The notes under the pieces were generated by a model, which did not search any database, was not told where the DNA came from, and saw only the letters and a list, made by a program, of their open reading frames with translations. Both the position numbers and the translations under genes were made by a program. Source: Planctomycetaceae bacterium (GTDB lineage: Bacteria > Planctomycetota > Planctomycetia > Pirellulales > Pirellulaceae). From it: 48,734 bases of DNA. Below, one piece after another: positions 1 through 48,734 of this stretch. Every line of letters starts with the position of its first letter. Position 1 is the stretch's first letter. Location: positions 1 through 48,734 of the forward strand of contig JAAEMV010000263.1 of the NCBI GenBank assembly GCA_024225195.1, read 5' to 3'.

Positions 1-65
1 GGCGTGCTGGCTTGTTCAGTGATAGCAAAAATGCCCCCGTGTTCGTGCATTCCTGAATCGCCCAT
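1..65 (-). CDS. Possible 5' end of an unidentified gene, cut by the window edge
   Basis: On the minus strand an ATG at 65-63 opens a frame that stays open to the window edge (21 codons). The peptide begins MGDSGMHEHGGIFAITE. An AGGG lies 7 nt upstream of the ATG, a reasonable ribosome binding site. The string HEHGGIFAI loosely recalls the HECGIFG start of class II glutamine amidotransferases such as PurF, but the position of the nucleophilic Cys is Gly here, so no function is assigned. The frame is too short to confirm as coding; the call rests on the start context and on its divergence from the topoisomerase genes. Confidence 0.3.
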   Translation of the reverse strand, partial: MGDSGMHEHGGIFAITEQAST

Positions 66-303
66 AATACAACCCTAAAAACCGTCTGTAACCGATTTGA
101 CCTGATTGGTATACTCTTCCTAAACCACCCGTTTTTTCATTGAACCTCACTGTTCATTCAGCTCGAAAAAACGATACAAACCATAAAAAATCCGACTAGA
201 GCCCATCAAGATGTGGGGGCAAGCGGGTTTCCAATTTCTCTACTTGCCGGCTGATCAAGCCGCCAGTGGAAAGAATTAATAAGTCAACAAAGGATGGATT
301 GAC
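66..303. other. Intergenic region upstream of the topoisomerase pair
   Basis: About 240 bases between the possible minus-strand gene and the GTG start of parC. It probably carries promoters for both directions, but no -35/-10 pair stands out. No hairpin terminator or RNA gene was seen. Confidence 0.4.
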
Positions 304-2817
304 GTGGCAAAACGCCGGCCTGCGAAAAAGAAGACGAGCAAAGTCTCAAAAGAGACCGCGACTAGAAAAGCAAAATCAAAAAAAGCAAACCGCGGTGGCG
401 ATGACTCACTTTTTGATGACAAGGAGTTGGCAGGTTATGAACCTGTGCCCCTGCGACTGGCAGCACAAACACGCTATCTAAATTATTCGCTTTCTGTAAT
501 CACCTCCCGAGCGCTTCCGGACGTCCGTGATGGACTCAAGCCCGTTCAGCGGCGAATTCTATACACGACCCGTCAGCTCGGGCTCGATCATAATTCTAAA
601 CATCGCAAAAGTGCGAAGGTTGTCGGTGACGCGATGGCCAATTACCATCCGCATGGCGATAGCTCGATCTACGATGCTCTCGTGCGGATGTCGCAACCTT
701 TTTCACTGCGGATGCCACTGATTGACGGCTCGGGGAATTTCGGTTCCATCGATGGCGACAATGCCGCGGCCATGCGATACACCGAATGCCGTCGCACACA
801 AATCGCTGGCGAAGTACTCTCTGATCTGGCAACGCGAACCGTCGCGTTTCGACCTAACTATGATGGCAGTCGCGAAGAACCGGTAGTTCTTCCCAGCAAA
901 ATCCCCAATCTATTGCTTAACGGGGCAACGGGCATCGCAGTTGGAATGGCGACGAATATTCCACCTCACAACCTCAAAGAACTCTGTCGCGCTCTTTTGA
1001 AGTTATTGAAAGACCCGGAAACCAAGCCTTACCAATTGGTTGCGAATGATGCAGTTCACGGACCCGACTTTCCAACGGGCGGTCAAGTCATTAACACCAA
1101 GGAGGAGCTCAGGGAAATTTATCGAACGGGTCAAGGCGCGATCAAAATCCGAGGAACCAGCAAACTCATTGGTGGGAACAAGAAAACAGGTCGCATCTTA
1201 CAAATCAATTCGATCCCCTATGCCGTCAACAAAGCGGTTCTTGTTGAGAGAATTTCCGAGTTGGTCTACACCGGTAAACTTCCGCTTGTCGTTGAAATTC
1301 GCGACGTCTCTACCGATGATATTCGAATTGACTTACATCTTAAAAAAGACGCCGATGAGAAAAAGGTTCTGGCGTTTTTATATAAAAACACACAGTTTCA
1401 AACTAACTTTAACGTCAACCTCACCTGTTTAGTTCCCACTGAAAACCCGGATGTTGGGCGTCCAGAGCGGCTTGGCCTTAAAGAAGCACTTTGGTATTTC
1501 CTACAATTCCGCCTCGAGGTTGTTACCAAACGTTTGGAAAACGAACTGGAAACGTTGAGTAAACGAATCCATATCCTGCGTGGTTTTGTAACCATTTTTG
1601 ATGCACTCGATGAGATCATTCGGATCATTCGAAAGAGTGATGGCAAAGCGGATGCTGCTGCCAAGATCATGAAACGATTTCCAGTGAAAGAAAGCCGGGG
1701 AAAACAGCAGGGGCTTGATGCCGAACAAACGGACGCCATTCTCGAATTAAAGCTCTATCGTTTGGCACGCCTGGAAATCAATTTGGTGACTGATGAGCTT
1801 AAGAAAAAAGAAAAACGAGCGAGGGAAATTCGCCGACTTCTCAAGGAAGATACAGCCGATACCAACGCCTCGGGCTGTTGGAAAATTGTCAGAACCGAAA
1901 TAGAAGACATCGTTAAAGATTTCTGCAGTCAACCAGAAGCCAAGCGAAGAACAATCATTCAAGCAGCGGGCCGTGAAGTTGAGATCAATGCGGAAGATTT
2001 CATCGTTGCCGAAGACTGTCATGTTTTGATTACAAAAGATGGTTGGGTAAAACGACAGCGTAATATTGCGGCTCCCGCCAAAAGTCGATTACGGCAAGGT
2101 GACGCGGTACTCGCCTGCGTTGCTGGCTCCACACGCAACACCGTCGGCTTCTTTTCATCGACCGGAGTCTGCTACACCGCAAGGATGATTGACATCCCGG
2201 CTTCGACCGGATTTGGCGAACCAATTCAAAAGTTGTTTAAATTAAAAGACGGGGAAAAAATTGTCAGTGCAATGTCCTTCGATTCCCGTGTGATTGGTAA
2301 TATCTTTGTTGATCCCAAACAGCCGGACTACTGTCCTGAGGTGCATGGACTTGCAGCCTCGAACAATGGCTATGCATTGAGATTTGGACTCGAAACCTAT
2401 GTCGAACCGTCGACTCGAAGTGGACGCAAATACGCGAGAACTTCAGCAGGTGCAGAATTAATCGGGGTGTATCCGATCGACGGTACGGAGACCATTCTCG
2501 CTATTTCTGCAGATTGCCGGGCCATGGTTTGTCCAGCCGAAGATATCAATTACCTTTCCGGCGTGGGCAAAGGGGTCATGCTCATTAAGCTGGCCAAAAC
2601 GGACCGTCTGGTCGGCTTTAAGCCGTCTAAAGGCGACCGTGATTTACTCCTCGTTGAAACCAATCGCGGGGCGCAGAAGACAATTTCCACGGCTAAATAC
2701 CGAGTCACATCGAGAGGTGGCAAAGGAAATGAAATTCAGAAAAATGGCAAAATCTCGAAAGTCGTTTGGTCTCCCGTGGAATCACCCGGTGAGCTAAAGC
2801 CTCTGAAAAAGAAATAG
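304..2817 (+). CDS. parC: DNA topoisomerase IV / gyrase subunit A (ParC/GyrA family)
   Basis: The 837-residue protein is the DNA-cleaving and religating subunit of a type II topoisomerase that relaxes or decatenates DNA with ATP, together with the B subunit encoded just downstream. The first ~45 residues are a Lys/Arg-rich extension. The breakage-reunion domain follows, with the motif [19 protein letters not shown] and the active-site Tyr at about residue 159 in MRYTECR. A coiled-coil tower lies in the middle. A C-terminal beta-pinwheel carries SRGGKGNEI, a degenerate form of the GyrA box, which favours topoisomerase IV over gyrase. The start is GTG; no better in-frame start precedes the basic extension. 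The partner gene follows 60 nt later on the same strand, consistent with an operon. Assignment as ParC rather than a second GyrA is tentative. Confidence 0.85.
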
Positions 2818-2877
2818 ATTCCACTACTCAAATCCGCCCTTCACGAAACCAAATTTCCTACCGGCCACAAAATCAGT

Positions 2878-4800
2878 ATGAGCACCGCAACCAATAAAAA
2901 ACGCTACGACGGCGACAACATTGTTGTTCTCGAAGGGCTTGAACCCGTCCGGAAGCGCCCGGGCATGTACATCGGTGGAGTGGGTACCGCTGGCCTTCAT
3001 CACCTGATCTGGGAAATCCTCGATAACTCAGTCGACGAGGCAATGAATGGGCACGCAACGGAAATTACACTTCAACTCCACAAGGATGGAGAGACTGTGA
3101 CCGTCTCTGATAACGGGCGTGGCATTCCAGTCGACAAACACTCAAAAACAAAAAAGAGCGCTCTGGAAACTGTTCTTACGGTCCTACACGCAGGCGGAAA
3201 GTTTGATGGCAACAACTACAAGACCGCAGGCGGACTGCATGGTGTTGGTGCATCTGTCGTCAATGCACTTTCAAAAAAATTAGTTGCCATCGTTAAACGG
3301 GGTGGTGCCCAGTACAGAATGGAGTTCTCCAAAGGACATCCGCAATCAAAACTCCAGAAACTTAAAGGGACTGTCCGCGGAACGGGAACCGCGATAACCT
3401 TTTCCCCCGACCCCACGATCTTTCCGCGAACGGACTTTAACGCCGCAACGATTCGGCATCGACTCGAAATTGCCAGCTTCCTTCATCGGGGGATTAAGGT
3501 TCATTTTGCCGACGACGCCAACAAGTCAAAAGAAACATTTCACCACGAACAGGGCATCGTAGATTACCTCGGCAAAGTCCTCAAAGAACGAAACGCGCGA
3601 CCAATTCATGAATCAGCGTTTACAATCCGCGTGGATGATCCAGCGCGAATCGAATTGGCGCTGCAGTGGACTGAATCGACAGACGAGCATCTACGGTCCT
3701 ATGTCAATGGAATTCCAACCGGCAATGGGGGAACCCATGAAAACGGATTCCGCTCCGGGCTCAACAAAGCGGTTCGTAATTACTTTGACATGCACAACCT
3801 AGTGCCCCGTGGAGTAAAAATTGCTCCCGACGATATTCGTGAGGGGCTCGTTGGAATTATTTCACTGTTCATTGCAGAACCGCAGTTCCAAGGGCAAACC
3901 AAAGATCGGCTCAACAATCCAGAAGTACAAAGCACGATGGACGGTGTCATTCGTCCGGCACTTGAGCAATGGATGAATAACAACCGAAGCGTTGCCGATG
4001 GAATCATTGCAAGAATTATTGCTGCCGCTCGTGCCCGTGCTGCCTCGAGAGCCGCCTCCGCTGCAGTCTCGCGAAAAACAGGTGGTAAGCGTTCGATGCT
4101 CCCTGGAAAATTAAGCGATTGCCTGAATTCTGGAAGGGGCGATTCAGAACTCTTTATCGTCGAAGGTGACTCAGCTGGTGGCTCAGCAAAGCAAGGACGA
4201 AATCGCAACAATCAAGCGATTTTGCCGCTCCGGGGAAAAGTTCTCAACACCGAGAGTGCCACTTTGAAAAAAATGATGGAGAACAAAGAAATTCAGGATT
4301 TGGTGACTGCCATTGGTTGCGGCATCGGGCCCAAACTGGACCTCTCCGGATTAAGGTACGAGCGAATTATCTTACTCGCCGATGCCGATTCCGACGGCCA
4401 CCACATTACAACCCTTCTGCTCACCTTTTTCTACCGCCACATGCCGCAATTGATTTCCGACGGTAGGCTCTTTATTGCTCTGCCACCGCTGTACCGCATC
4501 GACATCGGTAAACAAACTTACTGGGCGGCAGACGAAGAGGACAGAACGAAAATCCTCGCAGACCATGCCGATGGACGCTCAAAACCGGATATCACCCGGT
4601 TTAAAGGACTTGGCGAAATGATGCCCAAAGTTCTGTGGAACACCACGCTAAATCCGGCAACGCGCCGGTTATTAAAAGTTGAAATCGATGACCAACTGGA
4701 AACTGACCGCGTCATTAGTGACCTCATGGGTCGCGATGCTTCAGCCCGCTTTCGGTTTATCATGGACCGTGCTGAAACAGCCAGCGAAATTGACGTCTGA
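2878..4800 (+). CDS. parE: DNA topoisomerase IV / gyrase subunit B (ParE/GyrB family)
   Basis: The 640-residue ATPase subunit pairs with the upstream A subunit. It has the GHKL ATPase motifs in order: EGLEPVRKRPGMYIGG, LDNSVDEA, DNGRGIP and the ATP-lid GGLHGVGASVVNALS. A transducer domain follows, then the TOPRIM domain with EGDSAGGSAKQ (Glu at about residue 429) and DADSDGHHI (Asp at about 502, 504 and 506), which bind the metal ions used in cleavage. The C-terminal RFKGLGEM motif is present. The DADSDG form is also that of E. coli ParE, and the length fits ParE or a short GyrB. An Ala/Arg-rich helical stretch lies near residues 380-400. The start is ATG. The A-then-B order in one transcription unit supports a dedicated pair. 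Confidence 0.87.
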   Translation: MSTATNKKRYDGDNIVVLEGLEPVRKRPGMYIGGVGTAGLHHLIWEILDNSVDEAMNGHATEITLQLHKDGETVTVSDNGRGIPVDKHSKTKKSALETVLTVLHAGGKFDGNNYKTAGGLHGVGASVVNALSKKLVAIVKRGGAQYRMEFSKGHPQSKLQKLKGTVRGTGTAITFSPDPTIFPRTDFNAATIRHRLEIASFLHRGIKVHFADDANKSKETFHHEQGIVDYLGKVLKERNARPIHESAFTIRVDDPARIELALQWTESTDEHLRSYVNGIPTGNGGTHENGFRSGLNKAVRNYFDMHNLVPRGVKIAPDDIREGLVGIISLFIAEPQFQGQTKDRLNNPEVQSTMDGVIRPALEQWMNNNRSVADGIIARIIAAARARAASRAASAAVSRKTGGKRSMLPGKLSDCLNSGRGDSELFIVEGDSAGGSAKQGRNRNNQAILPLRGKVLNTESATLKKMMENKEIQDLVTAIGCGIGPKLDLSGLRYERIILLADADSDGHHITTLLLTFFYRHMPQLISDGRLFIALPPLYRIDIGKQTYWAADEEDRTKILADHADGRSKPDITRFKGLGEMMPKVLWNTTLNPATRRLLKVEIDDQLETDRVISDLMGRDASARFRFIMDRAETASEIDV

Positions 4801-5121
4801 GTCGGAAAATTTCCGCTCGTTATCCAATCGGACTTTCTTTCCACGCAGTATCTGCTTGCGCGAACCGTAAGATTTATTACGTCTTTGCGACATCAATTTC
4901 AGCACTGGTGTCTCACATTACGAACCGATCTGTCGGTTTAAGCCAGATTTTCGAATTCTGGAAATGTGCCGCAAACCGGCAGAAGTAATGACATTTAACC
5001 GACAAAAACAATTTTTAAAAATCTGGTTTTTTTCCAATCTATCGCCGAAGTTTTTGCGGATATACGAATCGTAACAGACGCAACCAGCGTTATTAATTTA
5101 ACTCAAGATAGGAATTTGGAA
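4801..5121. other. Intergenic region between parE and the fasciclin gene
   Basis: About 320 bases, AT-rich toward its right end. A 6-bp hairpin (AACCGA, loop TCTG, TCGGTT) lies at 4923-4938 but has no T-run after it, so it is not called a terminator. The stretch just before the fasciclin gene probably holds its promoter and ends with an AGGA ribosome binding site at 5110-5113. No reading frame here looks coding. Confidence 0.4.
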
Positions 5122-6108
5122 ATGTTGAAGAAGTCGTTGACGATCGCCGGAAAACTACTCGTTGCTCCCGCCCTACTATTGATCGCAAGCCCGTCGATCA
5201 GCAGTGCACAAAATCAGTGCCCCATCCAGCAAGCTAAAATGGCAGCAGCACGCAAGACCATGAATGTGTCTATTGCAGCACCTGCCGAGAAAGACATTGT
5301 CGACACCGCCGTCGGTGCCGGTTCATTTAACACACTAGTAGCCGCTGTAAAGGCTGCCGGTTTGGTTGAGACTCTGAAAGGCGAAGGCCCTTTCACAGTT
5401 CTTGCCCCAACAGATGACGCATTCAAGAAACTGCCAAAAGGAACAGTAGAAACACTGCTGAAACCAGAAAACCTCAAGGCACTTCAGGGAATCCTGACCT
5501 ACCACGTCATTCCCGGTTCAGTCATGGCAGCAGACGTTGTGAAACTTTCATCTGCCAAGACAGTCCAAGGCTCACCCGTTTCGATCAAGGTCACCGACGG
5601 TGGTGTCATGATCAACGGAGCCAAAGTTGTCACAACCGACATCAAGTGCAGCAATGGCGTCATCCACGTCATCGACTCAGTTATCTTGCCACCAAAAAAG
5701 GCTGACATTGTCGACACAGCTGTCGGTGCAGGTGCATTTAATACGCTCGTTGCCGCAGTCAAGGCTGCTGGTTTGGTCGAGACTCTCAAAAGCGAAGGTC
5801 CTTTCACAGTGTTCGCACCATCAGATGCAGCATTCAAGAAGATTCCTGCTGCGACAATCGGAGAGCTTTTGAAGCCAGAGAACAAAGGAAAGCTTGCATC
5901 AATCTTGACCTACCACGTTGTACCAGGCAAAGTAATGGCTGCCGACGTAGTCAAGTTGTCATCCGCTAAAACTGCCAACGGCCAAGAAGTAGCGATCAAA
6001 GTTGTCGATGGTAAAGTCATGGTCGACGGAGCAACCGTTGTTAAGACCGACATCGAGTGCGAGAACGGCGTCATCCACGTCATCGATTCAGTTATCATGC
6101 CTAAGTAG
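5122..6108 (+). CDS. Exported protein with two fasciclin (FAS1) domains
   Basis: The 328-residue protein has an N-terminal signal peptide (Lys-rich start, hydrophobic core, SSAQ cleavage-like end) and then two FAS1 domains. FAS1 domains act in cell adhesion and surface attachment. Each begins [10 protein letters not shown] and carries the H1-like motif GPFTV(L/F)AP(T/S)D, the YHV(I/V)PG motif, and the closing segment [10 protein letters not shown]. The two copies are nearly identical in protein and very similar in DNA, pointing to a recent internal duplication. ATG at 5122 is chosen because an AGGA lies 8 nt upstream; an in-frame TTG at 5116 overlaps that site. A strong terminator follows, so the gene is probably monocistronic. 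Surface location is inferred from the signal peptide. Confidence 0.9.
5293..5690 (+). repeat. Intragenic direct repeat, copy 1 (first FAS1 domain)
   Basis: Copy 1 of a ~398-base direct repeat inside the fasciclin gene. It aligns with copy 2 at a constant offset of 411 bases with no gap visible at either end. Both begin GACATTGTCGACAC and both end near GTCATCGA(C/T)TCAGTTATC. Confidence 0.8.
5704..6101 (+). repeat. Intragenic direct repeat, copy 2 (second FAS1 domain)
   Basis: Copy 2 of the same repeat. Many differences from copy 1 are third-codon-position changes, as expected of a duplication kept under protein-level selection. Confidence 0.8.
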
Positions 6109-6137
6109 GTTTTGCTGCTGAAGATTAAAGTAATATT

Positions 6138-6172
6138 TCTGGCCCGGTTTTACCCGGGCCAGATTTTTTTTT
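6138..6172 (+). terminator. Rho-independent terminator of the fasciclin gene
   Basis: A perfect 10-bp stem (TCTGGCCCGG with CCGGGCCAGA), loop TTTTAC, then nine T residues at 6164-6172. It begins 30 bases after the stop codon. Confidence 0.93.
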
Positions 6173-6505
6173 GGAGTGACGGTTGCCGTCCTCTCTTCCG
6201 ACACCGCTCGCTTACAGCCTCTTCGCAATTCGCGACATCCCAACCGCTACGGAAACGAACCACCCTCGCAGGATCAAAATTTCCTTCCTTCTTTGATTCG
6301 CCACCAGCTAAGTGTTGACCACCTGTCTAGCTACCGTCGGATTTCCTTCCCCGAAAATCGACTTTGCTGAAAATTCCCCGAAAAACCAAGCTCCCCCCTT
6401 TAAGGAGCGATACCATTTAGCACAACACTGAGATTAGGTTTTGAACACTGAAGCCCAACTCGTTAGACTAAAGGTTGAAATTTCAACTATTCGGAGAGTT
6501 CACCC
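6173..6505. other. Intergenic region upstream of the LecA-like domain gene
   Basis: About 330 bases after the terminator. Short open frames here show no signal peptide, motif or ribosome binding site. The right end carries GGAGAG at 6493-6498, the ribosome binding site of the next gene. A promoter is expected but not identified. Confidence 0.4.
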
Positions 6506-7687
6506 ATGAAGTTCGGCGGCGATAATCTTAAATCTCAGGGGCGAGCCTCTTTCAAACTAAATTTTCTTATCTTAGCAATCGCCTTTGCGATCACTCCCCA
6601 GGCCAACGCTTGGCAAAGTGATGAAGTACAGGAAGAAATCGCTCCTGTCGCGAAACTGAAAATCGAAGCAGCTCAGGTAAAACCAGACATAGCAGCTCAG
6701 GAAGAGGATGAGCCCGAAATAAGTACGACACCTCGACCGAACGAACAGAAAAAGATTGGAAAACAGTTTGCCCAACTTCACCTAATGGATGGCTCAATCA
6801 TTGGTGGTGATTTTTTAGCTGTCGATATCGATGTAAAAACCAGCTACGGAATGCTCAAGATTCCGATTTCAAGAATCATCAAATTCCAGCCCGGTCTCAA
6901 CACCCGCCCCGATTATGTGGAGTCCATTTCATCACTTTTTGAAAAAATGGGTGATGCGGATGAAAAGACACGTACTGCAGCGCAGAAAGAAATACTATCA
7001 CTTGGTGTGAAGAACCAAATGTTGCTTGAGCAATTGGCATCTCAAGCTAACGAAGACCAGAAAAAATTGCTTGCTGAAATCTGGAAGACCTTCGAAGAAG
7101 AAGCAGAACTTAATGAAGATGAGATGCTTCCCATTGAGCAACCCTCTGCGCTCAAGGACACGATTGTCACTCCCGATTTTTCCATTGTTGGAGAAATTCA
7201 GCAGAAACAGTTTTCTTTAAAAAGTAAATTTGGCGACCTTAAAGTCGAATTGAGCGACATCAAATTCGCAGATCGAAGTATCGAGACAATCGGACCGGAT
7301 GTAAAAAAGACCGTCGCGGTTCCCGCAGAGGCTTTCTTTCAGCGGACTCCTAAATCGACAAAAATCAGAGTCAACAAAGGTGATCAAATTACCATCCGAG
7401 GAAGTGGAACCGTTCAATGGACCAATTGGAATAACACAAGTTCACCAGAGGGCCTGACCAACCGTAGCCAATGGAACGGCATCAATTCTGGCAAGCTGAC
7501 AGCCAGGGTCGGCAAAGACAACTCTCGCTGTGTGGCAATTGGCACCAACGGTAGTTTCGTCGCCAAGTCGAGTGGCATCTTATATTTAGGAATTGCCATG
7601 CGAGACAGCTATGCAGGCAATGTAAATGGGTATCGGTGGACTGGAGAATACCAGGCTAAAATTGTGGTCAGCCCTGCGAAGAAGTAA
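6506..7687 (+). CDS. Exported protein of unknown function with a LecA-like C-terminal domain
   Basis: The 393-residue protein starts with a basic region and a hydrophobic signal segment (LNFLILAIAFAITPQANA). The middle has a short beta-rich segment of the kind found in planctomycete exported proteins (DGSIIGGDFL..., then ISRIIKFQPG), and a helical stretch at about residues 145-205. A second similar beta motif follows near 225-260. The C-terminal ~110 residues (VNKGDQITIRGSGTV to the end) resemble the PA-IL/LecA galactose-binding lectin fold, with a long Gly/Asn-rich loop and the closing strand TGEYQAKIVVS. The ligand is unknown. ATG at 6506 has GGAGAG 7 nt upstream. The domain call is by eye from pattern, and sugar binding is inference. 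Confidence 0.8.
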   Translation: MKFGGDNLKSQGRASFKLNFLILAIAFAITPQANAWQSDEVQEEIAPVAKLKIEAAQVKPDIAAQEEDEPEISTTPRPNEQKKIGKQFAQLHLMDGSIIGGDFLAVDIDVKTSYGMLKIPISRIIKFQPGLNTRPDYVESISSLFEKMGDADEKTRTAAQKEILSLGVKNQMLLEQLASQANEDQKKLLAEIWKTFEEEAELNEDEMLPIEQPSALKDTIVTPDFSIVGEIQQKQFSLKSKFGDLKVELSDIKFADRSIETIGPDVKKTVAVPAEAFFQRTPKSTKIRVNKGDQITIRGSGTVQWTNWNNTSSPEGLTNRSQWNGINSGKLTARVGKDNSRCVAIGTNGSFVAKSSGILYLGIAMRDSYAGNVNGYRWTGEYQAKIVVSPAKK

Positions 7688-7878
7688 GTACCGAACGACA
7701 TCGGCGGGTCCTTCCTCAGTGCGGCATGTTCTTTCCAACAAACGAACTCCCTCCGATTATCAAGACATATTTCATCTGCCAAGGACTCCACGCCTAATAG
7801 CAAGTCTTTTCAATTTGAAATCAACTGAATTACAATAATTTGCTGTCGCGAAACCGCTAACCGCATTGGAATCAAATC

Positions 7879-8625
7879 GTGAAAACCGCAACCGTCCTGT
7901 TCTTCACTCTACTGACCTGCTGGACGGTTCAGGAATCGCGACTGCAGGCGCAAACTAAACCAACGGTTACGAAGTCCTCACCTGAAGCAATTCGAATCGA
8001 AGGGATCGTTACTGAAAGGAAAAAGTACTCGATCCGAGTCAGACAGGATGATCAAGAATTCGACGTCAAGTTGACTGATGACGTTGCGATTGCATTAAAA
8101 ATGAATCGCCCTTGGTACGACTGGGACAACCAACAGGTGGTGGTCGATGCAATTGACGAAAACGTCGCCCAGACAGATTTAAAACGAGTGGGAGTCCCAC
8201 TGCCAGCCAAGCAGTTATTTTTGATATCTCGTCTTGGGAATGCCCAAACAATGCGATCCACGATGGCCGAAGAAGTCAAGCGACTCAATTTCTACTTATT
8301 GACGCCCGAGGATACGGGACAGCACAAACCCACCGAAGACGAACCCTTTCTCTCTGGCAAGTTATCCGTTGAAAACAAACAGCCGCACTTGATCGTGAAC
8401 GATGAAAAGATCCAAGTCATGCTGGGGTTTCGATTTGCCACAATGAATGGGTTTTCAGTTAATCAACTCAAACCCAATCAAACGCAGGTTTTTCTAACGG
8501 GAACGCGTGGAAAAAATGAATTCGAAATCGTCACCTCCCGGATTTTATTCCAACCAATCCAGAAGAGAACAAGCGAGCAGGCCAGCATTACTGAGCAGGC
8601 TATAAAAATTGCGAACGACGAATAG
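7879..8625 (+). CDS. Exported protein of unknown function
   Basis: This 248-residue protein is not recognised as a named family. It has a clear signal peptide (MKTATVLFFTLLTCW, ending near LQAQ). The mature part looks like two small beta domains. The first (EGIVTERKKYSIRVRQDDQEFDVKLTDDV) resembles an OB-like or gene-context beta segment; the second (LSGKLSVENKQPHLIVNDEKIQVMLG) has a similar strand pattern. The start is GTG at 7879, chosen because the signal peptide begins there. It lies between the LecA-like protein and a sulfatase on the same strand, with a ~100-base gap to the sulfatase start. Confidence 0.75.
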   Translation: MKTATVLFFTLLTCWTVQESRLQAQTKPTVTKSSPEAIRIEGIVTERKKYSIRVRQDDQEFDVKLTDDVAIALKMNRPWYDWDNQQVVVDAIDENVAQTDLKRVGVPLPAKQLFLISRLGNAQTMRSTMAEEVKRLNFYLLTPEDTGQHKPTEDEPFLSGKLSVENKQPHLIVNDEKIQVMLGFRFATMNGFSVNQLKPNQTQVFLTGTRGKNEFEIVTSRILFQPIQKRTSEQASITEQAIKIANDE

Positions 8626-8723
8626 TTATCCCGTTCTTAATTTCCAACGACTGCACTAGATTGAACTCGTGCTCAATTTCCATTGGACTCAACCACAACG
8701 AATTATCTCAAACTGTTGCCTTT

Positions 8724-10214
8724 ATGAAATTCTCGATCCTGCACATCTTTGTTCTCTTAACTTTGTTCGTGAATCCAGTTTTTGGGAACGAAGAAGCCTA
8801 TGAAAATGCGCCAAACGTTTTATTCATCGCTATCGATGACATGAATGACTGGGTTGGCTTTCTCGATGGCCACCCGCAAGCAAAAACGCCCAACATGGAT
8901 CGACTGGCTAAACGCGGAGTTAATTTCACTAACGCGCATTGCATCGCCCCCGCTTGCTCTCCATGCCGCCTAGGCTTGCTGCTGGGAATTGAGCCATTCC
9001 ATTCGGGCCTTTACCCATTCTACGATCAGACAAAAATCCCCGCTTCGGTTTTATCAAAATACACGAGCCTACCGAAGCTGTTTCGACAAAATGGCTACCA
9101 AACTTTTGGGGCAGGGAAAATTTTTCACGGGGTCAAAGAAAACACTGATGATTGGGATCACTACCGAACCCATGTTCCTCAAGGCCTTAGCCGAGCAGTC
9201 GAAAAAGGCTACCAGCAAAACAAGTCTTCTAAAATGTCGTTTTGTCCAACCACCAATCCACTCTCCGATCACCCGGATTACCAGGTTGCTGATTATGGAA
9301 TCAAAGTGATTGAACAACAGCACGACCAACCGTTTTTCCTAGCGGTTGGGATTGTGAAACCGCACCTACCTTTCATTTGCCCACAACCTTTTTTCGATAT
9401 GCAGGATGAGACTATTGAGCCGCCCCCGATTCTCGCAAATGACTTACAGGACGTTCCCTGGGTTGGTAGGTCGATGGCCAAACTGGGGGATGACTTAAAA
9501 TTCCGAAAAGATAAATCCTGGGAGAAAGTTCATCGTGCGTATCTCGCTTGTAATTCCTGGGCGGACTATAACGTGGGGCGAGTCATTGATGCACTGCAAA
9601 GTAGTCAGTACGCCAAAAATACAATCGTCGTGCTCTGGTCTGATCATGGTTTCCATCAGGGAGAAAAACGCAGTTTCCGAAAATTTTCTCTATGGGAAGA
9701 ATCGACCCGCGTGCCATTTATCATCCTTGACCCACGCCCCGGACAAATGAAGGCCGGTGTTTGTGATGAAGCAGTATCGCTCATCAATGTTTACCGGACA
9801 CTCGGTGAGCTAACCGGAATTGAGGTACCTAAGTATGTCGATGGAACCAGTTTGGTAAATCAAATTCGCGACCCAGCCACCAAAGTCAACAACCCTGCAA
9901 TCACAACTTGGGGACGAGGGAATTATTCTCTCAGAGATGACCAATGGCGTTACACTCGCTATTTTGACGGTACCGAAGAACTCTACGACCACAGGAATGA
10001 TCCCAACGAATGGAATAATCTCGCAGAATCTCCCGAAGCTGTATCCATCAAGGAGAAATTGACAGAGTTCTTACCTAAAAATGAAGCTCCCTTGGTTCAA
10101 ACCGGCATCTCACTTTGGAATAGCGTTGATGCAGATCGACCGGAAAAACGCGAGCAATTCAAAAATACCACCTGGCCTCAAATGAAAAAGAAAATGAAAC
10201 CAAAAATTGAATAA
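8724..10214 (+). CDS. Exported sulfatase, iduronate-2-sulfatase-like
   Basis: The 496-residue enzyme hydrolyses sulfate esters, probably on polysaccharides, outside the cytoplasm. A signal peptide (MKFSILHIFVLLTLFVNPVFG) precedes the alkaline-phosphatase-fold domain. Metal-binding Asp residues are at about 38-39 (IDDMNDW). The sulfatase motif CSPCR at residues 78-82 supplies the Cys that is converted to formylglycine by a maturase not seen here. Further hallmarks are GAGKIFHG, VGIVKPHLPF, and the metal site LWSDHGFHQGEK. The order and spacing match iduronate-2-sulfatase-type enzymes. ATG at 8724 is preferred over an in-frame TTG 63 bases upstream because the signal peptide begins there. The gene converges with the propeller gene 26 bases downstream. 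The substrate cannot be told from the sequence. Confidence 0.9.
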   Translation: MKFSILHIFVLLTLFVNPVFGNEEAYENAPNVLFIAIDDMNDWVGFLDGHPQAKTPNMDRLAKRGVNFTNAHCIAPACSPCRLGLLLGIEPFHSGLYPFYDQTKIPASVLSKYTSLPKLFRQNGYQTFGAGKIFHGVKENTDDWDHYRTHVPQGLSRAVEKGYQQNKSSKMSFCPTTNPLSDHPDYQVADYGIKVIEQQHDQPFFLAVGIVKPHLPFICPQPFFDMQDETIEPPPILANDLQDVPWVGRSMAKLGDDLKFRKDKSWEKVHRAYLACNSWADYNVGRVIDALQSSQYAKNTIVVLWSDHGFHQGEKRSFRKFSLWEESTRVPFIILDPRPGQMKAGVCDEAVSLINVYRTLGELTGIEVPKYVDGTSLVNQIRDPATKVNNPAITTWGRGNYSLRDDQWRYTRYFDGTEELYDHRNDPNEWNNLAESPEAVSIKEKLTEFLPKNEAPLVQTGISLWNSVDADRPEKREQFKNTTWPQMKKKMKPKIE

Positions 10215-10240
10215 CGCTCCAGTCGTAAATCCAATAAAAA

Positions 10241-11176
10241 CTATCTACTCGACTTATCATCGACCGCAACGACCGCTAATTTTTTTCCGTTGGGACTAAC
10301 CGCCACACGTGTTGGCGATTGCATTTTATACTCCGCGAAATCCGCGATGGAATGCCACTTACTGCCGGGCTTCCATTGCTCTAACTTGGTCCCTTGAGCC
10401 ATCAAGATGCTGCCATCGGGTGTCCAGGCGTAATGATGGTTCGCACCTTCAATCATGACTAGCGGGCGAATCGCGAAAGTCTTTGGATTCAATTCCTTGA
10501 TCCATACCTCTCCGTTTCCTTGCCGATGCACAAAACTAAAATTAATAGTTCCCGGAATGATTTGTGGTGATACCGGAATGGCATCCCCCGTCACGTATCG
10601 CGCAGTATCGCTTTGAAGATCGACTAACTGCAAACTAAACCCATACCGTGACCAAAATAAAATTTGTTCTGTCGATCGATTCCAAGCGTAGTAACCAACA
10701 GGCTCCCGCTCGCCAAGGTTTTTCAACACCCAATTTAAGTTTTTACCCTCGCGATCACTTGACCAAATGCTCTGATTTGCGGTTTTCCCATCGGTTACAA
10801 ACGACAGTGTTTGGTTATCTTCGGAGACTTGCGGAGAATATTCTTGATCTGGACTGTCGGTAAGTTGTCGAATCTCTCCCGACGCCAATTCGAATTCAAA
10901 AACATCCGTCCGGTCGGGTTGATAATTTGCCGTAAACAAGAATGTTTTTCCGCTGGGAGTAAACCAAGGTTGATTATCGTAACCGGAGCGTTTGGTTACA
11001 TTCCGACCATTTTCAAGCGAACTTAATTCACCCGCTGCCACGAGATCGAATAAATAAATATCACACTCTGGTAATTCCAATACTTGTTTTGGCGGATCGT
11101 TCTGGACAGCGAAAGCGGATACCGCGTTCAACACAATTGCAATTAAGAACAGTGAAGTTTGAATTACATTTTTCAT
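10241..11176 (-). CDS. Exported TolB-like beta-propeller protein
   Basis: The 311-residue protein starts with a signal peptide (MKNVIQTSLFLIAIVLNAVSAFA). The rest is a series of PD40/TolB-like blades: NQPWFTPSGKTFLFTAN, SPQVSEDNQTLSFVTD, YYAWNRSTEQILFWSR, HYAWTPDGSILMA and RVAVSPNGKKLAVVA. Such propellers bind other proteins or ligands; no catalytic motif is visible. The start is set at 11176 because its ATG overlaps the TGA stop of the helicase gene (ATGA), a typical translational-coupling junction, and because the signal peptide begins there. A longer reading frame runs upstream inside the helicase gene and is not used. Confidence 0.85.
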   Translation of the reverse strand: MKNVIQTSLFLIAIVLNAVSAFAVQNDPPKQVLELPECDIYLFDLVAAGELSSLENGRNVTKRSGYDNQPWFTPSGKTFLFTANYQPDRTDVFEFELASGEIRQLTDSPDQEYSPQVSEDNQTLSFVTDGKTANQSIWSSDREGKNLNWVLKNLGEREPVGYYAWNRSTEQILFWSRYGFSLQLVDLQSDTARYVTGDAIPVSPQIIPGTINFSFVHRQGNGEVWIKELNPKTFAIRPLVMIEGANHHYAWTPDGSILMAQGTKLEQWKPGSKWHSIADFAEYKMQSPTRVAVSPNGKKLAVVAVDDKSSR

Positions 11177-13632
11177 GAATTTGGTTCTTTCGATTTCTCT
11201 GAGTCTTCTCTTGTGTCGGCAAGCCATTGGTCAGTGCTGTTGGGATCGGCGAGGCGGCAAATTTCCTCTAGCTGGTCAGCGACTGCAAATAGATCTTCCC
11301 GCCAAACGTCTTGCTCAACATCCGCAGGACATAACTCTGCCATTTCGTCAATCAGCAAAATAAATCGGAGCAGATGTCGAAAGATCACGCCTTCTTGCTT
11401 TTGCAACTTATGACTGGTGATGTATTTATTAAAATCCGTGCCGTATTGCAGCAGTTCCCCCACCACCCAGACCGGCGTGATTCTGACATCGTGGACACCG
11501 GGAAAATCATGCTGAAATAAGCGCTGTAACTTATGGGGCAAACTCAAAACAGGGACGTAATCATCCTCGTCATACCATCCCCGTTTTTTATCTTCGTCTT
11601 CATCCTGCTCTCGACTTCCTAATTCTTCCGCCGTCGCCAAACCTAGTTTTAGAAGTTGAGAATCGAGTCGTGTGGTTGCCAGTGGCCCTGGAGGCAATAC
11701 GTCAGGACGCGGGATCCGAATCGCCTTCCCCAATGACCGTGAAAGCTGGAGGATACTTTCGAAAGCCATAATGCGCTCATTCGTATCCGCAATCCCCAGA
11801 TGATTCATTAAAAACAGAGCGTAAAGAGGATGCACACCTCGCAACTTTAAGAGGTCAGCCATCTTCTCAGTCGGGGTCGCGGTATCCGGCTGGTATTCCA
11901 CTTCCCGAGAACCGGAATCAACCGCCTCCCGATTTTTCTTCGAAGGTTTCTCAACCGGCTGGGGATCGGGCTCTGAGCGGCGCTGGCCTAAATCGAGTGT
12001 CATTGCAGACGCAGGTTCCTGCTCCACCTCGGTTTCATCCGCAACCTCTGACTCGACCGATTTTCCTTCATCTAGCTCAGCCAAGGGCGGTTTGGGTTCG
12101 AGCGTCAAATAACCGCCCCGCCACAGAGTAACCAACTGTTGATTCAGCCGTTTTTGCGCTGAAATCTGTTCTTTGGGCGCGAGCAATCGGCCCGCTACTA
12201 ATTTACGAATTCGAGCAACATCTGGTGATGCATCAAGCATGTAGACCAACAGTCTCCAAGGGAGCGGTCCACGGCTCGCCAAATCAGCCGAAGGGGCAGT
12301 GATCAATTGCTGAAATTGTTGCTCCGACCAATATTGTTGCCCCTCGCGACGTTTCGGCTGCTTCTTTTTGAGTGCCTTCTTTGCTTTCCGTAAGCCAACA
12401 TCTTTGGTGTCTTCCGGAATTTGATCGTACTTTTCTTTCCACTTTAGAATTTTTACATCGTCTTCGTGAGGCAATGCAAAAACATATCCGCGGTCGTCAA
12501 ATTGCGGTCGCCCTGCCCTGCCAAACATCTGATGCACCGAACTTGGCTCAATCAACTTCATTTTACCCCGAGGGCCTTTGATCAAGGTTGGCAACACGAC
12601 ACTCCGCGCGGGCAAATTGATACCCGCCGCAAGCGTTTCAGTACACACGCACACGCTGAGTAATTTTTCCTGGAACAACTCTTCAACAATTTTTCGGTAT
12701 CTTGGAAGAACTCCCGCATGATGTACGCCAATGCCGCGCACCAAAATTTGCTTCAGCTTAGGACCAACACCCTGAGACCAGTCAAATTGGCTCAAGCGAT
12801 CACTCAATAATTTTCGTTGTTCTTGATCAACGCACTTCTTTCCTTTAAGCGTTTCGGCAACGGTCCAGCATTGCTCACGATTAAAACAAAACAGCAACAA
12901 CGGTGTGTAGCGTGCATCTTCCTGGCCTTGAAACATCGCCTCTATTTGATCCGGGAGAATCTTATCCTCTATCCAATGGTAGGATAACGGAACTTTCCGA
13001 TCACTACTCTCAACTAGTTTCAAATTGCGGCCATGCACCCGGTTCAACCACATCGCAAATTCTCGAGAGTTTCCGACTGTCGCCGAAAGTAACAGCGTCT
13101 TGATATGCGATGGCAGCAATCCCAAGCCAAATTCCCACACGATCCCTCGCTCTGGATCGTTGAAACTATGGAACTCGTCCATTACGACGGCCCAAACATT
13201 ATCAAAATCAAAGGCCTCCGGATGCAGCAAACGGTTTAGCAGTATCTCCGCGACAACAACCTGAATTTTCGCGTTTGGATTCACCTTACGGTTGCCGGTC
13301 ACCAACCCGACGTCGTCAGCAGAAAAACCCCATTCCACAACGGTTTTTTGAATGTCGCGGAATTTCTGATCCGTCAATGCAATCAAAGGCGTTGTATAGT
13401 AGGCCGTTTTTCCAAGCTTGAGTGCTTCGAAAAGGGCGGCCTCTGCTATTAGAGTTTTCCCCGTCCCCGTCGGCGCACAGACCAGCACCCCCTGATCCGA
13501 TGTGAACCACGAGAGTAACGCCTCTTCCTGTACCGGATAGGGCTCGAATACCAATTGATCGAAATACAACTCTGCAATTTCGTCGCGACGGTCTTGTAAT
13601 TCATCCGTTGAAATAGCGGGCTCCACTGACAT
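11173..13632 (-). CDS. Ski2-like DEAD/DEAH-box helicase
   Basis: The 819-residue ATP-dependent helicase probably acts on RNA or DNA in the cytoplasm. Motifs appear in order: Walker A APTGTGKT, motif II as DEFH (VVMDEFHSF), motif III LLLSATVGN, an unwinding domain with GIGVHHAGVLPRYR, a CTETLAAGINLPA segment, and motif VI MFGRAGRPQFD. This set is that of the Ski2/Mtr4/Hel308 group. The C-terminal half has an acidic and charged linker (about residues 520-590), then a helical domain not recognised. The start is the ATG at 13632. The stop overlaps the start of the exported beta-propeller gene by 4 bases. The substrate is unknown; DNA repair and RNA turnover are both possible. Confidence 0.88.
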   Translation of the reverse strand: MSVEPAISTDELQDRRDEIAELYFDQLVFEPYPVQEEALLSWFTSDQGVLVCAPTGTGKTLIAEAALFEALKLGKTAYYTTPLIALTDQKFRDIQKTVVEWGFSADDVGLVTGNRKVNPNAKIQVVVAEILLNRLLHPEAFDFDNVWAVVMDEFHSFNDPERGIVWEFGLGLLPSHIKTLLLSATVGNSREFAMWLNRVHGRNLKLVESSDRKVPLSYHWIEDKILPDQIEAMFQGQEDARYTPLLLFCFNREQCWTVAETLKGKKCVDQEQRKLLSDRLSQFDWSQGVGPKLKQILVRGIGVHHAGVLPRYRKIVEELFQEKLLSVCVCTETLAAGINLPARSVVLPTLIKGPRGKMKLIEPSSVHQMFGRAGRPQFDDRGYVFALPHEDDVKILKWKEKYDQIPEDTKDVGLRKAKKALKKKQPKRREGQQYWSEQQFQQLITAPSADLASRGPLPWRLLVYMLDASPDVARIRKLVAGRLLAPKEQISAQKRLNQQLVTLWRGGYLTLEPKPPLAELDEGKSVESEVADETEVEQEPASAMTLDLGQRRSEPDPQPVEKPSKKNREAVDSGSREVEYQPDTATPTEKMADLLKLRGVHPLYALFLMNHLGIADTNERIMAFESILQLSRSLGKAIRIPRPDVLPPGPLATTRLDSQLLKLGLATAEELGSREQDEDEDKKRGWYDEDDYVPVLSLPHKLQRLFQHDFPGVHDVRITPVWVVGELLQYGTDFNKYITSHKLQKQEGVIFRHLLRFILLIDEMAELCPADVEQDVWREDLFAVADQLEEICRLADPNSTDQWLADTREDSEKSKEPNS

Positions 13633-13871
13633 CAGGCTGTTATCAAATTGATTGCGTCAACAATTACAACTGATTGTTACGACCTTGCCAGCAGTTGCAA
13701 CTGCTGTCGGATTCGACTCGAAATTTTCGGGAGTATTATTGAATCATTGCATAAATGACAACAATCCTCTCCTCACCAGCTTCATTGGCACTTCTTTTGC
13801 TTAATTAATCAGTGCGCCTGACCAATCCCGGTCAGGAATTGATGTTCAACAACACCCCGAAAGGAATGCCA

Positions 13872-14096
13872 ATGTCGCGTCGAACCAAACCAAAACGAAT
13901 TACAAATTTTTTGGGAGCTTTTCTATTAGAGACCATCGCAGTAGCGATGTTTTTGTTTCTCTTTTTACAGGCTCGCGCTGAAAGACAAAAATCATCTCAT
14001 CTCGAAAGAAGCCGATTCCCATTCATTCAAGAAATTGCACAGCAATTGAATGTTTCTGGGATCGAGCGATGGAATTGCTTGTCAAAAACTCCTTAG
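13872..14096 (+). CDS. Small hypothetical membrane protein
   Basis: This 74-residue frame begins MSRRTKPKRITNFLGAF and has one predicted membrane segment (LETIAVAMFLFLFLQ) followed by a charged tail. A GAAAGG lies 7 nt before the ATG at 13872; an in-frame ATG at 13866 is a weaker alternative. It lies alone between the divergent helicase and the convergent DUF1501 gene. The family is unknown. The basic N-terminus followed by one hydrophobic helix is coherent for a real protein, but length and isolation keep confidence low. Confidence 0.4.
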   Translation: MSRRTKPKRITNFLGAFLLETIAVAMFLFLFLQARAERQKSSHLERSRFPFIQEIAQQLNVSGIERWNCLSKTP

Positions 14097-14242
14097 AACC
14101 AATAAATTTGATTCAGGTTTCCTCGAAATGAAAATGTTAATCAAGACGATTAATGCTCAATTAAGATTCGATTTGGAAAAAGAGTTTTCAAGAATCTCTA
14201 ACCATTTTACTGATCGTTTTGTTTCAATCGCAAACAAACAAC

Positions 14243-15649
14243 TTATGCAATGATGTCTTTAATCACATTGCCGTAAACATCCGTCAATCGAAAATCCCGT
14301 CCGGCGTAACGATACGTCAGCTCTTCATGATTGAGCCCCAATAGATGCAAAATGGTAGCATGCCAGTCGTGAATGTGGCACTTTCCATCTACTGCGACCG
14401 CTCCTAATTCATCAGTCCCTCCGTAGCTAAAGCCGCCTTTCACACCTCCGCCAGCCATCCACGTTGTGTACCCTTTATTATTATGATCCCTGCCGTCACC
14501 ACCTTGCGCGTAGGGAGTGCGTCCAAATTCGCCAGCCCAGATCACCAGCGTTTCGTCAAGCAATCCGCGACGTTGAAGATCCTCAAGTAGCCCCGCAATG
14601 GGTTTGTCAATTTGATTGCAGAGCTGAGGTAATCGAGTTGTCATATTGAAATGGGTGTCCCAGTTATCGTGTGAGATTTCAATAAATCGCACACCCGACT
14701 CAGACATACGTCGAGCGAGTAAACACTGCTTTCCAAATTTATCAGTTTCACCTTGACCAATTCCGTACAGGTCAAGCGTTTTCTGATCTTCCTTGGATAG
14801 GTCAAGCAAGTCTGGCATTTCCGCTTGCATCCGAAATGCAAGTTCATACGATTCGATGACTCCCTCAACACCGGGGTGCTCTTCTTCCCGACGAAGCTTT
14901 TCTTGATTTAGCTTCTGAATAAAATCAAGCTGCTGTCGCTGTTGCCGCGTGTTCAGACGTGGGTTGGCAATATCTGGAATGCCTCCCCCCGTACTCTGAC
15001 CACGCATCCTTCCCCCCCCACGAGAACCGCCTAGCTTCGTTCCTTGATAAATGGCGGGCAAAAAAGAACTGCCATAAGTTTGGGCATTTCCAGCTCCAGG
15101 ATTAACTGAAACAAAACCAGGCATGCTGTCATTCTCCGTTCCCAAACCATAAAGAGTCCAAGCACCCAACGAAGGCCGAACAAATTGTGCATTACCCGTA
15201 TGCATTTGAGTCAATGCGCGTGGGTGAACTGGAAGATCAGTGTTCATTCCTTTTAACAAACAAAGCTTATCCGCCTGTTTACCGAGGGATGGAAACAACT
15301 CTGAAATACGCAGACCACTTTCTCCACAGGCAGGAAAATCCCAGGGTGACTTCAGAATTGAACCGCGAAACTTCCCTGTTTTTCCATGGTTTTTGATCAA
15401 TTCAGGTTTGTAGTCAAACGTATCGACGTGAGACGGACCGCCCCGCATACAGAGAAAAATTACGCGTTTGGCTTTGGTTGGAAAGTGCGGATCTTTCGTG
15501 GCAAGTGGATTACTGTTCCCACTCTTGTCATCACGCGCTTTTGCCAGAGTTGCTAATGACGAAAAAGCGAGGAACCCAAATCCAGACGATACTGTTTTCA
15601 ACAACGCGCGTCTTGATAGGAACTGCGAAGGATTAATTTCTGTAGTCAT
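14243..15649 (-). CDS. DUF1501 family exported protein
   Basis: The 468-residue protein belongs to DUF1501, a family related to sulfatases/alkaline phosphatases and abundant in planctomycetes. The N-terminus carries SRRALLK and a hydrophobic stretch, a twin-arginine-like export signal. Family marks are KRVIFLCMRGGPSHVDTFDYKP, the metal-site-like VIWAGEFGRTP, GRDHN, TTWMAGGGVKGG and the closing DWHATILHLLGL. ATG at 15649 is chosen because AAGGAGAGA lies just upstream; a TTG-type start 27 bases earlier would overlap that site. It lies 66 bases downstream of a PSCyt gene on the same strand, the usual pairing. The catalytic activity is not established. Confidence 0.9.
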   Translation of the reverse strand: MTTEINPSQFLSRRALLKTVSSGFGFLAFSSLATLAKARDDKSGNSNPLATKDPHFPTKAKRVIFLCMRGGPSHVDTFDYKPELIKNHGKTGKFRGSILKSPWDFPACGESGLRISELFPSLGKQADKLCLLKGMNTDLPVHPRALTQMHTGNAQFVRPSLGAWTLYGLGTENDSMPGFVSVNPGAGNAQTYGSSFLPAIYQGTKLGGSRGGGRMRGQSTGGGIPDIANPRLNTRQQRQQLDFIQKLNQEKLRREEEHPGVEGVIESYELAFRMQAEMPDLLDLSKEDQKTLDLYGIGQGETDKFGKQCLLARRMSESGVRFIEISHDNWDTHFNMTTRLPQLCNQIDKPIAGLLEDLQRRGLLDETLVIWAGEFGRTPYAQGGDGRDHNNKGYTTWMAGGGVKGGFSYGGTDELGAVAVDGKCHIHDWHATILHLLGLNHEELTYRYAGRDFRLTDVYGNVIKDIIA

Positions 15650-15715
15650 CACGGTCTCTCCTTTTCTACTTTCCACTCACCTAGGTAAAACTGAACTCGT
15701 TCTCATCAAAAGCGC

Positions 15716-18346
15716 TCAATTGACAAAACGAAACTCTGCCGATGCCAGGATCCCCTGACACAAAGCACTTAGCTTCTGAACATTTGACGATGGGCCAAAC
15801 CGACTTCGACTTGTCTCAAAATTACGATAAAACGACTCGGCCGCCCGCAATTCAGTGCTATTGGCCCGCCGTCCAAAAGCAAGTAAAAACGCCAACTTAA
15901 TTTGATCCTTGATTTGACTTTCTTCTTTGATCAAACGAGTCGCCATCTTGTCGGCTTGTTGAATCACAAATTGATTATTCAAAAAATAGAGTCCCTGATC
16001 AGGCGTATTTGAGGTCTCCCGAACCCCAATTACCATGCTCGATTCAGCGAAATCAAACACCTCCATCGACCGCGTTACGTTGTCCCGAATCACAGGTAAA
16101 TAGACACTTCGATACAGTACCGGTTGGTCAATTTTTGCGAGTGAGGGGGAAGCTGTCGAGGTAGATCCCTGCATCCCTTCATTACGTTTCATCCTTGAAC
16201 GACCACCCGGACTGCGACTGGGAAGTCCAGTTTTGACATCGGGATTGGATGAGCCAATCGTGGATATCAATACACCATCCCTAACCAAAGCAGTTCCTAT
16301 TTCTGACACTAAGGATCCCCGAGGTCGATCGGGATCTAGATCTCCGCTAATTCTTAAGATTGAATCACGTAAAACCTCCGCTTCCAACCGACGCGGTTCC
16401 ATTCTCCAAATGAATTGATTCTCTGGATCGACTTGGAAACTGGACGCACTGAATTCAGAATCAGATCGATAAATCCTCGACGTCGCGATTTTTCGAATCA
16501 GCGTCTTCACACTCCAATCGTTGTTCTGAAAATCAAGTGCCAAGTAATCTAGTAATTCAGGGTGCGTTGGAGCCAGTCCTGTGGCTCCAAAGTTTTCTGG
16601 CGACCTGACAATTCCATTGCCGAACATATGCTGCCAGACACGATTAACCATCACGCGTGCACTGAGAGGATTGTCGTCACTTGCCATCCACCTTCCTAAC
16701 TCCAAACGCCCAGAAGCTTTGGCTGGAATCGAAGCTGGCTCATCAATCAGGACTTGGGGAAAACCTCGCTTGATTTCTTGAGCAGGTTTGTCAAACTCTC
16801 CCCGCACAAGCAAACGCGCGTTTTCAGGCCGCGACTTTGTCTGCACTCCCATGAAATAGGTATACGGATTCCCCTGATCATCGTATTGCTGTATTTTCGC
16901 TCTCAATCCACCCACCACCGCAGAAAGCCTGGCGACGTTGGCAAAGGAAGCCTGCGAATTGTTTGATTTATCACCTTGACGCTGAGCCCGCCTGGCTGCC
17001 TGTGCTTCTCTTAACTCCCTCTGCTTTTCAGACAACTGAGACTTTAGCTCAGCCAACTGACTCTTTGGAATCCGCTTGTCAAAAGGATTCAGATCGTCTG
17101 TTGGCAAAACCAGCAAATTGCTGGGGTGCCGATTTTGCAAGGTATCAATCGTCCCATAATGCGTTGTCGTGCTGTTGAAAATCCCCGCCATCGCATAGTA
17201 GTCAGCTTGGGGAATTGGATCAAACTTATGATCATGGCAGCGAGCACAAGCAACGGACACACCGAGAATCACGCGAGTGGCAACGTCGATTTGCTCATCA
17301 ATCAAATCGTGATTGAACTGACGGCTATTTTGTTCAGTTAATGTCTTCGGACCGAGCGCTAGGAATCCAGTCGCGACAAGATTTTCAGACCATTGCCGAT
17401 CAGTTTTTACTGGCAACAGATCACCGGCGATTTGTTGTTCGATGAACTCGTTGTAAGGCTTGTCAGAATTGAAAGCGTCAATAACATAGTCGCGGTAACG
17501 CCACGCTTGAGGGTAGGTAAGATTCAATTCCTTACCAGTCGACTCGGCATATCGAGCGACATCAAGCCAATGTCGCCCCCAACGCTCACCAAATTCATCC
17601 TTTGCCAACAGGGAATCTACAATGTGTAAAATTGCCTGTTCGCGATCTTGATCCCAACGTTTTTCAAGCCACTGAATTTGCTCGGGGGTCGGAGGTAAAC
17701 CAATCAAGTCAAACGATAATCGTCGCAAAAATATTGTCGCCTCGGCATCTTTCGAGGGCGTTAATTCTTGTTGCTCCAGTCCATGCAGAATAAATCGATC
17801 AATATCCGAAATTGGCCACTCCTGATTTTTCACCGTAGGCGGTGAGTGAAAAACAGGTTTTTGGAAAGCCCAAAACTGACGGCCTTTCTCAATTTCCTCC
17901 GGGGTAATATTTGTGTTGATTTTACTTTCTTTAAGAACGCGTGGATCTGGCGCTCCCATTTCAATCCATTTACGAAAATCAGCGATAATCTCATCTGACA
18001 ATTTTTTTCGCGGAGGCATTTTATAATCTTCATGATTGATCGCGCTCCAAAGCGAACTTTCATCAAGATTCCCGGGAACAATTGCAGGCCCGGAATCGCC
18101 ACCGCTCAACGCTCCCAGTTTAGTGTCCAGCCACAATCCACCTTTAACCTGGCTTCGTGTTGAATGACAGCTATAACATTCGCGGACCAGTACAGGGCGA
18201 ATCTTTGTTTCAAAAAATTTCGTTTGATCAGCAGTCAATGCGTCAGACTCTGCTTCCATCTGCTGAGCTTCGACTATCTGCGATGTCCCCATCGCAAATA
18301 CCATGAGGATCCATAACTTAGTGAACCGTTTTTTTTGAATGATCAT
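15716..18346 (-). CDS. Planctomycete cytochrome c-type protein (PSCyt1-PSCyt2-PSD1)
   Basis: The 876-residue exported protein has a signal peptide, then a PSCyt1 cytochrome c-like domain with CYSCH at residues 57-61, a haem-binding CXXCH motif. Next comes PSCyt2 (DUF1549), with FLRRLSFDLIGLPPTPEQI, GERWGRHWLDVARYAES and a second CXXCH (CARCHDHKFDPI). A coiled-coil-like Lys/Glu/Arg stretch follows (about residues 430-465). The C-terminal PSD1 (DUF1553) domain has NPLSARVMVNRVWQHMFG and a variant of its SVYLP ending. The start is ATG at 18346 with GGGAGAT upstream. Its DUF1501 partner follows. The family is thought to work at the cell surface or periplasm, but its reaction is unknown. Confidence 0.9.
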   Translation of the reverse strand: MIIQKKRFTKLWILMVFAMGTSQIVEAQQMEAESDALTADQTKFFETKIRPVLVRECYSCHSTRSQVKGGLWLDTKLGALSGGDSGPAIVPGNLDESSLWSAINHEDYKMPPRKKLSDEIIADFRKWIEMGAPDPRVLKESKINTNITPEEIEKGRQFWAFQKPVFHSPPTVKNQEWPISDIDRFILHGLEQQELTPSKDAEATIFLRRLSFDLIGLPPTPEQIQWLEKRWDQDREQAILHIVDSLLAKDEFGERWGRHWLDVARYAESTGKELNLTYPQAWRYRDYVIDAFNSDKPYNEFIEQQIAGDLLPVKTDRQWSENLVATGFLALGPKTLTEQNSRQFNHDLIDEQIDVATRVILGVSVACARCHDHKFDPIPQADYYAMAGIFNSTTTHYGTIDTLQNRHPSNLLVLPTDDLNPFDKRIPKSQLAELKSQLSEKQRELREAQAARRAQRQGDKSNNSQASFANVARLSAVVGGLRAKIQQYDDQGNPYTYFMGVQTKSRPENARLLVRGEFDKPAQEIKRGFPQVLIDEPASIPAKASGRLELGRWMASDDNPLSARVMVNRVWQHMFGNGIVRSPENFGATGLAPTHPELLDYLALDFQNNDWSVKTLIRKIATSRIYRSDSEFSASSFQVDPENQFIWRMEPRRLEAEVLRDSILRISGDLDPDRPRGSLVSEIGTALVRDGVLISTIGSSNPDVKTGLPSRSPGGRSRMKRNEGMQGSTSTASPSLAKIDQPVLYRSVYLPVIRDNVTRSMEVFDFAESSMVIGVRETSNTPDQGLYFLNNQFVIQQADKMATRLIKEESQIKDQIKLAFLLAFGRRANSTELRAAESFYRNFETSRSRFGPSSNVQKLSALCQGILASAEFRFVN

Positions 18347-18444
18347 TTCATCTCCCTAAAAAACCTCGCCGCCAAGGGCTCGTTGACTCTAATGTTTTAT
18401 CGTCCTTTTGAGCTTCTTTGGCACTGTAAAATCCCCGCAACCGT

Positions 18445-19257
18445 CTATTTTTTTCGCCGACGCTGGTCGCCAGATCGCGCCTTCTCGCTGCTTCGCGTCT
18501 TTCCCCTGCTCCGGGCGTTCTCCCTGCCCTGACCACTCTTGCCGCGATGTTCCATTTCAGGTTTTCCTCGCCTTGCGTTACCTTGGTACCGCTCCGATTG
18601 ATGCGAGGACTTTAAATCTCTCCCCCTGCGTTGAGTTTGAGGACCACGCTCCATTTCACGAGAAGGCCCCCCACGATGTCCACGCTGATCAGCCTTTGGC
18701 CGAGACCGTCCCATTTCCGGCCTCCGTGGGGAGTCTGATTTTTCCCCTCGCATCTCTCGAGAGAAGCTACCCGGGCCTCTTCGTTGTCCAGCATCTTCGC
18801 GGGTCGATGAAGGCCGACCACGATGCCCGCCCTCCACGTTTCGCTGGGGACCTCGATGTCCAGTCGATGGACGGCCATCTCGACGATTCGATTCAGATTG
18901 GCCTCGGCGATACTTAGCACCGTGATCACGACCAGTCCTTCCATGATCACCTCGCGAATCAGAATGTCTCTGCATCCTCTCCGATGAACGATGGGGAACG
19001 TTTAACTTTCTTGGATGAGATTCTGGACCACTACGACCTCTCTCTTGCCCTCGATCTGATCTCGAGTGCATTTCCGCACGACGCTCCTGTTTACCTTTTG
19101 AATCATCCGCAGATTTTCTCGATCGCTTTGATTCTACTTTCGCAGGTGGCGTCTTTTTTGAATCGCGTTTTTTTCGTCCATTGGATTGAGCAAACAATTC
19201 TGATGCGCCCAAAGTCACACCAAACACCAAGCCAAGTACCAAAAAAATATTTTTCAT
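18445..19257 (-). CDS. Exported Arg/Ser/Gly-rich low-complexity protein
   Basis: The 270-residue protein has a clean signal peptide (MKNIFLVLGLVFGVTLGASELFAQ) and an AGGAT ribosome binding site. The mature part is almost entirely Arg, Ser, Gly, Lys, Glu, Asp and His, with short motifs such as RGxSxx, HRG and RSRxK repeated loosely, and ends RRRKK. It is strongly basic and likely disordered. It could bind DNA, RNA or acidic polysaccharide outside the cytoplasm, but that is inference. No domain is recognised. The opposite strand also has a long open frame (18408-18917), a composition shadow of the same region. Signal peptide and start context support this strand. Confidence 0.7.
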   Translation of the reverse strand: MKNIFLVLGLVFGVTLGASELFAQSNGRKKRDSKKTPPAKVESKRSRKSADDSKGKQERRAEMHSRSDRGQERGRSGPESHPRKLNVPHRSSERMQRHSDSRGDHGRTGRDHGAKYRRGQSESNRRDGRPSTGHRGPQRNVEGGHRGRPSSTREDAGQRRGPGSFSREMRGEKSDSPRRPEMGRSRPKADQRGHRGGPSREMERGPQTQRRGRDLKSSHQSERYQGNARRGKPEMEHRGKSGQGRENARSRGKTRSSEKARSGDQRRRKK

Positions 19258-19489
19258 TGCAGTATCCTACTTGTTCAGAAAATTGTTTCGTTAACCCAAC
19301 ATCCCTATCTTGAGCACGCGAACAAACAGGACAAAAGACAGTAAAAATCTTCAAATATGAATATATATGAAGAACTAACCGGCGGCAGCGGTTTTTAAGC
19401 AATAGAATTAAATTGCAGATTATCGCCCAGGGATGTCCCTGTTCTCTGTTTTTTGCGTGCCAAACCAATAGGACGTAATCGAGCTAATC

Positions 19490-20131
19490 ATGGTTGACGA
19501 ACAACTGCTGCCAGTCCGCGACGAAATTGTAGACGCACTCAAACGAGACCGCGAAGAAGCCCTCGCCGAATACTTTTCAATAGTCCAAGGTCGTTTGAAA
19601 CGAATCGTAAACTTTCGCCTTGACTATCGCTTAAGCGGTCGGGTCTCTGAGTCGGATGTGATTCAGGAAACTTACGTTCGCGCCGCCAAACGAATCGACA
19701 GTTTCCTTGACAAGGACGACATGCCGTTTTTTGTCTGGCTGCGTTTAGAAGTCAATCAAAAACTACACGAAATCCACCGCCACCATTTTGGAGCAGAAAA
19801 AAGAGATATTCGAAAAGAAATCAAACTCGGCCAAACGAATGATTCAGGCAAAACTTCGATGGCGTTAGCCGCCCACATCGTCGCCCAACTGACATCACCA
19901 AGTCGCTTGATCGAACGCGCCGAGCAGATTTCAATTTTGGAAAAAACATTGGCAGAGATGAATGAATTAGATCGTGAAGTAATTGCGCTTCGACATTTTG
20001 AAGAACTTTCAAATATTGAAACTGCTGAAATTTTGGCGATCGAACCATCCGCCGCAAGCAAGAGATACTTGCGAGCACTGAAGAAACTTCGAGAGATCAT
20101 GGAAACGGCAAAGGGACACAATGGTAGCTAA
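19490..20131 (+). CDS. ECF-type RNA polymerase sigma factor
   Basis: The 213-residue protein is an extracytoplasmic-function sigma factor of a planctomycete type. Region 2 is seen as RLSGRVSESDVIQETYVRA with FFVWLRLEVNQKL. Region 4 is seen as MNELDREVIALRHFEELSNIETAEIL with the helix-turn-helix end SAASKRYLRALKKLREI. Regions 1.1 and 3 are absent, as usual in this class. The start is ATG at 19490. The stop overlaps the start of the Ser/Thr kinase gene by 11 bases, so the two are translated together. The kinase probably regulates this sigma factor or senses its signal; that link is common in planctomycetes but not shown here. Confidence 0.9.
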   Translation: MVDEQLLPVRDEIVDALKRDREEALAEYFSIVQGRLKRIVNFRLDYRLSGRVSESDVIQETYVRAAKRIDSFLDKDDMPFFVWLRLEVNQKLHEIHRHHFGAEKRDIRKEIKLGQTNDSGKTSMALAAHIVAQLTSPSRLIERAEQISILEKTLAEMNELDREVIALRHFEELSNIETAEILAIEPSAASKRYLRALKKLREIMETAKGHNGS

Positions 20132-23126
20132 CTCCCCTGACAATTCGCAAAGCGACCCTGAAATACTTGAACAGATCGTTGACCATTTCACCAACCGTCT
20201 CCGAGCAGGGGAACATCCTGCCATCGCTGAATATCAAGACCAGTACCCTAAATTCAGAGACGAAATTGAAGACTTGCTTGCATCCGTAGCAATGATCGAG
20301 CAGCTAAAATCTGATCCGACAAACTCACCCTCTAAATCGAGGTCGCTCGATGAAGTCTCCGGCCTCGATCGGATTGGGCCTTACAAGATCAAGGGAGAGA
20401 TTGGCCGCGGGGGAATGGGAGTCGTTTTCGAAGCAGTTCATGAATCGCTGGGAAAACGCGTCGCAATCAAAGTGATGCCAACGCCACTGATCAACAGTAA
20501 AAACTTCGTCGAGCGATTTAAAAGAGAAGCACAGTCGGCCGCAAGATTACACCACACAAATATTGTTAGTGTATTTGGGGTCGGCGAGGGCGAAGGGTAC
20601 CATTACTACGTGATGGACTTAATCGATGGACAGACACTAGGTGCCGTCATCAACGGGATCAATGCGTCCGATCCCATCAGCACGCGGATAGACCGTTATG
20701 AAACCCGATTGGATTTGAGCGGAGACCTCACCCTCGCGCTCAACGCCTCAACCCTCTTAGAAGAATCAACAGCCACATCGCACAAACAAAACGCGACGGA
20801 TTCCTCAACTGCCAACTCTCAAACTCGACCGATCAAGAAATCCAACCACTACCGCTGGGCGGCAAGAATCGCCGCAGACATCTCCGATGCGGTCGCCTTT
20901 GCTCACGATGCCGACCTCCTTCACCGGGACATCAAACCCTCGAATATTATCCTCGATCAAAAAGGCCAAGTCTGGATTACTGATTTTGGCCTGGCCAAAG
21001 ATACTCGCAGCGAAATCAATCTCACAAAAACCGGTGATGTCATCGGAACCCCCCAATACCTCTCCCCCGAATCGCTCGAAGGGAAATACGACTGTCGCAG
21101 TGAAGTCTACTGTATCGGCCTGACGCTCTACGAACTGGCTACGCTGCAGCCTGCATTTAACAATGGAACCACAGCGGAAGTCATCCGGGCGATTGCGACA
21201 TCCTCTCCACCATCACCTCGCAAAATCAGCCCCGACATTCCGATCGACCTCAGTACGATTATCGAAAAGTCAATTTCGAAAAATGCGGAAGAACGCTACC
21301 CTACGGTCAAGGATCTTCAACGAGATCTCATCGCGTTTGTGGAAGACCGTACGATCGCAGCGCGCCCACCGTCAACGATTGAAATGGTGAGCAAGTGGGG
21401 ACGTCGCAATCCGCTGGCAGCTTCACTTTCAGTCATTTCTTGCATCCTCTTGCTACTCGTCGCTGTCGCAACCTCCTTTGGCTATCTGTACACCAAAGAT
21501 GCACTGGCAAAAGAAGCAAAAAAATCTGCACTCTTAGAAGATCAAATCATAGAGACGGAGAAAGCTAACAATAAATTCCAGGCAGCTTACAAAAAGCAAG
21601 AAAGTGAATACCAACGTGCCGAACGCAATGTTGATATTTCCATTCAGGCGTTTGATCGGATGTTCAAACAACTCGTCGCCAAAGATTCAGCCAACTCAAC
21701 TGAACTTAGTATCGACGGACTTGAAGACCTGCAAGGAATCGAAACCTCGATTACGAAACAGGATGCTGTTTTCCTAGAAGAATTCCTTGCCTTTTACGAC
21801 AAATTTGCGACTAACAATTTTGACAACAAAGATCTGCAAGCTGAATCCGCTCGAGCCTTTCGGCGCGTTGCAAACATCTATCAATTACTTGGGGAAGTTG
21901 ACCGCTCTTTCGATGCTTACAAAAAATCAATCGAGTTGTACAACAAAGTGCTCGTTGAATCACCCGAATCCAAGGAATCGCTAATCGCTCTGGTGCAAAC
22001 GAAAAATGAACTCAGCCGAGCCTACCGACGTGACCAGAACCTTTCAGAAGCGATCGCTCAAAATCAAAATGCGATCCAACTTTTAAGAGATGTTCCTGTT
22101 GAGCAACTCGACAACCAATTGAAACTGGAACTGGCCAAGACATTCAACTCCATCGGCTCCAGCCTTGCCATCAACGCCGTCATCTATGACAGTCTTGAAG
22201 AAAGCCGTTTAGCCAAGAATGGAACGCCGGGATTCCACCGTCGTGCCGAAGGGCATCGACCGCCAACTTGGACCGAATTGTATCTCGAAAAAATGCGATT
22301 TCGGCGCCCTCCACCGCGAAAGGGGCAAGATCTAACAAAACGGCCCAATGCTAATCGACCGAACACTACCCGGCCTAATACTAACCGGCCTAAAGATGGT
22401 CCCGGCTTTCTCGCTCGCGGCCCCGGTAGATCCCGCAATCACGAAGCCAACCTAAGACTCTTACGGCGAAGCAAAGAAAATGCAGACAGAGCAATTACAA
22501 TCCTCGACCAGCTAATTGATGAGGAACCGAACAATGCCGATTATCGATCAGCCCGCGCTGAATGCTACTGTTGTCTCGCGTGGAGTTTTGTCGAACCCGA
22601 CCAAAAAGCTGCCTTAAATATGCGTAGCCTCGCAATTGAGGAACTCGAATCGTTAATCGCTGAATCCCCCGGCAACTCGAACTACCGCTACCGCCTCGCC
22701 ATGGCCTATTCACTGAGCAACCCATCAGATTCTCCAGAGAATCGAAAACTGATGCTGGAAAGCTCCATCAAAATAGCCAACGATCTCAAAACCCAATTCC
22801 CTAAAGTCCTGGACTATCACTATCTATTTATTTCCGTCCAGAACATATTGGCAGTCAATTTTGTTTCCGCCGGAAATCTAGACGAAGCATTAAAGGCGTT
22901 CCAAAACTCGAAAGATACTTTTGACGAGATTTTACAGCTGAACCCAGATGGCAGTGCGCTCCGGCAGACAGATCGTTTTTTCGGCGTGCAGCTTCGCAGC
23001 TTGGTCGAAGCGGCTGAGAAAAACGCTGATGAAAAAATCGCCCGGTCAGCCAAGGACATTCGCGAGGATTTGAATAAAATGATCTCCGAATATCGAATTC
23101 GTCAAGAATCAACAACTCAGAAGTAA
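20121..23126 (+). CDS. Transmembrane Ser/Thr protein kinase with TPR-like tail
   Basis: The 1001-residue protein has a short N-terminal helical region, then a kinase domain. The glycine-rich loop GRGGMG is at residues 95-100 and the Lys lies in VAIKVM. The catalytic loop HRDIKPSN starts at 268, DFG at 288, and the usual APE is SPE. Between the hinge and HRD there is an extra low-complexity stretch of roughly 55 residues compared with PknB-type kinases. One membrane segment lies near 431-456 (ISCILLLLVAVATSFGYLY). The outer part is helical with TPR-like repeats and an Asn/Arg/Pro/Thr-rich tandem repeat near 740-760. ATG at 20121 overlaps the sigma gene. A 7-bp hairpin follows the stop. It likely phosphorylates proteins in response to a signal; the target is unknown. 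Confidence 0.92.
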   Translation: MVANSPDNSQSDPEILEQIVDHFTNRLRAGEHPAIAEYQDQYPKFRDEIEDLLASVAMIEQLKSDPTNSPSKSRSLDEVSGLDRIGPYKIKGEIGRGGMGVVFEAVHESLGKRVAIKVMPTPLINSKNFVERFKREAQSAARLHHTNIVSVFGVGEGEGYHYYVMDLIDGQTLGAVINGINASDPISTRIDRYETRLDLSGDLTLALNASTLLEESTATSHKQNATDSSTANSQTRPIKKSNHYRWAARIAADISDAVAFAHDADLLHRDIKPSNIILDQKGQVWITDFGLAKDTRSEINLTKTGDVIGTPQYLSPESLEGKYDCRSEVYCIGLTLYELATLQPAFNNGTTAEVIRAIATSSPPSPRKISPDIPIDLSTIIEKSISKNAEERYPTVKDLQRDLIAFVEDRTIAARPPSTIEMVSKWGRRNPLAASLSVISCILLLLVAVATSFGYLYTKDALAKEAKKSALLEDQIIETEKANNKFQAAYKKQESEYQRAERNVDISIQAFDRMFKQLVAKDSANSTELSIDGLEDLQGIETSITKQDAVFLEEFLAFYDKFATNNFDNKDLQAESARAFRRVANIYQLLGEVDRSFDAYKKSIELYNKVLVESPESKESLIALVQTKNELSRAYRRDQNLSEAIAQNQNAIQLLRDVPVEQLDNQLKLELAKTFNSIGSSLAINAVIYDSLEESRLAKNGTPGFHRRAEGHRPPTWTELYLEKMRFRRPPPRKGQDLTKRPNANRPNTTRPNTNRPKDGPGFLARGPGRSRNHEANLRLLRRSKENADRAITILDQLIDEEPNNADYRSARAECYCCLAWSFVEPDQKAALNMRSLAIEELESLIAESPGNSNYRYRLAMAYSLSNPSDSPENRKLMLESSIKIANDLKTQFPKVLDYHYLFISVQNILAVNFVSAGNLDEALKAFQNSKDTFDEILQLNPDGSALRQTDRFFGVQLRSLVEAAEKNADEKIARSAKDIREDLNKMISEYRIRQESTTQK
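22341..22396 (+). repeat. Short in-frame tandem repeat in the kinase gene
   Basis: Four or so degenerate ~15-base units encode NRPNT/TRPNT/NRPKD-type pentapeptides inside the extracytoplasmic part of the kinase. Copies differ by base substitutions. Confidence 0.6.
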
Positions 23127-23138
23127 ATCGTGTACCCC

Positions 23139-23158
23139 GCTGCCATTGAACTGGCAGC
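23139..23158 (+). terminator. Possible terminator hairpin after the kinase gene
   Basis: A perfect 7-bp stem, GCTGCCA with TGGCAGC, and loop TTGAAC starts 12 bases after the kinase stop codon. No T-run follows (CTCTAAAC), so it may be a weak terminator or an RNA 3'-end stabiliser. Confidence 0.4.
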
Positions 23159-23220
23159 CTCTAAACAAAAACACGATGACCGACACCACTTAAAATCAAA
23201 TGCGACAGCGGAGCCGTTTC

Positions 23221-24006
23221 GTGGAAGTTATTAACGACAGCATTTATAATCACCCGCGTTACTACGACCTTGTATTTGGCGCTGACTGTGCGGCTGAGAC
23301 GCGGTTTATTTGCGACGTCAATCGCAAGTATCTCAACAATCAAGCGAGTCGTCTGTTTGAACCCGCCTGTGGCACAGGCCGATTAATGTACAGCCTCGCC
23401 AAACGCGGGTTTGAAGTCGAAGGGATCGATTTGAACCCCAAGGCAATCGAATTCAGCAATCAACGATCCGCCCGTCATGGCCTGCCACAAACAGCATTCG
23501 TGGCCGACATGGGCGAGTTTCAAGCAAAACGAAAATGGGATTTAGCCTTCAACACAGTCAACAGTTTTCGGCACTTAACCGACAAAGCTTCCACAATGTC
23601 TCACCTTCGCTGCATGGCCAGGCAAACCAAGCGAGGTGGAATTTATCTAATCGGATTCCATCTCACCCCCGAAACTGAGGATCCAACCGACTGGGAGTCA
23701 TGGTCAGCTCGCCGCGGGAACCTCTCAGTCATCACGAAAATGTGGACAATCAATCGATCCCCTCGCAAACGGCTCGAAACTTTTGGAATGCACTTCGACA
23801 TCTACACTCCGACACGACAATTTCGAATCAGTGACGAACTAAGGATGCGAAGCTATACAAAGAGCCAATTCGCTTCGCTGATTGAAGAATCAAACTGCTG
23901 GGACATCGCTGGAACCTACGACTTCACTTACGACATAAATCAGCCAATCAATGTCGATTCGGCAAGCGAAGACGTCGTCTATATCTTAAAAAAGAAACAA
24001 AACTAA
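23221..24006 (+). CDS. Class I SAM-dependent methyltransferase
   Basis: The 261-residue enzyme carries the Rossmann methyltransferase motif I FEPACGTGRLMYSLAKRG and the acidic end of strand 2, VEGIDLNP, which bind S-adenosylmethionine. Motif FNTVNSFRHL corresponds to the region after strand 4. The acceptor substrate is unknown. GTG at 23221 is chosen because GGAG at 23210-23213 lies 7 nt upstream; an in-frame ATG at 23200 would add 7 residues and has no ribosome binding site. It follows the kinase gene by ~95 bases with a hairpin between, so co-transcription is uncertain. It converges with the membrane-protein gene 42 bases on. Confidence 0.82.
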   Translation: MEVINDSIYNHPRYYDLVFGADCAAETRFICDVNRKYLNNQASRLFEPACGTGRLMYSLAKRGFEVEGIDLNPKAIEFSNQRSARHGLPQTAFVADMGEFQAKRKWDLAFNTVNSFRHLTDKASTMSHLRCMARQTKRGGIYLIGFHLTPETEDPTDWESWSARRGNLSVITKMWTINRSPRKRLETFGMHFDIYTPTRQFRISDELRMRSYTKSQFASLIEESNCWDIAGTYDFTYDINQPINVDSASEDVVYILKKKQN

Positions 24007-24048
24007 AAACGAACGTAAGAACGCCGCCCCATCATTTGTTTTTAAATC

Positions 24049-24729
24049 CTAACGATCTTCCAAGTTCAGAACTCGCTCTTTTGAACGCGTATTCTTTTTT
24101 CCTTTTGCGTTACTGTTTTTCAGATCGACCGGCTTGCTGGGGAACCGCCCTTGGGTTCGCTGGCTACGCAAGCGGCGGCGCTGAGCCTTGGTTAATCGTT
24201 GCAACCCAACTGCTACCGAAGGCTTATTCGATCGAGCCGTCCTGGGTTTACCCGGAATGGCCTTCACCTTTGCCGGAACGACTGCCCTCTTGGTGACAGC
24301 ACTGAGTGGAGGAAAAGTGTCGCTCGACAGCATCGCCATCTGAGCCACTGCGGGCCGCCTCCCATCCGCCCCATGCAGATAGCCCATCAGACCAATTTGG
24401 AACAGCATTAGCGAACCAGCGACTGGAACCGCCAGTCGACTCCAGTATCGAAACAAAAGAAACAAAATCGTCATCACTGAAATTGTTCCCAGTCCTTTGC
24501 CAACCAGAAATAGAGAAACGTACTCAGGTTCAAGGCTGATCAACCAAGCACAAAAAGGATTTTGCTCTTCGATCACTGCACGGTACTCATAAACTAACCA
24601 AGCGTCATAGAGAGAGACTAAACCAATCAAAAAGACGGTTACTGGGTATATCTTGCCAAGAAAAGCCTGGCTTTGAATTCGATTTTTTAATTGACCTACA
24701 GGTAACGCACTGGCATCCACTGAATACAT
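24049..24729 (-). CDS. Membrane protein of unknown function with a basic C-terminal tail
   Basis: The 226-residue protein has three likely membrane segments: IYPVTVFLIGLVSLYDAWLV, YVSLFLVGKGLGTISVMTILFLLF and LAVPVAGSLMLFQIGLMGYL. The last ~90 residues are Lys/Arg-rich and probably cytoplasmic. No family is recognised. ATG at 24729 has AGTGAGGAAAG upstream at a slightly long spacing; a GTG at 24759 would overlap that site. The gene stands alone on the minus strand, with a long non-coding stretch before it. Confidence 0.7.
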   Translation of the reverse strand: MYSVDASALPVGQLKNRIQSQAFLGKIYPVTVFLIGLVSLYDAWLVYEYRAVIEEQNPFCAWLISLEPEYVSLFLVGKGLGTISVMTILFLLFRYWSRLAVPVAGSLMLFQIGLMGYLHGADGRRPAVAQMAMLSSDTFPPLSAVTKRAVVPAKVKAIPGKPRTARSNKPSVAVGLQRLTKAQRRRLRSQRTQGRFPSKPVDLKNSNAKGKKNTRSKERVLNLEDR

Positions 24730-25341
24730 ATTTACTCGTACTTTCCTCACTTGGAACACTCTGTTTCAAACTGCTTACAGAGAGCAACGACAGAGTCTCG
24801 CAAAAAAAACTTCAAAACATAACAAATCAATGCACCCACCGTTAAACGGCAGCATTGAGTCCGAGATGTTCATCAGACGCTATTTTAAATTTTGGAAAGT
24901 GGTACCAATCAGATGCGACAAACCGCTATTTAATTGAAACAATTTAAATAAAAAATCATTCAATTTTTACAGGGACAAATGAAGCCAAATCACAGATCAC
25001 CTTCCCAATCCTTGGCCACTAAACTCATACAACTAGTTGAATTTTTCGTTGTTCTATTAATCAATACTCTTTTCTCCTTACTCGCTAAGAGCGAGAAGTA
25101 GATTATGACGCCCAAATGTTAAAAAAGCATGAATTAGGTTGATGGCGCCTCGGCCGCGGCCGGTAAATCGCTAACGACATCGGTCGAAAAATCGTCACAA
25201 TTCAGTCCCAACATCGAGGCAAAATCACAAGGTAAGTGCCGAGATGGGAGTGTTCTTTGAATTTGACGAGCAGCTGTTTTCACCATTTTTCGATCAACAC
25301 GAACAAACCCTTCCGACCTTCACGGACAAGCCCCGGATCAA
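24730..25341. other. Long intergenic region upstream of the membrane-protein gene
   Basis: About 610 bases. It lies between the 3' end of the deiodinase-like gene and the membrane-protein gene, both on the minus strand. It contains an AT-rich part (24880-25080), a 6-bp hairpin CTCGCT-AAG-AGCGAG at 25081-25095 without a T-run, and a perfect 12-base palindrome CGGCCGCGGCCG at 25151-25162. Short frames on the plus strand (from 25236 and 25244) run into the antisense of the deiodinase-like gene and are treated as shadows. No RNA gene was recognised. Confidence 0.4.
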
Positions 25342-26427
25342 TCACCGACCCGACTCATTCCGTGGCGAACGCCTTGATCTGCCACGCTGGGATGGACGCA
25401 ACTCTTCTTTTGATAAATTCCCATCGGAATTTTTGTCCAATGTTTTCAATGACTTCGGAGCCCCTTCGATTTCATCAACCGACAATTTTCCATCTTTATT
25501 AAGATCTAAAGCGATGATAACGGGCATGTGCATGCTTGAACGACGAGCTACCGGTGGATTCACTGGGCTGTCGCCAGAATCACCTGCCGCCTCTCCTCCA
25601 AGTTCAACCCGAATTGCCGCCCGCAGTTCATCCGGTTTGAAACCCGAAGGGCCACGACCTCCCGCGTAGGCCACACGCCCATCTTTCCCAATTAAATACA
25701 ATCGATCGGGATGCGCTGCGTAATCGGTTCCAGTTTTGTCGTCTATTTTGTCGAGGAGCGTCGGGATTTTTATACCTAATGACTCTACAAAGTCCTTGGC
25801 TATCTGATTCCGCTCTTCCGTAGAAACGGGCTCTTCTACAATGGCATTGTACATTGGCCGATCGCCATCGATCGCATGAGCTTCCCGGCAGTAGACCATA
25901 AAAAACTGAACATCAGTGCCATACTCTTCAAACAACTTGTCCAGCTGACCAGCCGAACGAACAAAAGGCGGTCACGAACAGCTTCCAAAAATCAACGCCA
26001 CTGGCTTACTCCCTTGGAAGCTGGCAAGTTCGACTGTTTTTGATGGCTCATTCACGTAAGCGAGGTTAAACCCGGGAGCCACATCCCCTTTCACCGGAGG
26101 CGCGACACTCGAAGAATTCGAAGATCGTTTCTGCCGTTCTCGTGAAAACGGTTTGCGAGAAATTCCCCCGCCCCAATCCTTGGATGAAATGACTCCATCA
26201 CGGTTGACGTCAAGTCGCTGAAACTTCTCGGCTCCCCGAGAATATTCGGCCTCTGTAAGCTGGCCGTCTCCATTTGCATCATATTTATCTTGCAGGTAAT
26301 CCCAAACTTCAACACTACCACTGTTTCTATTCTGTTGCCCCTTCTGTTGCCCCAAAACTGAATCACCACCATAGGCAATCCCAACAAGAACCAATGACAA
26401 CCCTGTGATTGTTAGACGACGCTTCAT
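25342..26427 (-). CDS. Deiodinase-like selenoprotein with EF-hands; UGA read as selenocysteine
   Basis: Read through one in-frame TGA at 25972-25974, this is a 361-residue protein with selenocysteine at residue 152. A signal peptide (MKRRLTITGLSLVLVGIAYGG) points to export. EF-hand calcium loops lie at 50-61 (DANGDGQLTEAE) and 73-84. A thioredoxin-fold domain follows, with KPVALIFGSCS-U-PPF. The family's selenocysteine motif is GSCT-U-PPF. Further deiodinase hallmarks downstream are REAH (His 184), RLYLI, GGRGPSGF and ELRAAI. Two more EF-hands lie at 308-319 and 331-342, then a basic tail. The reaction is unknown; bacterial relatives may be thiol- or peroxide-active selenoenzymes rather than act on thyroid hormone. 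Conventional calling would split it into two genes (25972-26427 and 25342-25935). Confidence 0.88.
25936..25965 (-). promoter_or_regulatory. Candidate bacterial SECIS hairpin
   Basis: Starting 6 nt after the UGA in the mRNA, UUUGUUC pairs with GGACAAG (7 bp, two of them G-U). A GUUC bulge follows on the 5' side, then GGCU pairs with AGCU (4 bp, one G-U), closed by a GGUC tetraloop. The loop begins 21 nt after the UGA. Known bacterial SECIS elements have a short upper stem, bulged U and a G-rich apical loop at about this distance; E. coli fdhF has, from memory, the same GGUC loop. It would recruit SelB with Sec-tRNA. The fold was made by hand. Confidence 0.7.
25972..25974 (-). other. In-frame UGA, predicted selenocysteine codon
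   Basis: The TGA lies between Ser 151 and Pro 153 of the deiodinase-like protein. The frame is open on both sides for 151 and 209 codons, with matching family similarity on each side. Deiodinases carry selenocysteine at this exact place. Confidence 0.88.
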
Positions 26428-26687
26428 GTTTTACCCCGTTAAAAGATGACAGCACAGGTCGCCCAAGACCTGCAAGAGACAAACGGACGCTTCTAACTGA
26501 CACGCATCGCCGTGGGGTTCGAGACAGAAAAAACGTGGACCGAGGAAATCAAGCTTATCGCACGCCAATTTTCGCCGCCACGATAACTAAGTAATCAATC
26601 AAAAGACTTCACAATCATCACCTCACAGCCAAAACTGACACCGCAGCTCAACAGCGCTGAAGCGATCAGTTCGATTAACATTCGCGC
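26428..26687. other. Intergenic region between rpoD and the deiodinase-like gene
   Basis: About 260 bases upstream of the selenoprotein gene, bounded by the rpoD terminator. It must hold the promoter and leader of the selenoprotein gene. No clear promoter motif or second hairpin was identified. Confidence 0.4.
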
Positions 26688-26721
26688 AAAAAAAGAGGCG
26701 GGTCATGAAACCCGCCTCTTT
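26688..26721 (-). terminator. Rho-independent terminator of the rpoD-like gene
   Basis: On the minus strand a 12-bp perfect stem (AAAGAGGCGGGT with its complement) encloses a 6-base loop, and seven U residues follow. It begins 27 bases after the stop of the sigma factor gene. Confidence 0.93.
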
Positions 26722-26748
26722 CTTTAACTTAAACCGTTTGCTCAAAAA

Positions 26749-28278
26749 TTAATCGAGGAAACCAACTAATTCTTGAGACCGACTTGGCTGCTGAAGCTTT
26801 CTGACCGCTTTCGCCTCGATCTGGCGAATACGCTCACGAGTCACTTTGAAAATGTGTCCCACTTCTTCCAGCGTATAGCTATATCCGTCACCGAGCCCGT
26901 AGCGAAGTTTAATGATCTCGCGTTCACGATAACTGAGTGTCTTCAGGACATCCTGAATCCGCCCACGAAGCATTTCCTGCGAAGCACCAATTGACGGACT
27001 TTCCGCCTCACCATCCGGCAGAAGGTCACCGAAATGGCTGTCCTCACTGTTACCAACAGGCCGATCAAGACTGATTGGATAACGACTCATTGCAAGCACG
27101 CGACGTGCTTCGTCGATGGTCGTCTCGCTTCGTCGTGCAACTTCTTCAAGAGTTGGCTCACGTCCAAGTTCCTGAAGCAACTGACGCGAAACCGTTCGAA
27201 CACGTGACATGGTTTCAACCATATGCACTGGAATACGAATCGTTCGGCTTTGATCCGCGACAGCACGGGTAATCGCCTGACGAATCCACCAGGTTGCATA
27301 GGTACAAAACTTGAATCCACGACGGTACTCAAATTTATCAACCGCACGCATCAATCCAGCGTTCCCCTCTTGGATCAGATCCAAAAAGCTCAAACCGCGA
27401 TTACGATATTTCTTTGCGATGGAGACGACCAGTCGCAAGTTACCTTCGGAAAGCTCTCGCTTTGCCTTTTGATATTTGGTGTAAATATCGCGAAGATACT
27501 TTACCCGATTCCGCAAGCTAGTCGGAGATTCCTGACAAGCCAACAAGATCGTTCGCATTTCTTGAATCCAAGCTTCACGCTCAATCGCGGGCTTCCGCAA
27601 TTTTTTGTGTTCTTTGATCTTGTCCATTAACTCATCGACGCGAGCACTGAAATCTTCGATCGTACGAATCATTAATTCGATACGCTGTGTTCGCAAACCG
27701 AGTTCTTCGATCAGACGAACTGCTCGGCGGCGACGACGAGCTAGATTTTTCCACGCGGTTTTACGCCGAGCCTGGGTATGAGACTTCGAAAATGCCGTCA
27801 AAAAATCATGACGATTTCGCTTAAGCAAAACCGAAAGCGTATTGAGGTTGTGAGGGATTCGACCAAGAATCTGCTCTTTTTCAAGCCGATCAGTCACCGA
27901 AACCTGAACCGTTCGATCAAACGGCAGTTCTCCACGGTGTACTCTCACGAGCGTTTTATAGGCGTAACGAATCACGTAATCGCACTCAAGCAATTTCGTA
28001 CGAAACTCTCGTCGAGTCTCTTCAATTCGTTTCGCTAATGTGATTTCTTCGGTTCGCGTCAGAAGCGGAATCTCGCCCATCTGAGTTAGATACATCCGAA
28101 CCGGGTCGTCTGACCATGATTCAGATTCATCTACACCAGCAGCCAATTCCTCACCGTCGCTTTTAGCGGTGGCGGTATCGGATGGAGCCGGCGGGCTAGC
28201 TTCAACTACTTCTTCGAATCGCTTGGGAGCAACACGTGTTCGTGTTGCGTCATCGTCTTCTAGCAGTGCATCGTACAA
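26749..28278 (-). CDS. rpoD: Primary RNA polymerase sigma factor (RpoD/SigA family)
   Basis: The ~509-residue sigma-70 factor directs RNA polymerase to housekeeping promoters. After a ~65-residue acidic low-complexity N-terminus comes region 1.2 ([22 protein letters not shown]). A long helical non-conserved region follows, then region 2 ([52 protein letters not shown]), region 3, and region 4 ([32 protein letters not shown]). Region 1.1 is not recognisable. The start is TTG at 28278, with AGGAG 7 nt upstream; an in-frame TTG at 28296 would lie upstream of that site. A strong terminator follows. Its completeness supports a primary, group 1 or 2, factor. Confidence 0.93.
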
Positions 28279-29303
28279 TTTAGCACTCCTGCGCAAAGGT
28301 TTTTAAAAATGTTTCCATTGTGAGGCGGAAGCGGTTAATCACAATCTCAACCTGAGGCAGGTCAAAATGCATACTGTGATGGATCCAAGTTTGCCTTCAC
28401 ACCGAATCTTAAAAAGGTTACTGTTTGGTTCGTGTGAAACCGTCGCAAAGGTTAATTTTTAGCAAGTTCCAAGCAGCGGAGCGGGTTGGCATTCAGCAAG
28501 TGCTGATTAAACCGTTCGTCGGAATTAATCCCAAAATCCTCGTGGAGAAATCGCAACATACAGCGAACCCCATCGACGTCTTGTGTTTAATTTCCTAACC
28601 AAATCGTTGTGAACTAGCTCGCTCTACTTCGTGAGTAGAAACAACTTCGACGCTTGCCGAAGTCAGCCAATTGAAACGACTCAACAGCCCTGTCCCATTT
28701 CCTGTCTGCGTAAAATCTTTACCAAATTCTCGCACCGGTTTTGACCAGGTATCCTGGCCGGTTGGATTCAATGTCACTCATTTATTAAGGAGGCGCGTCG
28801 CCCTAAAAAGACGCTAGACCTTGGGTGGACTGTGGATACAGCAGAGTCTCGAATCGCAGTTGTACAATTGTAACTGTCGGATAATCATAGTCCAGTTAAA
28901 AAAGACTTCATTCTTTCTATTTTTATAAGCGGATCGGCCCTAAATGATAACTTCTTCCGGTTCCACCAGTAGCAGGTGGTGAAATTGGATGATTCGAAAA
29001 CGCAACGCCGCCCCTCAAGGTCAAAAAACAATCCGAACAACCAGAAAAGTCGACTATGAACGATTTTTTCTGCTCCTCTGAACCGATTCAAGATGAACGA
29101 GCGAGTTTTGGATCCCGTACTTGAAATTGTTAAACTCGGCAGGAAATGCAGGGTTCGTTTAAAAACCCGCCCTTCACTTGCTATACTAAGAATAACTTGC
29201 TGGCCCCAACGCATCCGTGGAGCTTCCCTAAAGAGGACACCCCGAACAGTTAGCCAACTAACGATTAGCAACCCAACCACTTGAAAAGCTAAGCTGGAAC
29301 CCA
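28279..29303. other. Long region without a confident gene, upstream of rpoD
   Basis: About 1 kb between the divergent rpoD-like and zinc-ribbon genes. Apart from the possible hydrolase remnant, it holds an imperfect inverted repeat at 28396-28438 (TTCACAC-C-GAA with TTCGTGTGAA), which could be part of the rpoD leader or an operator. Frames at 28595-28777 and 28885-29304 (minus) have no motif, signal peptide or ribosome binding site. The length suggests lost genes or an unrecognised RNA; none is called. Confidence 0.4.
28452..28586 (-). pseudogene. Possible C-terminal remnant of a metal-dependent hydrolase
   Basis: A 44-codon minus-strand frame reads DVDGVRCMLRFLHEDFGI, then NSDERFNQHLLNANPLRCLEL and a stop. 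The pattern, a helix then an (D/N)NPxRxL(x)L end, recalls the C-termini of TIM-barrel amidohydrolases, where the last helix has NPRRFL. A stop lies just upstream in the same frame, and no start or ribosome binding site is seen. This may be a decayed gene end; chance is also possible. Confidence 0.3.
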
Positions 29304-29849
29304 ATGCCGTCTAAATACTTACTTCCGTGTGACCACTGCAGTCACCCTTTCGAAGTCATCCCCAAACAGGCTGGTCAGGAACTGACATGCCCGGAGTGCG
29401 GCAAGGTATCCGAAGCTCCGATGCTTCGTAAAATGAGACTGCTAGAGCCGGTTGAAGACGAAACGGTCGGAAAGACAAACAAAAGAGTCGAGAAAAGCAG
29501 TAAATTCAACAGGCTTTTTTCAATTGGCCTATTCGCTGCCGTACTTTTAGGCGGTTCGGGATACTGGCTTTACGGTTACGCCGGGATGCTGGCAACCGAA
29601 ATTGACCGAGAGCTTTCTACCGAGCAACACAACGAGTTTGTAGATCAACTACAACCGTCTCAGGTCATTACCTACTTCAACGAATTAAGAATCGATAACG
29701 GCCTCGGCGAGTGGTACGAGCCGAACTACGTCCGTTACAACAAGCAATCCGAAATTCTAACTAACACATCCTACGTTTTGATGGGACTCGGCGGGCTTTT
29801 CCTTGCCTGCTCCATCAGCATGGTCGCGCTGATTGCTTTCAAACGTTAA
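29304..29849 (+). CDS. Zinc-ribbon membrane protein of unknown function
   Basis: The 181-residue protein begins with a four-Cys zinc ribbon (LPCDHCSHPF, then TCPECGKVSE) of a type common in planctomycete membrane proteins. A membrane segment follows near residues 67-88 (LFSIGLFAAVLLGGSGYWLYG), then ~60 residues with DRELSTEQHNEFVDQLQ, and a second membrane segment at the C-terminus (SYVLMGLGGLFLACSISMVALIAF). No catalytic motif is seen. The start is ATG at 29304. It converges with the RNA helicase gene, 14 bases apart. Confidence 0.75.
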   Translation: MPSKYLLPCDHCSHPFEVIPKQAGQELTCPECGKVSEAPMLRKMRLLEPVEDETVGKTNKRVEKSSKFNRLFSIGLFAAVLLGGSGYWLYGYAGMLATEIDRELSTEQHNEFVDQLQPSQVITYFNELRIDNGLGEWYEPNYVRYNKQSEILTNTSYVLMGLGGLFLACSISMVALIAFKR

Positions 29850-29863
29850 AGCTTGAGTTCGAT

Positions 29864-31387
29864 TCACTCAGAGCGAGACGCATTCGCGCGACTTCGAGCA
29901 TTCTTACCTTTGCGTTGAGGTCTTCGGCGTTTCGCAGTGGATTCGGTCGCCCCTACTCCGCCCGAGGCACGCTTGCCTCCTCCAGGTTTCTTACTAGATT
30001 TTTTCGAAGAGCTTTCACCCGTTCTAGCACTTTTGACAGCACTCGCCTTTTCCGTTCGCACTCGACGGCGTCGACGTTTCGTCGTTCGCTTCCCTTTTTC
30101 GTTATCAGTCGACTCATCCCCCGACCCTCGACTGCCCGAACCCTTCCGAGACCGTCCCCCTTGAGACGTTCCCGAGCGGCCTGCTCCTGAAGACTTACGT
30201 CCTGTCCGTCCTCGGGCGGTTCGTCCTCGCGTTGAATTTGGACTTGGGCTTGGCAAGGTTACCGATAATGCCTGATTGACGGGAATCTCCTGATCAATCA
30301 GCTTTTCAATCGACTTTAAATCTCCTTGATCACCGGCGCTGCAAAACGAGATAGCGATCCCTTTCGCACCGGCTCGCCCTGTTCGACCAATTCGGTGAAC
30401 GTATGCTTCCGGTTCCATCGGTAAATCAAAATTGACAACATGGGTGACTCCTTCAATGTCAATGCCGCGTGCAGCAACGTCAGTCGCGACCAGGATCTTT
30501 ACGAATTGATTACGAAATGCATCGAGCGCTCGCTGTCTTGCGTTTTGAGATTTATTTCCATGGATCGCGGCAGCCTTAAGCCCTTCTTTATTCAATCGTT
30601 CAGTGACAAAGTTTGCTGAACGTTTCGTTTTAGTAAAAACGATCGCGCGGAGGTCACCACGCGAAGAGAGAATTCTCTGCAACAACTCAGGCTTACCCTT
30701 GCGGGGCACAAAGATAACTTGCTGTTTAATCTTTTTTACACTTCGCGTTTTCGGTGTGACATCCACTTTCACCGGATCGACTAACAGCTTGTCCGTTATT
30801 TCAACAATCGCAGGCGCCATCGTTGCCGAGAAAAACAACGATTGCCTCTTCGCCGGCAGTTCGCGGATAATTCGTTTGATGTCAGGCATGAACCCCATAT
30901 CGAGCATGCGGTCTGCTTCATCGAGAACGAACACTTCGAGCTTGTCCAGTTGAATGAATCCCTGATTCATCAAATCTAACAACCGGCCGGGAGTCGCTAT
31001 GACAATGTGAACGCCGCGTTGAAGCGAACGCACTTGAGAGGTCTGGCTGACCCCGCCATAAACCAAAGCATGGCGAAGCTTCAAATGTTTACCATAGGTC
31101 GCAAAACTATCCCCGATCTGCACAGCCAACTCACGAGTCGGGGCTAGCACGAGTGCGAATGGGCGTTTCGCTTTGGCGGAACGATTTTGCAAACCTAGCC
31201 GATTGAGAATCGGCAATGCAAAAGCCGCCGTCTTACCAGTTCCCGTTTGGGCGCACCCCAATACGTCTCGCCGCTTAAGGGCAACCGGGATGGTCTGCGA
31301 TTGAATAGGCGTTGGAATTTTATAATTTTCGCCCGCAATTGCTCGCTGCAATGGCTCGATTAAATTTAACTCGGTGAAGGTCTTCAA
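29864..31387 (-). CDS. DEAD-box ATP-dependent RNA helicase (RhlE-like)
   Basis: The 507-residue helicase unwinds RNA duplexes, probably in ribosome assembly or RNA decay. Motifs run Q (PTPIQSQTIP), I (AQTGTGKTAAF), Ia (PTRELAVQI), Ib (ATPGRLLDLM), II (DEADRMLDMGF), III (FSATM), V (ATDVAARGIDIEGV) and VI (HRIGRTGRAG). The last ~130 residues are basic, rich in Arg, Gly, Ser and Lys, a typical RNA-binding tail. TTG at 31387 is chosen: AAAGGA lies 6 nt upstream, and the protein then starts MKTFTELNL as RhlE proteins do. A TTG-started frame from 31417 would add 10 residues. It is monocistronic on the minus strand. Confidence 0.92.
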   Translation of the reverse strand: MKTFTELNLIEPLQRAIAGENYKIPTPIQSQTIPVALKRRDVLGCAQTGTGKTAAFALPILNRLGLQNRSAKAKRPFALVLAPTRELAVQIGDSFATYGKHLKLRHALVYGGVSQTSQVRSLQRGVHIVIATPGRLLDLMNQGFIQLDKLEVFVLDEADRMLDMGFMPDIKRIIRELPAKRQSLFFSATMAPAIVEITDKLLVDPVKVDVTPKTRSVKKIKQQVIFVPRKGKPELLQRILSSRGDLRAIVFTKTKRSANFVTERLNKEGLKAAAIHGNKSQNARQRALDAFRNQFVKILVATDVAARGIDIEGVTHVVNFDLPMEPEAYVHRIGRTGRAGAKGIAISFCSAGDQGDLKSIEKLIDQEIPVNQALSVTLPSPSPNSTRGRTARGRTGRKSSGAGRSGTSQGGRSRKGSGSRGSGDESTDNEKGKRTTKRRRRRVRTEKASAVKSARTGESSSKKSSKKPGGGKRASGGVGATESTAKRRRPQRKGKNARSRANASRSE

Positions 31388-31742
31388 TGGTTTTCCTTTA
31401 AGAACTCGCGAAGACAACCTACTGAAATCAATTCAGCGCTTGGTGCTCGGAGTCAACAGAAGTCGCAAATCATGGCATCTTTGACGCCTTTGCCGGAACC
31501 AACTGACCGTTAATTAACGATGGATCAGCGGGGTAGCGCCCATTTTTCAAAATCGAAAAACGTGGACAGCCTGTCAGTCTACACCTTGCCAGAAGTCCTC
31601 ATAGTGCAAAAACACTGATCACCAGAGATATTCTCGCCAACAAACGGACTAATCTGTTCCACTTCACTTCCCAAAATATTAAAATTTCCGCAGGGAATAT
31701 TCGCTTCCTCCTCCTTACTTTAATACTCAAGCCGACTACATC
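31388..31742. other. Intergenic region between the divergent RNA helicase and LamG-like genes
   Basis: About 355 bases, likely with promoters for both. No clear terminator, riboswitch or RNA gene was seen. Confidence 0.4.
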
Positions 31743-32546
31743 ATGCCAAATTCAATTCGTTTAGACCGCCGCTGTTTCAGATACTATCTGATTTCTTTCA
31801 GCGCGATTGCCCTTTTAATCAGCATCTCCATTGAGCCCACCGAGGCCCAAACATTCAAAAAGGCGATCGCCAAAGCCGACCTCATCCTCTCCTGCAACTT
31901 CGACAAACCTCTCGATACACAAGACTGGTGGTCGAACGATAGTCGAGCTCAAAAGTCGGCCAAAATTGCCAAAAACAAAATGGTTCCCCAGGCGATCGTT
32001 CAAGAAGGCGTTCTGCAAATTCGCCGAACCGAAGGCTCTGACCATGCAGCCGTCGCGAGAACAAAAGTGCAATTTCAAGATGCTGTAATCACCTGCAAAT
32101 TCCAACTCGCTGAAAATCAGAAATTCAGCGTGAATATCAATGACCCAAATTGCAAGACTGTCCATGCAGGACACCTTTGCCGCGTAGAGGTAAGTACCAA
32201 GTCAGTTGTTATTCAAGACCAAAAAACTGGAACCATGGCTAATGAGTACCGAAAACTAAAAGAGAGCGGAGCCTCAAAAGCAGAACTAGCGAAGCGGGTT
32301 AAAGGTAAATTTAAAACGACCAAACGGGCCACCCAAGCATCTCAATGGCACGAACTGAAAATTTTACTTGAAGGTGAAAAAATCGCAGTTCAAATTGACA
32401 ATGAATTCGTCAGCCAATTTTCGTCCTCAGGGATTGGACATCCAACAAAAGAAAACATCGCGTTTTCTGTTCCCCGAATGGTCGACATCAAAAACCTCGC
32501 GGTCTATCGAATCGCACCCAAACCATCCGGAACAGAACAACCTTAA
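31743..32546 (+). CDS. Exported concanavalin-like (LamG/DUF1080-like) domain protein
   Basis: The 267-residue protein has a signal peptide (FRYYLISFSAIALLISISIEPTEAQ). The mature protein is predicted as a single beta-jelly-roll: DLILSCNFDKPLDTQDWW at the start, QEGVLQIRR, DAVITCKFQL, then SQWHELKILLEGEKIAVQIDNEFV and a closing VDIKNLAVYRI. This is the layout of DUF1080 (3-keto-disaccharide hydrolase) and LamG-type domains common in planctomycetes. No catalytic residues are assigned. An Arg/Lys-rich loop near residues 170-200 is unusual. The start is ATG at 31743. Its stop lies 46 bases from the convergent AraC gene. Confidence 0.75.
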   Translation: MPNSIRLDRRCFRYYLISFSAIALLISISIEPTEAQTFKKAIAKADLILSCNFDKPLDTQDWWSNDSRAQKSAKIAKNKMVPQAIVQEGVLQIRRTEGSDHAAVARTKVQFQDAVITCKFQLAENQKFSVNINDPNCKTVHAGHLCRVEVSTKSVVIQDQKTGTMANEYRKLKESGASKAELAKRVKGKFKTTKRATQASQWHELKILLEGEKIAVQIDNEFVSQFSSSGIGHPTKENIAFSVPRMVDIKNLAVYRIAPKPSGTEQP

Positions 32547-32591
32547 CCAACAAATAATGAAAATGGGGCTGGCAATTACCCGACCCTGTTT

Positions 32592-33332
32592 TCAGATTTT
32601 TTTGCTGCGGCGATAGTCCGATGGAGAGACTTTCATTTGCTTGCGAAAGCAACGCGAAAAATGAGCATGGTCAAAATAACCACACCGAATCGCGATCGTT
32701 GCCACCGTCTCGTCGGTCTGGGCTAATTCCCGACAAGCGACTTCCAACCGAACACGCGAAAGATACTGTCGAGCTGAGACCCCAAATACCCGACGAAATT
32801 GCCGATCAAATTGACTAACCGAGAGCTTCGCCCTTGCTGCTAGTTCAGACGAATTGAGCTTTTGTTCGTAGTTCGAATGTAAATACTCAACCACATTGGC
32901 AAATCGTTTGGCGTCTTTCGATTCCCCCCGCTTGGTATCAACTTGACGGGAAAACCCAGCGATGCCCACTACAACGCCTTCAACATTGCGAAGTGGAATC
33001 TTACTGGTCATTACCAACCGTGGAGAACCAGCCATCTCCGGTGCGCTCTCAAGACGATTGATTATCGGCTCACCAGTCCGCATTACCTGCTCGTCGTCCT
33101 GGCGATAACTCTCGGCTCGCTGCGATGGAAAAAAATCGAAATCAGTTCTACCGATCACTTCGCTTCGATCCAGTACGCCGCAGTATTCACAACCTCTTTG
33201 ATTGATCGCCAGAAAACGACCGCGGAGGTCCTTCACGAAAAAACTAACCTCGGGCTGCAGGTTAAAGAGGTCCAAAAACTCCGTTACATCGACTTGCGAG
33301 AAAAACGTGCGGACGAGACTTGTATTATTCAT
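32592..33332 (-). CDS. AraC-family transcriptional regulator with an N-terminal PAS domain
   Basis: The 246-residue regulator carries a PAS domain at about residues 20-125 (PEVSFFVKDLRGRFLAINQRG, then GRTDFDFFPSQ), a sensor fold that can bind a small ligand or cofactor. The C-terminal ~100 residues are an AraC DNA-binding domain with two helix-turn-helices (SELAARAKLSVSQFDRQFRR and IAIRCGYFDHAHFSRCFRK). It is divergent from the first PSCyt gene, only 69 bases apart, so it probably controls that cassette and itself. The start is ATG at 33332; no strong ribosome binding site is seen. Confidence 0.88.
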   Translation of the reverse strand: MNNTSLVRTFFSQVDVTEFLDLFNLQPEVSFFVKDLRGRFLAINQRGCEYCGVLDRSEVIGRTDFDFFPSQRAESYRQDDEQVMRTGEPIINRLESAPEMAGSPRLVMTSKIPLRNVEGVVVGIAGFSRQVDTKRGESKDAKRFANVVEYLHSNYEQKLNSSELAARAKLSVSQFDRQFRRVFGVSARQYLSRVRLEVACRELAQTDETVATIAIRCGYFDHAHFSRCFRKQMKVSPSDYRRSKKI

Positions 33333-33401
33333 ATTTATTTTTTACACAAGATTGCGGTGCCTGTGCAAGCCAATCAGCGCGATCTGAGATATGATTGAAC
33401 C

Positions 33402-36320
33402 ATGAAAAGAATCTTAATGACCATCTGCTTGGCTTGGTTACCAACTTGCCCGGCGTTTTCCGACGTCGACTTTAATCGCGAAATTCGACCCATCCTCAGT
33501 AAGCATTGTTTCGCCTGCCATGGTTTCGACCCATCGACTCGCGAAGCCGAATTGCGACTGGACAGTTTTGAGGGAGCGACCCGCGATCTTGGTGGAAGTT
33601 TTGCTCTCGTACCCCATCAGCCCAAGGCAAGCGAAATTGTCACGCGGATTTATTCAGACGATGTCGATGTGTTGATGCCTCCTCCCGAGAGTGGACAGCC
33701 ACTAACCGATGCCGAAAAAAAACTTCTTCGGCAATGGATTACCGAAGGTGGTGCCTATTCAACTCACTGGTCCTTCGTCGCCCCCACACAAAAACCTCTG
33801 CCTGCTGTCAAACACTCGCAATGGCCAAAACGTCCGATCGATTATTTCATTTTGAAACAAATGGAGGCGGAGAATTTCACTCCCACTTCCCCGGCGGATC
33901 CCGCTCGACTTTTGCGGCGTGTCGCCCTCGACTTGACCGGCCTTCCCCCGACGCCTGAAGCGGCAGCACGCTTCTTGGCCGATCCTTCATCTGAAAATTA
34001 CGAACGGGAGGTCGACCTATTACTCGCAACCCCCGCTTACGGTGAGCACTGGGCACGGATGTGGCTCGACCTCGCACGGTATGCAGATACTAAAGGCTAT
34101 GAAAAAGATCGACACCGTGACATCTGGCGATATCGAGACTGGGTGATCGACGCACTCAATCAAGACATGCCGTTTGATCAATTTACGAGAGAACAATTGG
34201 CCGGTGATCTGCTTCCCGAAAGAACGGACGATCAAATTCTTGCCACGGCGTTCCATCGCAACACGATGACCAACGAAGAGGGTGGAACCGACGACGAAGA
34301 ATTCAGAGTTGCCGCCGTTAAAGACAGGGTCGATACGACGATGCAAGTTTGGATGGGATTAACCATGGGTTGCGCGAAATGCCATTCCCATAAATACGAT
34401 CCGATCAGCATCAGCGATTACTACTCTTTTTTGTCGTACTTTAATCAAACCCAGGATCGGGATACCGAGTCCCCGTTTCACCCTACGCCTACGTCCGAGC
34501 AAGCAAAAGCAATCGCTGCTCAACAAGACATCGTTACTTCTGCAAGCAAAGAACTCAATGTTCGACCAGCCGATTTTGACAGCAAGCTTTCCCAGTGGAA
34601 GCAACAATTCACTGAAACTCCGCTCTGGCAAAACCTGAAACTGGTGGAATCGACCTCGGAAGCAGAGGTTGTTTTAAAACAGCGAGATGACCACATCATT
34701 TTAGCAACAGGCAACCGCCCGGAACGAGATACCTGGACCCTAACTTTTGAGTTACCTGCTCTTCCCGATGGAAAAAAGCACCGCTCACTTCGAATTGAAC
34801 ATTTCCCCCAATCAATCGCCGGCGGTGACTGGGCAGACAAAAACGTAGCCATTCGGGATTTGACCGTTGAGCAAATTCAAGACACCGGAACACCCAAGAA
34901 AATCACACTCTCCAATCCGCGCGCAACTTTTTCTCAACGCAATTGGGAGGTCGCCAAACTAATCAACGGAGACACCTCCGCAGGCTGGGCGCTCTCACCC
35001 AAATTCAAAAACCCGCAAAACTGCATTCTTGATTTTTCCGAGCCAATCGCTGCGGGCGTTATCAGAATCACCCTTGAACAACAATACGGAGAAGGCCTGT
35101 TACTCGCCCGCTCGCGTTTTTCAGCCAGCCCCTACCCTGCTGAGTGGCTAATCGCCGAACTCAAACCTAATTTCGAAGAAATCTTTTGGGCGCTTAGCGA
35201 TCCACAACATTCTGCGAAAAAGAAAAACTATCAAACCGAATTAGCTAAACTGGCGGCATTGAAAAAGGCAGTCACCCGTACACCAGTGATGGCAGAGTTG
35301 CCTGCCACCCAACAACGTAAAACAAAAATTAACAATCGAGGAAACTTTCTTGACCTCGGTGATGAGGTCACTCCCAACGTTCTGGAAATATTCGGAAGTT
35401 TCCCTGACAACACAGCCCCCAATCGCCTCGGCGTCGCAAAATGGCTCATGCAACCTGAAAACCCACTCACTTCACGGGTAATGGTCAATCGAATTTGGTC
35501 GCGAATCTTCGGGGTTGGAATTGTCGAAACAGAAGAAGATTTTGGATCCCAGGGACTCCCCCCTTCTCACCCCGATTTACTAGATTGGCTAGCAGTCGAT
35601 TTCCGGGAACAAGGCTGGTCGATCAAGACGCTCCTCAAGACCATCGTAACTTCCAGCACGTACCAACAAAGCGCGGTCGCGACTCCAGACCATCTTTCCC
35701 GCGACCCTCGCAATCGCCTGCTCGCACGGGGACCTCGGTTCCGACTCTCTGCCGAAACCGTTCGTGATCAAGCGCTTGCGATCAGTGGTTTACTGACGAA
35801 ACAAGTTGGAGGTAAATCTGTGATGCCACCCCAACCGAGCGGTGTTTGGAAAACCACGTACAGTGGTGACGATTGGAAAAACGCGACCGGCCCGGATCGC
35901 TACCGCCGAGGTCTTTACACCTACCTCAAACGCACCAGCCCTTATCCAGCCATGACAACCTTTGATGCCGGCAGCGGCGAAGTCTGCCAAGTCCGTCGCA
36001 TTCGAACCAACACGCCTCTGCAAGCACTAGTGACCCTCAACGATACCGCATTTTTGGAAGCAGCCGGCGGATTAGCCAAACGCATGCAACAATCCTCGCA
36101 AGTTTTGGAAAAGCAAATCGTCAACGGCTTTACAATAGCACTCGTCCGGAAACCCACGCCTCGGGAAACCAAGCGATTGCTCGACTTGTACGCATCCCTT
36201 GCAATCGACGAGGAAGCTTCCAAGTCGCTTCTTCAAGCGTCCGCATTGTCAGAAGGTGACCCTCGACTGGTCGCCATCGCGAACGTCCTACTTAATCTTG
36301 ACGAAACACTGATGAAATAA
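33402..36320 (+). CDS. Planctomycete cytochrome c-type protein (PSCyt1-PSCyt2-PSD1)
   Basis: The 972-residue exported protein opens with a signal peptide, then PSCyt1 with CFACH at residues 36-40. PSCyt2 (DUF1549) follows, with LLRRVALDLTGLPPTPE, GEHWARMWLDLARYADTKGY and a second CXXCH (CAKCHSHKYDPI). A galactose-binding-like beta region lies in the middle. The C-terminal PSD1 domain has NPLTSRVMVNRIWSRIFG, LLARGPRFRLSAETVRDQ and TNTPLQALVTLND. The DUF1501 partner starts 7 bases after its stop. It is the first of two tandem pairs. Members of this family are exported and may oxidise or bind carbohydrate-derived substrates with haem, but the function is unknown. Confidence 0.92.
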   Translation: MKRILMTICLAWLPTCPAFSDVDFNREIRPILSKHCFACHGFDPSTREAELRLDSFEGATRDLGGSFALVPHQPKASEIVTRIYSDDVDVLMPPPESGQPLTDAEKKLLRQWITEGGAYSTHWSFVAPTQKPLPAVKHSQWPKRPIDYFILKQMEAENFTPTSPADPARLLRRVALDLTGLPPTPEAAARFLADPSSENYEREVDLLLATPAYGEHWARMWLDLARYADTKGYEKDRHRDIWRYRDWVIDALNQDMPFDQFTREQLAGDLLPERTDDQILATAFHRNTMTNEEGGTDDEEFRVAAVKDRVDTTMQVWMGLTMGCAKCHSHKYDPISISDYYSFLSYFNQTQDRDTESPFHPTPTSEQAKAIAAQQDIVTSASKELNVRPADFDSKLSQWKQQFTETPLWQNLKLVESTSEAEVVLKQRDDHIILATGNRPERDTWTLTFELPALPDGKKHRSLRIEHFPQSIAGGDWADKNVAIRDLTVEQIQDTGTPKKITLSNPRATFSQRNWEVAKLINGDTSAGWALSPKFKNPQNCILDFSEPIAAGVIRITLEQQYGEGLLLARSRFSASPYPAEWLIAELKPNFEEIFWALSDPQHSAKKKNYQTELAKLAALKKAVTRTPVMAELPATQQRKTKINNRGNFLDLGDEVTPNVLEIFGSFPDNTAPNRLGVAKWLMQPENPLTSRVMVNRIWSRIFGVGIVETEEDFGSQGLPPSHPDLLDWLAVDFREQGWSIKTLLKTIVTSSTYQQSAVATPDHLSRDPRNRLLARGPRFRLSAETVRDQALAISGLLTKQVGGKSVMPPQPSGVWKTTYSGDDWKNATGPDRYRRGLYTYLKRTSPYPAMTTFDAGSGEVCQVRRIRTNTPLQALVTLNDTAFLEAAGGLAKRMQQSSQVLEKQIVNGFTIALVRKPTPRETKRLLDLYASLAIDEEASKSLLQASALSEGDPRLVAIANVLLNLDETLMK

Positions 36321-36327
36321 GATTCCT

Positions 36328-37827
36328 ATGAAACTGCCTCTCCCACTTAAAAAAGTTCAAGCGACAACTCGACGTCAATTTTTTGGCCAAACGGGTTTAG
36401 GACTCGGGTCGATTGCGCTCAGCTCTTTACTCAACCAGGAAACCCCAGACGAACCAACCGGCTTTCGAATTCCGGCAAAAGCAAAATCTGTCATCTACTT
36501 GCACATGGCGGGTTCTCCTTCCCAGTTGGAATTATTCGAACACAAACCTGCACTCGACCGCTTGCACGACACGCAGTGTCCTCAGGAGTATCTGGAGGGA
36601 AAACGGTTTGCGTTTATTCGCGGCGTGCCCAAGATGCTTGGCTCTCAATTCAAGTTCCAGCGAACCGGGCAGAGCGGCCAGTGGGTCAGTGATCGGCTGC
36701 CACATCTCAGTAAGGTCATTGATGATCTCTGTGTCATTCGCTCGGTCCATACAGAACAATTCAATCACTCTCCCGCACAATTGCTGATGCAAACTGGCAA
36801 CCCCCTTTTGGGCTATCCCTCGATCGGCTCGTGGGCAACCTACGGTCTGGGAAGCGAAAATAAAGATCTTCCGGGATTCATGGTATTGTCTTCTGGTGGA
36901 AAAACTCCCAGCGCCGGAAAATCTCTTTGGGGTAGCGGATTCCTGCCAACAATCTACCAAGGTGTTCAATGCCGAACTGATGGCGGTGACCCTATTCTCT
37001 TCCTCAGTGATCCCAAAGGGCTCAATCGGGGGGAGCGGCGAAAAACGCTGGACGCGATTGCCGATCTGAATCGGTATCAGCATGAGCATATCGGTGACCC
37101 TGAAACGATCACTCGCATCGCCCAATACGAACTTGCATTTAAAATGCAAATTTCGGTTCCTGAGGTAATGGATATTGGACGCGAGTCCCAATCGATGCTC
37201 GACCTCTACGGAGCAAAACCGGGGCATGTCTCGGCCGCTGAATCGGCAGCTGACCCACGAACACTCTACAAAGGCGATGACCCAACGTTTGCCAACAATT
37301 GTTTGCTCGCCAGGCGGTTGGTCGAAAGCGGCGTTCGGTTTGTCCAGCTGTACGATTGGGGGTGGGACCATCACGGCTCCTCTCCCGGAGAATCAATCGA
37401 CGAAACGCTGCCAATCAAATGTCGGCAAATCGATCGCGCTGTCGCGGGCTTGATCACCGATTTAAAACAACGTGGCCTGCTCGACGAAACGTTAGTTGTT
37501 TGGGGCGGCGAATTCGGCAGAACGCCAATGATGCAAAACAACGTTCGCAAAAATTTGGTCAAAGGATTCATTGGCCGGGACCACCATCCCCACGCCTTTA
37601 CCATGTGGATGGCCGGGGGAGGTATCAAGCCCGGAGTTTATGGCCAAACCGATGACATTGGCTATTACATTACAGAAAATGCGGTCAGCATTCGCGACCT
37701 TCAATCAACCATTCTCCACCAGATTGGAATTGATCCCAAACGATTCAACTACCCTTATCAAGGCCTCAAACAAAGGCTCATCGGCCCTTCTGACGAAGGC
37801 AAAGTGATTCGAGATATCCTTGCCTGA
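36328..37827 (+). CDS. DUF1501 family exported protein
   Basis: The 499-residue protein has a twin-arginine-like signal (TRRQFFGQTGLGLGSIALSSLL). Family motifs are KSVIYLHMAGSPSQLELFEHKP, GGEFGRTPM, GRDHHPHAFTMWMAGGGIKPG and LQSTILHQIGI. A 7-base gap from the upstream PSCyt gene shows they are co-transcribed. The first Gly of the GGPSHxDxFD motif is replaced in this copy (AGSPSQLELF), so the His/Asp pair of the other two copies is missing. The start is ATG at 36328. Confidence 0.92.
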   Translation: MKLPLPLKKVQATTRRQFFGQTGLGLGSIALSSLLNQETPDEPTGFRIPAKAKSVIYLHMAGSPSQLELFEHKPALDRLHDTQCPQEYLEGKRFAFIRGVPKMLGSQFKFQRTGQSGQWVSDRLPHLSKVIDDLCVIRSVHTEQFNHSPAQLLMQTGNPLLGYPSIGSWATYGLGSENKDLPGFMVLSSGGKTPSAGKSLWGSGFLPTIYQGVQCRTDGGDPILFLSDPKGLNRGERRKTLDAIADLNRYQHEHIGDPETITRIAQYELAFKMQISVPEVMDIGRESQSMLDLYGAKPGHVSAAESAADPRTLYKGDDPTFANNCLLARRLVESGVRFVQLYDWGWDHHGSSPGESIDETLPIKCRQIDRAVAGLITDLKQRGLLDETLVVWGGEFGRTPMMQNNVRKNLVKGFIGRDHHPHAFTMWMAGGGIKPGVYGQTDDIGYYITENAVSIRDLQSTILHQIGIDPKRFNYPYQGLKQRLIGPSDEGKVIRDILA

Positions 37828-37878
37828 TTCGATTTATTAGAATTCACAGCCGATTTAAATACATTAAAATAACAGGCT

Positions 37879-40800
37879 ATGAACTCTAATTTTTCAATCA
37901 CTTTGCTGCTCTTCTGTTTCGCCCTTTCGAAACCATCGGTCGCTGAAGAACCGGTAGATTTCGCAAGGGACATTCAGCCAATTCTTGCTGAAAACTGCTA
38001 TTTCTGTCACGGGCCCGATGCCAAACAGCGCGCCTCCGACCTCCGACTCGATATTGAAGAGGATGCAAAACAGTCAATCATCGCGGGGGATGCTAATTCC
38101 AGTGAATTGTATTCCCGCATTCGATCCGATGATCCTGACGAACAAATGCCGCCGCCGGATTCACACCGAAGCTTAACCCCCGACCAGATTTCATTGATCC
38201 AAAAATGGATCGATCAAGGCGGAAAGTGGGGGCAACACTGGGCCTACAAACCAATCGTGAAGCCGGTGATCGAGGCGAGGAACGCGATTGATTTTTTTGT
38301 CCAACAGCAACTGCATCAGCAAGGTCTTGAGTTTTCACCGATTGCCGATCGCCGAACATTGCTTCGACGCGTCAGCCTCGACCTGACCGGTTTGCCACCA
38401 ACCGTTGAGCAAATCAATACGTTCCTTGCCGACACTTCACCGGACGCCTATCAGCAAATGGTCGAGAGAATGCTCCAATCACCTGCCTATGGTGAACGCA
38501 TGGCCTGGGACTGGCTCGATTCAGCAAGGTACGCCGATACCAATGGCTACCAAGGTGACAATGAACGGACCATGTGGCCATGGCGAGATTGGGTAATTGG
38601 TGCCTTCAATGACAATCTCCCCTTCGATCAGTTTTCTAAATGGCAAATTGCTGGCGATCTGTTAACCAATCCGACGGAAGAACAAATTCTGGCAACCGGA
38701 TTCAATCGAAATCATCCCATCAACGGCGAAGGCGGCAGGATCCCAGAGGAGAACCGCATCGACTATGTGATGGACATGACGGAAACGACCGGCACCGTCT
38801 GGTTGAGCCTGACCTTCAATTGCTGTCGCTGCCATGACCATAAATACGATCAACTGACACAGGATGACTATTACAGTCTCTTTGCATTTTTCAATCAAAC
38901 TCCAGTAACCGGCGCTGGTGGCAATGCCCAAACGGCCCCGGTGCTGTCTGTGCCTGACCAGCCCCAACGACTGCAACTGGCAAAACTAAAAAATGAATTA
39001 TCAAAATTTGAATCAGAACAAAAACGTCTTATCGGTGCACTCAACCAGAAACAGAATGACTGGGAATTAGCCCAAACCAAACAATTACAGGAAACAGATA
39101 CTTGGTCAGTCTGGCACCCAGAATCTTACTCCGCCCAGAAGGCCGATTTAGCTTATTCCAATGATGGTTCGCTGCTCACCTCGGGAGCCAATCCCGCCAA
39201 CGATAATTACGAACTCACTGGCAAATCGGATCTCGCCACTATCCAAGCCATTCGCTTGGAAACCCTTAAACACGCGTCGATGACTGCCGGTGGTCTTGCG
39301 CGATCGAACAGTTCCAATTTTGTCTTAACTGATTTTGCCGCATATCTCATCGAACCGGGAAAGCCTCCGACCCGCCTTCCATTCAAAAAAGCTCAAGCTG
39401 ATTACGAACAAACGGGTCATGGTGCCCAATTAGCGATCGATGCAAATGCCCAATCAGGATGGGCAGTCTTGGCTCCCGATAAAAATGTGCAGCGGGAGCG
39501 CGAGGCCATTTTCTCATTTGAAAAACCAGTCACCTTATCGCCTAATGCAAAAATCAAATTCGTACTCAAACACGAATCGATATATGAAAAACACAATATT
39601 GGGAGACTGAGGATCTCCCTCACCGAGCAGAAAAACCCAACGCTCGCTGGCGATACAAAACAGTTACTGGCAGCTTTGCAGCAACCGAATGATTCGCGGT
39701 CGCCGGCACAACTCAAACTCATTCAACAAAAACACTTCGAATCTGATACTGATTACCAAACGCAAGCCACGAAAATCGACTCCATTAACAGTCAAATCAA
39801 AACGCTGGCGAAAGGGTATCCCAAGGTCATGGTCATGGCTGACAGCCCCAAACTTCGTAAAACATATCGGTTAAACCGAGGATCCTACGAAGACCCATTA
39901 AACGAAGTCTCCATGCGTGTGCCTGAAATGCTGGCCGCGCTGCCGGAAAACATTACCCCCAACCGACTTGCACTTGCCAACTGGCTTTTTTCAGTCGACA
40001 ACCCTCTGACACCTCGCGTTTCAATCAATCGAATTTGGGCCAAGTTTTTCAATACAGGATTAGTCAAAACATTAGAGGATTTTGGCGTTCAGGGTGAGCC
40101 ACCGAGCCATCCAAAATTACTGGACTGGCTGGCTGCTGAATATCGGGATTGCGGTTGGGACACAAAACACATGATCCGCTTAATTTTAAACAGTCGAACC
40201 TATCGCCAATCCTCCCACACTTCTTCTCACCTGCTCGAACTCGACCCAGACAATCGTCTCCTCGCGAGAGCATCGAGGTTTCGAATTCCCTCGTGGATGA
40301 TCCGAGATTACGCCCTCGCATCGAGCGGGCGGTTGGTGCGAAAAATTGGCGGTCGCCCGGTGAATAGCTATCAACCGAAAGGGGTCTGGGAAGAAGCCAG
40401 TTTTGGTAAAAAAACTTATCGGCAAGATTCAGGAGACGCACTTTACCGCAGATCGATCTACACATTTTGGCGTCGGATCGCCGCGCCGACCATGATTTTT
40501 GACAATGCCGACCGGATGACATGCTCCGTCATTTCCTACCGGACGAACACGCCGCTTCACGCCTTGAACACCCTTAACAACACGACCTACGTCGAGGCAG
40601 CTCGACTGCTCGCCAGTAGCGTCTTGAAAGAAAAATTAACCGATCAGGAAACACTTGATAAAATTTATCAACGGATCGTGACGCGCTTACCCCGGGAAAA
40701 AGAAATCCCAATTCTCCTTGCCGGACTGGCCCACGATCGGCAACAATTTGCCGCTAACAATGACAACGTTATTTCTTTCTTAGGAGTCGGAGATTCACCC

Positions 40801-40893
40801 GTCGAACCCAACCTCGACCCTGTTGAATTAGCCTCGTGGACCAATCTCTGTATCGCCGTTTTAAATCTCGATGAAAGCCTTACACGCCAATAG
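37879..40893 (+). CDS. Planctomycete cytochrome c-type protein (PSCyt1-PSCyt2-PSD1)
   Basis: The 1004-residue exported protein has a signal peptide, PSCyt1 with CYFCH at residues 40-44, and PSCyt2 with LLRRVSLDLTGLPPTVEQ, GERMAWDWLDSARYADTNGY and CCRCHDHKYDQL as the second CXXCH. A coiled-coil-rich stretch lies near 365-410. The middle beta region resembles that of the upstream paralogue. PSD1 has NPLTPRVSINRIWAKFF and TNTPLHALNTLNNTTYVEA. The 51-base gap after the preceding DUF1501 gene suggests one long operon. It is a diverged paralogue of 33402-36320. The reaction is unknown. Confidence 0.92.
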   Translation: MNSNFSITLLLFCFALSKPSVAEEPVDFARDIQPILAENCYFCHGPDAKQRASDLRLDIEEDAKQSIIAGDANSSELYSRIRSDDPDEQMPPPDSHRSLTPDQISLIQKWIDQGGKWGQHWAYKPIVKPVIEARNAIDFFVQQQLHQQGLEFSPIADRRTLLRRVSLDLTGLPPTVEQINTFLADTSPDAYQQMVERMLQSPAYGERMAWDWLDSARYADTNGYQGDNERTMWPWRDWVIGAFNDNLPFDQFSKWQIAGDLLTNPTEEQILATGFNRNHPINGEGGRIPEENRIDYVMDMTETTGTVWLSLTFNCCRCHDHKYDQLTQDDYYSLFAFFNQTPVTGAGGNAQTAPVLSVPDQPQRLQLAKLKNELSKFESEQKRLIGALNQKQNDWELAQTKQLQETDTWSVWHPESYSAQKADLAYSNDGSLLTSGANPANDNYELTGKSDLATIQAIRLETLKHASMTAGGLARSNSSNFVLTDFAAYLIEPGKPPTRLPFKKAQADYEQTGHGAQLAIDANAQSGWAVLAPDKNVQREREAIFSFEKPVTLSPNAKIKFVLKHESIYEKHNIGRLRISLTEQKNPTLAGDTKQLLAALQQPNDSRSPAQLKLIQQKHFESDTDYQTQATKIDSINSQIKTLAKGYPKVMVMADSPKLRKTYRLNRGSYEDPLNEVSMRVPEMLAALPENITPNRLALANWLFSVDNPLTPRVSINRIWAKFFNTGLVKTLEDFGVQGEPPSHPKLLDWLAAEYRDCGWDTKHMIRLILNSRTYRQSSHTSSHLLELDPDNRLLARASRFRIPSWMIRDYALASSGRLVRKIGGRPVNSYQPKGVWEEASFGKKTYRQDSGDALYRRSIYTFWRRIAAPTMIFDNADRMTCSVISYRTNTPLHALNTLNNTTYVEAARLLASSVLKEKLTDQETLDKIYQRIVTRLPREKEIPILLAGLAHDRQQFAANNDNVISFLGVGDSPVEPNLDPVELASWTNLCIAVLNLDESLTRQ

Positions 40894-40947
40894 GCCAAGT
40901 AAATCGTTGAATTCAGGAAACCCAAATTTTAAGAACACGTGCCGGCT

Positions 40948-42414
40948 ATGAATCCTCATGAACAACAAAAATTGCATTCGACCCGGCGCGAATTCTTTGG
41001 TCGGACGGCAAATGGAATCGGATCCGCCGCGTTGGCGAGCCTGTTAAATCGTTCGACACTTGCTGGTGAAAGACGACCCGACCCGCGCACTGGCGGCCTC
41101 CCCGGAATCCCTCATTTTGCTCCCAAAGCGAAACGTGTGATTGCGCTGATTCAAAACGGTGGACCTTCTCATGCTGATCTTTTTGACTGGAAACCAAAGT
41201 TAGCCCAAATGCACGGCCAACCGGTGCCCGAAGAATTCGTCGCAGGCAAACGATTCAGCACGATGACTGGAAAGCCAGATGGAAAATTAATGCTGGCTCC
41301 CATTGAGCCATTTCACCAGCGAGGAAATTCCGGAGCCTGGGTCAGTGACATGCTCCCCTACACCGCTTCGATTGCGGATGAATTAACCTTTCTTAAAGGC
41401 ATGCACACGGATGCGGTCAACCATGCTCCGGCAATTAGCTTCTTATTGAGCGGCGCTCAGATTCCAGGTCGGCCAACCCTGGGAAGCTGGATGAATTACG
41501 GCCTGGGGAGCGAAGTAGATGATCTTCCTAATTTCATCGTCATGACCTCCGTTTCAAAAAATACAACCTGCGGGCAAATCTTCTACGACTTCTATTGGGG
41601 CAGTGGTTTTTTACCTTCCAAACATCAGGGAGTAAAATTCCGCGGGTCTGGTGATCCGGTCCTCTACCTTTCAAATCCCGACGGCATTACACGTGAAATG
41701 CGCCGCGGTTGGCTGGACAACATTGCTAGACTAAACCAAATGCAGCTTGAAGAATTTGGCGACCCGGAAATTGCAACCCGAATCGCTCAATATGAAATGG
41801 CCTTTCAAATGCAGGCGAGTGTGCCAGAGTTGACTGATCTGTCCGACGAACCGCGTGCCATTCTTGACATGTATGGCCCCGGCGTAGAAGAACCCGGCTC
41901 GTTTGCCCACAACTGCTTGATGGCTCGTCGACTTGCTGAACGAGGTGTCAGCTTCACCCAGCTCATGCACGCCGGCTGGGACCAGCACCGAAGTTTGACA
42001 ACAGAATTTTATACTCAATGCCGCGATACCGATCAGGCGAGTGCCGCCTTGGTCATGGACCTGAAACAACGTGGAATGCTGGACGACACGCTCGTAGTCT
42101 GGAGTGGAGAATTCGGACGCACTCCATTTATTCAGGGAGATATTAACAATCGAAAACAGTGGGGACGTGACCACCACCCCTACGCCTACACGACGTGGAT
42201 GGCCGGCGGAGGCCTCAAGCCTGGCTTGAGTTACGGGGAAACTGATGAATTGGCGATGAATGTCGCCAGCGATGGCGTTCACATCCACGACTTACAGGCA
42301 ACGCTCCTGCATCTCCTTGGAATTAACCACGAAGAATTAACCTACCGGTTTCAAGGCAGACAATTTCGACTGACCGATGTCCACGGTCGGGTTGTTCAGG
42401 AAATTCTGGCTTAG
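40948..42414 (+). CDS. DUF1501 family exported protein
   Basis: The 488-residue protein has a twin-arginine-like signal (TRREFFGRTANGIGSAALASLL). Motifs are KRVIALIQNGGPSHADLFDWKP, WSGEFGRTPF, GRDHHPYAYTTWMAGGGLKPG and LQATLLHLLGI. The ending closely resembles the 14243-15649 copy (NHEELTYR, RQFRLTDV), so these two look like closer relatives than the 36328 copy. ATG at 40948 is used; an in-frame GTG at 40939 adds 3 residues and cannot be excluded. It is the last gene of the tandem cassette. Confidence 0.9.
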   Translation: MNPHEQQKLHSTRREFFGRTANGIGSAALASLLNRSTLAGERRPDPRTGGLPGIPHFAPKAKRVIALIQNGGPSHADLFDWKPKLAQMHGQPVPEEFVAGKRFSTMTGKPDGKLMLAPIEPFHQRGNSGAWVSDMLPYTASIADELTFLKGMHTDAVNHAPAISFLLSGAQIPGRPTLGSWMNYGLGSEVDDLPNFIVMTSVSKNTTCGQIFYDFYWGSGFLPSKHQGVKFRGSGDPVLYLSNPDGITREMRRGWLDNIARLNQMQLEEFGDPEIATRIAQYEMAFQMQASVPELTDLSDEPRAILDMYGPGVEEPGSFAHNCLMARRLAERGVSFTQLMHAGWDQHRSLTTEFYTQCRDTDQASAALVMDLKQRGMLDDTLVVWSGEFGRTPFIQGDINNRKQWGRDHHPYAYTTWMAGGGLKPGLSYGETDELAMNVASDGVHIHDLQATLLHLLGINHEELTYRFQGRQFRLTDVHGRVVQEILA

Positions 42415-42572
42415 CTTTTCTTTACCGAGGTGGATCGCAAAACGCCCGCCTTAACCACTCAAAATCCAGCCATTGAAAGCTCTCGGATTTTCAGAAATTC
42501 CATACTAAAGAAACTTTTCTCTGATACCATGGATCGGCTAAAGCTCCTTTTCTGGCACTCGAGGGCCAATCA

Positions 42573-44567
42573 TTGACAACACCTGAACCTGTTTTTCCGA
42601 ACGAAACCTCACGGCGCGATCCGGCACATCGTCGCACCGAAAAAAAAACAAATGAGACCTGCACTGAGCCTACCTGGACACTCGATCAAGCGAGAGACTT
42701 ATACGGCATTCAGCGTTGGGGGCTGGACTATTTTGGAATCTCCGAATCGGGAAGCGCTACCGTTGAGGCACCTACACCGACGGGCGTCAAAACGATTGAG
42801 TTCTCCGAAATACTCGATGGTCTCAAAGAACGCGGACTCGATATGCCGGTCATGCTCCGGTTTGAAAATCTAGTCGATGACCGCATTACGCAACTCCACC
42901 AAGGATTTGCATCCGCCATCGCTCAGACCAATTACAAGAGTGAGTATCGTGGCGTTTTTCCAATCAAGGTTAATCAACAAAGTCAGGTGATTGCCGAAAT
43001 CGCCAGGTTCGGCGAACGCTTCAATTATGGGCTCGAAGCTGGAAGTAAAGCTGAACTCTTGATCGCACTGGCGACCCTTCCATCTCCTGAAAGCCTGATC
43101 ATTTGCAATGGCTATAAAGATTTAGAATACATCGATCTCGGACTCCGAGCACTTTCAATGGGACTTCAGGTCTTTTTCGTCATTGAAACGCCCAAGGAAC
43201 TACCGATGATCCTTGACCGCGCAAAACACTGGGGAGTCACGCCTTGCATTGGCGTTCGACTGAAACTCTCCACCGCCGTTGATGGCCACTGGAGTCGAGA
43301 TGCCGGAGATCGCAGCCTGTTTGGTTTATCGACGCTGCAGCTGATTGAAATCATTGACAGCCTCCGTGAAGCTGGAATGCTGGACTCGTTAAAAATGCTG
43401 CATTTTCATCTCGGCAGCCAAGTACCAAACATTCGTAACGTCCGTGACGGCATTACCGAAGCTTGTCGATTTTATGTCAACCTCATCAAGGAGGGGGCGC
43501 CGATGGGATATTTTGACATCGGTGGTGGCCTCGCCGTTGACTACGACGGATCGGCCAGCATCGATGGGCACAGTCGAAACTACGACCTCGACGAATACTG
43601 CGTCGATATTGTCGAGGCAATCATGGCCGCGTTCAGTCCCCATGACATCCCACACCCTACAATTATTTCCGAATCGGGCCGGTGGACTGTCGCACCCATG
43701 TCCGTACTTCTGTTTAACATCCTCGATGTCAATGACTTCCAACCGCAACCACTTCCCGACCCACTTCCGGAAAACATTCATTCGTCCATTGATTTCCTGA
43801 TTGACACGCTGCGTCATATCGAAGTTCGACGCCTTCAAGAAAACTTCAACGATGCTATTTACTACCGCGATCAGGCGCGAAAAGCATTTCAGATTGGAGA
43901 ACTAAGCCTTCGTGAACGAGCACTTGCTGAAAACATCTGCCTAACAATCCTTCACCAAATCGCCGACCGCGTGCCGGAAATGACTCGCCCTCCGGCAAGC
44001 CTGCAATCCATCAAAGACTCGCTCTCAGATATCTATTATGGCAATTTCAGTGTTTTCCAATCACTACCGGACGCATGGGCCATCCAACAAGTTTTCCCCG
44101 TGATGCCATTGCAACGACTCGACGAGGAGCCGACTCGAAACGCAATCATTGGGGACTTAACCTGCGATTGTGACGGCCAACTCAACCAATTCGTAGGAAC
44201 TAAGTCCAACACCAACACACTTAGACTGCACCCAATTATCGAAGGTGAAGAGTATTGCCTCGGTGTATTTCTGGTCGGAGCTTATCAGGAAACGCTAGGC
44301 GATCTGCACAATTTATTCGGTGACACGCATGTCGTCAGTGTGCGAGTTACCAGCGAAGGGAAATTGGAATTTGTCCACGAACTTGAAGGCGATCGCATTC
44401 GAGATGTATTAAGTTACGTTGAGTACCAAACGGAAGAACTATTTTCTCAATTCGAAAAACGTACAGACACCGCGCTAAGTAATGGGAAAATCAGTGCCAC
44501 CCAACGGAGCGAAATCTTGAACCTGTTTAGCGAGAGCCTCCGCGGATATACTTATTTCGAAAACTAA
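42573..44567 (+). CDS. speA: Biosynthetic arginine decarboxylase
   Basis: The 664-residue PLP enzyme converts arginine to agmatine, the first step of one route to putrescine and other polyamines. It has the alanine-racemase-like fold. The PLP Lys lies in GVFPIKVNQQ, followed by YGLEAGSKAELL, LHFHLGSQ, the phosphate-binding FDIGGGLAVDYDG, and the catalytic Cys in DLTCDCDG. Length and order match biosynthetic SpeA. The motif after SESGR reads WTVAPMSVL rather than the commoner A(x)xAHHAVL, a visible variation. The start is TTG at 42573 with GAGGG 7 nt upstream. It lies after a ~160-base gap from the DUF1501 gene, so it is probably separately transcribed. Confidence 0.92.
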   Translation: MTTPEPVFPNETSRRDPAHRRTEKKTNETCTEPTWTLDQARDLYGIQRWGLDYFGISESGSATVEAPTPTGVKTIEFSEILDGLKERGLDMPVMLRFENLVDDRITQLHQGFASAIAQTNYKSEYRGVFPIKVNQQSQVIAEIARFGERFNYGLEAGSKAELLIALATLPSPESLIICNGYKDLEYIDLGLRALSMGLQVFFVIETPKELPMILDRAKHWGVTPCIGVRLKLSTAVDGHWSRDAGDRSLFGLSTLQLIEIIDSLREAGMLDSLKMLHFHLGSQVPNIRNVRDGITEACRFYVNLIKEGAPMGYFDIGGGLAVDYDGSASIDGHSRNYDLDEYCVDIVEAIMAAFSPHDIPHPTIISESGRWTVAPMSVLLFNILDVNDFQPQPLPDPLPENIHSSIDFLIDTLRHIEVRRLQENFNDAIYYRDQARKAFQIGELSLRERALAENICLTILHQIADRVPEMTRPPASLQSIKDSLSDIYYGNFSVFQSLPDAWAIQQVFPVMPLQRLDEEPTRNAIIGDLTCDCDGQLNQFVGTKSNTNTLRLHPIIEGEEYCLGVFLVGAYQETLGDLHNLFGDTHVVSVRVTSEGKLEFVHELEGDRIRDVLSYVEYQTEELFSQFEKRTDTALSNGKISATQRSEILNLFSESLRGYTYFEN

Positions 44568-44605
44568 AACTTCTTGCCTTCCACCACAGAAATGAAAGAG
44601 GAATC

Positions 44606-46882
<2,277 letters not shown>

Positions 46883-46940
46883 ATAAACACTTTCGTCTGC
46901 CCTATTTCGAATCCCATGAATCGAATTAACAGTAAAGCAT

Positions 46941-48122
46941 TTATTTATTGAGAGCCTTTCGATAATCGCCAGGCGTCATATTTAACTCTCGCTTGAAAAC
47001 AACATGCAAGTACTCCGGATGCTCAAATCCGCAGTTGATTGCAATTTGCTCGATCGACATATCCGTCTTGGCCAACAGACTTCGAACTTGTTTTAGTTGG
47101 CAATTCCGAATTTCCTGTTGGGGAGAATGGCCAAGCAGTTTTCGCATCCGCCGCTCCAGCGAGCTCCTTGATAATTTTGTATGCTCGAGGACCTGTTTAA
47201 CTGAAATACCAAAACACGCATTGGTCCTAAGAAAGCTCAACGCATTTGCCAAATCTGGATCCTCAATGGCGTAAACACTGGAAGACTGCCGGAGCGTTAC
47301 ATCCAACGGATCAAAACACTGCAACTGCGGTGTTACCTTTTCCCCCGCCATCAATTTTGCCAAACATTCTGCTGCAGCAAATCCAATTTGCTCGGAATTG
47401 GGCATGACGCTCGAAAGCGGCGGTTCGCAGAGATTGCAAATGACTTCGTTATTATCGACTCCCAACACCGCCACTTGTTCCGGCACAGCGATTTCCGCCC
47501 AGAGGCAACAATCCAGAATGTTCTTCCCTGCAATATCGTTGCTTGCCATCACCCCTGCCGGTTTTGGCAACCCTTTTAACCAGTCCGTTATCCGTTTACG
47601 TTCATAGGCCAGTGAAAGTTTACGAGGTTGTTCCATCTCGCGATTAGACAAACTGTGCCATTTCGATTTTAAAATCGAACACTCATGACGTTTCTTGTTT
47701 AATTCGGCGACAAACGACTCTTCCCGTCTCTGTGACCAGGCTTCCTGATCAAAACCAAGAAACCCAAAACTCCTAAACCCTCGCTCCATGAAGTGCCTCG
47801 CACCTAAACGGCCGATGGCATGGTCGTCAGAACGCAAAGTAACAAATTCGCTTTTTCCACTACGGCGATCGTTCAAATCAACAAATGGAATTTTTCGCGA
47901 TCTCACCATTTGAGCAATTTCTGGATTCGTCGAGCGGCAGATGATTCCATCGCCATTCCAGTCAATCAACCACTCAGGTGGCCCACCTCGCAGATCCTGC
48001 TCTTCAAGAAAAACTGACCAATCGCTCTGAGTTTTTTTAAAACGCACGATTCCATCAAGCAAATTTCGACCGTAATTACTTGAAGTCTCTACAATTAAGG
48101 CAACGGAATAACGTCTTCGCAT
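46941..48122 (-). CDS. XylR-type transcriptional regulator (sugar-binding plus AraC domain)
   Basis: The 393-residue protein has a periplasmic-binding-protein-like sensor domain at about residues 6-275 (VALIVETSSNYGRNLLDGI, then VMASNDIAGKNIL and VAVLGVDNNEVICNL) and an AraC helix-turn-helix domain at the C-terminus (VKQVLEHTKLSRSSLERRMRK, then IAINCGFEHPEYLHVVFKRE). This is the layout of E. coli XylR, which senses a sugar. ATG at 48122 is used; GTG at 48128 is possible. It faces a sulfatase gene divergently and converges with the FAD oxidoreductase gene, so it probably controls one or both. The ligand is unknown. Confidence 0.88.
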   Translation of the reverse strand: MRRRYSVALIVETSSNYGRNLLDGIVRFKKTQSDWSVFLEEQDLRGGPPEWLIDWNGDGIICRSTNPEIAQMVRSRKIPFVDLNDRRSGKSEFVTLRSDDHAIGRLGARHFMERGFRSFGFLGFDQEAWSQRREESFVAELNKKRHECSILKSKWHSLSNREMEQPRKLSLAYERKRITDWLKGLPKPAGVMASNDIAGKNILDCCLWAEIAVPEQVAVLGVDNNEVICNLCEPPLSSVMPNSEQIGFAAAECLAKLMAGEKVTPQLQCFDPLDVTLRQSSSVYAIEDPDLANALSFLRTNACFGISVKQVLEHTKLSRSSLERRMRKLLGHSPQQEIRNCQLKQVRSLLAKTDMSIEQIAINCGFEHPEYLHVVFKRELNMTPGDYRKALNK

Positions 48123-48182
48123 ATTCACAACCAGAATTCAGCAATCAAATTTAAAGGCATGGAATCCAACAACGCTCATGGA

Positions 48183-48233
48183 TTAGAATAGGGTCGGCCT
48201 AAAGACATATCTTAGGTCTTCCCTAAACTCTAA
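48183..48233. promoter_or_regulatory. Candidate operator between the regulator and sulfatase genes
   Basis: Nested inverted repeats lie in the divergent intergenic region. The inner one is CCTAA at 48198-48202 and TTAGG at 48212-48216, 9 bases apart. The outer one pairs TTAGAATAGGG at 48183-48193 imperfectly with the CCCTAA...CTCTAA stretch near 48221-48233. It is about 50-90 bases from both starts and could be the site of the XylR-type regulator. Confidence 0.45.
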
Positions 48234-48273
48234 CACATGACCTGTAACCGCCAAACCAATCAAGGAATTTCGC

Positions 48274-48734
48274 ATGCGTCCCATGGCATTCGCTCTTATC
48301 TTAGTATTTGCACTTAGCTCTTTAGGGCCGCCTTCAAGTGCCTTGAGGGGGGAGGATTCCGAGACAACCGATGAACGACCTAACATCGTCATCATCCTAG
48401 TGGACGATATGGGATTTTCCGACATTGGATGTTATGGAAGTGAAATTGAAACACCCAATGTTGATCGCCTAGCCACTGAAGGGCTTCGATTTACACAATT
48501 CTACAATTCCGGTCGCTGTTGCCCCACCCGTGCAAGTTTAATGACCGGACTCCATCCGCACCAAACCGGAATTGGGCACATGACCGCCCCTCCCAATCAG
48601 CCTTTGGGATTTACCGGTCCCTACCAGGGATATTTAAATGATAATTGCGCTACGATTGCCCAGGTCTTACAAGGATCCGGTTACCACACCTTGATGACTG
48701 GAAAATGGCACTTGGGAGCCAACGACCAAAAAAC
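48274..48734 (+). CDS. Sulfatase, 5' part (cut by the window edge)
   Basis: A frame of 153 codons opens at ATG 48274 and runs off the window without a stop. AAGGA lies 7 nt upstream. A signal peptide (MAFALILVFALSSLG) comes first. Sulfatase marks follow: PNIVIILVDDMGFSDIGCYG (metal Asp residues), TPNVDRLA, and the sulfatase motif CCPTR at residues 82-86, in which Cys 82 would be converted to formylglycine. GYHTLMTGKWHLG matches the following conserved region. It resembles arylsulfatases. It is divergent from the XylR-type regulator. Substrate and C-terminus are not visible. Confidence 0.9.
   Translation, partial: MRPMAFALILVFALSSLGPPSSALRGEDSETTDERPNIVIILVDDMGFSDIGCYGSEIETPNVDRLATEGLRFTQFYNSGRCCPTRASLMTGLHPHQTGIGHMTAPPNQPLGFTGPYQGYLNDNCATIAQVLQGSGYHTLMTGKWHLGANDQK

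Follow-up and report, generated by a model that had tools for sequence, protein, structure and literature searches.

A predicted selenoprotein gene with a deiodinase-like domain between EF-hand pairs in a Mariniblastus-like marine planctomycete

The locus and its predicted product

The window, as we call the whole 48,734-nt stretch of DNA analysed here, carries on its minus strand two open reading frames that lie in the same frame and, under the standard code, are parted by a single TGA; the upstream one encodes 151 aa (26427..25972) and the downstream one, which begins at an internal TTG, encodes 197 aa (25935..25342). The TGA occupies codon 152 and is the only interruption of a frame of 361 codons, and reading through it yields a product of 361 aa (MKRRL...FGSCS-U-PPF...EAH...DRLYLI...GGRGP...DELR) that is ended by a second TGA (25344-25342). 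On the basis of this translation, the Pfam matches and the orthologues, we predict a complete selenoprotein gene of 361 codons plus the terminal TGA (25342..26427, minus strand) that combines EF-hands with a deiodinase fold. The initial annotation had described two same-frame ORFs split by one TGA at the selenocysteine (Sec) position of the deiodinases, with the family motifs EAH, LYLI, GGRGP and ELR continuing past it, and this description holds in each part: translation reproduces the split frame, the TGA (25972..25974, minus strand; predicted Sec152 in FGSCS-U-PPF) aligns with the Sec position 170 of the type III deiodinase DIO3 and is spanned by a T4_deiodinase match, and all four motifs are present in the read-through product.

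A Sec-type signal peptide is predicted at about residues 1-27 (26347..26427, minus strand), recognised by eye from a basic start, a hydrophobic core and VLG before QQ. Two canonical EF-hand loops precede the UGA site, at residues 50-61 (DANGDGQLTEAE) and 73-84 (DVNRDGVISSKD) (26176..26280, minus strand), and two follow it, at residues 308-319 (DLNKDGKLSVDE) and 331-342 (DKNSDGNLSKEE) (25402..25506, minus strand); both pairs are supported by Pfam and by motif count, and the EF-hand_5 profile scores 61.5 bits over four stretches against a cut-off of 25.9. Between the pairs lies the T4_deiodinase domain of the thioredoxin fold, residues 114-271 (25615..26088, minus strand), where the search of the host's own genome also places its match. 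The joined protein is a clear member of this Pfam family: PF00837 gives one match across the TGA with 95.8 bits against a gathering cut-off of 27 (E 3.3e-27). Among solved structures the type III deiodinase 4tr3 is matched by phmmer over residues 136-271 (E 3.2e-20), and the second nearest by sequence is the type II iodothyronine deiodinase 9h48 (E 4.8e-13). The NCBIfam model NF038285 deiodinase_rel, which matches best over the catalytic domain (108-273), gives E 2.7e-57 with a score of 194.8 bits, which is under its curated cut-off of 250, and the Redoxin and AhpC-TSA profiles match as well (E 5.2e-8 and 9.6e-6). Since the AlphaFold2 model built from six sequences is poor (mean pLDDT 36.6), the thioredoxin fold is assigned here from sequence.

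The surroundings of the gene are shared by the orthologous loci L057, L060 and L061, which have in common a sigma-70-like factor on one side and, on the opposite side, a hypothetical protein of 236 or 226 aa and a methyltransferase-like gene, all named by eye; these shared neighbours support orthology and are silent on function. Elsewhere in the window (19490-23126, plus strand) a sigma-factor-like gene is followed by a large protein kinase-like gene, both likewise named by eye from their translations. An Rfam scan of the whole 48,734-nt window gave no family that reached its gathering score, and in one scan of viral contigs none matched the patterns searched. A second deiodinase/AhpC-like gene of the genome (L003; G000:C591, 31-1644, plus strand) likewise has a TGA in frame, within FGCLT-U-PPF; a 7-bp hairpin follows this codon, EF-hand motifs lie to either side of it, and there is an additional region at the C-terminus.

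The UGA codon in the family and the Sec machinery of the hosts

Searching 99 genomes with a threshold of E 1e-20 yielded 43 matches, which are distributed over 36 genomes and include that of the window; all 43 were read as DNA. The codon corresponding to position 152 is TGA in 37 and Cys in six of them; no other codon occurs, and homologues with an ordinary stop or a frameshift in place of Sec or Cys are absent from this set. All ten close orthologues (L028-L037; loci L057-L061 are not counted separately from L028-L032) share the internal TGA, and the terminal stop varies, being TGA in the window and L028 and TAG in L029, L030 and L033. When genomes were drawn from across the phylum and searched with PF00837, 135 matches came out, of which 120 contain exactly one TGA, 15 contain no stop at all and none contains TAA or TAG. 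Forty-two of these 135, including the window, were read as DNA, and the other 93 rest on stop counts; 92 of them contain one TGA, and the match in G368 starts past the site. Besides the window, the rows read comprise 27 with TGA, 12 with Cys, one distant homologue with Ser (L114) and one without an in-frame site (L115), in which the N-terminal half is absent in frame. The draw found T4_deiodinase matches in 108 of 392 genomes, which suggests that the family is common in Planctomycetota; the view that such bacterial selenoproteins are rare, taken in the initial annotation, does not hold for this phylum. Bacterial members have been published since 2005 (PMC1088965).

In total 85 family genes were read as DNA, and 80 of them could be placed by motif (65 Sec, 15 Cys); the five that could not, L093, L099 and L112 (Cys), L114 (Ser) and L115 (no in-frame site), stand outside the hairpin and residue counts. 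Within this set we distinguish a group A of 11 genes with FGSC[S/T]U (the window and L028-L037). Canonical EF-hand loops before the site are found in 31 of the 65 Sec genes, and 34 have no EF-hand motif on either side; both sides are occupied in ten, namely nine of group A and L003. The description of the domain as EF-hand-flanked is therefore borne out by profile and motif for the window's orthologue group, of which two-sided EF-hands, as predicted from motifs, are a mark, and it does not extend to the whole family. The third residue before the site is Asn in 11 of 15 Cys forms (e.g. L047, L048, L076, L080 and L084) versus Ser in 64 of 65 Sec forms, and thus changes together with the Sec or Cys at the site.

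The region past the TGA (209 codons) is under purifying selection in comparison with each of five orthologues, with Nei-Gojobori dN/dS values of 0.091, 0.123, 0.089, 0.089 and 0.119; before the TGA the same five comparisons give 0.07-0.25. In two of the five pairs dS exceeds 1 and is near saturation, which makes their ratios rough.

The assembly that holds the window (6.43 Mb in 1063 contigs, 94% complete, 3.7% contamination) has as its nearest named relatives Mariniblastus sp. and Pirellulaceae metagenome assemblies, at 78-94% protein identity. On contigs other than the window's it contains tRNA-Sec (67.4 bits, cut-off 47; called tRNA-SeC(tca) by ARAGORN), selA (592.8 bits, cut-off 267.9), selB (365.9 bits, cut-off 242.25) and selD (257.4 bits, cut-off 125), all above cut-off. 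The cut-off matters here, because weak matches are common in 14 control genomes (tRNA-Sec, selB and selD in 14 of 14, selA in four) and matches over it are few (tRNA-Sec in five, selA in one, selB and selD in two each). The selD match lies inside a frame of 740 aa (L025; G000:C223, 164-2386, minus strand) whose N-terminal half resembles, by eye, an NADH dehydrogenase-type flavoprotein; fusions of this kind occur in other bacteria. Across hosts, selA was found in 29 of 32 chosen genomes with a Sec form versus five of 13 with the Cys form only (Fisher p 0.0007, a value that overstates independence because the Sec genes are mutually related). The 32 were chosen by hand, 26 from the 99-genome search and six from the phylum-wide draw, and the three in which selA was not found are 81-92% complete. 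Three unplaced genomes stand outside the comparison, G236 (Cys) and G166 (Ser), in which selA was found, and G323 (Cys), in which it was not; adding G323 and G236 brings the Cys side to six of 15.

A predicted SECIS hairpin and the reading of the UGA

Publications are cited here from excerpts of their text. A small apical loop containing G is a feature of the bacterial SECIS element (PMC1088965), and a candidate hairpin is found past the UGA at 25939..25958 (minus strand), with an 8-bp stem (nucleotides 17-24/29-36, the T of TGA being 1) and the loop GGUC (nucleotides 25-28). In group A the paired cells of the stem 18-24/29-35 amount to 100%, versus 14-61% when it is slid by 1-3 nt. Column shuffles of this group score 97.2 +/- 1.1, and 13 of 1000 reach 100%; they score high because the group varies little, and its covariation is thin, with a two-sided change in one pair. 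In a group B of 17 other Sec relatives (16 distinct) with FGS[Y/F]TU, the stem 14-20/24-30 is closed by a loop of three bases and has 92% of its cells paired, versus 66.8 +/- 3.1 in shuffles (0 of 1000 reach it) and 29-51% in slid controls, with two-sided change in five of seven pairs. When all 54 Sec genes outside group A are taken together, the group B stem is paired in 69.3% of cells and in 52.0 +/- 1.9 in shuffles. For the 15 Cys homologues this place gives 40.0%, little different from shuffles of their own (35.6 +/- 3.1, with 112 of 1000 attaining the observed value); the place of the group A stem gives 41.9%. The hairpin occurs in at least two registers, the loop occupying nucleotides 25-28 in group A and 21-23 in 14 of the 17 genes of group B.

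A best stem of at least 7 bp is present in 46 of 65 Sec genes versus three of 15 Cys genes, where the stems lie elsewhere; four of the 65 (L040, L062, L066 and L070) have no stem over 4 bp. Measured against synonymous recoding, the mean folding z is -1.39 for Sec genes (n=65) and -0.41 for Cys genes (n=15; Mann-Whitney p 1e-4, with the same caution about relatedness), and 18 of 65 Sec genes versus one of 15 Cys genes are singly at p <=0.05. For the window gene by itself, the hairpin is not significant against synonymous shuffles (z -1.5, p 0.085), a single-sequence fold of the 64 nt past the TGA is no better than shuffles (z -0.27), and within the first 52 nt a different pairing has the lowest energy. 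The case for the putative SECIS element is carried by the family and is weak for the window taken alone.

We propose that the gene, which belongs to a Mariniblastus-like marine planctomycete, almost certainly encodes a functional, UGA-decoded selenoprotein; Sec would be inserted at UGA152 by SelB and Sec-tRNA, aided by the hairpin. The two truncated ORFs that the standard code yields, together with the existence of Cys homologues, could also be taken to indicate a pseudogene, that is, an ordinary Cys-type gene broken by a nonsense mutation or a sequencing error. This explanation was rejected as having a negligible chance of being right: it is contradicted by the conservation of the TGA, which 37 of the 43 family genes, taken from separate genomes, have at the corresponding codon, and it fits poorly with a dN/dS of about 0.1 downstream, with the complete lack of TAA and TAG among the 135 phylum-wide matches and with a hairpin tied to the Sec form. 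The frame would likewise be open if UGA stood for an ordinary amino acid throughout the genome, or were suppressed by a tRNA other than tRNA-Sec. Genome-wide reassignment is unlikely, however, because TGA ends six of the 27 window ORFs of at least 200 aa (a mechanical list), and it ends the deiodinase-like gene itself; moreover, the assembly contains the Sec pathway genes and a tRNA-Sec whose anticodon is UCA, and neither Trp nor Gly takes the place of TGA or Cys in any of the 43 family genes. With TGA in use as a stop in the window and the Sec pathway at hand, reassignment was rejected too, and we regard both it and suppression by another tRNA as scarcely credible.

UGA decoding competes with termination in general, and the codon might on that account be a regulated stop. 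The main product would then be the EF-hand part of 151 residues, and the full-length protein would be made only when selenium is plentiful. The N-terminal part alone would indeed have a predicted signal peptide and an EF-hand pair, but such a truncated product would be without the catalytic domain, and the 34 of 65 Sec genes that have no EF-hand motif on either side still keep the UGA, which makes a regulated stop very improbable.

The active site, its possible chemistry and known relatives

Alignment with DIO3 places its Ser167, Cys168, Thr169 and position 170 at Ser149, Cys150, Ser151 and Sec152, and its Tyr197, Glu200, His202, Arg225 and Arg275 at Tyr179, Glu182, His184, Arg206 and Arg258. 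In the same alignment Trp207, His219 and Cys239 of DIO3 are not kept, their places being taken by Asp189, Pro200 and Ile221, and Phe258 is replaced by Pro240; Pro at this position is also found in DIO1, whose pocket is wider (PMC11592359). Of the 80 placed family genes, all have the equivalents of Tyr197, His202 and Arg225 of DIO3 and 79 have that of Glu200; an Arg corresponding to Arg275 occurs in 30 of the 65 Sec genes. Cys at the DIO3 168 position is found in 12 of the 65, including all 11 of group A, and is a possible resolving residue. Mutations of Glu200, Tyr197, Thr169 and Ser167 in Dio3 lower or abolish activity, and Thr169Ser costs about 60% (PMC7506546). The kept Ser/Tyr/Glu/His network and the loss of Trp207, His219 and Cys239 suggest a catalytic core that is deiodinase-like and a substrate loop that is not. 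The name deiodinase-like in the initial annotation is thus right as a statement of homology; with Pro, Asp and Ile as the equivalents of His219, Trp207 and Cys239, thyronine chemistry is doubtful, and iodothyronine deiodination by the window protein appears unlikely.

We suggest that the protein would be exported by its predicted signal peptide, would bind calcium through its four EF-hand motifs and would fold into a peroxiredoxin-like thioredoxin domain with a deiodinase-type active site made up of Ser149, Cys150, Ser151, Sec152, Pro-Pro-Phe, Tyr179, Glu182, His184, Arg206 and Arg258. By analogy with the family, the selenolate probably attacks a soft electrophile in the cell envelope to give a selenenyl intermediate, which Cys150 may resolve as an Se-S bond that a thioredoxin-like envelope partner would then reduce; calcium probably stabilises or tunes the protein.

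Two kinds of enzyme come into consideration. An envelope Sec peroxidase or thiol-disulfide reductase that shares only ancestry with the deiodinases stands at about even chances. It agrees with the Redoxin (E 5.2e-8) and AhpC-TSA (E 9.6e-6) matches and with the redox function proposed by Zhang 2005 (PMC1088965), but by itself leaves unexplained why the deiodinase-type Tyr, Glu and His persist in 79-80 of 80 genes. That persistence, along with the SCxU motif, would be natural in an exported enzyme that reductively dehalogenates iodinated or brominated phenols from marine algae, with a chemistry like that of the animal deiodinases, given that mutation of those residues lowers or abolishes Dio3 activity (PMC7506546) and that Pro240 recalls the wider-pocket DIO1 (PMC11592359). 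We consider this rather doubtful, however, since the equivalents of His219 and Trp207 are missing in the window's group, only 30 of the 65 Sec genes have Arg where DIO3 has Arg275, other lineages have Cys forms, and no neighbour gene, judged by eye in the window and at the L057, L060 and L061 loci, hints at halogen metabolism. We lean slightly towards a peroxide or disulfide as the substrate, over a halogenated aromatic. A bolder proposal, that the Mariniblastus group possesses a calcium-gated exported selenoenzyme which reductively dehalogenates iodinated or brominated aromatics of marine algae, is a long shot; were it true, the EF-hand pairs would clamp the catalytic domain from both sides with calcium as a switch, and the enzyme would be a free-living bacterial counterpart of animal thyroid-hormone chemistry. 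The family appears to be common in this phylum, keeps most of the residues that the animal deiodinases need and has Cys counterparts also on offer in host genomes, so the ancestral function of the deiodinase fold is directly testable. Annotation may meanwhile split many such genes at the UGA.

Bacterial deiodinase-like selenoproteins have been known as sequences for two decades, and the excerpts of the publications cited here name no substrate. Sec and Cys members were described from the Sargasso Sea by Zhang, Fomenko and Gladyshev in 2005, who proposed a redox role on the ground that thyroid hormones are not to be expected in bacteria (PMC1088965). Those PF00837 proteins resemble the window protein in having Sec or Cys at one site, a bacterial SECIS past the UGA, the T4_deiodinase profile and marine bacterial origin; they are, in the excerpt, metagenome sequences without named hosts. 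For deiodinase-like proteins a Global Ocean Sampling table lists the values 22, 12 and 21, the first of which we take as the number of Sec sequences (PMC2398784). Reviews of 2022 (PMC9312934) and 2026 (PMC13188914) include the family, and the latter, whose available text has no mention of EF-hands, states that the functions of such predicted selenoproteins are largely unknown; both give the motif as UxxC, whereas the window protein has CxU followed by PPF. Planctomycete selenoproteins have been reported from Planctomycetes on Porphyra, in an article whose main text, as excerpted, leaves deiodinase unmentioned (PMC4807772), and among titles and abstract openings of the open-licence literature we found no description of an EF-hand-flanked deiodinase architecture in planctomycetes. 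Selenoprotein N (SEPN1; PMC7474598), a calcium-sensing eukaryotic protein, likewise joins an EF-hand to a Sec redox centre and is comparable by analogy only.

The animal DIO1-3 (with DIO3 as 4tr3 and DIO2 as 9h48) share with the window protein FGSC[S/T]-U-PPF, the Tyr and Glu-Ala-His over about 136 aligned residues, and the residues equivalent to Arg225 and Arg275. The window protein differs from them in its predicted signal peptide and EF-hands, and the window gene in a predicted SECIS inside the frame; the SECIS of animal deiodinases sits in the 3' UTR. Less usual in the predicted protein are its C-x-U motif and the EF-hands that flank the domain at either end, features with which the window gene adds to a family already known in bacteria a member of unusual domain layout.
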